64,000 nucleotides of DNA from Caenorhabditis elegans (Eukaryota > Nematoda > Chromadorea > Rhabditida > Rhabditidae), in the NCBI RefSeq assembly GCF_000002985.6, contig NC_003282.8:17360001-17424000 (forward strand). The letters run 5' to 3'. The position numbers and the translations under genes were made by a program. Positions 1 to 64,000 of the stretch are shown piece by piece. Below the pieces are notes generated by a model. The model worked only from the letters and a program-made list of their open reading frames with translations. It was not told the DNA's origin and made no database searches. Each line of letters starts with the position of its first letter. Within the stretch, counting starts at the first letter, position 1.

Positions 1-16
1 AACCATTAATATTCAG

Positions 17-635
17 AAAACGATCAAGACTACAACAGCTTCCGAAGCTATTACTTTTACCACTCAATTCGATGCTTCAAAATGTCCTGTTACATGTCCG
101 ACAAACTGGGTGTACTACAGTAATTTATGTTACGCGGCAAGCAAGCTTTCTAATGAATAGTCGTTAAAAAATATTATTTCAGAAAATACAAGGCCCTGGA
201 AGACTGAGCGATTTCGCTGTAGAATGTGAAAGTTTTGGCGGGAAACTAGCCAGAATACAGGATGTCCAAACAAACGAAATGTTAACAAGTAAGTTTTTGA
301 AAGAAAACCAAATTCTCCAAATAATTATTATTCGCTTTGTAGGATTCTTCAGCACTAACAACAACGATGACGGAGAAGCTTGGGTAGTTTCCTCTGGGTA
401 CAGTAATGTTGCAAATGGGTATGATTATGAATCAGACTCGTGTTTAGCCGTAAGTTGTGTTTAATATGATGAAGTTTAAAACAAATTTTATAATTGACCA
501 TCTGACTAGAAAAATTTTCAGTTGACTTTGTCACCAGAAATTGACGGAGTAGTTGCTGACAGAGGAACCTGGAGGCCATATTTGTGTGATGTAGCCAAGG
601 ACTTTGCCATCTGCCAGAAATCAGCCGTAACATAA
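17..635 (+). CDS. C-type lectin domain protein, 3' part of gene (partial)
   Basis: This is the end of a clec-type gene that starts outside the window. I read four exons: 17-136, 183-288, 343-449 and 522-635 (TAA). The product has a Thr-rich lead-in, then a lectin domain with a CPVTCPTNWVYY start, a GGKLARIQ stretch and a SDSCLA stretch. It ends with GTWRPYLCDVAKDFAICQK, whose last Cys closes the domain in this family. The first intron seems to use a GC donor (GCG|GCAAGC, 137-138), because a stop lies before the next GT and the paralogue downstream has its donor at the same place. The gene is the closest relative of the second lectin domain in the next gene, so the two are tandem duplicates. 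Such proteins are usually secreted; no ligand can be inferred. Confidence 0.8.
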
Positions 636-1442
636 TTCATTTCTTGATTTTGTACCGAACATAAACATATGAACTTTTAAATGTTTTGTCCATTTTCTTC
701 TTGCCGATTTTTAAAACAGACTTCGGAAATTGCCGGAGTTTTTTACACATATCAGCGTATCATTTTCAAAAAAAAAACATTTTCACATAAAATGTGACTG
801 CACTCTAATAATAAGACGCGCAATATTATATTTTGAAATATGTTCAGATGCAATACTATTTGAAAAATTCGGACCAAACGGACATATTTCATTACTCATA
901 CACAAAAAGTGCCAAAATTGTATCCATCTCTTACAAAATTTGAGTTACTTTTTAAAGTCTGTAATAGGTTTCCTTACTTACACTGACATTTTTGGAATAC
1001 CAAATATGAATGAAGGGACGCAAAACTATTAGGGTTCAAAACTAGCATAGGGTTCGATATTATTTTTTGGGAGTTTTTGTGGTTGCAATATTATTCATTC
1101 AAATTATTCATTCAAAAATCGAAAGTTATTCATTCAAAAATAATTTCAAAAATAATTCAAATTATTCATTCAAAAATAATTATTCATTCAAAAATCACTC
1201 TCAAACATGATACTTAACACATTATTTTCAAGAAGGAAGTACACAATTTGATCTCCAAATACATACATTTTGATTATTTTCATTCAACCTATATTCAAAC
1301 TTCCTGTTTGCATTGGGGATTATCACAAAGGATCATTCATGAATGTTCAAATTATTTGCAATATTAGAGGAGGTCTGTTTAATGTCTATTTAAGTGGTCA
1401 TGGTTCACGGTTTTATGATAGGTTCACGTTCAAAAACCTAAA
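636..1442. other. Intergenic, with ATTCATTCAAA repeats
   Basis: No gene is supported here. At about 1090-1200 there is a degenerate array of ATTATTCATTCAAAAAT-like units, an AT-rich simple repeat. The rest is presumably 3' and 5' flanking sequence of the two lectin genes. Confidence 0.6.
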
Positions 1443-4400
1443 ATGTCAGTTTTTGCCTTCTCTTTCTGTGCGGTCGTCATCATGCCAAATCTCCTTGCTA
1501 TGTCTGATGGTAAATACAATATATTTTTACTAGACTTATATTCAAGAGAGATTTTCAGAGGAAACGCGGGGACGACAAGCAATGGTAGCTAATTTTGTCA
1601 AAGATAACCAAAAAACAATCAGGAATGGAAAAGGAGATAGTAGGTTTTAGAATTGCATTTGTGTAATCATTTTACAGAGCATTAGCCGTTTTTTACTACT
1701 AGATTAGTTGGGATGCATAGCAAGTTTAATAGTTTAAAAATTAAGCTAGAACCATATGGGGTTACAGTACACCAATGGGTTTGTAAATTTAATGACGATA
1801 AAGCTCGGTCTGAAAATGTAGATTAACCCGGCATAAAAATTGATATAGGTTTCCTCGTAAGCAATTAATGCTCCACAATCAATCAAATCACCGTATTTCA
1901 TGTTCAAACTCCAGGTCCTTCAAACTTGAAAATTCTACATAGAAATTTTGGTGTTATGTGTCCTTGTGGAGTTTTTTGAATAAAAAATAATATAACCTGC
2001 AAAAGTAGCCGAATCAGAAGAAAAAAAGATAATCAATTTTATTTTTTATCGAAGTTGATTGAGCTTGTCATTTTTTTTCAGAATGGATGTCGAACTTTCT
2101 CAAAACTCAAAACCTAACATTTCATCGTTCGCTTTCTTCTCCGTCCGCTATGTCAGATTCATCATCACAAAATCTTGTTGTTTTGGCTGATGTTGGTACT
2201 GCTGCATGTGCTTCTGGTTGGACCAGATATGACCTTACTGGGATGTGTTACCAGCAGTCGAAAAAAACAATGAACTGGTACCAAGGAGAGGATTATTGTT
2301 GGAATTTGAGACCAGGTGCCCATTCAGCTTCAGTGCATAGTCAGGAGGAAGCTAAATGGTTAAATTGTATGTCTTTAACCTTTGTATGCCACACACACAT
2401 CAATCACAGATTTCCAAAAGATTATGTATTCACTGGAAAATATGTATTTCGCTGATCACAAATTTAAAGAGCATAATTCACTTTTTTCAACATCAGTTTC
2501 AATCAACGAACGAATAATGTAGTGGGCTGCATATTTTTGAACATATTATTTGTCATCCTATCACATTCCGTTTCTAATTTTTTTAATTTATCAATGCACC
2601 AATTTAAAAATAAATACATTTTCAGCATTATATCGAGACAAGAAAAATGGTGGACAAATGGATTCATGGATTGGACTAAGAAGAGATGTTAGTTCCATTT
2701 AATTTTTTAATGGCAACAAAAAAATTTAAGTGCGATAATGTCACCTACATCTGGACAGATGGATCTCCAACTGATTGCCTTTGGTGGCAACCAGACTATC
2801 CAAAATCTGAGTTTGCAGAATTCAGCTGTGTCACTGTAAATAATTTAAACATTGATGAGATGAACATTAAAAGGTTTCAGATTTGGGAAACTGATTGGCT
2901 ATACGACAATCCAGCATACATCCCTGGTCAGTATGATGATATGAAAGAGTGTAGTGATGATGGATCAAATGTAATTTGCAAATATGACCCGAACACTTGT
3001 AAATGTTCAGCAGCGTTTTATGTCAGTAAAGGTCTTACTTTCAGTGAATATTGGTGCAAAATATGAGTGGAAAAAATGTGGGTTAGTGCCCGAAACTACA
3101 AAACCTACAACAACGACACCTACCACGACAACCACTACTACTATTCCTTCAACAACATCATCAACCACATCAACGAGTACCACCACTAGTGTAGTTACAA
3201 CAACTACTGTCACATCAACCACTGAACCTACAACTTCTACTTCAGTATCTATTAAAATTCAGAAATAACTTAATGCTCGATTACTTTTCAGACTCCTACA
3301 ACAACGACTACTATGCAAACAACAGTAAGTTTTTTAAACGAATTTTTGAAAGGAAGGTCCCAATAAATTTTCAAACATTTTTTTGTCGGTTCAAAGCCGA
3401 TAGGTGACAGAATATGACCGAAATTGATCACCACCTGCCGACTTTAAATTATCTTAAACTGCGAAATATTGAGATAATTTACCGAAATATGCAAGAAAGG
3501 TTGATAAGCAGATATAATGTTATTTCCAGCAGCTGTGACACGGATAAAAAAATTTAAGATTTAAGATAACATTAGCATAATTTTTTCAAAATTTTGAAGG
3601 TATAAAAATATTGATAAATTTTTTGAGGACGTTCACTACAAAATTTTACAAAACATTTTGAGTGCATAAGTTAAAAATCTTTCAGACCGTTAGTTCTCCT
3701 TTATTTCGACAAAATGAAATAGTCATGTATGTCTCAAATAAAATTTAAAATAACCAAACGAAACTTGTTTGTTGGTCACTGTTTTCAAAAAAAAACTTGA
3801 ATGCAATGATTTTTTGAGAATTTTCTTACATGAGTCTGAGAAAAGCAGAGAGGAAATTAGCTTGCAAGTACTTCATACTTCAATTTCTAGACACCTTCTA
3901 CTACTTCCACTCCGACAACAACGTCAACAACCACTACTACATCCGCTAGCGTAAGTTTTGGCTAGACAAATTCCAATTTTTTTTTGTTTTACTTTTTTGT
4001 TGCAAATCTATCAAAAAATATCTGCTTCAGACAACCACTATTTCAACAACAAAACCTCCCACAACACAAATTGATATCGAAAAATGCACAAGTAACTGCC
4101 CCGTTGGCTGGATTTATTTTGGCGGTCTTTGCTACTCGGTGAAAAAAAAGTTTAATTTTAAATATTAATTTCTTTTAGAAAATCCAAGGTCCCGGAAGAT
4201 TTGTTGATTTTAATTCTGAGTGTACCAGACTGGGCGGAAAACTTGGTGAAGTTTCTGGAGCAGATGGAAATGAAGCTTTAAGACGTATGATTATAATTAG
4301 CTCAGTATTGTGAAAGTTAACATATTTCCAGTAGCTCTCACCAGTAACAATGGCAATAAAATACTTGACGAAGCGTGGATACAGCACATAGGAAGCTACA

Positions 4401-4583
4401 ATAACGTCGCATCAGGTTATGTAGGAACCGCAGGCTCTTGTTATACGGTATTGAAAAATTCACAAACTAACTAAAATTATTTTTTCACTGCAGATGATTT
4501 TATCCAAAAATAATGGCGGCTCATTTGCAAAAAGTGGGACGTGGAGACCATATGACTGCACCACGACGGTCAAGGAGTTTTGA
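1443..4583 (+). CDS. C-type lectin protein with two lectin domains and Thr-rich linker, ending early
   Basis: Exon 1 (1443-1509) encodes a signal-like start, MSVFAFSFCAVVIMPNLLA. It joins in frame to 1559-1639 and then to an exon from 2082. The first lectin domain (GWTRYDLTGMCYQQS, SWIGLRRD, IWTDGSPTDCLWW) spans about 2200-3000. A Thr/Ser/Pro-rich linker is spread over several exons, about 3090-4050. The second domain (CTSNCPVGWIYFGGLCYS, GGKLGEV, GSYNNVASGY, GTWRPYDC) runs to 4583. It matches the lectin gene at 17-635. The frame stops at TGA (4581-4583) exactly where the paralogue has an Ala codon; beyond it the frame continues ICQK and ends at 4629-4631. So the product lacks the domain's closing Cys, or the gene is decaying. 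The remaining exons have normal splice sites, so it may still be expressed. A secreted protein is likely and its ligand is unknown. Confidence 0.72.
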
Positions 4584-4879
4584 ATCTGCCAAAAAGCATC
4601 ATTTTCTAATGTTTTCCATTCATTCCACTAATCAAGCAGGTACCATATTACTACAAACTTGAACAATTCAATATATTAAAAATTGAAAATACTGAGTCCA
4701 ATTAAGAAATAATAACAAAAATTCCACAATCTCAAATTTCTCAAAGACGAAATAACTTTAAAAAATTAAGACGGAAATTTTTAAGTTTCTTTTAGTATAA
4801 TACATTTGGAATAATCACTTTATTATCACATTTCAAGTAAACCCGTTATCATCGTTTTTTGTCTTTGAATATGTTAATG

Positions 4880-6457
4880 TTATCCTTCCAGCATATGCTC
4901 AAACCATCCTAATCCGAAAATGAGCGCAAAGCCCAATGTGAAACCAGAGAGCTGTAATATACTTGTCACCATCCAGTGATCCGCCATAAGAGAATCATGT
5001 TTCAGATGTGAAAGCTATAATATAAATTATTAAATACAATCAATGTGTTTAAACTTGCCATATCCACCCAGGCAACATACAAAAACATTCCAGCTGTGAT
5101 CGCCAGAAGGATGGTCTCAATTTCTTCATCTCTTCCCAGAACGATTGCAATGAACAAGCCGGCGTATGCAGTCAGGGCAGATAATAAATTTAGAATAAGA
5201 GCTGTACACATTGAAAGCCCAGAATCTATGAGCACCGCCAGATCTCCAATTTCATGAGGAAGTTCGTGACAAATTACTGCGATGGTTGTTATGAATCCGA
5301 GTTTCACGGAAATCATGAATGAAGCTCCCATTGCAAGACCATCGACCAAATTGTGTACACCATCACCGAATAAAATTATCAATGCTCGGGGCTGGAATTG
5401 TCGTTGTAGTACCGTCCAACTATTTCAAATAAAACTCACTTTCAGTCCGCAAATCTCTGTACCATCATCATCACCATCCTCTCTTAAACTGATCAGCTCG
5501 TGTCCTCCTTGCTCTCTGCGCTTCTCCAACTCAACACTATTTCTTCTTTCTTTTTTCGATGAATCATTATTATTATCTTCTTCGCTACCAGTTATACTAT
5601 GATTTGAAGCTGAAGATTTGATGTCAGAGTGTGTGGAAACTGAAGATGTAATAACTGGCGACTTTGTAGAAGGGGAACAGTAGTGCTACAAAGGTAAAGT
5701 TGTGGCAAAAGGTTTTGGGATGAAACTCACGAGATGGGTCTTTCTGTAGAACATGAAAAACTCTACAAAGTAGAGAATGTAGATGGAGAGAACAATAACA
5801 GAAAGACGAAGAAGATTTTTACGAGCAGGTGTGACGGTATACCACTGAAATATGTTTATTCCAAATTAATTTCAGTTAAAATGTTTTCGTTCAGAAAAAT
5901 TTCAAATTTTTTTCGAAAATTCTAGAAATGCAAAGATACTATTTTAAATGATATCTCACCATAATGCGGTCACTATCATCATGGTGATGACTATGCCCGT
6001 GTCCTGATGTTCCATTTTCCAAATCTGTATGCTCATGATGATGTTCATGGCTATGTCCGTGATTGTGCCCATGATCATGGACGCCGACAACCTAAAATCA
6101 AAACTTTTTCACTTAATTTATATTTTGGAAACTTTAATCCTTTAAATGCAAGAAAACTTTAGCGTGCGAAAAAGTCAGGGCATTATTTTTGAATCATTAG
6201 TAATTTCACCTGCGGAATTATATGTAGAATTGCATCCGAACTCAGTGTAGACACGGCCATTGCCAAAAAAAAATGTAGCCATCTTAAAATTTGGCAATAA
6301 ATACAGTTTCAACTCCAACCCAAGCTCACCGATGTTTTGCATCTTTTGTCATTAGTGGGCCAATGCATGCACCACCCAAGGATAATAATGAGACAACCGT
6401 GACTGAGATAACACCATAGAGTACTGTATCGAACATAACAGGACCTTCGGACATCAT
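4880..6457 (-). CDS. ZIP-family (SLC39, LIV-1 type) zinc transporter
   Basis: A predicted 386-residue multipass transporter that should import zinc or related divalent metals into the cytosol. Eight exons read in frame on the minus strand: 6457-6330, 6282-6210, 6091-5960, 5844-5731, 5685-5440, 5391-5059, 5014-4880. The start has an SLLSLGGACIGPLM membrane segment. It is followed by HFFLAMAVSTLSSDAILH and a His-rich loop full of HGHNHGH/HEHHHEH. A long acidic/Ser-rich cytosolic loop follows, then the metal-site helices GDGVHNLVDGLAMG (TM4) and CHELPHEIGDLAVL (TM5). HELPHE is the LIV-1 subfamily hallmark. The last intron has a GC donor (ATG|GCAAGT), supported by family continuity LYVAWVDM-LSHL. 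No signal peptide is seen; a 5' exon near 7346 ending in a good GTGAGT donor could be untranslated leader. From memory this may be zipt-17 (C30H6.2); I am not sure of the name. Confidence 0.85.
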
Positions 6458-8667
6458 TTTATGTAGAGTATTATTTTGAAACTGTAATTTAATAAAAACT
6501 TAGGAAAGAGCGATGGAAAACAGGTATTTTAAAAACCAGAATAAAGTTCTCGATCTGTACTTTTTACGTTAAAGAAATTGAAATTTCAGTGTAAAAATGT
6601 GTTCAACTTGCCAATATAAGAAACGGAAGTCAAATAAAAGTGGACAGTCCACTAAAAGCAGCAGATAGTGAAAGAAAAATATGGAAAGATTGAGAGTGTG
6701 GGTAAATGGAAGAGAGTTTAGAGGTACAAATAAGATATCAAATATCAGTGGATTGGGGTGGGAGGAATAGGAAATGGGCAACGGGCGCCCGCACTTTATC
6801 CGGTTTTCAAGAGGAACTTGGCAAGAATTATGCGAAAACGACGGTATGGCTCTGTTCCGGATAGTTCTAGATTCGAAACGAAATTATTTTTAAAAAAACG
6901 GTACACTTACCATTCAACTAATTATGTAAAGTTTGCTTTGTAGACTAGGTCATTACAGAAAGTTGAACTTTGGTTCGTCCAACTATCCGTTAAAAAAAAG
7001 TAGTATGTCGTAAAATTGTTGCACTTTTGCAAGAAAGGTGCACTGCTAGAAAAACTATGTTTATTTTTGTAAAAGTGGTATTAATGCGTTTACGGGAAAT
7101 GTTTTTGTTGGTGAAAAAACGTTGAGTAAACACATAGAAACGCTCTGTTAGCAGAGGAAGGGCAAGTGTTCTTATGCTTTAAAAAAAGGCGTCCCGAAAA
7201 CACCTAATTAGAAATGTTGTAAACAGATTATCCGTTCTGTATTTTGTTTTTGTTAATTAATTCAGCAAGTTCTAAATCAAAAAAGCGGTATAATATTAAA
7301 TGGTCTCGTTTAAAGACATTCTTTTTCAATCAAAGTGTTACTCACCTTCTGTTAGCTAGGAACTGTACAAAAATCAAGAAAAGAAGCGTCGAACCGAGAA
7401 ATGAAATATAGAAATGATATAATAGAAAACAAAAAATAGGAATTAGTCACGTGTGTTTAATTCAACAAGTTCTATTTGCCGATTGCTAGAATTTTTACAC
7501 TATTTATCTATTAAAATCAGTTGAATACAACGTGACTTGCTTATGGATTATCTCGGAATTTTTTTCGAGGCTCCTGTCAATTGTCAATGTTCAAGATCAT
7601 TCATTGCCGCTAGATGTTGTAAACGCAAATTGCTATTTACATTTATACTATTAAAATCAGGCATTCCACTCGCGCGATGCGTGACGGGAGAGAGCTTTGT
7701 CGACAAAAAAACCTTTGAAATTTGACTTTAAAAATCCCAGGTCATGACGATCGTTCAAGTTTTTATTATATTTTGTATTGTATTTTTAATAAATACTTTA
7801 GACAATTCCTTTCTCTCAGTTTTCTTAAACTGTCTGATAAAAAAAATCAATAATGTTTTAACATAGGAAATTTGAATGAATATTCTGCTGACCTAAAATG
7901 GCCATGTCGTGGAATATAATTCATTTCCACTTTCAGAAACTTGTCAATTTTTCAAAAATGCTGAGTGTTAACGGATTTTCCCGTTTTTTCCCTTGCAATG
8001 AATGAATGTTTGAGCTCAAATACTACATTTAAAAACAATTTCCCCCCTTTTATCTATATTTATTTATTGGTAGAATTTGTCAACTAGAGTACAAAAAAAA
8101 GACGACCTCTTCTTAAAAATAACTTATGACTACTCTGTAACATTTTTCAATGCAGTAGTTTTCATGGCTTCCGTGAATGAATATTCATTTTCAGATATTC
8201 GATATTTCACAGCTGACCATTTCTATTGTCTATTTTTGGAATTTTGACAGTTGTTGCAATTGTTTACAGCAAATATGAGAACGCTTCATTTTTTTTCAGT
8301 TCTCTAAAATTTTAAAACTTCCGTTACAAACCATATATGACGTTCCATATGACGTTATCTCAGCAGCAGTCTCATCCATCTTTCCAAAAACCAACCTCAT
8401 CATTTCTCAAAGTAACCGATACTTTTCACATCGCCCAACAATCCTCAAACGCCTCCACTTCCCCTAATTATTTCGTCACCATTTTGATGAGAGCTCTCAA
8501 AAACGGGCGGTCTGTTTGGAAATGTGATAGGTAGGCGTGGCTTCTCGCGCGCCCTGTGATATATCTTTTAGGGTCCGCAACGATGAGATTCATTCTCACT
8601 TTCAAGCGCACGCCTTCTATTGGTGGTTGTGTGCTTACCAAATTATTTTCTGCCCACTACAGCGAAA
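6458..8667. other. Intergenic region between divergent genes
   Basis: I see no convincing protein gene in these 2.2 kb. A minus-strand GTGAGT donor near 7345 could end a 5' untranslated exon of the ZIP gene, but the frame just before it holds a stop, so it would not be coding. The stretch from about 8530 is likely promoter sequence for the neuropeptide-like gene that starts at 8668. Confidence 0.5.
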
Positions 8668-10443
8668 ATGATGAACTACTCAGTTGTTCTGCTACTTTTT
8701 GGTGAGTAACTAAAATGTTCTTTTGGTATTATAGAGATCTATTCATATATTCAATTGTTTAAATTTCCTCGAACTCAATACCATAAATTAAATTTTTGAA
8801 AAAATGGATTACAGTCCAATTTGTTGTTTAAATTTTGCTTCGTTTGAGTTCATTGACATTTTCCCAGACTTCACATTGATTCTAAGTTGAAACCTTGCAT
8901 TTAAGTCAGACTTAGATAAGGAACTGGATTGAATTACCATCGCTTGATCTTTTGCTTTTTGAAAGATTACTAGTAAATACCAGATGACCGCATATCCGGT
9001 TTTAAACTTTTGTTTTGCTTCGCACTCTATTTATACTTCGATACTGAATATTTTGATGACGTTAAATGTTAAGAAGCATAATTGGGTTAGATTTGTTTTC
9101 ATTGGATTCATTGGATTCTAAAAATAAAGAACATGTATTCCCGTAACTTCTTAATATGATCAGATTGAAAAATAGGTATATGTATCAATGTTTGCCACGT
9201 GTAAATTATCTTGGCTGATATATGTTTAAAAGAAAAAAACACGAGGGGACTGCGAGAGAACCTCAAAATGAAAAATTGATAAACTTGAAATATATGAATC
9301 ATTCCCATATCTTCATTATTTCCCCAACATACAATTTTCAGCCCTATGCTCAATTGTTGCCGCCTCACCCATGTGGTTCGACGAAGAGGAGCCGATGAAT
9401 TTAAGAGCGTTCCGTGTAATGCCTAATCAATGTGAGATTTCTCAAAATAAAAATTTTTGGCGAATTTATGATGATTTGGAAAACTAAAAACTGGCGAATT
9501 TATGATGATTTGGTAAACTAAAAAATATTTTGTAGCTCGGGTAGACTTGAGGTTAAAGATCTTGAGCTTGTTTAGGTATAACAACCTGAATTTATTATGC
9601 AGTTTGAAAAATCAATTTTAAAATTTGTCCTAAAAGAGAAAGACAAATATACATATTTTCATATTCACTTGAAGTATTTTACCAAATGTTGTTGAATTTG
9701 TTTAGACACTCAAAAACATGCATACTTCCTCATTCAGCTCAAATGTTCCAAAAACATCGAAAAACACCATCAAAAATAAATTATTTATTTTGCTTGAATC
9801 ATTGCGAATCTTTTTTTTTGACATTCTTGAACAATTCACTTTTTGGTATTTTTACTTTCAACAATAATTAACTTTTAGTGGACTCAATCGATGCATCCAG
9901 GAGACTTCTGAAACGTGCAAGTATGTTTAACAAGAGAAGAGGACGAGAACTTTTCGGTAAGAAATAGTGTACTTTCATTTATAAAACTAAAAAAATACTG
10001 CATGTTACATAAATATGTGAAACTGATTGTTGCAGCTTTCACATCTTGTTAAATACAAAAATTTTAATCACTGCCATCCATTCACTTTTCTTTCTAAAAA
10101 ATTTCCGAATCAATTTATAATATGACTTGGAGTTCATAAAATCTCCCTTTCCAAGAAAGGCGCGAAAATGTTCTCCTAGTTGGAAATTCGAGCTAGATCA
10201 GATTTCACTGGCAGTTTTCAATAGAATAGGCTGGAAAAGGTCGCGGAGATCATGATTACACTTTTACACAATTTACGGAATAGATACACTTTTGAGAGAA
10301 ATACTTTCTGTCTGAATATGGAATTATAGGAAGATCAATATTAATTTTTTTCAGGAAAACGATCTCTCCCAATTGAGTATCCAGATGAAACTGTGATGTA
10401 CGAGAGCAGATTCCGACGACGTGCCAATGAACTTTTCGGTTAA
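8668..10443 (+). CDS. Candidate neuropeptide-like precursor (two ELF-amide type peptides)
   Basis: Four exons (8668-8701, 9342-9431, 9879-9956, 10355-10443) give a protein of about 96 residues. It starts with a clear signal peptide, MMNYSVVLLLFALCSIVAA. After an acidic stretch come dibasic sites and two short repeats, each ending ELFG. The first is RRGRELFG-KR, where Gly plus KR is a standard processing and amidation signal. The second is RRRANELFG, right at the stop codon, where C-terminal Gly would also be an amide donor. The expected products are GRELF-amide and ANELF-amide, plus an acidic spacer that starts SLPIEYPDE. Exons 3 and 4 each end with a matching ELFG, as if duplicated. I do not recognise a named nlp gene with this sequence. 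A secreted precursor is well supported; the mature peptides are inference. Confidence 0.72.
9459..9526. repeat. Two tandem 34-bp repeat units
   Basis: The unit TGGCGAATTTATGATGATTT and about 14 more bases occurs twice in a row with one or two changes. It lies in the second intron of the neuropeptide-like gene. Confidence 0.8.
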
Positions 10444-11882
10444 AATTATTTCTTGAAATTTGCTCTCTCCCTTTTTGTGTGTGTGTATTTATTTTTAATA
10501 TCATTTTTTCTATATATTTTTAACATTGCGATGCGGCGAAACGAACCAAATATTTCAATTAATTATTTTATACTTTTTGGTAATAACTTCTCGACTTGAA
10601 ATAAATGGGCTTGTGAATAATTTTCTTAATCACGAATTAAAAGTAAAAAAATGTTTTGACTTGATTAATAGTAAAACCGACTGCTACAATGGTTGTTTTA
10701 GCAAGCTGGCCTATATTTCAAAGCAGTTCATGAACTTTTTTTCATAATCCTTCGAGACCTCACATTGAAATTTTATATTATTATAAAACCATCTAAATTT
10801 TTAAAATTTTTTTTAGAAATAGGTTCTAGATCCCAGATTTTCTTTAGCAACTCTTTTATTTTAATTTAAACTATGTAATTAAGCCTCCGTTACGTCTGAA
10901 TGTATTTATTTCACTGAAAAAGTGAAAACCATGGTGTGGCTACGTAGTCCACTGATCGTATCTATCCAAATGTGTGTATCTATCTTTAAATGAGTGTTCT
11001 GCAACCGAAAGAAAAAAGAAGGGCGCGATGGGGATATAGATCATTAAGCTGTAATATATTTTGTATGTCTGTATGCTTGTTTACACCGGACTTTTGAAGC
11101 AACGGATGTTTTGTAATGCCCGCCAGATTTGAATTTTGTTGAAAACAATTACATTTGGATAGCTGACAAAATAGCTTTTGTTAAACGGCTTAAAAGCTTT
11201 CTGGTTTTGATAAGCATATGGTTTTGAAGCGAGTCAATAAGCAAGAGGTTATTTAAACGGCTGCAAAGTTTACCCCAGTGTGGCATCCAGGCATGCAAGT
11301 GTATCATAAACTGAAAAAAGTTACAATTTACTTCACGTACAGTAAAAATCACCATGAATTCTATGAAAACGTCAAAAATTCAACGGCTCAAACTGACCCA
11401 CCTCGATTCTACGCTCATCTCAACTTGAGATGCTCAAGTAAAAAGTTGAACACAATACTGTTTCTAGATCAAAAAACGAGGGAGTAAAGGCACTTGCCTC
11501 GATTTATGGAATATCTGAAAATAACTCATTCGCACAACCTTCCACTCTTTTAGTTTTTCAATAGATTTACAAAAAAGCAGAACAAAATTCGCTTTCAATT
11601 AAAAAAAGGTTGAAAACGAAAGTGAAAAGGGAAGTGGAGAAACTGAACATTACGCAATGAATATTTCATGAAGCATGGGTAGCCCAAAATACCGTATTAA
11701 TCCCAGAGAATCAGAGAATCCGACACAGAACTAGCCCTCCGGTCATCAGATGGAAGGGGCGGGAGAAGATGAGAGGACAGCAGTCAAAAAACGAGAGGAC
11801 AAGAAAGACGAAAAAGCTGTTGGCAGCTGAAGGGATGAGAAGTAGGAGAAGTAAGAAGCTGGTGGAGGAGAAGAAGAACAAG
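10444..11882. other. Intergenic region
   Basis: No gene is supported. The purine-rich stretch from about 11740 to 11880 continues the open frame upstream of the next gene's likely start, and is either 5' leader or an N-terminal extension. Confidence 0.5.
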
Positions 11883-14800
11883 ATGCAGCTTCTGGTAATG
11901 TTGATGCCACCGCTGCAAAATCAAAGACTGCTTACTTTTATTGTACTACTTTTCCACGTTTTTGGGTAGGTTTCACGTTGTTTTTTTTTTACATAGGAAG
12001 ATGTCGATTAAATTATTTGCTCGTTTGCTCGTACTACTCCGCATGTTTTTATTTTACATAACTTAATTTTAAAATGGCGGGGATACAACAAGTACCCTTT
12101 CATATTGCAAACTTGTAAATTTAATTCCGTTTTCGTCTTTTTTTTCTTAGAGTTCTTAAAAAAAATGTTAATCTACTTAATAAAAACCGCTATTATATGT
12201 AGTAACTTTTTAGGACTAATAAAAATCTTACATTAAAAATTGAAAAAAAAAACTTTAATTGAAATTTATAAAATTTAAAAAAAATTTTTAAAGGGTTAAC
12301 TCTCCAAAATTAATCTTATAGCGGATTTGTTTTAAACAGAATGTTCTCCATAAAAAATATGAAACTTTTTCTCTAGCTTTTAGTACGAATTATGTTCTTT
12401 GACAACTAAAAACTTCCTCTCTACAGAAGAAATCAACACAAATATGAATTCAGGTCTTTAGCCTATTTATTTTTTATTTGTATATTTACTTCATGCATGC
12501 TTTCATTAAGCTAAATGATGCTGTATGGGCGTCTTCATGGTTGTTAATGTTAATCACTATCTGGATAAGATAAAAAATTATGTCGTAGAAGCCAGAGTGG
12601 GTTTGATCGAGAAATTTAAGATAATGTGGGTAAGAACAATATCTCAATTTATATTAGTTGTGAGACACAAAGTTGCATATTTTTCGGAAAATAGCTAAAG
12701 TAAAATAAAAATTCAGATTGAAGTTACGTAAGTCAAGCTCTGCATCATGAACCTGGAATAAGTAACATGGACCGTATTCAGGGATTGTTGTGCAGATGAG
12801 ATCCGCAAAACTTTAACAAACTTTAGTTTTTAAACTATTTTTGTATCTTCCTGACTTTTTTATTGAATTTTTGAAACTTAAAGTAGTTTGATAGTTACAT
12901 GCTTTTCTAAAAACCTTGCTAATCCCCTACCAATTTGGAATTTGTCTCCTCATCTTGTTCTGTCAACATCTTGGTCGGCTAAACTAAATACATACCGTTT
13001 TCCACTTTTCTCATATATTCCACCCTCCCAACTTATCCTAAATTAAAGATCAAAAACTGGCAATGTGTGTCTGTCGTGATCTGGAGAAAGATATGGATTT
13101 AGCTGTTCCATTTTGAATGGAAAGTGTAAAAAATAGCGCGCGAAGTGGGGGTGGGATGCCAATTAATTTTACTTTTGTTTACAACGGAAATACAACTTTC
13201 CGTTTTAGTTTACACAATAAAAAATGAATATAAGGAATATTGAATTAAAAAGCAGACGTCTGTAAAACTAAAAAAGTTCTGGGTTTGTGTCGTATTATTT
13301 CCGAAACTTGGAAAACATCAAAATTTGAAATGGTGTATGGGGTCCCCGAAACTCCAATGCTATGACTTCACATTTTAAAATTCAATAACTCGACACGAAA
13401 CAGTTGAGTATTTAAAAATTCAGAAAAAAAATCCCATCTACACAATTTTCATTCAATAATAATTATATTTTTATCTAGTGGTACAACTGCATTGTATCGA
13501 TCCAAAGACGTCTTCTCTTGCTTTGTTCTTCACAGCAATGAGTTTTTAGAAAAATCTGGAAATGTGCTCATTGAGAATATTGATGATGTGAATGAATGTC
13601 TTCGGAAATGCATTCAGGCTCCGATGAATCACAAAATCAAATGTAAAACGGTTATGTATAATGTGAATACTCAAAACTGTGTTCTTTCAAAGTATGCGAG
13701 ACATGAGAGAACTGTCAAGTGAGTTTTTCTTATTGAAGATTTTTCAAAATGTAGTTGTAACTAACAACATTGTAATTTTTCGTTGTCAAAATTTTGTTCA
13801 GAAAATCAAAAGGTCTGCAAATAGATCTATACGAGAATCGATGCGCTTCAACAGAAAATGAAACTGTTCGCTTGGCAGTTTTCACCGAACAAACCAGGAC
13901 AACGTCTGCTCCCGTGAGAACATCAATTGTTGGAAATGTAATCATGGCACCTGTACCCAATTTGAATGGAACTACTACGAATGCTCCAATTTCTACAACA
14001 CAACAAGCGATTCCAACTACAAATGAATTGAGGTGGGGTTTCAAAAATATATTGTTTGGATTTCAGTTTATCAACGTTAATTAGAAATTTTAATGAGAAA
14101 ATGGTTTTGATTTTTCAGAAGAGTTCATGCCGTCAAACAATACCCACTGGATCCAAAAAATGGGAACGTTATTTTTAGTGTAAGCATCCCAATGAAATAA
14201 TTTCAGACAATACTGAGACTTTAATTCAGAAAACTGTTTATGCTGACCAGCCTTCTCCACCACTTCCACAGCGATTTGTGGATCGAAGAAACCGAGTAAA
14301 TGTTTCCAAATATAACTTGAATCAATTAGAGATATTTCCAGAATGCAAAAATATTTCTTTCGCCCCGGCCACTCGTAGACTCCACGTCGTCAGTTGTAGC
14401 GGCGGCTCAACAACAGGTACAACTTCAATCAGATGTAGGCAGCTTAACAAAAGAAAGAAGACAAAGAAGTGAAAGACCTGTGGTCCTAGAAAACTTGGGT
14501 GAGTTTTAAAATATTTTTTTGCAGGATCAGTTTTTTAAAGTTAGCTGAAACTTGTTATTAAATAGTTTAATATAGCTGTTCCAGCCGGTTGCTTCATTAA
14601 AACTCCTAACCGTATTCTTCATAAGTTTGAGGAATCTAGGATAGGAGGAGTCACATTGGAGACTTGTATGAGGCAGTGCGCTCAAAGTTTGCAAAACTTC
14701 TATTGTGCCTCGATCAACTATAGTTTCGGGTTAAAGGTGAGATGTGGGAATTGTAAAAGAAATGATTTTCAAACTAATATTTAGATTTGTATTTTGAATG

Positions 14801-15407
14801 GCGGGAACCTGCATTTGAACGGAGGAGACACTTTGGTGGGATCAAGAGAGTTTGATTATTTTGAAAATACTTGCCAGCCAAGAAGCACCACAACAACAGG
14901 TAAATTTGAGAGTAGTATCTTACGGTCCAAATTTCCAAATTTTTAGAATCTTCGATTGGAGGTTCAGGTACTAAGAAAGAGTGCTATCGGCTGTATAATA
15001 ACTCAATATACAACTCATTTGACGCGACCATTGTTGGGGGACTCCAGGATTTAGGTAATGCCGTGGGTAACAGTTTTACATACAAAAAAAAATATTCAGA
15101 GAGCTGTGAGTCCGAGTGCTCTTGGTCTCACATTCGTCGTCGTGAGAAGTGTCTTGGAGTGAACTGGATACCTACGACACGCGGATGCATGTTGTTCCAC
15201 AAACAAATCGATTTCAATGTTCTACAACCTTCGTTCAAAGCACAATTTTTAGCAAATACGTGTACATGTGAGTGACACAAGCTGAGAACAGCCACGCAAT
15301 ACAAAATTTTAACTTCAGATACAACAGACCAGTCGTCAAGCCGATCATCATCTTCTTCATCTTCATCTTCAAAATCAGACCCTGATTACTACGATCCAAA
15401 TCATTGA
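11883..15407 (+). CDS. Secreted protein with PAN/apple domains and Ser-rich tail
   Basis: Ten exons join in frame to about 507 residues: 11883-11965, 13479-13718, 13802-14032, 14119-14179, 14230-14295, 14342-14498, 14576-14736, 14785-14899, 14947-15267, 15319-15407. I chose the ATG at 11883 because it starts a signal-like segment (MQLLVMLMPP, then LLTFIVLLFHVFG); an in-frame ATG at 11769 would add 38 basic residues. Three Cys-spaced PAN-like modules follow: FSCFVLHSN..CLRKCIQ, AGCFIKTPN..CMRQCAQ and KECYRLYNN..CESECSW. Between the first two is a long Thr/Pro and Gln-rich stretch; the end is a run of Ser and DPDYYDPNH. PAN domains bind protein or sugar and occur in nematode extracellular-matrix proteins. 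A 45-nt in-frame segment (15055-15099) has splice-site ends and may be an optional intron. The first intron is 1.5 kb and I see no gene in it. Confidence 0.8.
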
Positions 15408-16435
15408 AAATTATATTTTCACACCCCAAAATAACAATTTCAATACCATAAATCTGTAATTCTCTAATTTATTCCAATACTCACCTAGATTTATTCTTAA
15501 ATTTTCAAAACTAATTGACGGTTCTTCTGCTCAATTAATATGCACTACCCACGTTACCATGACATTGTTGGTCTAAACCCATTTTTGATTTATTTTTTGT
15601 ATTTGTTTTTGTAAATGAAGTTGTAGATATATAATGGTAAAAAGAATGAGTTTTTCGTACTTGAAAGGTATTAAAGGTTATGCAATAAACACTTTAATAT
15701 TAATTTGTAGAGCTGTAAACTGACTACTAACCTACAGAATTTCCACCCATCTGTTCGTATTCTCTGTACGCCTGCGTGTCTCTTTATTAACACACTCGTT
15801 TACGTACCCTGCGTCTGCTGTTCTTTTTCTTTTCACTGCACGGTTTACATTCAAAATTTATTCATTCTCTTTTTGTTAGATGTTTTTCCTGTGATTCTTA
15901 ATTGGTTTTTATACTGTCTAGACGTTTGATAGACATCAGAATGTTTCAATAGATTTTTCAAAATCCTATTGGCATATTCTTTTAATCTTATTCTCTGTTA
16001 TCACAGATCAGATATCAGCGTCCGTCTGTACTCAACGCCTATAGTCTATAAACTTTTCTGGTTTAGTCACATTTTGATTGTTTTTCGAGTTTAATCACTT
16101 GAGAGCACGGTGAGCAACAAAACAAGTAATGAGAGACAGCGAGACGCAGAGAAAGTAACGCTCCTGTGAGTATAAAAATAGTAGAGCAGTCGGGCGGTTT
16201 TTTAATTTTAAATATTGTTGCCTTTAAAGAGTACGGTAGTTTCCGATTATTTTGTTTTTCTTATTTCGGCTCTTAGATTACGTAGCGTTTTAATTACATT
16301 TGCTCATGTGATTCACTGTCTCGAAGAAAAAACATTTCTAAAGCAAAAGCTTCCCAAAAACGATTTTGACCAAATTTTTGCAATCTTAATTTTTTTTTAA
16401 ATTTTTTAAAATGATTTTTATCTCAGTTTCAGAAA
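15408..16435. other. Intergenic, haf-1 upstream region
   Basis: No coding sequence seen. TTTCAG directly before AAAATG at 16430-16438 is a plausible trans-splice acceptor for haf-1. Confidence 0.5.
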
Positions 16436-19245
16436 ATGCACTGTCTATGTGTTCTTCGGAGTACGTTATGCTGTCAAATGCCCACATCTACCTATCGAAT
16501 GTTACTTCAAACGAAAGCTGTTCCAGTTCAAATAATCAAAAGAGATTTGACAGCTAAAGTTAAAAATCAGAAGTTAAATCAGAATGTGAGTTGGTAAAAA
16601 CCCAATTTGAAGATTTTTGAAAATTTCAGATTAGAAGAGTTGACAGACGTAATGCTGCATATCTTTTGAGACATACTACGTGGAAAGATTTGGTGGAATT
16701 ATATGAAATTGCAAAACCATTTCGGAAATGGATATTTTGTGAGTCACAGACCAGGGGTGTGCGGCAAATTTGCCGAATTTGCCGTTTGCCGAGCTCGGCA
16801 AATTTCGAAATTTGCCGCACACGTCAAAAATTTGACAGTGCAATTTTGACTAAAATCATTGATTTTTTCGCCAAAAATTTAGTAAAATGACACAAAATTG
16901 CGTTATTTTGATGCTTAAGCAGACATACAACACGGAACTTATTCAGAAACCAGATGAGTGTTAAGATTTCAGTAGTTTTGGCGCTCCAAAAAACATCAAA
17001 AAGTATCAAATTTTTCCGAGTTTGTTAAGCACGGCAAATTTGCCGAATTTGCCGAATTTGCCGTGCTCGGCAAATATTGAAAAAAGAGATTTGCCGAATT
17101 TGCCGAGCTCGGCAAATTTTGAGATTTGCCGCACACCCCTGTCACAGACCTTTTAAAATTTTCCTTTCATTAATTTAATCAATTTTTCAGTGGGCACAAG
17201 TTTCATGGTAGTGTCAAGTGGAATTTTTCTGATTATTCCTCGAATTTTGGGAAAGCTCATTGATCAATTTGATAGTAATACGGGAGTTCAGAAAGCCGAG
17301 GAGGTGTTCACAATGAAGATTGCAAAATATTTCAAGGAGCAGCCCATGTCGCTTGTTGGATTGTTAGCAATCGGTGCATTGGCTACAGCTGCGAAAGTTT
17401 ACTGCTTGCAAATTGCAGGCAAGTTGTGATATCCAAAATTTGTGAAGTAATTTTGGAACTTAACTTTTAGGAGTGAACATAGTTGGAAGTTTGCGGAAAA
17501 TGGTGTACAGTTCTATTATCAGACAGGATATGACATTTTTCGACAAAAACATGGTTGGCGAAATCGGGTCTCGCCACGCTGCAGATACTGTAATCGTCGG
17601 ATATTCGGTCTCATCGTCCCTTCGAGCAGGAGTTCGAGCTGTTCTCGTCGGTGTTGGCTCTATTGGAATGATGCTTATGACGTCATTGGAGTTGTCTACA
17701 GTCTCCTTTTTGACTGCTCCAATTGTGATGGGGATATTTAAAATGTTTGGGAGAGTACAGCAACAATGCACTTGGCAATTGCAAGAGGTGGCGGCAGATG
17801 TTAATCAGGTGATCTAGATTTCTGAAAATAATTTAGTATTGATAAAGATTTTTCAGACTGCGATCGAGCGAATGGCTAATATGAAAACGATTCGAATGCT
17901 CAGTGCGGAACAACAATCAATAGATGAATACTGTAAGAAAGGGGAACTGGTTTTAGATATTTCAAAAACTGAAGCTTTGGCAAAGGGAAGTCTGATTGGA
18001 TCTGTAAGTCTTAAAGAAGCAAAAATGTATGAATAAAACTAGATTTTCAGTTCCAATTCACAGGGTACTCTGCGTTCTCTTCGATCTTATTTTATGGAAG
18101 TCACCTTATCAATACGGGACATATCACATATGGTTTGTTGGCTTCATCAGAAATTTTTAAACTTTTTTTTGTTAAGGAGAGCTCTCATCGTTCTGTCTCT
18201 ACGCTGTTCTCGCTGCTGCAAGTCTCTCAAATATCTCTGGATTTTACAATGAAGTTATGAAAGGCCTCGGAGCTTCATCTAGGCTTCTCGAGCTGAAAAA
18301 TGCACAACCTATTATGAATCTGAACTCTGGAATTAAGAAGACTGACATTACCACATCAATTCAATTTGAGAACGTTTCATTTGCATATGCTGGACGCAAG
18401 AAGACTTTGGAGAATATATCATTTGACATTCCACGTGGCAAAATTACTGCCGTAATTGGACCATCTGGTAGTGGCAAGTCGTCAATTGCAAACTTAATGC
18501 TGAGACTTTACGATCCGGCAGATGGAAGGGTTACTGTAGATGGAGTTGATCTACGCGACCTGAATGCTACAACATGGAGACATGCAATTGGAACCGTTGG
18601 TCAGGAGCCTGTTCTGTTCACTTGCTCCATTCGAGAAAATATATTGATGGGAACAGAGCATCCGGAGAAAGTTAGCCAGTACGAGCTGGAGGAAGCCGCA
18701 CAGCTGGCTAACGCATTGGATTTTATTCAAGGATTTGAGAATGGTTTTGAGACGATGGTATGTTTAGCTTCACATCTTCAGATGAATTCGAACTTTTTTA
18801 TAGGTCGGAGAGCACGGATGCAAGTTATCTGGAGGCCAAAAACAACGAATCGCGATCGCACGTGCACTGATTTCAAAGCCAAAAATCATGATTCTTGATG
18901 AAGCAACTAGCGCTCTTGATGCAACCTCTGACTATTTGATTCGAATGACTTTGGATAATTTGCTGAAAAATCATAATTTGACAGTATTGGTTATTGCACA
19001 TAGGTGAGTTATATTCGACTATACTTCAGTAGATAACACATTTCAGACTCGCCACAATGCAACAAGCTGACCAAGTGGTTTACGTGAATAGAGGTCGAAT
19101 CGAAGGCCAAGGAACATTTGATGAAATGATGAAAATTCAGAATTCGATTGTTGAGCAAGAAGCAAGGCGTCGAGGCATCCCGATGAATGAGCAGATGAGC
19201 AGAGTAAATACTCCTGTGGCTCGCGGATTTTCATTAAAATTCTAG
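16436..19245 (+). CDS. haf-1: HAF-1, mitochondrial half ABC transporter (peptide exporter)
   Basis: Nine exons (16436-16585, 16630-16738, 17191-17418, 17471-17808, 17857-18003, 18051-18132, 18177-18757, 18804-19003, 19047-19245) give 677 residues, normal for an ABCB10/Mdl1-type half transporter. An Arg/Lys-containing N-terminus fits mitochondrial targeting. A six-helix membrane domain follows ([19 protein letters not shown] and others). The nucleotide-binding domain is complete: Walker [11 protein letters not shown]-loop [10 protein letters not shown], signature [15 protein letters not shown], Walker [13 protein letters not shown] and H-loop VIAHR. From memory, C. elegans HAF-1 exports peptides made by matrix proteolysis and affects the mitochondrial unfolded protein response. 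Intron 3 has a GC donor (GCAG|GCAAGT) with only one reading that keeps frame. Intron 2 holds a MITE. AATAAA at 19295 is a likely poly(A) signal. The downstream gene is convergent, 160 bp away. Confidence 0.93.
16743..17150. mobile_element. Palindromic MITE with target-site duplication in haf-1 intron 2
   Basis: The element runs from 16753 to 17140 (388 bp). Its ends are perfect 17-bp inverted repeats, AGGGGTGTGCGGCAAAT. It is flanked on both sides by GTCACAGACC (16743-16752 and 17141-17150), a 10-bp duplication of the target. Inside both ends are stacked GCCGAATTTGCCG units around GAGCTC, so long parts could fold back on themselves. No transposase is encoded, so it is non-autonomous. The insertion site is only a few bases after the exon 2 splice donor at 16739. 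Confidence 0.88.
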
Positions 19246-19405
19246 AAATTTTTAGACTTTTTCATTTAGTGTTTAACAGTTGAACATGTGCACAAATAAA
19301 AAAAACTTATATATTGCAAATCGGCCAGTTTTAGACCCGAAAACACGAAACATGACAAGTTGAAAGGTTTCAAATACTAATCCTACACTAATCAAAGTAA
19401 AAAAA

Positions 19406-20169
19406 TTATTTTGCCATGGAAATAGCCGCCAGAACAAAGAGTGAGGATCCTACGATGAAAGACAGCTCCCGGTAGCTGGGAAATTGATCAATCTCAAAGT
19501 CGACGTGGTGCTTGTATTTTTGTGAAGCAGCGGCCACTAAAGATTGAACATCTTCTGATGAAGCTTCCAAATAGAATCGGACATCTGGAGGGCGAGAAAA
19601 TTTGTCGGGAGTTGTATGAACCTGAAAATGTAATAATTTACATGAAAAGTATAGGGGAATTTTGTAACATGTAGTTTAAATATAACTTACTAAATCAACA
19701 AAACTCTTCTTCATCTGTTGTTCTCTGGCGGAATTTAAATATACATTCGCTGTCTCAAAGTGTGGTTGAAAAATGATAGTTTTGACGTCGCCAGTCGCTA
19801 GATATGTTTGCTCAAAATTTTCCCAAGAAATCGGTGGCAATTTTTCATTGAGATTTCGATGTTCGCTTCGACGTCTGGAAGAAGTTGATTTTGAAGATTT
19901 TTTTCCGAAAATAGTTTACTTGTAAAGAAGAATTCCATGCGTCGAAATCCAGATAAACATGAGGCAACCTCCGAGAGCATAAGCGCGGCGTATTTTGGCT
20001 GAAAAACATTGTTTGGGATCTGGGCATTTTAAAAATTGGGTTACTTACCTTTATCAATTCTTTCCTGAAACGCTTTCAGTTTTGCTGGGTCCACTTGTTG
20101 AGAGTTAAATCGAATCGGCGTCCATCCTTGTAGTCGTGGCACAGAACGGAAGAAAACTCGGGAAAACAT
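19406..20169 (-). CDS. Mitochondrial FtsH-extracellular-domain protein without AAA or protease domains
   Basis: Four exons (20169-20049, 19998-19920, 19874-19691, 19621-19406) join in frame to 199 residues. The start, MFSRVFFRSVPRLQGWTPI, is a typical mitochondrial presequence, and TTTTCAG sits one base before the ATG as a trans-splice acceptor. A first membrane helix (AYALGGCLMFIWISTHGILL, about 47-66) is followed by PPISWENFEQTYLATGDVKT and a VRFYLEA strand. These resemble the FtsH_ext domain that m-AAA proteases (AFG3L2, paraplegin) put in the intermembrane space. A second helix, ELSFIVGSSLFVLAAISM, ends the protein. This is the TM1-domain-TM2 layout of an m-AAA protease, but translation stops where the AAA ATPase should begin. 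It could be an adaptor or an assembly partner of the real proteases. The family assignment is by eye. It shares a divergent promoter region with dlat-2. Confidence 0.75.
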
Positions 20170-20634
20170 GCTGAAAATCGAATGATTTAAAACAAAAATC
20201 TGTTAAGGATTACTGTAAATTTTAAAGGAACAATTATATGGAAGGCAGCTTGGTCTCGAGTGGAAAAACGCGTGTTTTCCTCTCGGACAACATGGCAATT
20301 AATTTTTTTAATGTGAATATTGGTTTCTTTTTTATTTCATTTATTATGCATAATTTTATGCTAAATAGTACACTTCGTTATTAAATTTTTTCAAAAAAAG
20401 ATTAGTTTATTTAAGTAAATATTTATTTTAAATGCAAAAAAATGCAATTGAGCGAAGAGAAAGAGGCGTTGACGGAGAAATAAATAGAGAAGTGCGGCAG
20501 AGCGCTCTTGCATTGCACACCGCTCAACAGATTTTTCCTTCAATTCCTCTTCTTCCTTTGCTAAATATTTCCGTTATTCCTGTTATGACACGCATCGTAA
20601 AAATAACAATTGATATATTTCTTCCAGGGTAATC
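20170..20634. promoter_or_regulatory. Divergent promoter region between FtsH-ext gene and dlat-2
   Basis: These 465 bases separate two genes read in opposite directions, both with mitochondrial N-termini. At 20262-20280 lies GGAAAAACGCGTGTTTTCC, an imperfect palindrome centred on ACGCGT. A GC-richer block at about 20440-20520 precedes dlat-2. Shared control is plausible but not shown by sequence alone. Confidence 0.4.
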
Positions 20635-22147
20635 ATGCTAGCCGGTAGTCAGGCTCTTCGCCACCTTTCTACTGCTGCACAAAACCAAGGGTAAGTGTGT
20701 AAAATAGATTTTTCTATTTAATAGTATTTTCCAGAGCTTGCGGTCCTGCAGTCAAGCTTCTTCTGATTCAATATGGTCTGGAAAATCGAAAAATTGATGG
20801 AACAGGCCCAAAAAACAAAAATATTCTGAAAGGCGATGTTATGAAAATAGTTGAAGCTGAAAAGCTGAAGCCGGTGGCTCATCATGCACATGCTCCAAAA
20901 GAAACACATATTGAAAATAAATCTATTGAAAAGGTTTGGAAAAATGTTTCAAAAATTACATATTGTTTTGTTTTGCAGAAATCAGACATTTTCGGCGCCA
21001 ACAATCGCAGTCTCCGTCATCACCAAGATATTCCTCTCAGCAATATTCGAGCAACAATCGCAAAACGATTGACAGCTTCTAAAGTAAAAATTCGAAATGT
21101 TATTATTGGAGAAAATATTTTATTTCAGCAGCAAATTCCTCACGAATATCAAGGTGTTGACGTTCGAATTGACGATATTCTGGCGTTGAGACAGAAATTG
21201 AAAAAATCCGGAACTGCTGTTTCGCTCAACGACTTTATCATAAAAGCCGCAGCCCTTGCACTGAGGGTAGGCTTTTCAAAATTTCTTCGTAAATGAGAGC
21301 TCTATTTCAGTCCGTGCCGACAGTAAATGTTCGATGGACTCCAGAAGGAATCGGTCTCGGATCAGTCGATATTTCGGTCGCTGTGGCTACTCCAACCGGC
21401 CTTATCACTCCAATTGTAGAGAATTCTGATATTTTGGGCGTTTTGGCGATTTCTAGCAAAGTGAAGGAGTTGTCGGGATTGGCGCGAGAAAGCAAATTAA
21501 AACCACAACAGTTCCAGGGAGGATCTTTTACGTGAGATTTATTCTATTTGTTTCGGTTACTTCAAATATAATTACAGAAATTATTGAAACGTTCACAACG
21601 TTCAAAAAATGTATCCACATCAAACAACTTCTAGAGATCTTTGAAGTTTTTTATGTTTCTGTTCTAATTTCTCGTAAGAGAGAAGAATTGATAAAGAAAT
21701 CACATGATAATCATGCAAATTTAAAAGCTATCATCCCGAAATGATACAAAAATTAGAAAATTTCAGAATTTCGAATCTTGGAATGTTCGGAAGTGTGACC
21801 AACTTCACAGCCATCATAAATCCACCGCAATGTGCCATTTTGACGATCGGAGGAACTCGTTCTGAAGTTGTATCTGTTGATGGACAATTGGAGACACAAA
21901 AATTGTAAGGACTGATACCTAGGAAATTAAAAAAAATCTCTGCCATCAAAATTAAATAATCCCATCAGATTAATATGTATTTTTTTCTAGAATGGGTGTC
22001 AATCTTTGTTTCGACGGACGAGCAATCTCCGAAGAATGTGCAAAACGATTCCTTCTTCACTTCTCCGAATCGCTTTCTGATCCGGAATTGCTCATTGCTG
22101 AACCACTTTCTCCAGAACTCGATTTTGATTTTTCGCGTTTATTGTAG
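20635..22147 (+). CDS. dlat-2: DLAT-2, PDHX-like dihydrolipoamide acetyltransferase paralogue
   Basis: Seven exons (20635-20690, 20735-20933, 20979-21083, 21129-21266, 21311-21531, 21767-21904, 21991-22147) encode about 337 residues. A short presequence (MLAGSQALRHLSTAAQ) is followed at once by a peripheral-subunit/E3-binding domain (CGPAVKLLLIQYGLENRKID, GTGPKNKILKGDV). Then comes the 2-oxoacid dehydrogenase acyltransferase fold (IPLSNIRATIAKRLTASK, VSLNDFIIKAAALALR, ATPTGLITPIVENSD, FTISNLGMFG). There is no lipoyl domain. The catalytic DHRxxDG motif is replaced by NLCFDGRAISEECAKRFL, which resembles human PDHX rather than an active E2. The likely role is therefore structural, holding E3 in the pyruvate dehydrogenase complex of the mitochondrial matrix. 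The name is from memory (C30H6.7). The next gene starts 182 bp downstream in the same direction. Confidence 0.9.
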
Positions 22148-22328
22148 TTTCGAATTAGACAGGATTCTCATACTCTTCATAGCACCGATGTACTCTAATA
22201 TTAGATAAAATGAAGTCGAATTTTTAATTTGAATGCAATTCGAAATTTGAAAACACTTTCCGCGTGAATCGCCCTAAAAATATCGCGTCGTCCAACATTT
22301 TCTTCCACAATTTTCGATTATTTTCAAG

Positions 22329-22990
22329 ATGTCCCCTTCACTTCTTGGTTCATCATTTCTTCGCTCAGCTTCTGGCAACTTCACAAAGTTCGCAAGTATC
22401 CGAAATGCACACTTTTTGTCATCGGTTCCAATGAAGAAGCGTGGAGTTGATGGAAATCTACCAAAAGATTATTTCGAAAATAAGGTAGGACTGAATAATT
22501 TAAATCACCTATTTACGTTGCAAAATTTATTTTCAAAAATTGAAAAAAAAAGAATTTCAGACAGTAGTTGTCTACTTCTCAGCTGGATGGTGTGGATCCT
22601 GCAAATTTCTGACTCCAAAGATCAAGAAATTCTACAATGCTGTAAAAGAATCGGATGCTGGAAAGAATCTGGAAATCGTATGGGTGTCGAAGGACAAAGA
22701 AGCAGCCCACCAAGAAGAATACTATGAGAAGAATCTTCCAGACTGGCCATATATTCCATTTGGAGATGAAAATATTCAGTGAGAGAAATTTCCAAAATTT
22801 ATACTGAAAAAAATTATAATTTTTCAGAAAGCTATCGGAAAAGTACAAAGCAGTGGTGATACCGGTTCTGAAACTCGTTAACTCCAATGGAGATGTCGTT
22901 CATGATCGTGTCCGTGCTGACGTAGAAGCTGGAATCAAGGCGGATCCTGTGAAGACTATGGAGGAATGGAAGAAATTGTTGAATCAGTGA
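22329..22990 (+). CDS. Thioredoxin-fold (nucleoredoxin/tryparedoxin-like) protein
   Basis: Three exons (22329-22484, 22561-22778, 22828-22990) encode 178 residues. The N-terminus (MSPSLLGSSFLRSASGNFTK, with more Ser and Arg after it) looks like a mitochondrial presequence. The core has TVVVYFSAGWCGSCKFLTPK, with WCGSC as the redox-active pair, then IVWVSKDKE and WPYIPFGD as in nucleoredoxin-like proteins. A later VIPVLKLV supplies the usual cis-Pro. It should act as a thiol-disulfide oxidoreductase; the substrate is unknown. The first active-site neighbours (G-S) differ from the P-P of most relatives. The gene follows dlat-2 at 182 bp. The bases before the ATG (TTTTCAAG) are only a weak trans-splice acceptor, so operon membership is possible but unproven. 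I believe it is C30H6.8. Confidence 0.85.
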
Positions 22991-25212
22991 TTTACACAGA
23001 TGACTCAACTAGACTTGAATATTATGTACATTTTAGTAGAGAAAACATTGATTATGGGTTCTTTTAAGTAAATAATTTCCATTACAATTTGTTCTTTTTC
23101 TCACCAATATTTTCCAGACGAACACTAAATACAAAAAATGCATTCTCGAAAATTCTCACATATATTCCCCATATACATCCTGTTATTCTCTCCCATTCCG
23201 CTCACTGAACAACAGCATCAGAAATAGAGAGTCTGAACCTACACGACAACGAAAATAATGATAATGAAACGAGAAAAGCACTAAAAATGGGCAAGGCGGT
23301 GTGTGGTTGCTATGGGATTCCATCTCTTTCCCCTCTAACTGATTAGAGAAGCAGTCGGGCAAAAAAAATATTGAAAGGAAAAGTACGCGGTTTTGTTTGG
23401 CTTCGTCTCATTTTTTCGTATAGTCTGATGTTCTAATGTTGATGGCAAAAGACATTATTGAAATGGAGGAGAGCGGTGGGTTAACTTCTAAAATTGCTAT
23501 TTTTATTTCAAAATCTTAGTTTGTGGTAATAAAAATATGAGAGGACGTATGGCAGATACATAATAAGTATATGTATTTTTAATGCAAAAATGCAAGAATT
23601 TAAGATATGGGCGGAGACTGTTGTGCTAAATTTCACATTTTATGGAACTGTCATTTTAGCAGAAAGTATCGAATGCACAAAATGTAGACAATGAATTGAT
23701 AGAGTTGCACTTATTGAACAACTTTTGGAGGATCCTATCACATTTCTTTGACGTTTTTCATTCAACTTCTTGTACTTATAATATTTCTGGCATAAAATAA
23801 TTCTTTCATAAAAACAACCGATCTTCTAATATTCAACACTTTTAAGTGATCAAAAATTGGAATAAAACAAGAAAATCTACCGTACCCTCTCATGTCTATA
23901 AAACATTGAATCCTTAGTGTCGCGGCATCAAATCTATGACTTTGAATCAAAATTCAATTTTTCGGAATAAGTTAATATTTTGTTAAGTATTTCGAAACTT
24001 TTCAAAACGGCTTGGAAAACAATACATGAAATTTTCTGGAAGAACCCAAATTTGGAAAAAAACATGAAAGAGGAGCTAGGTTAGTGGTGATTTCACTTCA
24101 AAACACTGGAACATTGATATACTCTGGAACACCACAAAAGAGAAACAAAATTAAAATAGAAGAATCTCCCTGATGACCATTTTCTAAATCATTAAAACAA
24201 AAATGCCACAAATAATAGGAGATCTTTGTAATATCAACTTTACAGTTATTCATCCTTCCGAAACACGACGACAAAGCGACTTCATACATTCTGGTTAGTC
24301 CCCTTCATTTGGTATATATTCAGTTTCGTATTTTCTCATCATTTATTTCAAATATTGATAACTTTGTTTTCGTATTGTTCCCGTTGAATCGACAATGTCA
24401 TTTGTTTTTTGGTTCCCCATACGCTACAAACTTCACCTATTATACACAAACTCACGTCGTACAATATCCCTAGAGTAAAAATTGACGCACACTCTTTACT
24501 CATTTCAATTCGTGAAATTCGCTAAAAATCAGTCAGGACTCTCACTCACATGATATTGTTGATAAGTGTGTGCAAAAATGAAGTATTTCGAAAACTGAAG
24601 TATTTCGAAACTAGCTCCAATTATCAAGTATCCAATTTTACCCTGTACAAACTATCTCTGATTAACTCATGAGTCTCCCATTAGCTTTTTTTTACATTTC
24701 TTATGTATTGTATTAAAATTAAAAGTAGTTAGTCAAAAAAAAACCCCAATTTACTCTTGAATAATACATATATTCGAAAACTATTTGAAAAAATTCCTTC
24801 CTAACACACAAACATTAAATTTGATTAAATTGAAACTTATTGAAAAAAGTTGACACATGTCCTTAAAGCTTTTTACTTTATAAAGTAACGTCTTTTTAAC
24901 CTTTTCACAGCATCCCATAAGGTTCGATTAAGTACTGGTCAAGCTTGATTGTTACTGCAGAATTAGACATTTTAGCGTGAATAAACCGAGTATTATAATT
25001 TCAATTTTGGTCAAAAGATTATCTGTGGAACAGAAATGCCAGTTGTACCAAAATTATAAAATATATGACTATGCAACAAGGTGGAAAAAATGTTTTAGGG
25101 GAGAAGATTGATTTGATTATTGTTAACCTTTTTTTGCTTACAACACCAAGTGTTTTCTTTGTTGACTCTTTTTATATTATCGTCTCATGATCCTTCATAT
25201 TTTGTTTCAGAA
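22991..25212. other. Intergenic region
   Basis: No gene is supported in 2.2 kb of AT-rich sequence. TTTGTTTCAG just before 25211 is a good trans-splice acceptor for the next gene. Confidence 0.5.
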
Positions 25213-26783
25213 ATGACAACGGATCTCTTGTCCATCTCAAGCGATTGGAACCCGGCTTTAGTCTCTCGACGAGGTAGGTTTTTATTTTTTAAATATTTGA
25301 ATTTTACTTTAGAAAAAAACCAGGCATTGTAATTACTAATCAGAAAAGTGAAAAACAAAACAAAACATGCGTTTTTAAGAAAAGTGGAAAAACAATAAAA
25401 TAATATTGATTTTTGAAATTCAGACTCTTGCGTATGAATATTTATTACTTGTTTTGAATTTTCAGCATCAGTTCCCATGGAAATCATAATTGGAGGCAGT
25501 GAGTTATTTTGTTGTTGTTATAGCATGCAATCGAAAAACAAAACGAGAAAAGATCTGAAAAAAAAACCAACTGAAAAACAGCATTTTTTGCGTTATATCA
25601 CCGTCAGATTTTTGGTTCATAAGCCTTTCTAGCACCACATTCGCTTTTCGATAGAATTCATATTTAAGAATAGTATTATACTAATGTCTGAAACAATAAG
25701 TATAACCATCGACTCAGATGGAAAGCCAATCTTCACGGCAACACCATCTTCCACTGTCGGGTCTCCAGTTTTGAGTGACCGTAGAAGTTCGGAGGAGAAG
25801 GAGAAAAAGAAAAGCAAGTCAAGAAGTGGATCTAAGAAACGGTCAAGCTCCCAGAAAAAGAAGACAACTACCACTACCACGACAAAAACGTCACAAAAGA
25901 CAGCGAAGAAGAAGGAGGCAAAAGATGTTACAAAAGAAAAAGACAGAGAGGTGGGCTTTTTTTGGAATATAAATCAACCTTCGATTTACCCCTATGCTCT
26001 TTTTTACATTTCGTTATAATTTATCCAGATCCCAATAAACAACAAATAAAACCTAACCGAGTCCTCCTAAAATGGCAATCTTTTTTAAATAGAGAAAAAT
26101 CGTATGGGTTATGGACTTATGGTTATGGTTATGGACGTATGGATTTATCGTGTTGATTTTTATGTTTAGAAGGGGAGTACTGATAACCCGTAATGACCGA
26201 TTATAGCTTAGGAGAATTTTCTAAATTTTTAAATAGTTTTTATTCAATTTCGCAAAAAAATAAATTGCTGAATTATTTTTTAGATCAATTTTGAATTCCC
26301 GCGCAAACTAATTACCTAGGTTTGCCATTTTTGCTTTTCTTGATTCTTACTTAAGTATTTGATTTGAAGCTTTCAAATTTTAATAAGCTGACTTTAAATT
26401 TACACACTTCTTACACACCACAATTTATGAAGTTTCATATAAAAGCTTCCTCTTCCCAGGCAAAAAAGTTCAAACACACGCCCTTCAAAATGTTGATTTT
26501 CTTTTAGAAATTTTTTTAAACTTGAAAACATCTAATTTAGAAACAATATCAGTAACAACAAACACATGTTTGATTCAATTCTAATTACATAAAAAATTTG
26601 AAATCTTTTTAGAGCTCCGAAGGTTCGCCGACATCCATTCTAACTAACGATCTGGCCACTTGCTTCATCGGTGCTCCATCCCGCACATCTAAACAGATTG
26701 AAAATCTCCCAGAGTACGAGCTACTCCGAAAAGAACTTCTCGTTACAGTTCGAGATGCTGTTATTCAAACTGATTTATTTTAG
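25213..26783 (+). CDS. Basic Lys/Ser/Thr-rich protein of unknown function
   Basis: Two starts are possible. A long form uses 25213-25273, 25466-25498, 25655-25950 and 26613-26783 (about 186 residues). The short form starts at the ATG at 25684 and gives 145 residues. The long form has no stops across its joins, but the third acceptor (TTTCGATAG) is weak. The middle is MSETISITIDSDGKPIFTAT, then a run of KEKKKSKSRSGSKKRSS and KKKTTTTTTTKTSQK, likely disordered and perhaps nuclear. The last exon is of normal composition (SPTSILTNDLATCFIGAPS, LPEYELLRKELLVTVRDAV) and is probably the conserved functional part. I do not recognise the family. The 660-bp last intron holds nothing I can name. Confidence 0.65.
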
Positions 26784-26878
26784 ATCGTCCCCTCAAACCA
26801 ATAATTTTATTTTCAAAACTGTAATAAAAAGTTCAAAAATTCATATAATTAACCGTTGAAAAAGAACATTTACAGAAT

Positions 26879-27449
26879 CTAGAGTTCAAATTGATCGTGA
26901 AGAATAGCGTACTTTCCGTCTTCTTTCTTCCAGATTTGCGTAAATTTTCCGCTTAGAGTTCCTTGCTGAAACTTTACATTAAATTTGAAAATCTATTAAA
27001 TTTAACCTTTTCAGTAACAAAGCTAAAATCGGTGTGAATGTTTACAAAATCACCAACTCCTTCGTAGCGAGAATTGGAGATCTGAAAATTGTTAGGATAG
27101 ATTTTAAAATGTTTAAAATGTTTATCACCTGAACTTCGTACTTTCCAAAATCGGCTCCCATTCCTTTGAAACTGTCCACTATCGCTGAAATTCACAAGTT
27201 TCATTAATGGGAAATCGATTGAACTATGATTATCTTTACCTTGATTACCAAACATACAACTTTTTCCTTTCTCAATCATAACCGAATTAACATGATAAAA
27301 GTTCTCGACTTGTTTCCAATTAGAAGTGTTCAACGCGTCGAGGTACTTTTTCATCAATGGAGCCAAAATGGACTCAGCTTCTGAAAATTAAAAAAAAAAC
27401 TTTTGGAAGCTATACTATCTGTAGACCTACGCTCATTTGTCAATGACAT
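26879..27449 (-). CDS. NTF2/SnoaL-like (DUF4440 type) small protein
   Basis: Five exons (27449-27431, 27380-27240, 27184-27129, 27081-27007, 26965-26879) join to 125 residues. The order of features fits the NTF2-like cone fold: a helical start (APLMKKYLDALNTSNWKQVE), FYHVNSVMIEKGKSC, GADFGKYEVQISNSRYEGVG and a closing GKFTQIWKKEDGKYAILHDQ. Proteins of this DUF4440/SnoaL group are small cytosolic proteins or enzymes of mostly unknown activity; several nematode paralogues exist. There is no signal peptide. It is convergent with the basic protein gene, with only 95 bases between the stop codons. Confidence 0.8.
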
Positions 27450-28440
27450 TTTTCAAGTTGAAGCTCAATACTTGTTTTCCACGCAGAGAGAACTACAAAG
27501 ATGTATTATTGGTTGAGTCGGTAAAAATGGGTTTGAAGCTTGTTGTTAAAAATACAATTTCAGAAAACGTGCTAAAAATGCTGAACGCCAAAAATTAAAT
27601 GAAAAAATTTCAATAATGTTATTTTTCAACTGCAGAATCAACTATTTTAGATATAAATTCAAAGATAAATTGTTTAAACTTCGAACAACACAAAAACCAA
27701 TCAGTGACACCGATTGAGAAGTCGAAATGAACTGAAATCACTGATAAACGTGAAAAGAGTGAGAGAGAGAAACAACTGGCACTTGCCTGCTTCCTCTATT
27801 ATTTTCCTCAACGTTGATAGACATTTTAACACAAAAATGTTTCTCGGAGCACACGTGTTTTAATTTCTACGAGAAAGTGGGGAATTTGGGTTTAGAAGAC
27901 AAATGTGTTGTACGCAAATGTCAAAAGTGATAACTTTGAAGAGTAACTAACTATAAGATTAAACAAACTCAGATAATAGATTTCTTGAAAATCAAAAAAA
28001 AAGGTATTTATCTGACTTCAAAATTTATCAAAAATATACTTCAATAAAATTTTTCAAAAATTTATGAAGTTCCGTTGCTGCTTGGCAGCGAAATATGTAA
28101 AATGAATAAAATGCAAATCTTGTTTTCTAACTTCCAATTTTTTTTTAAATGTACAAATCTGCAACTGGCTTACCTCAAACTCAAGGATTCTTGCAACATT
28201 CCCTCTGAAAAATGTCTTCAATGTTTTATTATTGTTTACAGAACTCCAATTCTTTCAAATAAGAACGCAATTTTAGTTCATGACTTTCTTAATGAGAAAC
28301 GTATTCCGTCCTACGTTTTTCTTCAAGATTTCCATTAATTTCAGCTGGGTACTTGATAGGAAATGAGAAAATAGGAAAAAGAGCTTTTTCGGTTAAAAAA
28401 GCACAAGCAAGATTGACAAAGTCTAGGGTTTGATGGATGT
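27450..28440. other. Intergenic, with a diverged copy of the repeat that flanks the retrotransposon
   Basis: Positions about 28117-28221 (CTTGTTTTCTAACTTCCAAT onward) are a diverged copy of the start of the 440-bp repeat at 28441. A further match, CTTTTTCGGTTAAAAAAGCA, lies at 28383-28402. The target region was therefore already locally duplicated before the retrotransposon arrived. No gene seen. Confidence 0.6.
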
Positions 28441-28880
28441 GGTCTCTAAAGAAAAAAAATCTTGTTTTCTAACTTCCAATTATTTTTTTAAATGTACAAT
28501 TCTGCAACTGGCTTACCCCAAACTCAAGGATTTTTGCAACGTTCCCTCTGAAAAATGTCTTCTTTTTCGGTAAAAAAGGCACAAGCAGGATTGTCGAAGT
28601 TTGAGATTTAATGAATGTGGTCTCTTCAGAAATTTAAAGCCAGTTTTTGGATTCTGCGATTGCTTTATTAAAAGCTTGCTTAGCTTTTAGTAGAAGCAAA
28701 GTACCAAAAACTTGCGTAAATAACCTTTTCTGAAATCACGTTAATCTAGAGTATACATTTTGTTGACTCACTATGTTTGAGATTTCTGAATATTCTAAAA
28801 ATAGTCTAAACCTCCCAAAAAGTTCATGATGTTTTTTTTTTCTTTTTCGGTAAAAAGAAAAGATGCTCGTACAAAAAAAG
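28441..28880. repeat. Left 440-bp direct repeat flanking the RTE element
   Basis: Runs from GGTCTCTAAAGAAAAAAAAT to GATGCTCGTACAAAAAAAG and is matched almost base for base by 32188-32627. I count about four differences: two in homopolymer lengths and two substitutions. Confidence 0.92.
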
Positions 28881-31800
28881 AAAAAAAAACTCTTTCTGTA
28901 CTAAGCCTCTTCGTGGCGAAAGGGATCAACAGATAACCACTTCAACAAACTCGATGATTTCGTCACATCGAGAGTGGCTTGGTTTGGAACCAAGTGCAAA
29001 TTATCTGGCCAAGAAGTACACCGTCTCACGCAGGCCAGAGGTAGTGTCGAATACTCTCTGTCCGGGCGGCTCTAGATTGGCTTAGCAGGTCATTATAGAG
29101 TATCTAGAGACACAAATTTTGCTCTAAACAGCAACCCATCCTGCCTCAGTCCTCCGCATCCGGCCTCTGCAAAGGGAAAGACAGTTCCTGGAGCACGTCG
29201 GAAGAGGCGATCTAATCTCGGAGTCCAAACCATCTGTCAATCGGACTTGGAAATTAAGAAGCCGTGGGACAAAACAAGAAGAACTGACTATCGTGTGTGC
29301 ACCTTCAACTGCAGGTCCTTGTCTTCGGATGATCGACTTACTGAGCTGCTAGAAGAGACGAGGCGAATCCAATTCGACGTCATCGGATTGTGTGAAACCA
29401 AACGAGCAGCCGAAGCACACTTGATACATCAGGACGGTACCGGCGTCTTCTTAGGCAAACGGAATGAAAGTTCTGTATCCGGAGGGGTCGGCTTCATAGT
29501 TCGAAGCACCCTCCTTCCCAAAATCGTAGAAGTACGATTTCTCAGTCACCGCATCGGCTTACTCATCTTCAAAGTGAGCCGAAAATTCAACTGCACGGTG
29601 ATTCAAGTCTATGCTCCAACTGCGGACTCAGACCTTGAGGAAATCTACGACTTCTACGACAGTGTTGAAGACGTCTTCAGAGAGTGCCGAAGCAAGTATA
29701 AACTTGTTATCGGCGACTTCAACGCTCGAATGGGATGCAGACAAAACAACGAAAGGTACATTGGCCCCCATGCCATGGAACCTAGAAATGATACTGGAGA
29801 GCTTCTCGCAACATTTTGTGAAACCAACCGTCTGTGGCACACGAACTCTATGTTCAAAAAGCCTATGCACAAACGGTGGACTTTCGTCAGTCCCGACGGG
29901 AATCACAGACACGAAATTGACCACATTTTGGCCAATGGAAAGTTTGTCACAGATACCACTGTACTCCCCTCTTTCACAAATGGTAGCGACCATAGGTTAC
30001 TCCGCTGTAACCTCCACTTCAACAATTGCCTAGCAAAGTTGGAGCAGGTCAGACGGAGAAAACCTCCGAAAAGAGTGTTGGACCCGACGATTGCTTATGC
30101 AATCTCAGCGACAGTCACGGTTCAGAGTGATCCTGATTTAGATATCGACTATGATAATCTGATTCAGTCACTAAAAGAACTCCAAGACCAAGCTATCGTT
30201 CGACCGGCCAACCACTCATCCAACAGACTTTCGGAGGAAACCCGAAAACTGCTGAACAAAAGACGTTTTATGGATAGAAATGATCCCCAATTCAAATCTA
30301 TTTCAGATAAATGTCGTGAAGCAGTTCAGAAAGACCATGAAGCTTTTGCCAGTACTCGCCTTCTATCTGCTGCGAACCAGAAAAAGAGTTTGAAAAGAGT
30401 TGCTAGGGACATCAACGAATATAAGTCAGTGATCCCATGCCTCAAATCAACCTCTACTGGTGAAAGAATCACTTCCAGGGTGAAATTGGAGCAGGAGATT
30501 GAGAAGTTCTACACGGAGCTCTTCAAAAGCGCTGTGAGCAACTCTCAAACATCTTCAATACCCGCCACGGCAACTCCACCGCCGTTTCTCCCGGAAGAAA
30601 TTCGTTATGCTCTCCGTTCCTTCCCGAATGGTAAAGCTGCAGGCCAAGACAAAATCAGTGCAAATTTCCTGAAGTCTTGCCACGATGACGTCACTGACCT
30701 GATAACGGATCGATTCAACAGATACCTCCACAGCAGAAATATACCGAAACCCTGGAAAACCTCCAAAACCACTCTCATCTTCAAGAAAGGTGACCGTGAG
30801 AATTTGGAAAACTATAGGCCCATCTGCCTACTACCCGTACTCTACAAAGTATTCACTAAGTGTCTGCTGAATAGAATGCGAAGATCCCTTGATGAGGCTC
30901 AACCTGTCGAGCAGGCCGGATTCCGACGATCTTTCTCTACGATCGATCACATCCACTCGCTCCAAAGACTTCTTGAAGTCGGCAGGGAATACCAGGTCTC
31001 ACTGACACTTGTCTTCATAGATTTCAAGAAGGAATTTGACAGTGTTGAACACCAGGCAATCTGGAAAAGTCTCGACGAGCAAGGTGCAGATGGAGCCTAT
31101 ATTGATCTACTGAAAGAGTGTTACAAAAATTGTACCACAAATTTTACCCCATTCCACAGGCCAGTCACAGTACCAGTGACCAAAGGAGTTCGACAAGGAG
31201 ACCCCATATCTCCGAATCTCTTCTCCGCTTGCCTCGAACACGTTTTCCGAAAGCTCTCCTGGATTGAATTGAAAGGAGAAGCTGAGGATTACGACACAAT
31301 ACCCGGAATGCGAGTAAATGGCAGAAATCTAACCAACCTTAGATTTGCTGACGATATTGTGCTCATCTCCAATCATCCGAATACTGCCAGCAAAATGCTC
31401 CAAGAACTCGTACAAAAATGCTCTGAAGTAGGTCTCGAGATCAATACTGGGAAGACGAAAGTCTTGCGAAACCGATTCGCTGACCCCAGTAAAGTCTACT
31501 TCGGTAGCCCTTCCCCCACCACCCAGCTCGACGACGTCGACGAGTACATCTACCTCGGTCGTCAAATCAACGCCCAAAACAACTTGATGCCGGAAATCCA
31601 CCGAAGACGTCGAGCAGCCTGGGCTGCATTCAATGGAATCAAGAACACCACCGACTCCATCACCGACAAGAAGATTCGTGCGAATCGGTTCGACTCAATT
31701 GTCCTTCCAGCGCTCACCTACGGTTCAGAAGCCTGGACATTCACCAAAGCTCTATCCGAACGAGTAAGAATCACACATGCCTCCCTAGAAAGACGGCTTG

Positions 31801-32187
31801 TGGGAATCACACTCACTCAACAACGAGAACGAGATCTCCATCGAGAAGACATTCGTACGATGTCTCTAGTCAGGGATCCGCTCAATTTCGTGAAAAAGAG
31901 GAAGCTAGGATGGGCTGGACATGTTGCGAGAAGAAAAGACGGAAGATGGACCACGCTGATGACAGAATGGCGCCCATATGGATGGAAAAGGCCTGTTGGA
32001 AGGCCGCCGATGCGATGGACTGATTCGCTGCGAAAGGAGATCATCACTCGTGACGCAGACGGAGAAGTCATCACCCCCTGGTCCACTATAGCCAAGGACC
32101 GAAAAGAATGGCTTGCTGTGATCCGCAGGAATACCACGAATTCCTGAAGAACGGATCGTCTAAGTATCTAAGTAAGTAAGTATCTAA
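28881..32187 (+). mobile_element. RTE-1 type non-LTR retrotransposon, apparently full length
   Basis: About 3.3 kb, the length I recall for C. elegans RTE-1. It has a 5' leader of about 200 bases, one long endonuclease plus reverse-transcriptase frame, and a very short 3' end. That end finishes in short AAGTATCT/AAGTAAGT repeats instead of a poly(A) tail, typical of the RTE clade. No long terminal repeats are present. The 440-bp direct repeats lie directly against both ends. Confidence 0.9.
29076..32147 (+). CDS. RTE endonuclease-reverse transcriptase polyprotein
   Basis: The frame is open for 1023 codons after the TAG at 29073-29075. An apurinic-type endonuclease comes first ([40 protein letters not shown]). 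The reverse transcriptase follows, with motifs [43 protein letters not shown] and [10 protein letters not shown]. The FADD box holds the catalytic aspartates. A C-terminal part with [14 protein letters not shown] closes it. There is no ATG in frame before the endonuclease domain, so translation would need a non-ATG start or coupling to a short upstream frame. In motif A the usual KAFD is KEFD, which could weaken activity. Otherwise no stop or frameshift is seen, so the copy may be young. Confidence 0.9.
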
Positions 32188-32627
32188 GGTCTCTAAAGAA
32201 AAAAAAATCTTGTTTTCTAACTTCCAATTATTTTTTTAAATGTACAATTCTGCAACTGGCTTACCCCAAACTCAAGGATTTTTGCAACGTTCCCTCTGAA
32301 AAATGTCTTCTTTTTCGGTAAAAAAGGCACAAGCAAGATTGTCGAAGTTTGAGATTTAATGAATGTGGTCTCTTCAGAAATTTAAAGTCAGTTTTTGGAT
32401 TCTGCGATTGCTTTATTAAAAGCTTGCTTAGCTTTTAGTAGAAGCAAAGTACCAAAAACTTGCGTAAATAACCTTTTCTGAAATCACGTTAATCTAGAGT
32501 ATACATTTTGTTGACTCACTATGTTTGAGATTTCTGAATATTCTAAAAATAGTCTAAACCTCCCAAAAAGTTCATGATGTTTTTTTTTCTTTTTCGGTAA
32601 AAAGAAAAGATGCTCGTACAAAAAAAG
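32188..32627. repeat. Right 440-bp direct repeat flanking the RTE element
   Basis: The near-identical partner of 28441-28880, starting directly after the 3' terminal repeats of the element. It is followed by a second GATGCTCGTACA, so the local sequence is itself repetitive. Confidence 0.92.
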
Positions 32628-33989
32628 ATGCTCGTACAGTTAGTTTTAATTGCAAGATCTGCTTAAAGTCATCGTGTCCACCCAAAGCTTTACGTTTTGA
32701 GTGCAAGATGCAAATCTTGGCGCGTTTTGGGACCCGGATGTCTGTCAGTCTCTAACTATCTACCCAAAATGGTCTGAAATACCAAAATAACACATAAAAA
32801 ACGGAAAATATCGGTCATTTTCCAACTCTTCTAATATCCCCATATTTACCGCGCATTTATCTCTAAACTCTGCTCAGAGAACCGTGCCGCACTTCGGTTT
32901 TTTTTTTGAATTTCGACGCAAAACTTTTTTCTGTTGTTTTCTAGTTTTCATTGAAGAAAAAGATAATTAATGTAAAAAATAAATTTCGTATTTCAAAAGT
33001 ATTTAAAAAAAACACATTTTTCTTGTTGAGTACCGCGCACAATTTGTCGGATTCGATACGGTTTACAAACTCTTTTGAAATACGAACAAATATGTTTGAT
33101 TTTATGACTTTTTTCTACATTAAAAATTTGAAAAATAACACAAGAATTTGCTTTGAAGTTGAAAATAGCCAAGATGCATGGGTTCTATCAGCGTATTCAA
33201 AAGACAAAAACACTTTTTTCCACATTTTATCAAATTGAAAAAGTTTTCACATATATAAACCGCTACTATTCGTTTAACTTTTCAAAATGAGGACAATTAA
33301 AGAGTGGGCATTCCATTCAATTCGATTCTATACCAAATGGGATGTGAAATTTGAGTGTTTAATGTTTCAAACACTTTTTACTTGAGATCGCACTCTTTGA
33401 AAGTAAAATATTTACTTTTCAAAAAATTCCCGTTCTTACTTTCTCGGTATTTTCTGTAATTAGTTCCTTGTTCGAATAGGCTTATCGTTTTAATGTGGAG
33501 CCAAACTAAATTCTTTTTTCCTCCGTTGCAAAAAAATGTGACCAAATGCGTATAATTGTATAAGAGGGATCAAGTTATACGAATAGCTGACGACAAATTA
33601 CTGGGTCGTAGACATTTCTTCGAAAAACTCACAACCTACACTTGATAAGTCTTTGGTCGTAATTTGAGAGCCGATTTTTCGAACTAAATTAAAAACATTC
33701 AATCGCCACCTGTCTAAAAACAAAATGTTTCATGTTTTTTCGAAAACAAAATTAAATATCATAATACCTGCATTTAAAATACATTTATTTTGAATATGAA
33801 TCGTCATGTTTTTCAAAGAGAACATCAGACTATCAAATTTCGTTGAATAACATTTTTCAATGTAAGAAAATATTCATTGTCTAAAATTACATTGCGTTGC
33901 TTATTTACTTGTTATTTGAACTTTGAAACCAATTTTCAGATAAAGTTTTTTTTGAGGTTTAAAAATTCTATTAACTCCCATTATAGCTA
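32628..33989. other. Intergenic region
   Basis: An open frame at 32951-33238 has no ATG context, no splice partners and AT-driven composition, and I do not call it a gene. Nothing else is seen. Confidence 0.5.
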
Positions 33990-35333
33990 TTGAAGCTTCA
34001 TTGGGTTCACAAAGTTCTAAACATCAAAGTTTTTCACCTTTTCACCGTTCCGGTTTTATTTGAACTTGTTCCATTCATTTATCATATTCCAACTATTTTT
34101 TTGATAATTTCAACCTTGAGAGTTTATATCCAACAGTTGTTCACAAGAAAAGAAGATTTGATGAATCCAAGGATATTTTTAGTCATTGTTTTATCACAAA
34201 TTTCGGGTTGTTAATTATAATTTTCAAATATTGTTATCTTTATGGCGCGATATTCCTGTTTATGGTTCTGTGAAGTTTGATTTTTGTTCTACACGCAACC
34301 ATGCGTTGTGGAAGGAGCTCCGCGGTTGACAATTTACACACGAATATGTCGCGCCCGACCAAACATATATTTTCTTCACTACTGAAAAAATCTAGGAGTG
34401 CGCCACGTATTTCATGAACATTGAAAAAAGTGAAACGCCACGGGATTAATCTGAAAAATTTTACAGGGTTTTAGTTTTGTTGTATGCGATTATTTTATTA
34501 TAAGACTCCCAGCCACCGGGCTAATAACATCCTGGTGCGCGTCACAGGATCCCAATCATAATTTGAAGATAATTTTCTTTCTCTCTATGTATTTCAACTA
34601 CACCTCTATGCTTTTACCATGCCTTTTATCAACGTTGCGATTGATTCCATTTTACTATCCAACGAGACATGATCACGTAAGATTAATAGCAGTAGTCCTA
34701 CTATTTTATCATATTTTGTTTTCAGCAATGTAATATAATAGTGAAATGTGCTATTCCCGCTGTGCTCCTTTAGCCATTTATTTTCAACTTCGCTCTTATT
34801 CCAGCTTTGGGAACATGCCGCCAACTCAACTATCCATTTGAGTTTGGCCAAATCTATATTTTTTTCACACGTGGTTGGAATAATGTAAGACACTCAATCA
34901 CTGAAAAATTTAAATCACGTACTAATTCTTCGCAGATGAAGTTGGCTCCATTCATAATCGGGAACGTGGTGTTTTGGCTGTTTGTATTTTGTTGTCTGAA
35001 TTATATTTTATACAAAAAATTAACAGTATTACGGACTAATAGCAAAAGTGCACAACTTCAAAAAGCTGAATTTTCATTGACTTTAACCTCATTATCCATG
35101 ATTTCTTCTTACACCACCAATCTTATCATTATGGTTAGCTACTTAGTTCGAGTTTAACAAAAATAACTCTTCAGATAATGTTTCAATTTTTCTGGACAGC
35201 TTCATCATACATCGTAGTATTTCATCCTTTTGGAAATGACTGTGATATTGTTATAGTGGCGTGGGTGTTTTATACAACTCATCCTGTATTTAGGCATCAA
35301 GTTTCGATGATTAGGGTTAGATCAGTTAGATAA
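33990..35333 (+). pseudogene. sru-like chemoreceptor pseudogene
   Basis: Five exon-like blocks align with the intact receptor at 36210-37491. Block 1 (VPFIYHIPTIFLIIS, KEDLMNPRIFLVIVLSQIS) corresponds to exon 1 there. It lacks an ATG start, and its donor reads GGTTGT right after the codon where the paralogue has GTAAGG. Block 2 (about 34467-34675) is intact: DYFIIRLPATGLITSWCASQ. Block 3 has TAG at 34771-34773 where the paralogue has TAT, in CAIPAVLL-stop-PFIFNFALIPALG. Block 4 (34936-35152) and block 5 (to the TAA at 35331-35333) are open. A non-functional copy is the simplest reading. A functional allele in other strains is possible, as is common for this kind of gene. Confidence 0.8.
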
Positions 35334-36209
35334 CTTAACTCTTGATAATTTTTTTTTCAAATTTTATTTGCAACTACTATTTTCATTACAAAATTGCTTT
35401 TTTCAAACCATAGTTCAAAAAAAAGACATAAACACGTTGAATGTATGTGTGTATTCACAACACTATACGAATTAATAAATATTGGATAACGTCAACTGTA
35501 CATGCTATGTTTAGTACTTTAAATATGTTTTTGTTCTGGATTGTTTCTACAATTAAAGATTAACTGAAACCAATTTGGTTATGAATATTCACGCTGCTCG
35601 AATACTCAGTGAATAATTCAATTACCTATGTGTAATCGAGTTTATGCCAATTTACGCAACTGCCTGTTTTATTTAACAATGTTCCTAGAGTAGACTAGAC
35701 TCGTTCGCGATGATGCAAAAGTTTAAATAAGAAGTTAGTTGCAATGAAAATACAAACTAGCATAACTCAAGAAAATCTGTAAAATTTGTTTTCAATCCTT
35801 ACAATTACGAATTTTGATTTAGAAAAGCGTGCATTCCATCTTATTAACTATTGTATTCTACATAGAATACATTTCTAACTTTTTAGCAAAACATGAATCA
35901 ATGTATTTGTAAAGGTTATAATTATTTTCTGAACATCCCAAACTCAAGTTCATGCGGGTTTAATTAATTGGCCTACAACCCTGGATTGATTAATCACTTC
36001 TGACTTCTTTCTCTGATTATTCTGTTAAGTTTACGTTAAACGTACAATTCAATCCCAGTCCACGAGCACGCAAAATTCCGTATTTTTTCTCATGATATTT
36101 CTATGTTGTAATTATATATTTGAGCAGTCACTTATTGCTCTGGCCAACCCAACAAGCACAAAAATCGTTGAGTTTTAAGTTTTAGTTAAGCCTAGACTAG
36201 AAGACATTG
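35334..36209. other. Intergenic region
   Basis: No gene seen; likely promoter of the following receptor gene. Confidence 0.5.
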
Positions 36210-37491
36210 ATGAATGCAACTACTGAAGATTCCATTCATGGCGATCCACGCTACGTTAACTACAAATTCGATCCGTTTACTTTTCCGTTTTTAGTCGCAT
36301 TCATTCCTCTTATTTATCTTATACCTACAGTTTTTGTGATAATGTTTATTCTGAAAGTATTTATTCGGCGATTACTGACAAAAAAACACGATTTGATGAA
36401 CCCTCATGTTTTTCTCGTAATTGTGCTCTCACAAGTAACGGTAAGGACTTCAATAATTTTTGTACTTGTTGTTTTTCAAAAGCTTTGCAAAGAACTTACT
36501 TTAACTTTTAGAATTTCGGTTACACGTTAGCTGATTATTTTGTCATTCGTGCACCATCAACAGGAATAATGACTTCTTGGTGCGCTTCTCAGAAGCCTAA
36601 TCATTTTTTGAAAATAATTTTCTTTTTTTCAATATACTTCAACTACACTGCGTTTCTTTTTCCATTATTGTTATCGGTTCTAAGACTCATTCCGTTTAAC
36701 TATCCTACTAGGCAAAAACAGGTAGGACTGAAAAACTGTAACTATTTCTACGTGGAACGGCAAGATGATTTTTTTTTGCCACTTGTTGATAAATCAAAGA
36801 ACTTTCAATTTTAAGCATACGATCCGCTCAATTTTTAAAGGAAATGACATCCATATTTTAATAGTTTCAGCTCTGCTCGAAAGTTGTAGAATTTTCGATT
36901 CCGTTCATATTTCTCTATCCGTGCATTTTTACATTTACTCTCAATCCGGCGCTTGGACTGTGTCGACAGTACAATGTTTTGTACCAGTTTGGGCATATTT
37001 ATGTGTTTTTCATTAACAATTGGTTTAATGTAAGTTCTATTCTTGATTTGAAAATTTGGCACATTTCCACATTCAGGTGAAACTAGACAATTTTCTGGTA
37101 CCAAATGCGATTTTCTGGTTATTTCTTTGTACAATAACCAATGTTATTTCATATAGAAAAATGAAAGTTCTAAGAAATAAGCAAAAAAGTAAAAAACTTC
37201 AAAGAGCTGAGCGGTCATTAACTCTTACAACAGTCTCTATGCTATCTGCCCATATCAACAATTTAATTTTTGTTGTAAGTTTATACATGGCATGTTTTCG
37301 CATTCAATATTCTGTTTAAGATGATTTACATGTTTTACTTCTCAGTATCTGCTTACCTTGCGGCACTGAGACCATTTGGTAACAATTTCGATATAGTTTT
37401 TTCCACAATGATATTCTATTCGACTCATCCGGTTTTCAAAAAGAGAGCAACTACAAATGCTTTCTTCAATGTTAGAGCTCTCAATTTGTGA
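36210..37491 (+). CDS. sru-like seven-helix chemoreceptor
   Basis: Exons 36210-36440, 36512-36721, a third ending in NNWFN before GTAAG near 37030, a fourth from about 37078, and 37321-37491 join into a protein of about 330 residues with seven hydrophobic segments. Recognisable parts are FPFLVAFIPLIYLIPTVFVI, KHDLMNPHVFLVIVLSQVT, LIPFNYPTRQKQ, EFSIPFIFLYPCIFTFTLNP, RSLTLTTVSMLSAHINNLIF and FYSTHPVFKKR. The NPHVF segment and overall layout fit the sru family of the SRG superfamily of nematode chemoreceptors; that choice is by memory. It probably sits in sensory neuron cilia and binds an unknown ligand. It is the intact tandem partner of the pseudogene 0.9 kb upstream. Confidence 0.75.
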
Positions 37492-39775
37492 TAAATAATT
37501 TGAAGTCCGTTTTATAAACAAGTTTTGCCTCATGAAAAAAGTTTATATTTTAAAACAAAAGTTTTCTACGCCTTAAGTGTGTTCGTTAAGTTTCAAATTG
37601 TGGAGCTCCATGAAAATGTTGAAGGCTAAATGGTCAAGACTTGCTACTTGGTTTTAAATATTTGACAGTCGCTGTCACTAGCAAAAACATGACATCTTAA
37701 TCTTGAAACAGTGTTTTACAGGATAAAGTTGAGAAAAAAATGCTGAAAAATCAATAATTTTGGAGGACCCAGCCGTTGTCGAACACTATCAGAGATCAAA
37801 GTAAACAAGAATTTACAAAACTAGTGCTTAGAATATGGCTGAACCACCTGTGTTTGAAGATTTCAAAAACTGCCGAACTCACCAAAGTTTTCCAACCGAT
37901 CAGATCAAAGATTTCCATACATTTGCAATGAATCAGAATCTCTCTTTATTCTAAAGTTTTTCATTAGAACCGTGATCCGATTAATTAAAAACGCGCATTT
38001 TCTCTTGACTTCTTTTATTTACAACTAGAGAAACGTTTTGAGGTTAGGTTTTTTTTTAATTTCAAAGGTAATTAAAAGTAATAAGGTATGAAACACAAAA
38101 GATTGATTTCTTTAATAAATGGTTTCAAATGAATTTTTGAGATTATATGATTATCTTCAAATTTTGATTTTCAGTACAAAAATAAACTTTTCAAAAGCTT
38201 CCATGTGGCTTCGTGTCTTCCTAGACTGTAAAAACAACAATTTAAACTGAAATAGCGATATTGATGAATTTGCAATGTTAAAAAAAAATTAAAATTCTTT
38301 TTTTTAGAAAAATTTAAATTCTCGAAACATTTTCAATTCAGCTATGTTCGGATTGCTCTTTGTCCTCTAGTTGCCCTCATCATATTGTTGCCTATATAAA
38401 TTCGAAATTCTGCTAGAATTTTAAATTCTCCCCTCCTCTTTAAGCCCACTCCTTCATCTTCTACCTTATTTTCTGGGTCCATAAATATTTTCATAACTGT
38501 TGCAATTCATTCAAAATAAACACCGCCTCCTCAAAATTCACCAAAAAAGAATGAAATATTTTAATTTTAAAGCTAAACTGCTGCACTACCTCATTTTCTA
38601 TATTTATCGCCGTCGACTCCCTCAAATTCCTCTCCTGGACATAACAATACAAGGGAATGAATAAATTATGGTCTTGACACGACAAGTCACTAGAAGTTAG
38701 TTGATCTTTGGTGAGATGGTAGCTGGAATAGACACCCTCAAGCTTCTCGACTTCACATAAAATTTGTTTCTCACAAGTATTGTTTTGAAAAATTCAAAAG
38801 CGATTAGAAAAAGCCACGGTTAGGAATCTAAAATTAGGTTTATATTAATCGAAAAATTATGCGATTTTTTAACGGCTTCTGAATGTTTTAATGTTTTTGA
38901 ATGTGGTTGGAAAATTGTTCGAAAAATGTTTGTAATTTTCAAACAACTTAAATTTTCTTTGAAGAATATCTAAAATTAACTCTTAAAAAGGATGAATTGA
39001 ACATCAGAAAAGAGGTAAAATTCCCTTTATATATGATAGTATTTTATCTAAGAACACGGAGATAATCTCTATTGCAATATGAAACTAGAAAATGATGTCT
39101 TATAGAGAGTGTCCTATTTTTGTATGAGGGAAATAAATTGATCTCTTTTGTTTCCTAATCTTTTTTCATATGCTTTCGTTTTCAAAACTCACGTTATCAT
39201 TTCTATTTCCTGGTAAGTGAACTTCTATAAAATACAAAATCCTATAAAATTAACCAAAAACTGATGAAGAATAATTTTGTCTTCAATTTTATAAACTCTC
39301 CCCTGTCGTACTCTATTTGCCCTACATCGTATAAATGTATAAACCTACAATTTGTTTTCTCCAAAACATATACATTTTATTTAGGTACCTCAATTTTATT
39401 TTATATTTTTCAGTTCTCGTGACTTTTCTGAATGATTCTAGAAATTCTTTGAGAAAAAACAAATGAAAAATACTAATTTTTTCTCAAAATTTAATGTTTT
39501 GGAAATTTGTAACCGTCAATTTAAAAGATATTATCTCGTGGTATCACTAGATTCTGCGAAAATTATGGTGAAATTTTCTAAATTCCACATAATTCCTAGT
39601 TACAACCGATCAGAAATCCTACGCAAACTCCGCCCCCTTAATTGCGTTTTGAGCAACAACTAGGCGGAGTCTTCGACAGAGAGCTCATCTCGATCATTCC
39701 CTGCTTTATTGTTGTCTTTGAACATTCGAACGGCTGAAATTTATTAAACTGTTTTTTTTAGATTTGGCTTGAAAA
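37492..39775. other. Intergenic region
   Basis: No gene is supported in 2.3 kb. The 21U-RNA type 8-mer at 37704-37711 is discussed among the rejected items. Confidence 0.5.
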
Positions 39776-42336
39776 ATGAATTCGTCAGTTTACAATGATA
39801 CTGACGCCGATGATCCACCACCATCCATTATCGCACCGATTTTGAGTTTGGACCCAATTACGGTGAGTGTTTGTTTGTTTGTTTATTCGAAATTTGATAA
39901 ATAGTAACAAAATGTAATGCATAGAAGATCAACGGGGAAAATCGAATAACACATAAAATAAGAAAGACCCGTCAGAGTCCATCTTAAGTATGAAAAGTAA
40001 ATACTATTTGACAGAAGAGGATAAATCAACGAGAAATTTAAAAGAATGAGATTTGTTGGTTTATGAGGTTCATAAACTGGGAGGGGGAAAGGAATGTTGG
40101 TACATTGTGAACAATACTGTTCCAAAGGGGAATACTGTTCCAAAGGGGAATACTGTTCCAAAGTGATATAATAAATAATGTTTCATGAACAATTTTAAAA
40201 TATCAGAAATTTAGATTTTTATATTTTTAAACATTGACAATTTAGAGAAATCTCCTTCAAAATTTGTGTGCAATATATCTCGAAATATATTGAATTTTGG
40301 AAGAAAACACACTAATATCAACATGCATATGAGCAGAAAGAATATTAAGTATGTTTAACTTTCCAAAGTTTCAGCGCCTCATGTTTCACGTGGCAACTGT
40401 GTCCATCAATTCCAGTTCCACGTCGATTTCGTCTCAAGAAGAAGCTACAGATGATCCGCTCACAGAAATGCTTGATCGTTTCAGTAGAATCCAACAAGAG
40501 GAATGTGATCGCATAGCTAACTTGTGTGAAAACCGACAGCTGTACACGTGGCTTGTAGGTTACGGTTTCATTTTTGTATTTCTCTTGGCGCTGTTCGGAA
40601 ACGTCGTAAACTTGTTGATCTATAATTCGGATCACATTAAATACTATATTGCCATCAGAATGTTGTGCACAAGACTGGTAAGAAGGATTCAAAATTGGAA
40701 ATTGTTATTTTAAAACATAGTTTTAGCTTATGAACTCGCTGACTCTAATATGCATGCTTCCTCAAGCGCTTCGCATTGTTTCTGCGTGGGATTCTGATTC
40801 ACATATAAACGAAATATATTGGGTTTACTATCCGTATCAGATCTATTTTGTCAACCTTTTTGGATTTTGTGCTATGTGGTGAGTTAGCTATTCAATTTTT
40901 CTAAACGCTTACAATGTTTCTAGGTTAACTGTGCTTATGACCGCAGAGTGTTATCTTCACGTGTTTTTCCCGTCCCACTCAAAAAGTCTTTGCACCAAGA
41001 GAAATCTCTCACGAAGCTATTTCATTATTCTTGTTGTTGGTGCCTTATTGGCATTGATGTATAAGTTCAATCGAAGTGTTACATTGAGCACACATTGCAA
41101 CCGCGTTATACCGACAATTCACGCTTCTGAAGGTAATTGGTAATCATTTAAGGCCCACGAATAATAGGCATAAAAAGTTTTCTGATATATATATCCAAAA
41201 ACGTATCGCGAATTTTGTTGTAATTTTGCATCAATCTTGAAGTGCCTCTTTACTGTTCAGTTTTTCAAATAACTTCCTCAGTTGCGTTCTTTGAACTTTT
41301 GATCGATTGCCAGTATCAAGGACAAGACAATACAAAATAGAACTTTAGATTTTGTAATGATCTGTCTGGAAAAGATCCACACATTTGCAAACCTCCTCTT
41401 CGCTATTGTCGTCCCAATGGGTCTGCTTCTCTTCATGGCAGCGTCAATTCTTTGGAAGTTGGTCTTGAAGCGAAGCGATTTTGTATCGCACTTCACGTAT
41501 GGCGTAAATAGTATTATCTTCATCATTCTGAAATTTCAGAGCAGAAAAACGTTGTGTGACACGGATTACTCTAATCACCACAGGACTTCAATTAATTGCT
41601 GAACTTCCCCCAATTCCTGTTTTCTTGTATGCTACTATTTTCGGACCAGCTGTCACCAACGAGCCTGCTATTTGCGTCTGGAATACTATAGGTGGGCACA
41701 TCTATTGAAAATTCTTCTGAAATAATTCTACAACATCACTCATTTTCAGCCGTCTTCCTTGGTCTATGCAACGTTTCGCTCTCTTTCTTTGTGTACCTTG
41801 TTTTTTCCGACAAGTTTCGTGAAATGGTGAAAACGTGAGTTTTCAAAATTTCAAGATAATTTGGGCTAACAAAACTGCTTTTAATAGGATGGTTGGCAAA
41901 GTTTGTTTTTCTGAATATTCAGTTTTCTTTTGAAATCTGAGATCTTGAGGGATAAATTGTATGTTATCAAACAGAGTATGAAATCAAAAAAAAAAAGAGG
42001 CAGATTTCTGATTTATCAGAAAAGCTGTTAAGCTAGACTAAAAATCCGATTAACCGAAAGTGCGTGCATAATAATGTTTCTAATTCAGACGTCTCTGTGA
42101 GCTGATCCCATGCATCTCTTCCCCTCGATCCTTGGTACATTACTCAAATGAGTCAACTGATCCAAAGTTGAGAACAAACTTGTTGGCACGAGAGCAGGTT
42201 CATATAAAACAGCCTGAGACGGAATGTTAGTTTTAATTTTAATGTCGTCAAATTTTTTGAATTTATAGCGTCGGTCTGCACAGAAACCTATCTTCTCAAC
42301 GAGAAATCTTCAACGAATGATGACTCCTTCTTGTAA
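39776..42336 (+). CDS. FMRFamide-receptor-like GPCR (rhodopsin family) with altered DRY motif
   Basis: Nine exons (39776-39862, 40375-40677, 40727-40878, 40924-41139, 41314-41496, 41540-41691, 41750-41834, 42089-42225, 42269-42336) join to 460 residues. The long N-terminus has N-S/T sites. TM1 contains LALFGNVVNLLIYNSD; helix 3 is NLFGFCAMWLTVLMTAECYL, followed by HVFFPSHSKSLCTKRNLSRS. This last stretch resembles FMRFamide-type receptors (frpr family). The second extracellular loop has its Cys at EGNCIKDK, created by splicing GGTAATTG to TATCAAGG. TM7 is LCNVSLSFFVYLVFSDKFRE. The usual D/E-R-Y is E-C-Y, so the G-protein-contacting Arg is missing. It is likely a peptide receptor in neurons with unknown ligand. 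A name such as T02D1.4 would fit but I am not certain. Confidence 0.8.
40107..40161. repeat. Three tandem 18-bp units
   Basis: GGGGAATACTGTTCCAAA is repeated about three times in the first intron of the GPCR gene. Confidence 0.85.
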
Positions 42337-42576
42337 TCGTTTTTTCTATACTGGAAACTTAACTTTTATATATTTCTGATCAAAACTCTATGCCATGACA
42401 CTTGCTTCACTATCGCATGATGCTTCTTTTGTTTCCACTCAAATGAAGCTGTTTTTTGAATATTTCCCTATATTTATTAAAATCGTTAATTCAATTTTTA
42501 ATGAAAACCGGATCGTCACAAGGTCAAAAAGTATATACATACAAGTTTTAAATTAAGATAAACTGATAGACAAATC

Positions 42577-45500
42577 CTATTCACTATCATCAGTGTCAAT
42601 CGTCATGTTCAAATGATCTTCATTTCCGCCTAGAAGCTGGCAGACTTCTTCAAGACGTTCCTTCCATCGGGGAACCTCGGCAAGCTGCTTTTCGAGTTGT
42701 TGTTTTTCTTCTGAATAGCTCATTCGCTCCCCAATGGTCTTCTCGTTTAAAGATGACACCTTGTAGCCACCTTCGCCGTCATATTGAAGAAGATGCGTAT
42801 GGAACTTCCTAAAAAAATTAAAACAATTTTAACAAAAAACTGTAGTTATTTTTCCACAGTATAGATCCATGATATTGTAACGTTACTTCTAAAATTATAA
42901 ATGACTATCACTCTTACCATAAACTTGGCCGATGAGTTACTGTCAGTAGAGTGATTCCAGAATCTTTAATAGCTTGGTAGATACTTCCTTCAACATCTAT
43001 TGATACTGCAGAGGTGCACTCGTCGAGAAGAGCATACTTGGGCCTGAAGTAACAAATTCCAATTTTCTGATTTGACCAATGTTTTTTTGACTATTAAAAA
43101 TTAATTGCATGTGAAATATAAACAGGAAAACATTTCCGGAACCATACCTATGATAGAAGACTCTAGCCATTCCCATTCGTTGTTTTTCGCCTCCCGAAAG
43201 TACATCCATCCAATCATTCTGGGCATCCCATCCTCCTTCTCGTTCAACAATATGCTCCAAATGCACGATTCTAAGCATTGTCATCAAGTCTTGATCGGTA
43301 ATCCCTTGTCTTCTCATTTGAATTGTCGTATCTGGATAGATTACTTGGTCACGAAGAGTTCCTAGTGTCATGTAGGGCCTTTGGGGGATGTAGTACATAC
43401 GGTCTGATGTTGGCTTCTCAAGGTGACCTCTGAAGATATCGAGTGGTTAAATAACAAATTAATTACTTTGAATACCTATACACCGGCCACAAACCACCAA
43501 GAATTCTGAATAGAGAACTTTTACCACAACCATTAGGACCAGTAATCAAAACATGCATTCCTGGTGAGATCTGAAATTTTGCAACATAAGTATATTACAA
43601 AAATCGGATTAACTACCGTTAATGTCATGTTTTTCACTACGACATCTCCATTTGGAGTCACAATTGGCACCGAGTTAAGAATAATTTCATCGGCTTCGGA
43701 GTCTGTGATGATTCCTGGAATTTTCCGCTTTGAATTTAATTCTATAGTTTGCCGGCTTGTAGGATACCTTCGATTTTACTAGTGTCAAATCTTTCCCCTC
43801 TCTGACCTTGTTCGGCTCCAGCGCTAACAGTCTGCCGTTGATAAATTCCTTTCTTCGCGTCATCAAATACTTGGAACATTTCATGAACTCGTCCTGTGTA
43901 ACCAGCTAATTCAGTAACTTCTTTATAGCTTGTCATAAGACGTTCGACTGCGTCTGCCGAGTTGAAAAGAAGAGTTTTGGCAGTAGCATACCCACGGGTT
44001 CGTTCAGAGACACCCCGATCCGGGAGATCTTCTAGTTTCGTAGATTCTGAAAAAAATCATTGAAAGTGAATGAAATGTTTTCGAAATCTTACTTTCATCG
44101 TCTGCATACTCAGTAGCCAATATAGGAAGTGCAATCATGACCATTCCAGTTCCAGACCATACATATTTCATAAGGAACTGTTCAATCATAATATAAGGAA
44201 TTCGTTTTTTAAATATTAACATCATTTGTTGATATAATGAGTTAAATGCACCGTCAAGTTGTTTGTATTCCGCCTAAAAATAATTTTCACATTCGACATC
44301 CAAAAATATTGCAACAAACCTGATGACCTCCGTAAAATGCAATTTCTTCTGAATTAGTGATTATTCTTGAATGTAAATACCGAAGATGTCCTTTTCTTCT
44401 GGCCTCTTCTGCTACCATATGACCGAATCTCGGAGAAACTGCTCTCAAAATTTTTGCTGTCAGAGAGACTGCCATTATAGCCATGCATGATGGTAGGAAT
44501 GTTGAGCGGCCTGTGCCACGTTGAATCGCTAATTTTATAAGAGTGAATCTGAGAAATGAGCTTCTTTCCAAAAAAAACGCATTCAAAAAACCTACGTTAT
44601 TAGAGCAACATCCAATACAGGTTTAGTGAGATGGGAGTATAAATGAGCAACACTCTGTGAAAACATTGTTATATCTTCTGTCAAACATTGGTCAGCGTTT
44701 TGTAGACGAGTATCCAGGTTAGAAACTGCGTAGTAAGTTTGGTCCTGGATCAATTAGTATAAATTATTTGAGAAAGTTATTGTGCTCTTAGAACTTACAG
44801 AAAAATATTGCTTGTATGCATGTTTTGTAAGTCTTGTTCTAAATGCTAATCCCAGGTAAGACTCAAAGAATCTGATCATGGAGTTTACGAATGTAGCTGG
44901 CAGAGCGACAAGAATCCATTTAACGAGATGAAGCACAAATTGCAAGACATTCTGAAAATACAACTTTTTGAAAAGAGATTAAATATTTGCACAGGTGGTG
45001 CATTTGTTTCAAGCCGCACCAATACATATTTTCTAATAGTAATTCTCAATTTTAAAGAATTTATTCTAAAATATTTCTTCACTTCCCATTTTGGATAAAT
45101 AAAATATAATTTGAACCAGCTTGAATTAGAATTGCCTAACATGGGTTGAATTGGGGTTTCATTATTTGAATAAAAACAATTCCTCACCTTTTCCACAATT
45201 GCTTGAACCATTGATCCTTCAAGTTGAGCCACAAAAATGGTCAAAAACGTTCGGCAAATGAGAATTATTGAATGCATCCCTAAAAATCATGTTTATACTT
45301 TCAAGATTATTGCAACTGTAATAATATCACTCACCTATAATTCCAGCTTCTTTACTAAAAACTCCTGGAATCATTATTTTCAACAGTTCTTTCAATTGCT
45401 TCAAGAATTGGGGGTCAAATGCCTTTTTCTTATTCTTTTTCGGTGTTCCATCGGACGCAACACTGTCTTCTTTCTCCATTTTATGGTGTGATTTTTGAGA

Positions 45501-45623
45501 TTTTCGGAGTGAAACCCAGTGAGCTACTGCAACTGCTGCGACTCCTGCTGCACCGACGAGCAGTGCTTTTTTCCGCTTTTCAGGATCTATTCCAGTTTCC
45601 AGAAACTTTGATTGAACTGACAT
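42577..45623 (-). CDS. pmp-4: PMP-4, peroxisomal ABCD-type half transporter
   Basis: About twelve exons on the minus strand from the ATG at 45623 to the TAG at 42577-42579. The N-terminus, [20 protein letters not shown], and a following hydrophobic stretch fit the peroxisome-targeting region of ABCD proteins. The membrane domain contains the ABCD hallmark [11 protein letters not shown]. The nucleotide-binding domain has Walker [10 protein letters not shown], signature [17 protein letters not shown], Walker [14 protein letters not shown] and the H-loop VTHRPSLW. A coiled, acidic tail ([13 protein letters not shown] to TDDSE) ends it. Family members move very-long-chain fatty acyl-CoAs into peroxisomes; human ABCD1 is the adrenoleukodystrophy gene. 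It would act as a dimer. The name (T02D1.5) is from memory. The gene is convergent with the GPCR, 240 bases apart. Confidence 0.92.
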
Positions 45624-46900
45624 TTTATTTCTGAAATTTTTGACATTGAGAAGTTTTTGAAAAAAAAGAAAACATTCACAAAATAGCTAAAATATACCAT
45701 GAAAAATAATGAAAAAATCTACGATATTAAAAAAGGTTTAGTTTTTATTAAGAAAATAACTAGTTTTTATATAATAATGGTGTGAATGAAAAAGAAACGA
45801 CCAGTGTTGTCTACGCAAAAATGTGCGATAAGACAACAAATAAATTGGTTAGATCAACGTAGAATAGACTCCGATTAAAACTGCACAGAGTGCGTTTTTC
45901 ATGAAGCCATTTTCAGAAAATGGAAAACTTGAATGGAGGACGAAGTTCCGGCCGAACTGATTTTGAAGAAAAATTTGAATTGCGAAATCCAGAGTTGTAC
46001 TTTGTTTTTTGTACCGATAAGATTAAAATACCCAGATGCAAGAAATCTGGCTACAAGCTATCTCACATAGAATGCTTTAGTTTCAATTTGAGAAGTTATC
46101 TTCAGAAAATATGTTTAATAGTAAGCAATACGCTTTTCTTTTAATAATACATATTCAAAATAAAGTTTAAAAAACCATGTTTTATTTAATAAAAACGATT
46201 TTTTGAGGGCCTTAAACTAAATTTAATTATTTGCTTAAGATAAAAACAACCAAAAATAAAAACCGTCTTGTTTTTGTTATCATGTCATCACATCACCACC
46301 CCTCCTCCTTTCTATCGTTTTCTCTTATCAGTTGAAAAATATACATTAAAGGGCATCTTTGACTAGACTGTGGTGATTTTCGAAAAATGCGAAATTTCTG
46401 ATAGTATCAACAAATTTAAACTTTTAAAGAGGAAGAATTCAACTTAAAGTAAGATCAGTGACCATTAAGAGTAAGAAACCAATGAATAAGAAAATAGAAA
46501 ACGGATTCTGATAAGGTGAAAACAGAGAAGATAGGGGACAGATGAAGCCAAGATGTGTAATACTGTGTCTATTCGAGAATTTGGTGTGTTACTTCTTGTT
46601 CTTCTAGATACATTGTCATTAATTGAAAGTAAGGGACATGGGAAAGTGGAGTGATTGAAAAAATTACACTGTATTTTATCAAACTACAGAGTTAAGTGAG
46701 TGTGTCATCCGAACGCAGTTATTTGAACACATATAGAAAATCTCAAAATCTGAAATCCGAAATCTGACATCTGAAATATGAATTCTGAAATGAAATGAAA
46801 AAATGACATCTGGGTTGAAAGCAAATCAACGTTGATTTACTATATTAATATACAAAACTGATGCATGTAACCTTTATTTAAAATCAATCAGATATTGCAA
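45624..46900. other. Intergenic region
   Basis: A plus-strand open frame at 45920-46144 has no family match or splice partners and is not called. At 46740-46800 short TCTGAAATC-like units repeat several times. Nothing else seen. Confidence 0.5.
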
Positions 46901-47125
46901 TTATTTTCTGCCCAGACTGTTCTCGATAGCAGCTTGTTTCTTGGCCATCATATCTTCAATTTTCTTCTTTGCTTCTGGACTCATGTTGGATTCACCCAAG
47001 AAAGCATTGACCTGGTCTTGAAGACCCATAAGAGCTTCAATGTCTTGATCGCTTGGGACGGCTTGAACGGAAGAGATGAAGATGAGGGAGAGAATGGAGA
47101 GGAGGAGAATATGGAGGAACTGCAT
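46901..47125 (-). CDS. Small secreted peptide, copy 1
   Basis: A single-exon frame of 74 residues. Its signal peptide (MQFLHILLLSILSLIFISSV) is followed by QAVPSDQDIEALMGLQDQVN. A helical, charged mature part ends AAIENSLGRK at the stop. Final Gly-Arg-Lys is a textbook amidation and basic-cleavage signal, so a mature peptide ending in ...NSL-amide is possible. There are no cysteines, which argues against defensin-type folds. Its neighbour at 47316-47591 is a tandem duplicate. No named family comes to mind; candidates are a peptide hormone or a secreted defence peptide. Confidence 0.75.
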   Translation of the reverse strand: MQFLHILLLSILSLIFISSVQAVPSDQDIEALMGLQDQVNAFLGESNMSPEAKKKIEDMMAKKQAAIENSLGRK

Positions 47126-47315
47126 TATTGTAATGAACTGAATCGAATTGATACATTTGAATGAAGAAAGTTGGCTTTTATAACGAATCTAGTTCCTTGA
47201 ATAAGTTCTCATCAGTATAAATACTGAGAAAAAATAAAATATGTGAACCGTTATCATCAAAAAGTTGGAAATTTTATTAGAGGAAGATAACTTTTTTGAA
47301 ATTGTTGTACAAGTT

Positions 47316-47591
47316 TTAATGCAGATGAATTTTATTTGAAACACAACGAAATCTTAAAGAAATCAATCTTTTTTTTCCAAAGCTCTTCTCAATAGCTGCT
47401 TGTTTTTTGGCCATCTGTTCTTGAATTTTTCTTTTGGCTTCCGGTCTCATGTTTGATGATGCCAGGTATGATTCCACATTTTCTTGAAGACCCATCATTG
47501 CTTCGATTTCAGCATCACTTGGAACAGCGTTGACTGAAGAGATAAAGACGATAGAAAGAATAGAGAGAAGAAGAATATGAAAAAATTGCAT
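47316..47591 (-). CDS. Small secreted peptide, copy 2, with extended C-terminus
   Basis: A single-exon frame of 91 residues from the ATG at 47591 (a longer open frame upstream has no ATG). The signal peptide MQFFHILLLSILSIVFISSV and NAVPSDAEIEAMMGLQENVE match copy 1 closely. The conserved core ends KKQAAIEKSFGKKR, aligned with KKQAAIENSLGRK of copy 1. Copy 1 stops there, while copy 2 continues for 16 more residues (LISLRFRCVSNKIHLH), apparently former 3' UTR. Gly-Lys-Lys-Arg is again an amidation and dibasic site, so the extension may simply be cut off. Function unknown. Confidence 0.72.
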   Translation of the reverse strand: MQFFHILLLSILSIVFISSVNAVPSDAEIEAMMGLQENVESYLASSNMRPEAKRKIQEQMAKKQAAIEKSFGKKRLISLRFRCVSNKIHLH

Positions 47592-48418
47592 TCTTGTTGA
47601 GAACCAATGGATACTGTTCCTTAAACCGAGAAAGAATATATACAATTTTTTGCTTCAGACTATGGGAAAATGCCATTAAATTATATCATAAACGGGAAAA
47701 ATTAAGTTCCCAAAGATTATTAGATTTTCAGTATGAAGCAAATAATTGTGCAAATATGGAGATGTGTGAAAATATTTTTTCTGTATGTATCTTAGCTGAC
47801 TTTGAGGAGCGCATGAAAATACGCCGAACACCGAGTTTCAAATTTTTTCGGCTCCCGGCTTGCGTTGGGAGCCGAGTTCAATTTTTTATTCGGTTGTGTT
47901 AAAAACTACAATTTAATTCTGTTTCATGAAAAATGTCACACAACAAAACAAGAAAGCCAGCTGAAAAATATTTCGCGTGAGCCGAAACGAGCCCAACTGC
48001 TACGCCGAGAGTCGAGAGCCGCAAATCCCTGGTATGTATTATTTCTTTAATAATGTTGATCGTTCGACTTTGTAAATTCATTTAAAAAATATTTTTTTTG
48101 GTCAACCTCATCTTGCCGTTAAGTTATTTATGTCCTTTTTTTTTAACTGTGCGAGGTTTGAAAATTTGGCTCCTTTAGCCTACTTTTTTAGCCTCCTAAT
48201 ACTTTTAGATTAATATTAGTTCAAAAAAAATTTCGAGTGTAATTATTCATTTACCGTAACAAACACAGACACATAAACTTGCCAAAAAAAAAAGTACAAA
48301 TAAATTGAAGTTTGGTGTACAAAATACCTCAATACTTTAAGATTAAAATATTGAGATCAAAGATATGAGAGATCGATGGGATTTATTTTAAAACGCATTA
48401 ATTCACAGAGAGATCTGT
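47592..48418. other. Intergenic, with a hairpin and GCCGA-rich stretch
   Basis: At 47849-47876 CGGCTCCCGGC and GGGAGCCG form a short stem. A GAGCCG-rich stretch follows at about 47970-48030. It may be the remains of a small inverted-repeat element; no target duplication is visible. Confidence 0.4.
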
Positions 48419-51400
48419 TTAGAGATGTGTTTGTTCGGTATCCTGATAGAAGACCATACTTGTATCAGAATTTCCACGTGTCAGAGTTGAATCATTTTGC
48501 CATAGAGGAGTATTGTTGGTTGGTATTGATCGAGATGACGTAGCACCAGCATCACAGATTAGGCGGGATGTTGAACTAAAATATTTTGTTTGAAATCTTG
48601 GCAAAATTGACTTTTTGTTACCGTCTTGGAAGATCTTGAACTCCGTTGGTTGTCATAATGCTTTGACCATCATCTCCAATGTCGTTTTTCATCTGACATT
48701 TAAAATTTTAAACGTGTCTTTAGTTTTTGAATTACCTGTAGCTGAGTGTTCAACAATCCATATAAAATCCAATTGCTTGATGAACCAAAATATGGCAATA
48801 AATGAACACAATAAATGGCAAATAGCACCCATTCGGAATTTGTGGTTGGTTTTCCAAGCAGAGACATGATGATTGCGTAAAGAACCGAGAACCAGTACGG
48901 AGTCCAACAAACAAAATATACAGCTGCGATCAGAACTGTGTAGACTACAACACGACGAACTGGAATTGCAGAACGAGGAAGTACTCGCTTATGGGCATAC
49001 AGTTTGTTGATTAGTTTGAGATTGAAGTAGACAATAAGAATTAGTGGAACTACGTAACCAAGGATGAAGGTTCTGAAAACACATAACTATACAAACTTAC
49101 ATTATAAGAGAAATGCACTCACGTTGAAGTAAACCAGTAGAAAATAGGACCAGGCATCATATCAGAGCACTTGAAAACCCTTACTCTTGTAATGTTAGCT
49201 GATTCATGAGCTTTTAATTCATGAAGAACCATTTCCTTTGCACTTGCGTAAGTCAGCATCGGAAGGAGAAGGACAAAGGCGATTGAGGAGAGGCAGGCTA
49301 TCGTTGAGATGACAAAAGTACGGCTACGTAGACGATGATGATGTGGATAGCAGACAGCCACGTATCTGTCGAATGACATTGCAGTTATCAAAAACGTTGA
49401 GGCTATTCTCCCAACACTTCCGAATACGTGATGCACTTTGCACATTGTTGTTCCGAATATCCAAAAACCGATTACTGAATCCAAAATTGCAGGTGGTAAG
49501 GAGAGTGACATGACAAAGTCGCACACGCATAGAGCTCCAATGTAAAGAATTGCATTGTCGCCATGACGTTTCATTCTAAAAAAACTCCCTGTTAAATTTT
49601 TTAAATCATTTTTTTCAATTATTGAATTCGTAAGGTTTCAAAATGGTTCACATTATTTTCATTACCCAGAAATTGGTGCAATATTATGTAGAACATCGTT
49701 GAATGATAAGAACATCTATCTTTTTGGCTCGAAAATATTGGAAAAATTTCCCAAAGTTATCAAGCAACGCAGCTTATGAAAAATATTACGAAAATATTAC
49801 AGTACAGCGAACGTCGTTGGTGTTATTGAAAAAAACTTTTGATGAAAATTAGACGTATGAAAATTTGTTCCTCGTTTTTTTTCAGCATGTAGTTTTTATA
49901 AATTCGATATTTGAATTTTTGTGGAGACCTAGTTTAGGTTTTGAAGTTATCGATTTCTAGTTTATGATTAGATCCTTTTAGATAAAAATTCGCAAAACTG
50001 TTTTAATCTGGAAATAGATGAAAAAATAACAACGCTGAGAAAATGCGAACCTTTTCCTCCTGTCCTCAACCACTCCTCGAATAATGGTAATGATAGATGA
50101 GTTTCCGCATACTCCGACAATGAAGCAAAGCACAAAAACCACAACTACTATGAGAACTTTCGGCTGGAGTTCCTGAAAATATTACATTTTTTTAAAGTAT
50201 GAAGTATTTTTTTAAATTTTAAAATTCTTTTGTCACCTCTAACCTATAGGTTATAGCTATACCAGTAACCTAAATAATAAAAAAAAAACAACAGATTTCT
50301 ACTCCCGTCTCCCTGTTCCTTCCGTCTCAACTTCCTGCTCCAATGTTTTCTCATAATGAGAGTTTTCCAGACGACATAAACAAATGCACGAACATGATAC
50401 AATAGCATGGGTAGGGTGGAAATTTAATTGAAAAAAGTTCCCCTGGTTTGCATATTGTAAAACATATAATTTCTGTTCTAAAAATACAATTTAATTTTGA
50501 TTTTAAATCAAATCGTTTGGTCTGAATTTGATTAAAAATGACGACACCCGTGGGTGGGTAAATACGGTTCTAATAAATAACAGGTTTTTCATATCTAAAC
50601 TAGTCTATCTAATTCCTGTTTTTTCTTTTTTATAACTTATAAATTTGAAAACAAAACATGAAAACATTTGAAAATAAAAAAACGTTTTAAGTGTTCACCA
50701 CTCATCATTTTGGAAGTTAATCGAAAGTACAGTTTTTTTGGTGTTCACATATTCTAAACGTTTTCATGTAGTCGGATGAAAAAATTATAGAAATTCAAAC
50801 TTGTCCTTTAAAAAAATTAAAATTTTCCGTTAATTCTACAACTTAACAAACTTTGACTGATTTTTTCGAAATTAAAGTTTATTGAAGTGTTTTATCACAA
50901 CACTTGGCCGCCTTTAATTATTTTCATTATGATTACAATCAGACAACATCCCCACTGGCACTATTTCAATTATGAAAAATTATTTTGTAATAACTTGTTG
51001 TCTGTTGTATTCTTTTCACTTGAGAGAAATATGTGCCTTACTTGTTTTTTTTTCTGTAAGTCTTTGAATATTCTTTGTTTCCTGTTTGCCATCCTATATC
51101 TACATAATTTACTTCTTTCTTTTTGTCCCCGTCTAATTTTAGTTTCTTTTCTTCTCCTTGGCTCTTCTTCGGCTCATTTCGTTTGCTCGTCAATTTTAAT
51201 TTTATCCCTTTTTTGACGTTTTTTTAATTGAAAATTGCCATCCATTTTTTACAAAAGTTTCAAAGAAGAGATAATGACATAATGGGTTTAGGTAATTGAT
51301 AAAGACTGCGAAAAAATAATTATTTTAATTTTCCTGTTTATTTTTATTTTTGCGAATAGAAAATGCACCAGTGGAATGAATCACTTGAAATCACACAGTC

Positions 51401-53475
51401 TCAACTTTTTGCACACCCTAAGCTTCAATTAGCAAAAAAATTTGCAATGTTGTTTTCACACATGGACAACACCCCCTTGATGTAATCTGAATCTTTTACC
51501 CGCTTGAACAAAAAGAAACGGGAAACGAGAGTGGATTTAATTACAAAAAAATAGACGGATTTCGGAGAAACGGGCGGCTTGATCGGAAAATGAGAAAAGT
51601 TGGCAACATTCTCAAGAAAATCATCTAATTTAATTAGACATTCTATTTTGAACAAAAAGTATCGGCATTTTTTACCTGGCGAAAAGTCTAAAAACGAAGT
51701 TTTCTATTTTTTATGATTACTCTTTTTGCATCTTACTCATGATCCAAGAAGATGTTTTCACAATCTCTCTGAACCGATTTTAAAAAACAAATCTTTGGGT
51801 AAATGACTGAAAATATTGTTTCTTTTTTGTTTTGTTTATTATTCTAGATTTTAAATTTTCAAACTTCACAAACCCCAAATTTTTGTGAAACGCTTAGTTT
51901 TTGGTTTTGAATTAATTCAATTTTGAACTCGAAAATGATTTTCAAGATTTAAATCTTAAATTCTGAGAATTATTTCTTTTTCCCTAGAGAGCTCTAAATA
52001 TGGAAACTATTATTCACTTTGCGGAAAATGGCTTCGTCGTGTCATGATGGAACCAACCGACTGATTTTCACGTCATGTGAATTGGAAGTAATAAAACAAA
52101 AGAATATGCTGCCTGAAACGTAACAGATGTGAGATGATTACCTATAGCCACATGCGATTCTGGAAAAAAGTTAAGAACATTTAGCGAGTTTTTACTATTA
52201 CAACGGAAAGATCTCATTTTCGTAAAGAACTGGAAGTTCTCAAAATTTTGGTCAGTTTCAAACGTAAATCTAAAATAGCCTATGGTTTATTCCCTTCTCT
52301 TCACAACATTCACATTTCATATTTTAAATGAATTCTATCCGGCTTACTCTTTCACATACTCTTATTGTTTGACAGATGTTGCCCTATTCTGGGACACAAG
52401 CTCATCTCGTTAAAGTAACCCTATTGGATTTTATAAGCTCGGTTTTGCTTTCCGCCCACAAGGGGTTCAGCGAAACGATTTTTTCGATTTAAACTGAATT
52501 TTTGGGTCTGCATATATAATAAATCTTGAATTGTCAAATACATATAGCCATTTCTTACTCAAACATTCAATAGTTTTTTTTCTTAAAATATTTTCTCGTA
52601 AACACATCTAGTCACGCGAGAAGTTGTTCACTTAATTTTTTACTTTTTTCACAGATTTCCATCACGCTATCAGCTTTGAGAATGAATTAGGTCATGTGAA
52701 ACGTTGTCTAGACTTTGAGGACATTTTTCAAAAAGGACAACAGCGTATATATAAGCAAAACTGCAATATAATTTTACCTATGTTTAGCTGGAATACCCAA
52801 TAATTTTTGCGAACTCTCCCCTAATCTCTCAAAAATTTTCATTATGGAAAAACAAACAAACTTGTGCCTGGGATAAAATAACAGAACTAGCCACAAAAAT
52901 ACGTATCACATCCGAAAATACTTAGAAAAGAATCATAGAACCTCAGAAAAAAATGTTCTGTTCTTTTTCTCAAAATACCGAACTTGGTCTCAACATGATT
53001 TTTAAAAAGTGGAAAAAATCTATGGAAACCTCAATAAGTTTTAGCAATAGCAAGAACCACACCCTTATGCAAAAAGTCAGCCGTATCGAGACCGATTGTT
53101 GAAAATTTTTGCATATTAGCCATGACTGTTTGAGGCGTCAAAATAAGTTTTCAAATTAACAAAAAGCGTTTACAAAGTTGTTTCTATTCAAATTTTATCC
53201 AATCATACGTTGAGAAAAAGAAAACTAACCTGTATTGGTGGATAGACATTGCGTACCCAGACGGGACCACCAGTGTGATTTGGACAATACAAAATCCCAT
53301 CGGGCTGCTCTTGACACATGGTCGCATTGATGGATGCCATCACACGACTGTAATGTTCTCTATAGATTTCGAATTCCGTAGATGCGTCCATTTTCAGAAA
53401 TAGACTTTTTTGTTGAAGTGGCTGTTGTGGTGGCGGAGTACGTTGCAACGTTTCGTTTAACGAAATTTCAGACAT
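48419..53475 (-). CDS. npr-12: NPR-12, neuropeptide-receptor-type GPCR
   Basis: Six exons (53475-53230, 50172-50051, 49575-49123, 49072-48736, 48692-48622, 48575-48419) join exactly to 461 residues. The first ATG in frame is 53475 (MSEISLNETLQRTP). The extracellular start has several N-S/T sites. TM1 is VVVFVLCFIVGVCGNSSI, TM2 ILYIGALCVCDFVMSLSLPP, and the TM3 end FDRYVAVCYPHHH keeps an intact DRY. TM6 has VYFVCWTPYWF and TM7 ends GSSSNWILYGLL. The Ser/Thr-rich tail suits receptor regulation. It is a class A peptide receptor, most like the somatostatin/allatostatin-C group by my reading; the ligand cannot be told from sequence. Intron 1 is 3.06 kb and holds no other gene I can support. The name (T02D1.6) is from memory. 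Confidence 0.88.
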
Positions 53476-56400
53476 TTTCAGATAATCGAATTCAGGAGAC
53501 GTTGAGTTCAGAATCAGATGTGGCAAATGAATAGGGTTAAGCTAAGGGGCGTGGGCAATTGGATTAGGTTCCGCCCATTTTTTTCTGGTGTGTATGAGTG
53601 TGCGGCGTCCTGGAGAGCCCGACGCCAGAAATATTGAGCAAAAGTCATGGAAAATGAATTGAAGTTTGTGGAGGAGGAGGTAGAAGCGGGCGTGAGAAAT
53701 TTTCGAATTTTTGGAAGGATTATTAATTTTTGATTAGCGACCGATTCTCAGATTTTCTTCTCATTTAAGGGAGAGATTTCAAATATTAGAATGCAAACCG
53801 AGAAAGGCAACATGGGCAAATAAAAATACAAAAACTTCGCTTGCTTTATCGACAAGGAACAGTTTCTGGCAACGTTTCAATTATCAATATGAGAAAATTA
53901 TTGAATTCGCTAAACTGTTAAAAAAATTTTAAGTGAAAAACTGGGCTTTTAAGAAGGAATAATAATAATAATAGAATGATGTTTTGAACGTTTAAGAAAA
54001 ACGACCCAGTGTACGTATTTCAAACTATTTAATTTCTAAAATTAGTACTTTAAATTCGTTCTTTTTAGTTCAAAAACTCGATAAAAAGTTAATTAAGAAA
54101 AATATAAAATCATAATTTAAAATGTTTATATTTTTTCTTTGTTTTTGTGTTAACTTTTTTTTGCGATTTGTTTCAAAAATGTGGAAAAACAGTAATAGCC
54201 GAATATGACTATAAAAATTGTAATTGTTTTCTACATTTTTTGCTTTATTTTTTTTTCAATCTGACAAAAATGTAGTTGTTTTTTTAAATCATAAAGAGAA
54301 TTGTGTTAAGTATTTTAGGATGCCCGAGTAATTCGATGGCATGGCTGCGCGCACTTTTTTTTTTTTGATTTTTTGAATTTCTGATGTGAGACATAGTTTG
54401 TCAAAATTTCAGGCAATGTTTGGTAGAGCAAAATGAACATAACTCGATAGAATTTGTTCAAACTTTAAAATTAGTCGAAAATTGATGATTAAATTAGCCG
54501 AAAATGGATAATTACAGTTGTTTATTGTCTTTTTGTTGAAAAATTCTGAAAGTTGAGAAAAAAGTTTCAAATTATATTTTTTCTAATTTATACTAAAAAA
54601 ACAAAAATATCAAAACTAAGTCATTCATCTGAGTAAGCGGAAAGTTTAAAAAGAATTCAGTTTTCAAAAAACGATTTGAATTTTTTGTTGCAATTTATTT
54701 TTAATTACAAAAGTTAGGAAGGATTCTATAACAACTTTACAATTATGTACGGTCATTAAAGTTAAAAATATATCTTTTTAAATCTCCATTACTAACACTT
54801 TCATACTATTCCAATTTTTTCTAAACACAAGAAGCGTTATTAAATGTTTTTTGGTTACGCATCAGGTTCGTTTTTTAAATTTTTCTTCTAAAAACCACTG
54901 TTTCTTGATATAATAACTTATTATTATGAACGTTTCCATAGCAACACAACTTCAAAGTTACACATCGAACTTCCTTATTCTGAAAATGTGCCTATATTTT
55001 CCAAAGCTTTCCTATTGCTGATATAAGCAGGTGAACATTTTTTGTGTTTGGGAATGTCAAACTGGAAAATTTACCAGAGAGTCTTTATTCTTTTTTCATA
55101 TTTTTGGAGGCGGGCAGCTGAATTTTTTCTCTCAAGTTGGAAAAACGCCTTATGATATGTGGGTGAAATTGAAAATTAAAATTCTTAGAGTTACGGTAGC
55201 TAGTGATCAAATAATCTGATCAGTGGTTGTTGTTTAGGTTTATTATAAAAATATAAACCTTAAGAAACAATGAAAATTATAAGTGAATTGTCGTAAATAA
55301 ATATAAAATTCGAAAAATACATGAGCTTTATAGTAGTTGTTAACTGAGAAGTCTTACAATTGAAAAAAAATGGGATAATTTTTGAGATTTTATGATTTTC
55401 GGAGAAAATAAATGCGGTGTGTGAAAACTAAATCCGTTAAAATTTTGAAATTGTTCTAAATGCAACATCATTTTGGTCAGCAGGTTTCACGATTTGAAAC
55501 TAAATTTAATCTGTGGTTCGTGAGCTTTGGTAAAATGAAAATTGAGAAAGAGATTTAGAATTAGTGTGAATCAAATAATTTTTGTTGGAAATTAGTTTTA
55601 TTAAAAATAGAACAAGCCATAAGAGTTAGTTTTGAATTCCCAATAATAATATTGTTTTAATTTTATTTTGTTAAAATTTGGAGAAAACAAACAGCAAATT
55701 TTTGCGATATTGTTATAATTTTCAAAAAAAAAAGAACACCTTAAAGATTGCGTCACTGATTAATGCATAAATTAAATTTGTAAAATTTATAAACATATTT
55801 TTTTTCACGTGAAAATACAGCTATACACGCGGGAAAATTCGGAAAAATATATTGGTTTAGAAAACCAATAGCTTCAAAATATTGAGCTGGATTTAGCGGG
55901 AACAAGAACATATAAAAATACTGAACAATTTTCGGCATGACATTATTTGTGGGTGTGCGTGCGTGGCAGTGATAAAATAATCAATTCGGAAATGCAATTT
56001 GAAAATTACTTCAGTAACCAATTTTTGGTAGGAAAGAGAAAGTGAATAAACAGTTCCAATTATTTTCATGGGATTCAAACGTTTTGAATCTTCCACAATC
56101 TTTTAGATAGTTTTGAAGTGATGCAACAGAAAAAAAACAGGGTTTTTAGAAACGACTAAAGCCGATTAAAACGCTGGATTTTATGATGTATGTGGTAGGT
56201 TTTAAGAAAAAAAAAACTTTCTTCAAAAATATCTTTGATTAAAAAAATGTTCAGTTGAGAGTTGAGAGTTGAAGTTGAGAGTTTCAATGTAATTCAAGCA
56301 AAAAGTATTATTTTTTAATTATTGCCACAAAATTAATTTTCAAAAATTTGCAAAATAAAGACAGTGAAGTTTTTTTGTACAAAAGGTAATTCAAGCTTAA

Positions 56401-57774
56401 AATATTTCAAAAACATGTTAACATTTTCGAATTTAAGACAAAAAATAGTCAATGGTGGGGTATGTTTATTGTTAATAGTCTAAAAAGTTGGAATCAAAAA
56501 ACTAATTTTCTTAAATATAGTTTAAAAATTTGTTTAATAGTATACCAAATCATCACACTTTGGATGTTAGTTCAGTATATATTTTTTTTGCTTTGAGTAC
56601 ATTTTTTTTGTATGGAAAAAAGCCAAACCAATGTGCCTACTCAAAATTTACAATTAATAGTGAAGAACAATATTTTCGGTAAACGATTCTTTAAAAACAA
56701 TTTCAGGTCTATTTCAAAGATACTTTAAGAAGGAAGACGATCAAATATTTTGCAAAATAGAAAAGTAGTTTAAAGGATCAAAAATAACCACTTATTTCTG
56801 ATTACTTTTCTTCTATGCTCACTGAAACACCAAAAACCGAATGGTTCTGTGCAGTTTCATCATTATTTTCAATTTCGAATGTGCAATTTCCTCCCTCACG
56901 AGGTCGCAAGTGGGGACGTCATTTCCTTATTAGCGTGTATAGATTTATTTTATGCAGTAATAGCTTTATGAAACATTCATGAACTAGCCTATTCTGGAGG
57001 GTTGTTTGAAAGTTCAAGAAAGAAATTTTCTGGTTACTTTTTTGGATATGTTCGGACATTTTGTGAGTGTCATGTGATCAGTGCAAAAGTTTACAACTTT
57101 CCTAGCGGGTACTATTCATTGATCTTGCTACATTTTAAAGTTACACATTTTAATATTTACATAGCTTACAATTAGTTATTTCTAGCAAAAGCGTAAAACT
57201 AAGATTTTGCAACAAATTTCACGTTAAATTTTTTAAATATTTAAAGGATTTAAAAATAGGAAACTAATCTTAAAATTGTTTTTTTGAAATATGTACAAGT
57301 GAATCCCCAAAATTCAAAATATCTTTTTGTCTTGGTGTTCCTGTTTTGACAATCAAAACAATTAAAGTTTTAATGATTGATTTTGTACAAAACTAAATTG
57401 GCAAACAAATACTATCAAAAAGTTGTTCTAAAACTTTTTTGCATAATAAAAAACCGGATTTGAAATTTTCATTTTGTGACAGCAATAGATGGGAAAAAAT
57501 TTGAATTCAATTGAATAATATTGACTTTCAAGTCATTAAATTACTCCTATGCAGCACGAGCAATCCTATTTTAGTAATTGGCCTAAAATGTATCTTTTGC
57601 TCTTTATACTATGATCGCATTGGTCAAATAGTTTCAAAAATCCAGTTGATATGATATGAAGAGAAAGAAAGCAATACCAAATTAATAAGATTTTGACCCA
57701 AATTTTGATATAAATGAGGAATCAAATAATCAAAGGAATGTGAGAAACTGAGAAAAATATAGAAAAATACTCAC
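53476..57774. other. AT-rich intergenic region
   Basis: No gene is supported in 4.3 kb. The first few hundred bases are likely npr-12 promoter. Many short open frames occur, none with splice context or recognisable protein motifs. AATAATAATAAT runs occur near 53960. Confidence 0.5.
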
Positions 57775-57838
57775 CTCGAATCTGAAGCCGGCATTTTTAA
57801 TAAGGATACACTGGATCTTGATTATGTGGCAGTGGTGT
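57775..57838 (-). other. Isolated candidate 5' exon (minus strand)
   Basis: On the minus strand TTTTTCAATAG precedes 57838, an ATG lies at 57794 (MPASDSR), and GTGAGT follows at 57774. That is a clean acceptor, start codon and donor. The 20 coding bases end in phase 2. They do not join in frame to npr-12 exon 2, so the partner exon is unknown. Confidence 0.35.
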
Positions 57839-59396
57839 CTATTGAAAAATATAAATTAACAAAGTTGAAAAGAAATTTCAAAAAGAGGAGAGAGCGAGAA
57901 AGAGTACTTTTTTGAATAGGCTGTCAATTCTTTATTCATTTTTTAAGTTTAACAAGCAGATACTGCATACTATTTCACAAGTATTATATCTAAAAATGAT
58001 AAATAATATTTATACTTATAGCTGATAATCACAATGCCACCATTTTCTATTGTTTTTTTTTAACCAGGCTGTGTGCTCATTTTATTATATAGACGACTAA
58101 ATTCTAAAGCATTTGTTGGATTACATCATGTTAAATTACGAACACTTGAGTCATACCATGAAAAAATTACGAAAACCAACTAAAATATTTGAATTTTGTT
58201 TGACCAAGAGAATGGTACTTTAAAAATGACCTACAAAAGTGGAGCAATTTTTCAAATAGAAAGGGAGGATGGATTAGTATTCTGGAAGAAGAGTAAAGCG
58301 GCGAAGGACTATAAGATTCAAGGAATTAGAAAGAAATATTCGGAAAAGAAAGTTTTTGTCACTGGAACTTTTTCCATCGAAAATCGCGCATTTACTTTTC
58401 TTTGTTTTTTTTTTAATTCAAATTTTCACTGATTTTCACAACATACTATATAGTGAAAATGAAAATTCCCACAAAAAGACACGGTTTTTCAATAGCATAC
58501 ATTTAGATTGGGGTGCCACAAATTTTGAGCGGTAAATCTTAACATCGTAAAAATTCTTTAATGTTTTTAGGTTTTTGAAATAAATAAAAAATCACTCAAA
58601 AATTTCAAATCGAAAAGTTCAAGATATCAGAGTTATATGCCGTTTCTTAAATTTTTGATCCAATGTAGCCTGATTGTGAATACAATTTTTAAAAAAACCA
58701 TGTTTCATTTCAATGTCTTAATGGTTATAAAACTAGAAGGACCTGAAAAAAGAAAGCAAAACAATTAAAAACAAGAAGCGTTTTTTTGTCATAATTGTTA
58801 TTTCTCATCTGGATACCTACCCCCGCCTATCCTTATAACATCTCTATTTATCATAGATTATCTTCTTTTCTAAATCACAAGTCTAGATATCGAAATGCAA
58901 GCCTCCATGACACTCTTCGTAGACTCATTCATAAGCCGACTCACATTTCTACAAACGAAATTATGTGAAAGAGAATGAAACATCAGAAAATATATTCATC
59001 AAAATAAAAACTATCCAATGAAATATTTCTCAGTCTTAGAAATTTTTCAAGAAAATATTATATTCAGGAAGCCTATAATGACAAAAGCTAGAACCAGCTG
59101 GTGGGAAAATAGAATTTAACTTAATTTTCTTGGTCGATTTCTAAGAAAAGTTTTGAGTGAAAGAATAAAATGATCTACGAAAATTGACTTGGTTAAGAAA
59201 TATGCAGTTCACATAAAGTATGATTCTTAATTTTAACCTTTTGTAATCGTCTTTCAATGTTGAAAATGTAGTTAAGTTGATTTCTGGTTTAGACAAATAT
59301 TTATTACTTTAGTTATGAAGGAGTATGCATGAAGGTTCATTTTTTTATATTAACTTGGCACATTTCAAAACTTAGAAAACCTTTGAAACCTTTAAC

Positions 59397-59468
59397 ATTG
59401 AAGAGCAAATTTGGATTTAAAATTAAATTTAAACTGTCTCAATGATCATGGAACTTTTTAATAAACCT
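59397..59468 (+). repeat. 72-bp direct repeat, copy 1
   Basis: CATTGAAGAGCAAATTTGGA and the following 52 bases recur at 59859-59930 with only a few changes, 462 bases downstream. Confidence 0.8.
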
Positions 59469-59858
59469 TGATAATGCTAAAAATAAAAATACATCCGATA
59501 TCAAATTTACATTAAAATACATAAAAATTACTAGTTTTTTAAAATGATTTGATTGTGAAAGCTTGAGTTTTCTGAAAACCTAAATCGAGTGAGTCACAAG
59601 TGCCGAAATTGAAATCCCCCGCCTCTGTATTTTCTTACTAATTATAGGTTTTTCTATTAAATATTTAGAAATTAGAGAGTGAGAGCGAGAACAAAAAATT
59701 GCTTTACTTATTTGAAAAGTTTGAGCCTATTCTAATACAAGGTAACAGACTGACGTGTTATCATCTCTGAGCTTCAAGTCTACCGATAAAATGGTTGAGA
59801 AGTATTTTTTTGAATATCCATCTGCTTGTTTTAAACATCAGCTGCTTAACTTAAACAC

Positions 59859-59930
59859 ATTGAAGAGCGAATTTGGATTTAAAATTAAATTTAAACCGTC
59901 TCAATGATCATGGAAATATTAATAAACCTG
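59859..59930 (+). repeat. 72-bp direct repeat, copy 2
   Basis: Near-identical partner of 59397-59468 (GAGCAAATT reads GAGCGAATT here and AAACTGTC reads AAACCGTC). The sequences between and around the copies are unrelated. Confidence 0.8.
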
Positions 59931-62900
59931 CAAAGAAACAGCAAAAATTTCTTACAACAATTATTGCTCCAAAGAAATCTCAAAATTAAGTCTAGTCTGA
60001 TGAAAACTTTTAAATATAATTTGCAGAATCCCAAGAGAAAATGTTTTTATAAAGTGCTTTCTACTTCGCTACGAATTATGAAAGGTGATGTGTGATGTAA
60101 TTGTTTTTAGAAACATCTGACTGAAGCTTATTCAAAAGTGCACGTGTATTCAGCTCAACCAACGCCTTAAAAATTTTGAAAAAAGGCGGAAAAATATTTG
60201 AATTTGACAAAAGCATTTTCACAGCAGCGCGCACGGCCCGGCAAGTTGTACATGCATGCAAATGCGCTCTACTGCTAATTTGAGTGTAGGCCAGGTTTGG
60301 GCGCGTGATAACGGAAAAAGCTTTGGTGCTAAAAATGTAGAATTTATTTTCAGCAATTTTTTATATACATACATCCCAAAAAACTGGACGCGCCCAGGCG
60401 TTCAGGTATACGGTAGACAAATTGCGTACGCGTATACTTTTCAACGATCAAAAATCACGCAGAATTCAAAGTTCAATATCCAAACTTTGCGTTAGGCTTA
60501 CAATATTTGAACAAAGCTGGTTGAATTTTGTACAGAACATTTGGATTAATTTCGTGATGATTCATAATAGATACTATTAAGTAACAAATAAAAATGTGAC
60601 TTGAAAAACATTTGCAAAATTTGCTTCCAGTCTGATAAAATTACTTTCAAGCTAAAAAGGCGAAAATTGTGTTGAATCGGAAAATTTGGTTTATTATGTC
60701 TATGGATTCATATATTTATTAAATATATTTGTGATTTCTTGGACTAAACTGATTTTTTTCTTTCTGGCGCAAGTATTTTGTTTCAATTGCGTAAGTACAG
60801 ATAGGAATTTTGAATGAGTCAAAAAAACCAAAACAGAAAACTCGGAAAAAATAATGTAAAAATCTGAGAGGTAGGAACATCGTGGTTTCAGAAAGGTTGA
60901 AAGTTCATTAGAATTATGATCTTTAAGCTATATAAATAACGGTACAAATTAGAGATAAATCCGGCCCTGAAAGATACTAGCTAAGTTTTTAAAACTACGA
61001 TAGTTTCATTGAAGTTAAATGGCCTTTCCAAGTTAAAAATAAAAAAAATAAGAACGAAAAAAAAACAAATTTCAGTAGTAAATACAATGTTAGAATTTTG
61101 TAGAGGAAGTTTAAATTTTTTGTTCCTCATACTCTTCAACGAACTTACACTTGAATTAAATATTGCTCTTATAAAAATAAAAATTCTCACACAGCGTCCG
61201 ACGACGGCAAGCTTCTTCATTTTTCTTTCAGAAAGCGATACGAGTAAGAATAGAGTTCAATCATAAAAATGAAGAGGCGTATTGATGAATACCCGACCTA
61301 ATTAGAGTCCGTACTATGAAGGATGGCGGAAAGAGTTTTCCTAAATTTTTATTTTCTTTTGAAAATCATTCTTCAAAAAATATGCATTCCACACGTACTC
61401 TAATATAGTTCAAAGTGACCAGTATCCGGCTCATGTACTTTGCAGTTTGTAGTTCTCGAGTTGATTTAAATTATGAAAAATATTTTTAGTAGAAATGAGA
61501 AAAATATGAAAAACATTATAAAATTTGGAAACCTCAAAATGCGAAACATTTTTGTTAATTTTTTGTGAAACAGATGGATAAGTTTTTTGTTTTGTTATGC
61601 ACATGAGTGAAAATTTGGTGATACTTCAAGGTTTTTTTTAGGCATAAAAATTTTAAAAAAACACGAAAACGTAAGTACTTTTATTACTACCAAATATTTC
61701 ATAAAGATAATTCTTGCAACAACCTTCTAACGCCAAACAAAACATTTAATCTAATTGTATAGCTCCGCCCAATTTTTTTCATTTCTCAAATATTCCTTCC
61801 TCAATTAGTGGCGTACTTCCTAAGAATGACACCTCGTTTCATTCATTCTTCCACCCTCTATTTGTTTGCAGACAGATGCACACTTAATTACTTCATTTTG
61901 TTTATTTCTTCAAGAAAAAAGGTCAGGCGGGAATTTGAAAATTTTATTAATGAGGAGAAAAACCCAAAGACTTATAAAAAACGCATATTGTTCGCATTGA
62001 ATTTTTGAGAACAGTCTGAAATATTGAAAAAAAAACCGGTTAGAATAGAAAATGAGACATTCTACAACGGGAACAAAACGTTTTTATAGACCAAGAAAAC
62101 GTCGAAACTTCTATACGGAAGAATAACAGGTGTTAACACTTCTCCTCGACTAAATTAATTGTTGACCCAGCTATTTAGAGAATTAGAAACTTGATTATAT
62201 TCATTTTCTAAGAAGCCCAGGTGTTTTGGAAAGAAAATTTTAAAATTTAATTTGCTAAGGCTTTGTTCTTGTTTGAAGTGTCAAGCAACCTGTACAAAGT
62301 AACTGCAATACGTACATTCTCCTAGTTATAATTATATTAAGAAACCTTATAAAAGATAATCTTCTAGAAATCAAATTCGAGCATGCAAATAATAATAATA
62401 TCTATTAGTAAGAACTTTAGTCGTAGCGCAGTCTCTTTTGTTGATCTTCAGAAAAAATGTTGCAGCCTTGTATTGTAGTTCAAAGTTATAAAATTTTCAG
62501 TATAATTATTTTTTGAGGGTGAGCAAAGTCACTTTGACTAATCAAGTAGTTAAAAAAGGAATCAATAAACAAAAAGCCAAAATCTTCGGAAACCGAATGC
62601 CAGAGAAATTGAGAATATTAAAACGACAATATTGGTTTAGAAAACACGTTTTCTTATCCATGAATGTTGTCAAATTTTCATAGATCAGATTTTCAAATCA
62701 TCAAATAATTGAAAACCATGTACCACTAAAAATGTATCAATAATATGTATTTTTATTAAGGAAAAACGAATTTGATTAAATTTTGCTGTCGAAATTTTGA
62801 ATACTTGTCCAAAAAAACGAGAGTGGCGCTTAGTTCTGAAAATCACAGTTTTTGACAGAAATAACAAAACTAAATTTCTTGAATTTGCATAGCAGGACTG

Positions 62901-64000
62901 TATTATTATTGTAAGCCTCAGTAAAAAACAAGACAAAAATACTGTTTCTGAACGGCCGAAAAAAAAAAAGAAAAATAGAGAAAACAAAATCATAAATGGA
63001 TTATTGGCATGATGTGAAATTTGAATCTAGTTTGTGTAGCTAATGGTGCAGTCAGAAAGCATGTAATAATAATAATAATTATATATCAGGAAGCCTTAAA
63101 ACAAAAACTAAAAACAGAGATGTTTCGAGTTTAGTTTAGGTCTCTGTTCATATATTTCATCATTATATTTGGCTGAACACAATTTTTCAAATTGTTAACA
63201 GTAATACAATTTAAATTTCATAGATTTTTTAAATTATTTATGTTCGGCAACCTAAACAGTTGTTAAACTATTATAACACAAAATAAATATAAAAACATTA
63301 TAAAATGTTACTCTAATACAAAGCATTTTACTCGTAAAATATCAATACTGAATATCCTATTAACTGAAGTTTCAAAATCAAAAAAAATTAAAAAGAAGCG
63401 TCATGTAAAAACAAAATATGAATCACTTCGGTGTTTGAAAAGCGTTCGACCAAAGCACATTATTTATTTCTATCACGAATCCAGTCGCTAATGAATTATT
63501 CTAAAAGTTAATTTAATACTAACGTTGACTCAATATTTACTTATACCAAAACTTGTGTTTCCACCAAAATAAAAAGTACCTATTTCTACAAAAAAGGGAT
63601 ATAAGCGAAATTTGAGATTCTGGGAAAATTTATGTGTGTTTTAAGTTACTGAAAAGTTGGACCACAAGCTTGTACGTTGACACTTATTTATAGTTTTTTT
63701 GCGGAAAAATGTCTTGAATTTTGACAAAAATGTTTAAGATTAAAGTCAAACCGTTTGTTTTTTTTTGCTGTACAATTGAAAAAATTCATCATTTTTTGGA
63801 AAACCCTAAAATTTAAATAATATAAATGATCAAAGCTGAATAGATCGATACTTGCAAAAAACTATTCCACGTCAATGAGTCACAAAAATCCCTGCCATTT
63901 CAATTTTATATTCTAGTTTATTTACACATTTAGGTTCTTACATGACAATAAAAAGGCAGAGAGGAAACATGTGAACAGCAAAAACAACTGCGAAAAAACG

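Follow-up and report, generated by a model that had tools for sequence, protein, structure and literature searches.

Does the genome of Caenorhabditis elegans encode the membrane part of an m-AAA protease as a protein in its own right, separate from the ATPase and peptidase domains, and if so, what might such a protein do? The question is raised by a small gene in a 64,000-nucleotide stretch of contig NC_003282.8 (positions 17,360,001 to 17,424,000; hereafter the window), for which an initial annotation had proposed a 199-residue product consisting of a presequence, a first transmembrane helix (TM1), an intermembrane-space (IMS) segment and a second helix (TM2) directly before the stop.

The window gene and its surroundings

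The coordinates and length given for this protein proved to be exact: it is encoded by an intact gene of four exons on the minus strand (20169..19406), with a coding sequence of 600 bases specifying 199 amino acids and a stop codon at 19408-19406. The introns (50, 45 and 69 bases) all have GT...AG boundaries, with splice sites picked from the DNA sequence. In this model exon 1 (20049..20169, minus strand) supplies the start codon and a presequence-like N-terminus (residues 1-40). Exon 2 (19920..19998, minus strand), which encodes TM1 (residues about 46-67), is bounded by a phase-1 and a phase-2 intron. Exon 3 (19691..19874, minus strand) encodes the linker and the N-terminal half of the IMS domain, including ISWENFEQTYLATGDVKTIIFQPHFETANVY at 19831-19739. 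Exon 4 (19406..19621, minus strand) carries the rest of the soluble segment, TM2 (residues about 177-199) and the stop codon. Within the protein ISWENFEQTYLATGDVK corresponds to residues 82-98 and the exon 4 motif VRFYLEA to residues 142-148.

Several compositional features are consistent with this model. Two hydrophobic segments lie at about 46-67 and 177-199, of which the second runs to the stop, and residues 1-26 contain four K/R and no D/E; hydropathy and composition thus fit a predicted presequence followed by two TM helices that bracket a soluble segment. The GC content of the exons is 0.38-0.46 as against 0.23-0.34 in the introns. The true frame also scores best for codon preference (0.11 bits/codon versus -0.03 and -0.19), a weak signal whose training set comprised just two m-AAA exons. 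A TTTTCAG splice acceptor (20171..20177, minus strand), which ends one base 5' of the ATG, is a candidate trans-splice site and would fit spliced-leader trans-splicing, as in trans-spliced worm genes. A single-sequence AlphaFold model of the protein was poor (pLDDT 45.9) and unusable for the fold.

By eye, an ABC-transporter gene that ends at 19245 is convergent with the window gene, and an acyltransferase-like mitochondrial gene with its ATG at 20635 is divergent from it, the two start codons being 466 bases apart. We take these neighbors to be haf-1 and dlat-2, respectively, and the cosmids to be C30H6 and B0495. The 465-base divergent intergenic region (20170-20634) might harbor a shared promoter. 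Papers that mention C30H6.8 (as an ERp27/PDI paralogue) and C30H6.11 (as a sand-fly BLAST hit) do not say whether either name belongs to the window gene.

No enzymatic part of an m-AAA protease could be detected near this gene. A tblastn search of the 64-kb window with the AAA-M41 stretch of SPG-7 gave no match at E <= 1. A whole-genome search for M41, with all 14 candidates scored, yielded 12 matches, none of them in the window or on chromosome II; these fall at the loci that we take to be spg-7, ppgn-1 and ymel-1, and additionally on X. In the whole-genome search for AAA none lay in the window among the 19 of 92 candidates that were scored. Hidden AAA exons 3' of the window gene are unlikely, because the convergent gene occupies that sequence.

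A paraplegin-type signal in the first half of the IMS domain

The profile check proposed with the initial annotation came out negative, in that Pfam FtsH_ext (PF06480) does not match the window protein at E <= 10; more generally, with this protein as query, sequence searches of Pfam, NCBIfam and the PDB recovered no FtsH_ext or m-AAA match, and paraplegin was not among the PDB results. As controls against the 25.5-bit cut-off of FtsH_ext, SPG-7 scored 47.3 and human paraplegin 31.0 bits, and PPGN-1, at 24.2 bits, is itself under the cut-off. Searched against the whole genome at E <= 10, PF06480 found SPG-7 and a chance-level match at 0.99, the window gene being absent. It is likewise not among the whole-genome matches of the IMS domains of human paraplegin, PPGN-1 and AFG3L2, the last of which found SPG-7 and a 0.46 match carrying stops. 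The window protein and its IMS-TM2 part, in turn, recovered from their own genome only themselves and one chance-level match (E = 1.4).

Direct comparisons gave a different picture. A single BLASTP comparison with PPGN-1 aligned 13 identical residues out of 31 (E = 1e-4), with the common pattern ISWxxFxxxxLxTGxVxxIIxxP. In Smith-Waterman comparisons none of 500 shuffles scored as high as the window protein against the IMS domain of human paraplegin (9rk6; z 9.0), PPGN-1 (z 6.7) or a stand-alone protein from chromosome II (z 5.2; see below), whereas 3/500 did so against AFG3L2 (z 3.5) and 37/500 against worm SPG-7 (z 1.7, near noise). Against four bacterial FtsH proteins (L018-L021, 4 of 18 loci, picked by eye for visible likeness, a choice favoring a match) the z scores were 2.5 (12/500), -0.3 (301/500), 0.9 (88/500) and 2.5 (15/500).

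Profiles point in the same direction. With five eukaryotic sequences (four m-AAA proteins and the chromosome II protein) the window protein scored 17.9 bits, the top of 10,000 segment-wise shuffles being 9.9 bits; when the window's 418 open frames were scored together with the spliced protein, the exon-3 frame ranked first (19.2 bits), the spliced protein second (17.9) and the third reached 4.1 bits. An eight-sequence profile, built without the chromosome II protein and including the same four bacterial FtsH, gave 15.1 bits versus 9.2 for the best of 2,000 shuffles, with an hhalign probability of 69.7%. In a shuffle-controlled hhalign comparison the score was 39.2, as against a maximum of 23.8 among 80 shuffles. 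Altogether 8 of the 18 bacterial loci entered alignments, and YMEL-1 (i-AAA) was left out of the reference set. Of two viral-contig scans for extra FtsH sequences, one returned no pattern matches and the other 200, none of which encodes a relative.

By these comparisons the resemblance to m-AAA proteins goes beyond chance. The signal rests on residues 75-116 in the domain's first half; the second half shows no signal of its own and is aligned by order (collinearity) only. Four m-AAA domains share 12 invariant residues, and the window protein keeps 6 of them, all in the first half (counted by eye). Given the pattern of Smith-Waterman z scores, the similarity at residues 75-116 is paraplegin-type, and it is convincing for this first half only. 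Hence the original description as an m-AAA membrane module without ATPase or peptidase survives in part: neither M41 nor an SPG-7-like AAA match is present in the window and the best similarity is to a paraplegin-type IMS domain, but the Pfam and PDB searches are negative and homology is convincing for half of the domain.

A second stand-alone gene and the exon structures

When the IMS domain of human paraplegin was searched against the worm genome, the matches comprised ppgn-1, spg-7, a ppgn-1 copy on X and a chromosome II locus (E = 0.0016), which the PPGN-1 IMS domain also reaches (E = 1.2). Spliced from sequence, this locus is a five-exon gene on the minus strand (C2:7708704-7707693, L044:3693-4704) that encodes 267 amino acids, with a targeting-like N-terminal region, TM1, a paraplegin-like IMS domain, TM2, a short basic tail and the stop. 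The protein matches human paraplegin in the PDB (E = 3.9e-4) and FtsH_ext with 16.7 bits, under the 25.5 cut-off. BLASTP aligns it with the window protein from the stretch preceding TM1 into the IMS domain (25/80 identical, E = 7e-4); its IMS-TM2 part searched against its own genome recovers only itself and not the window gene. A LUC7-like gene, identified by eye, is next after it on the same strand.

There are thus two stand-alone paraplegin-type genes, a grouping that we propose here and of which the chromosome II member is new from this analysis. Both lack AAA and M41 domains, end at or shortly after TM2, and share a similar I-D...I-R stretch before TM1. The chromosome II protein differs from the window protein in being clearly closer to paraplegin and better conserved; its charged N-terminal linker is longer, and it carries a short basic tail at the C-terminus. 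Its gene has no mid-IMS intron but an intron before TM2.

In both genes TM1 lies in an exon of its own, preceded by a phase-1 and followed by a phase-2 intron, within the layout TM1-IMS-TM2-stop. The intron in the mid-IMS loop is in phase 0 in the window gene and SPG-7 and in phase 2 in PPGN-1. A phase-2 intron just before TM2 is found in the chromosome II gene and SPG-7, and the TM2 exon of PPGN-1 is read in the same phase. In the alignment the pre-TM1 introns of the two stand-alone genes are two codons apart, and the post-TM1 introns are at unequal distances from TM1. The exon structures lend suggestive support to common descent; with these differing positions and the phase-2 mid-IMS intron of PPGN-1 they are not proof.

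Possible functions and known systems

We tentatively favor, with slightly less than even confidence, the reading that the window gene encodes a divergent, non-catalytic copy of the paraplegin-type TM1-IMS-TM2 part that adjusts the m-AAA protease via the prohibitin cage. Such a module would be imported and sit in the inner membrane so that both termini face the matrix and its domain the intermembrane space. There it might use the surface through which m-AAA and FtsH subunits contact the prohibitin (HflK/C-type) cage and control the entry of membrane substrates. By filling that place it could tune the amount of active SPG-7/PPGN-1 protease in the cage, or alternatively it could alter which membrane proteins reach that protease; it would not replace a subunit of the catalytic hexamer. 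According to two papers, the IMS/TM part of m-AAA is dispensable for assembly and activity but required for membrane substrates (PMC5438985, PMC12994072), and contacts between m-AAA IMS domains and prohibitins are predicted (PMC12994072, PMC5438985). On account of these sources, filling of or competition at the prohibitin cage by a free IMS/TM module appears more plausible than replacement of a hexamer subunit. In the bacterial system the periplasmic domains of FtsH engage SPFH2 domains within the HflK/C cage; the same source reports that human PHB1/2 were not stably copurified with AFG3L2/SPG7 (PMC12624060). A broader and rather doubtful proposal is that nematodes keep at least two dedicated non-catalytic paraplegin-like proteins, stationed in the prohibitin cage or on m-AAA at its IMS face, which would set which inner-membrane proteins are degraded.

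The strongest rival, unlikely but deserving serious weight, is an independent inner-membrane protein that descends from an m-AAA N-terminus and has taken up another job, such as the assembly or organization of inner-membrane complexes, leaving m-AAA untouched. In its favor, the window protein has diverged strongly from m-AAA and lacks half of the invariant residues, and the acyltransferase-like mitochondrial neighbor, 466 bases away from ATG to ATG, is compatible with a general metabolic role; yet what the protein retains is a stretch that is conserved in the paraplegin IMS domain.

It is improbable that the gene is the decaying remnant of an m-AAA duplicate, drifting after the loss of its AAA and M41 exons. 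Its product is indeed divergent from every m-AAA protein compared, and truncation does occur in this genome: near-identical partial copies of ppgn-1 exons (92-98% identity) lie near the left end of X, at C6:33883-42000 (L037, L014) and 276001-285000 (L015). In the former region the TM1/first IMS half, AAA3 and M41 pieces of ppgn-1 find a match, and the second IMS half, TM2, AAA1 (Walker A) and AAA2 pieces find none at E <= 1e-3; L015 (C6:276001-285000) holds copies of AAA2 and AAA3 on both strands. Against this, all four exons of the window gene are open, its introns are GT-AG and an acceptor adjoins the ATG, whereas stops would be expected in a neutral relic at such divergence. The intact stand-alone gene on chromosome II with its similar exon pattern also argues against a lone decaying relic.

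Even less probable is a truncated, dominant-negative subunit inside the catalytic hexamer, the sort of cap envisaged by the initial annotation. TM1-IMS-TM2 is the part that lies within the membrane and IMS layer of the hexamer, but the interactions behind subunit choice, and part of assembly, are reported to reside in the metalloprotease domain (PMC5438985), which is missing here. A regulator that joins or caps the real hexamers is also rendered less likely by reports that m-AAA hexamers form even when the IMS/TM part is absent (PMC5438985, PMC12994072).

A chance resemblance of an unrelated two-TM mitochondrial protein is very improbable: curated profiles give no match, genome searches with m-AAA domains miss the gene and the second domain half is free of signal, but the observed scores were reached by 0/10,000 and 0/500 shuffles, the exon-3 frame and spliced protein took ranks 1-2 among 418 window frames plus the spliced protein, and layout and exon phases resemble those of the chromosome II gene.

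The control of m-AAA by prohibitin cages and by the IMS/TM layer is unsettled, and naturally occurring free copies of that layer would serve as ready tools for separating its function from catalysis. The worm already offers readouts of m-AAA loss in EAT-3 level, mitochondrial elongation and lifespan (PMC5541002). Two enzyme-less modules in one genome hint at an undescribed regulation of mitochondrial protein quality control.

Among known proteins paraplegin (human SPG7; worm PPGN-1) is the closest, sharing with the window protein the order TM1-IMS-TM2 and the I-S-W-x-x-F...L-x-x-G-x-V segment. It differs in possessing AAA and M41 domains; moreover, its invariant R after GxV is T in the window protein, in which the second IMS half is unrecognizable. 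AFG3L2 and SPG-7 are alike in N-terminal layout, SPG-7 also in its phase-0 mid-IMS intron, but they are full enzymes of weak (AFG3L2) or near-noise (SPG-7) similarity. Judged by titles and the beginnings of abstracts, no stand-alone FtsH_ext protein seems to be described in the papers retrieved from the open-licence literature. To our knowledge, the known regulators, prohibitins and TMBIM5, are not copies of the m-AAA membrane part. They are inner-membrane proteins reported to bind or modulate m-AAA (PMC9379554, PMC12994072), as is likewise proposed here for the window protein; if the proposal is true, the window gene would add to them regulation through a free-standing copy of the membrane part of the protease itself.
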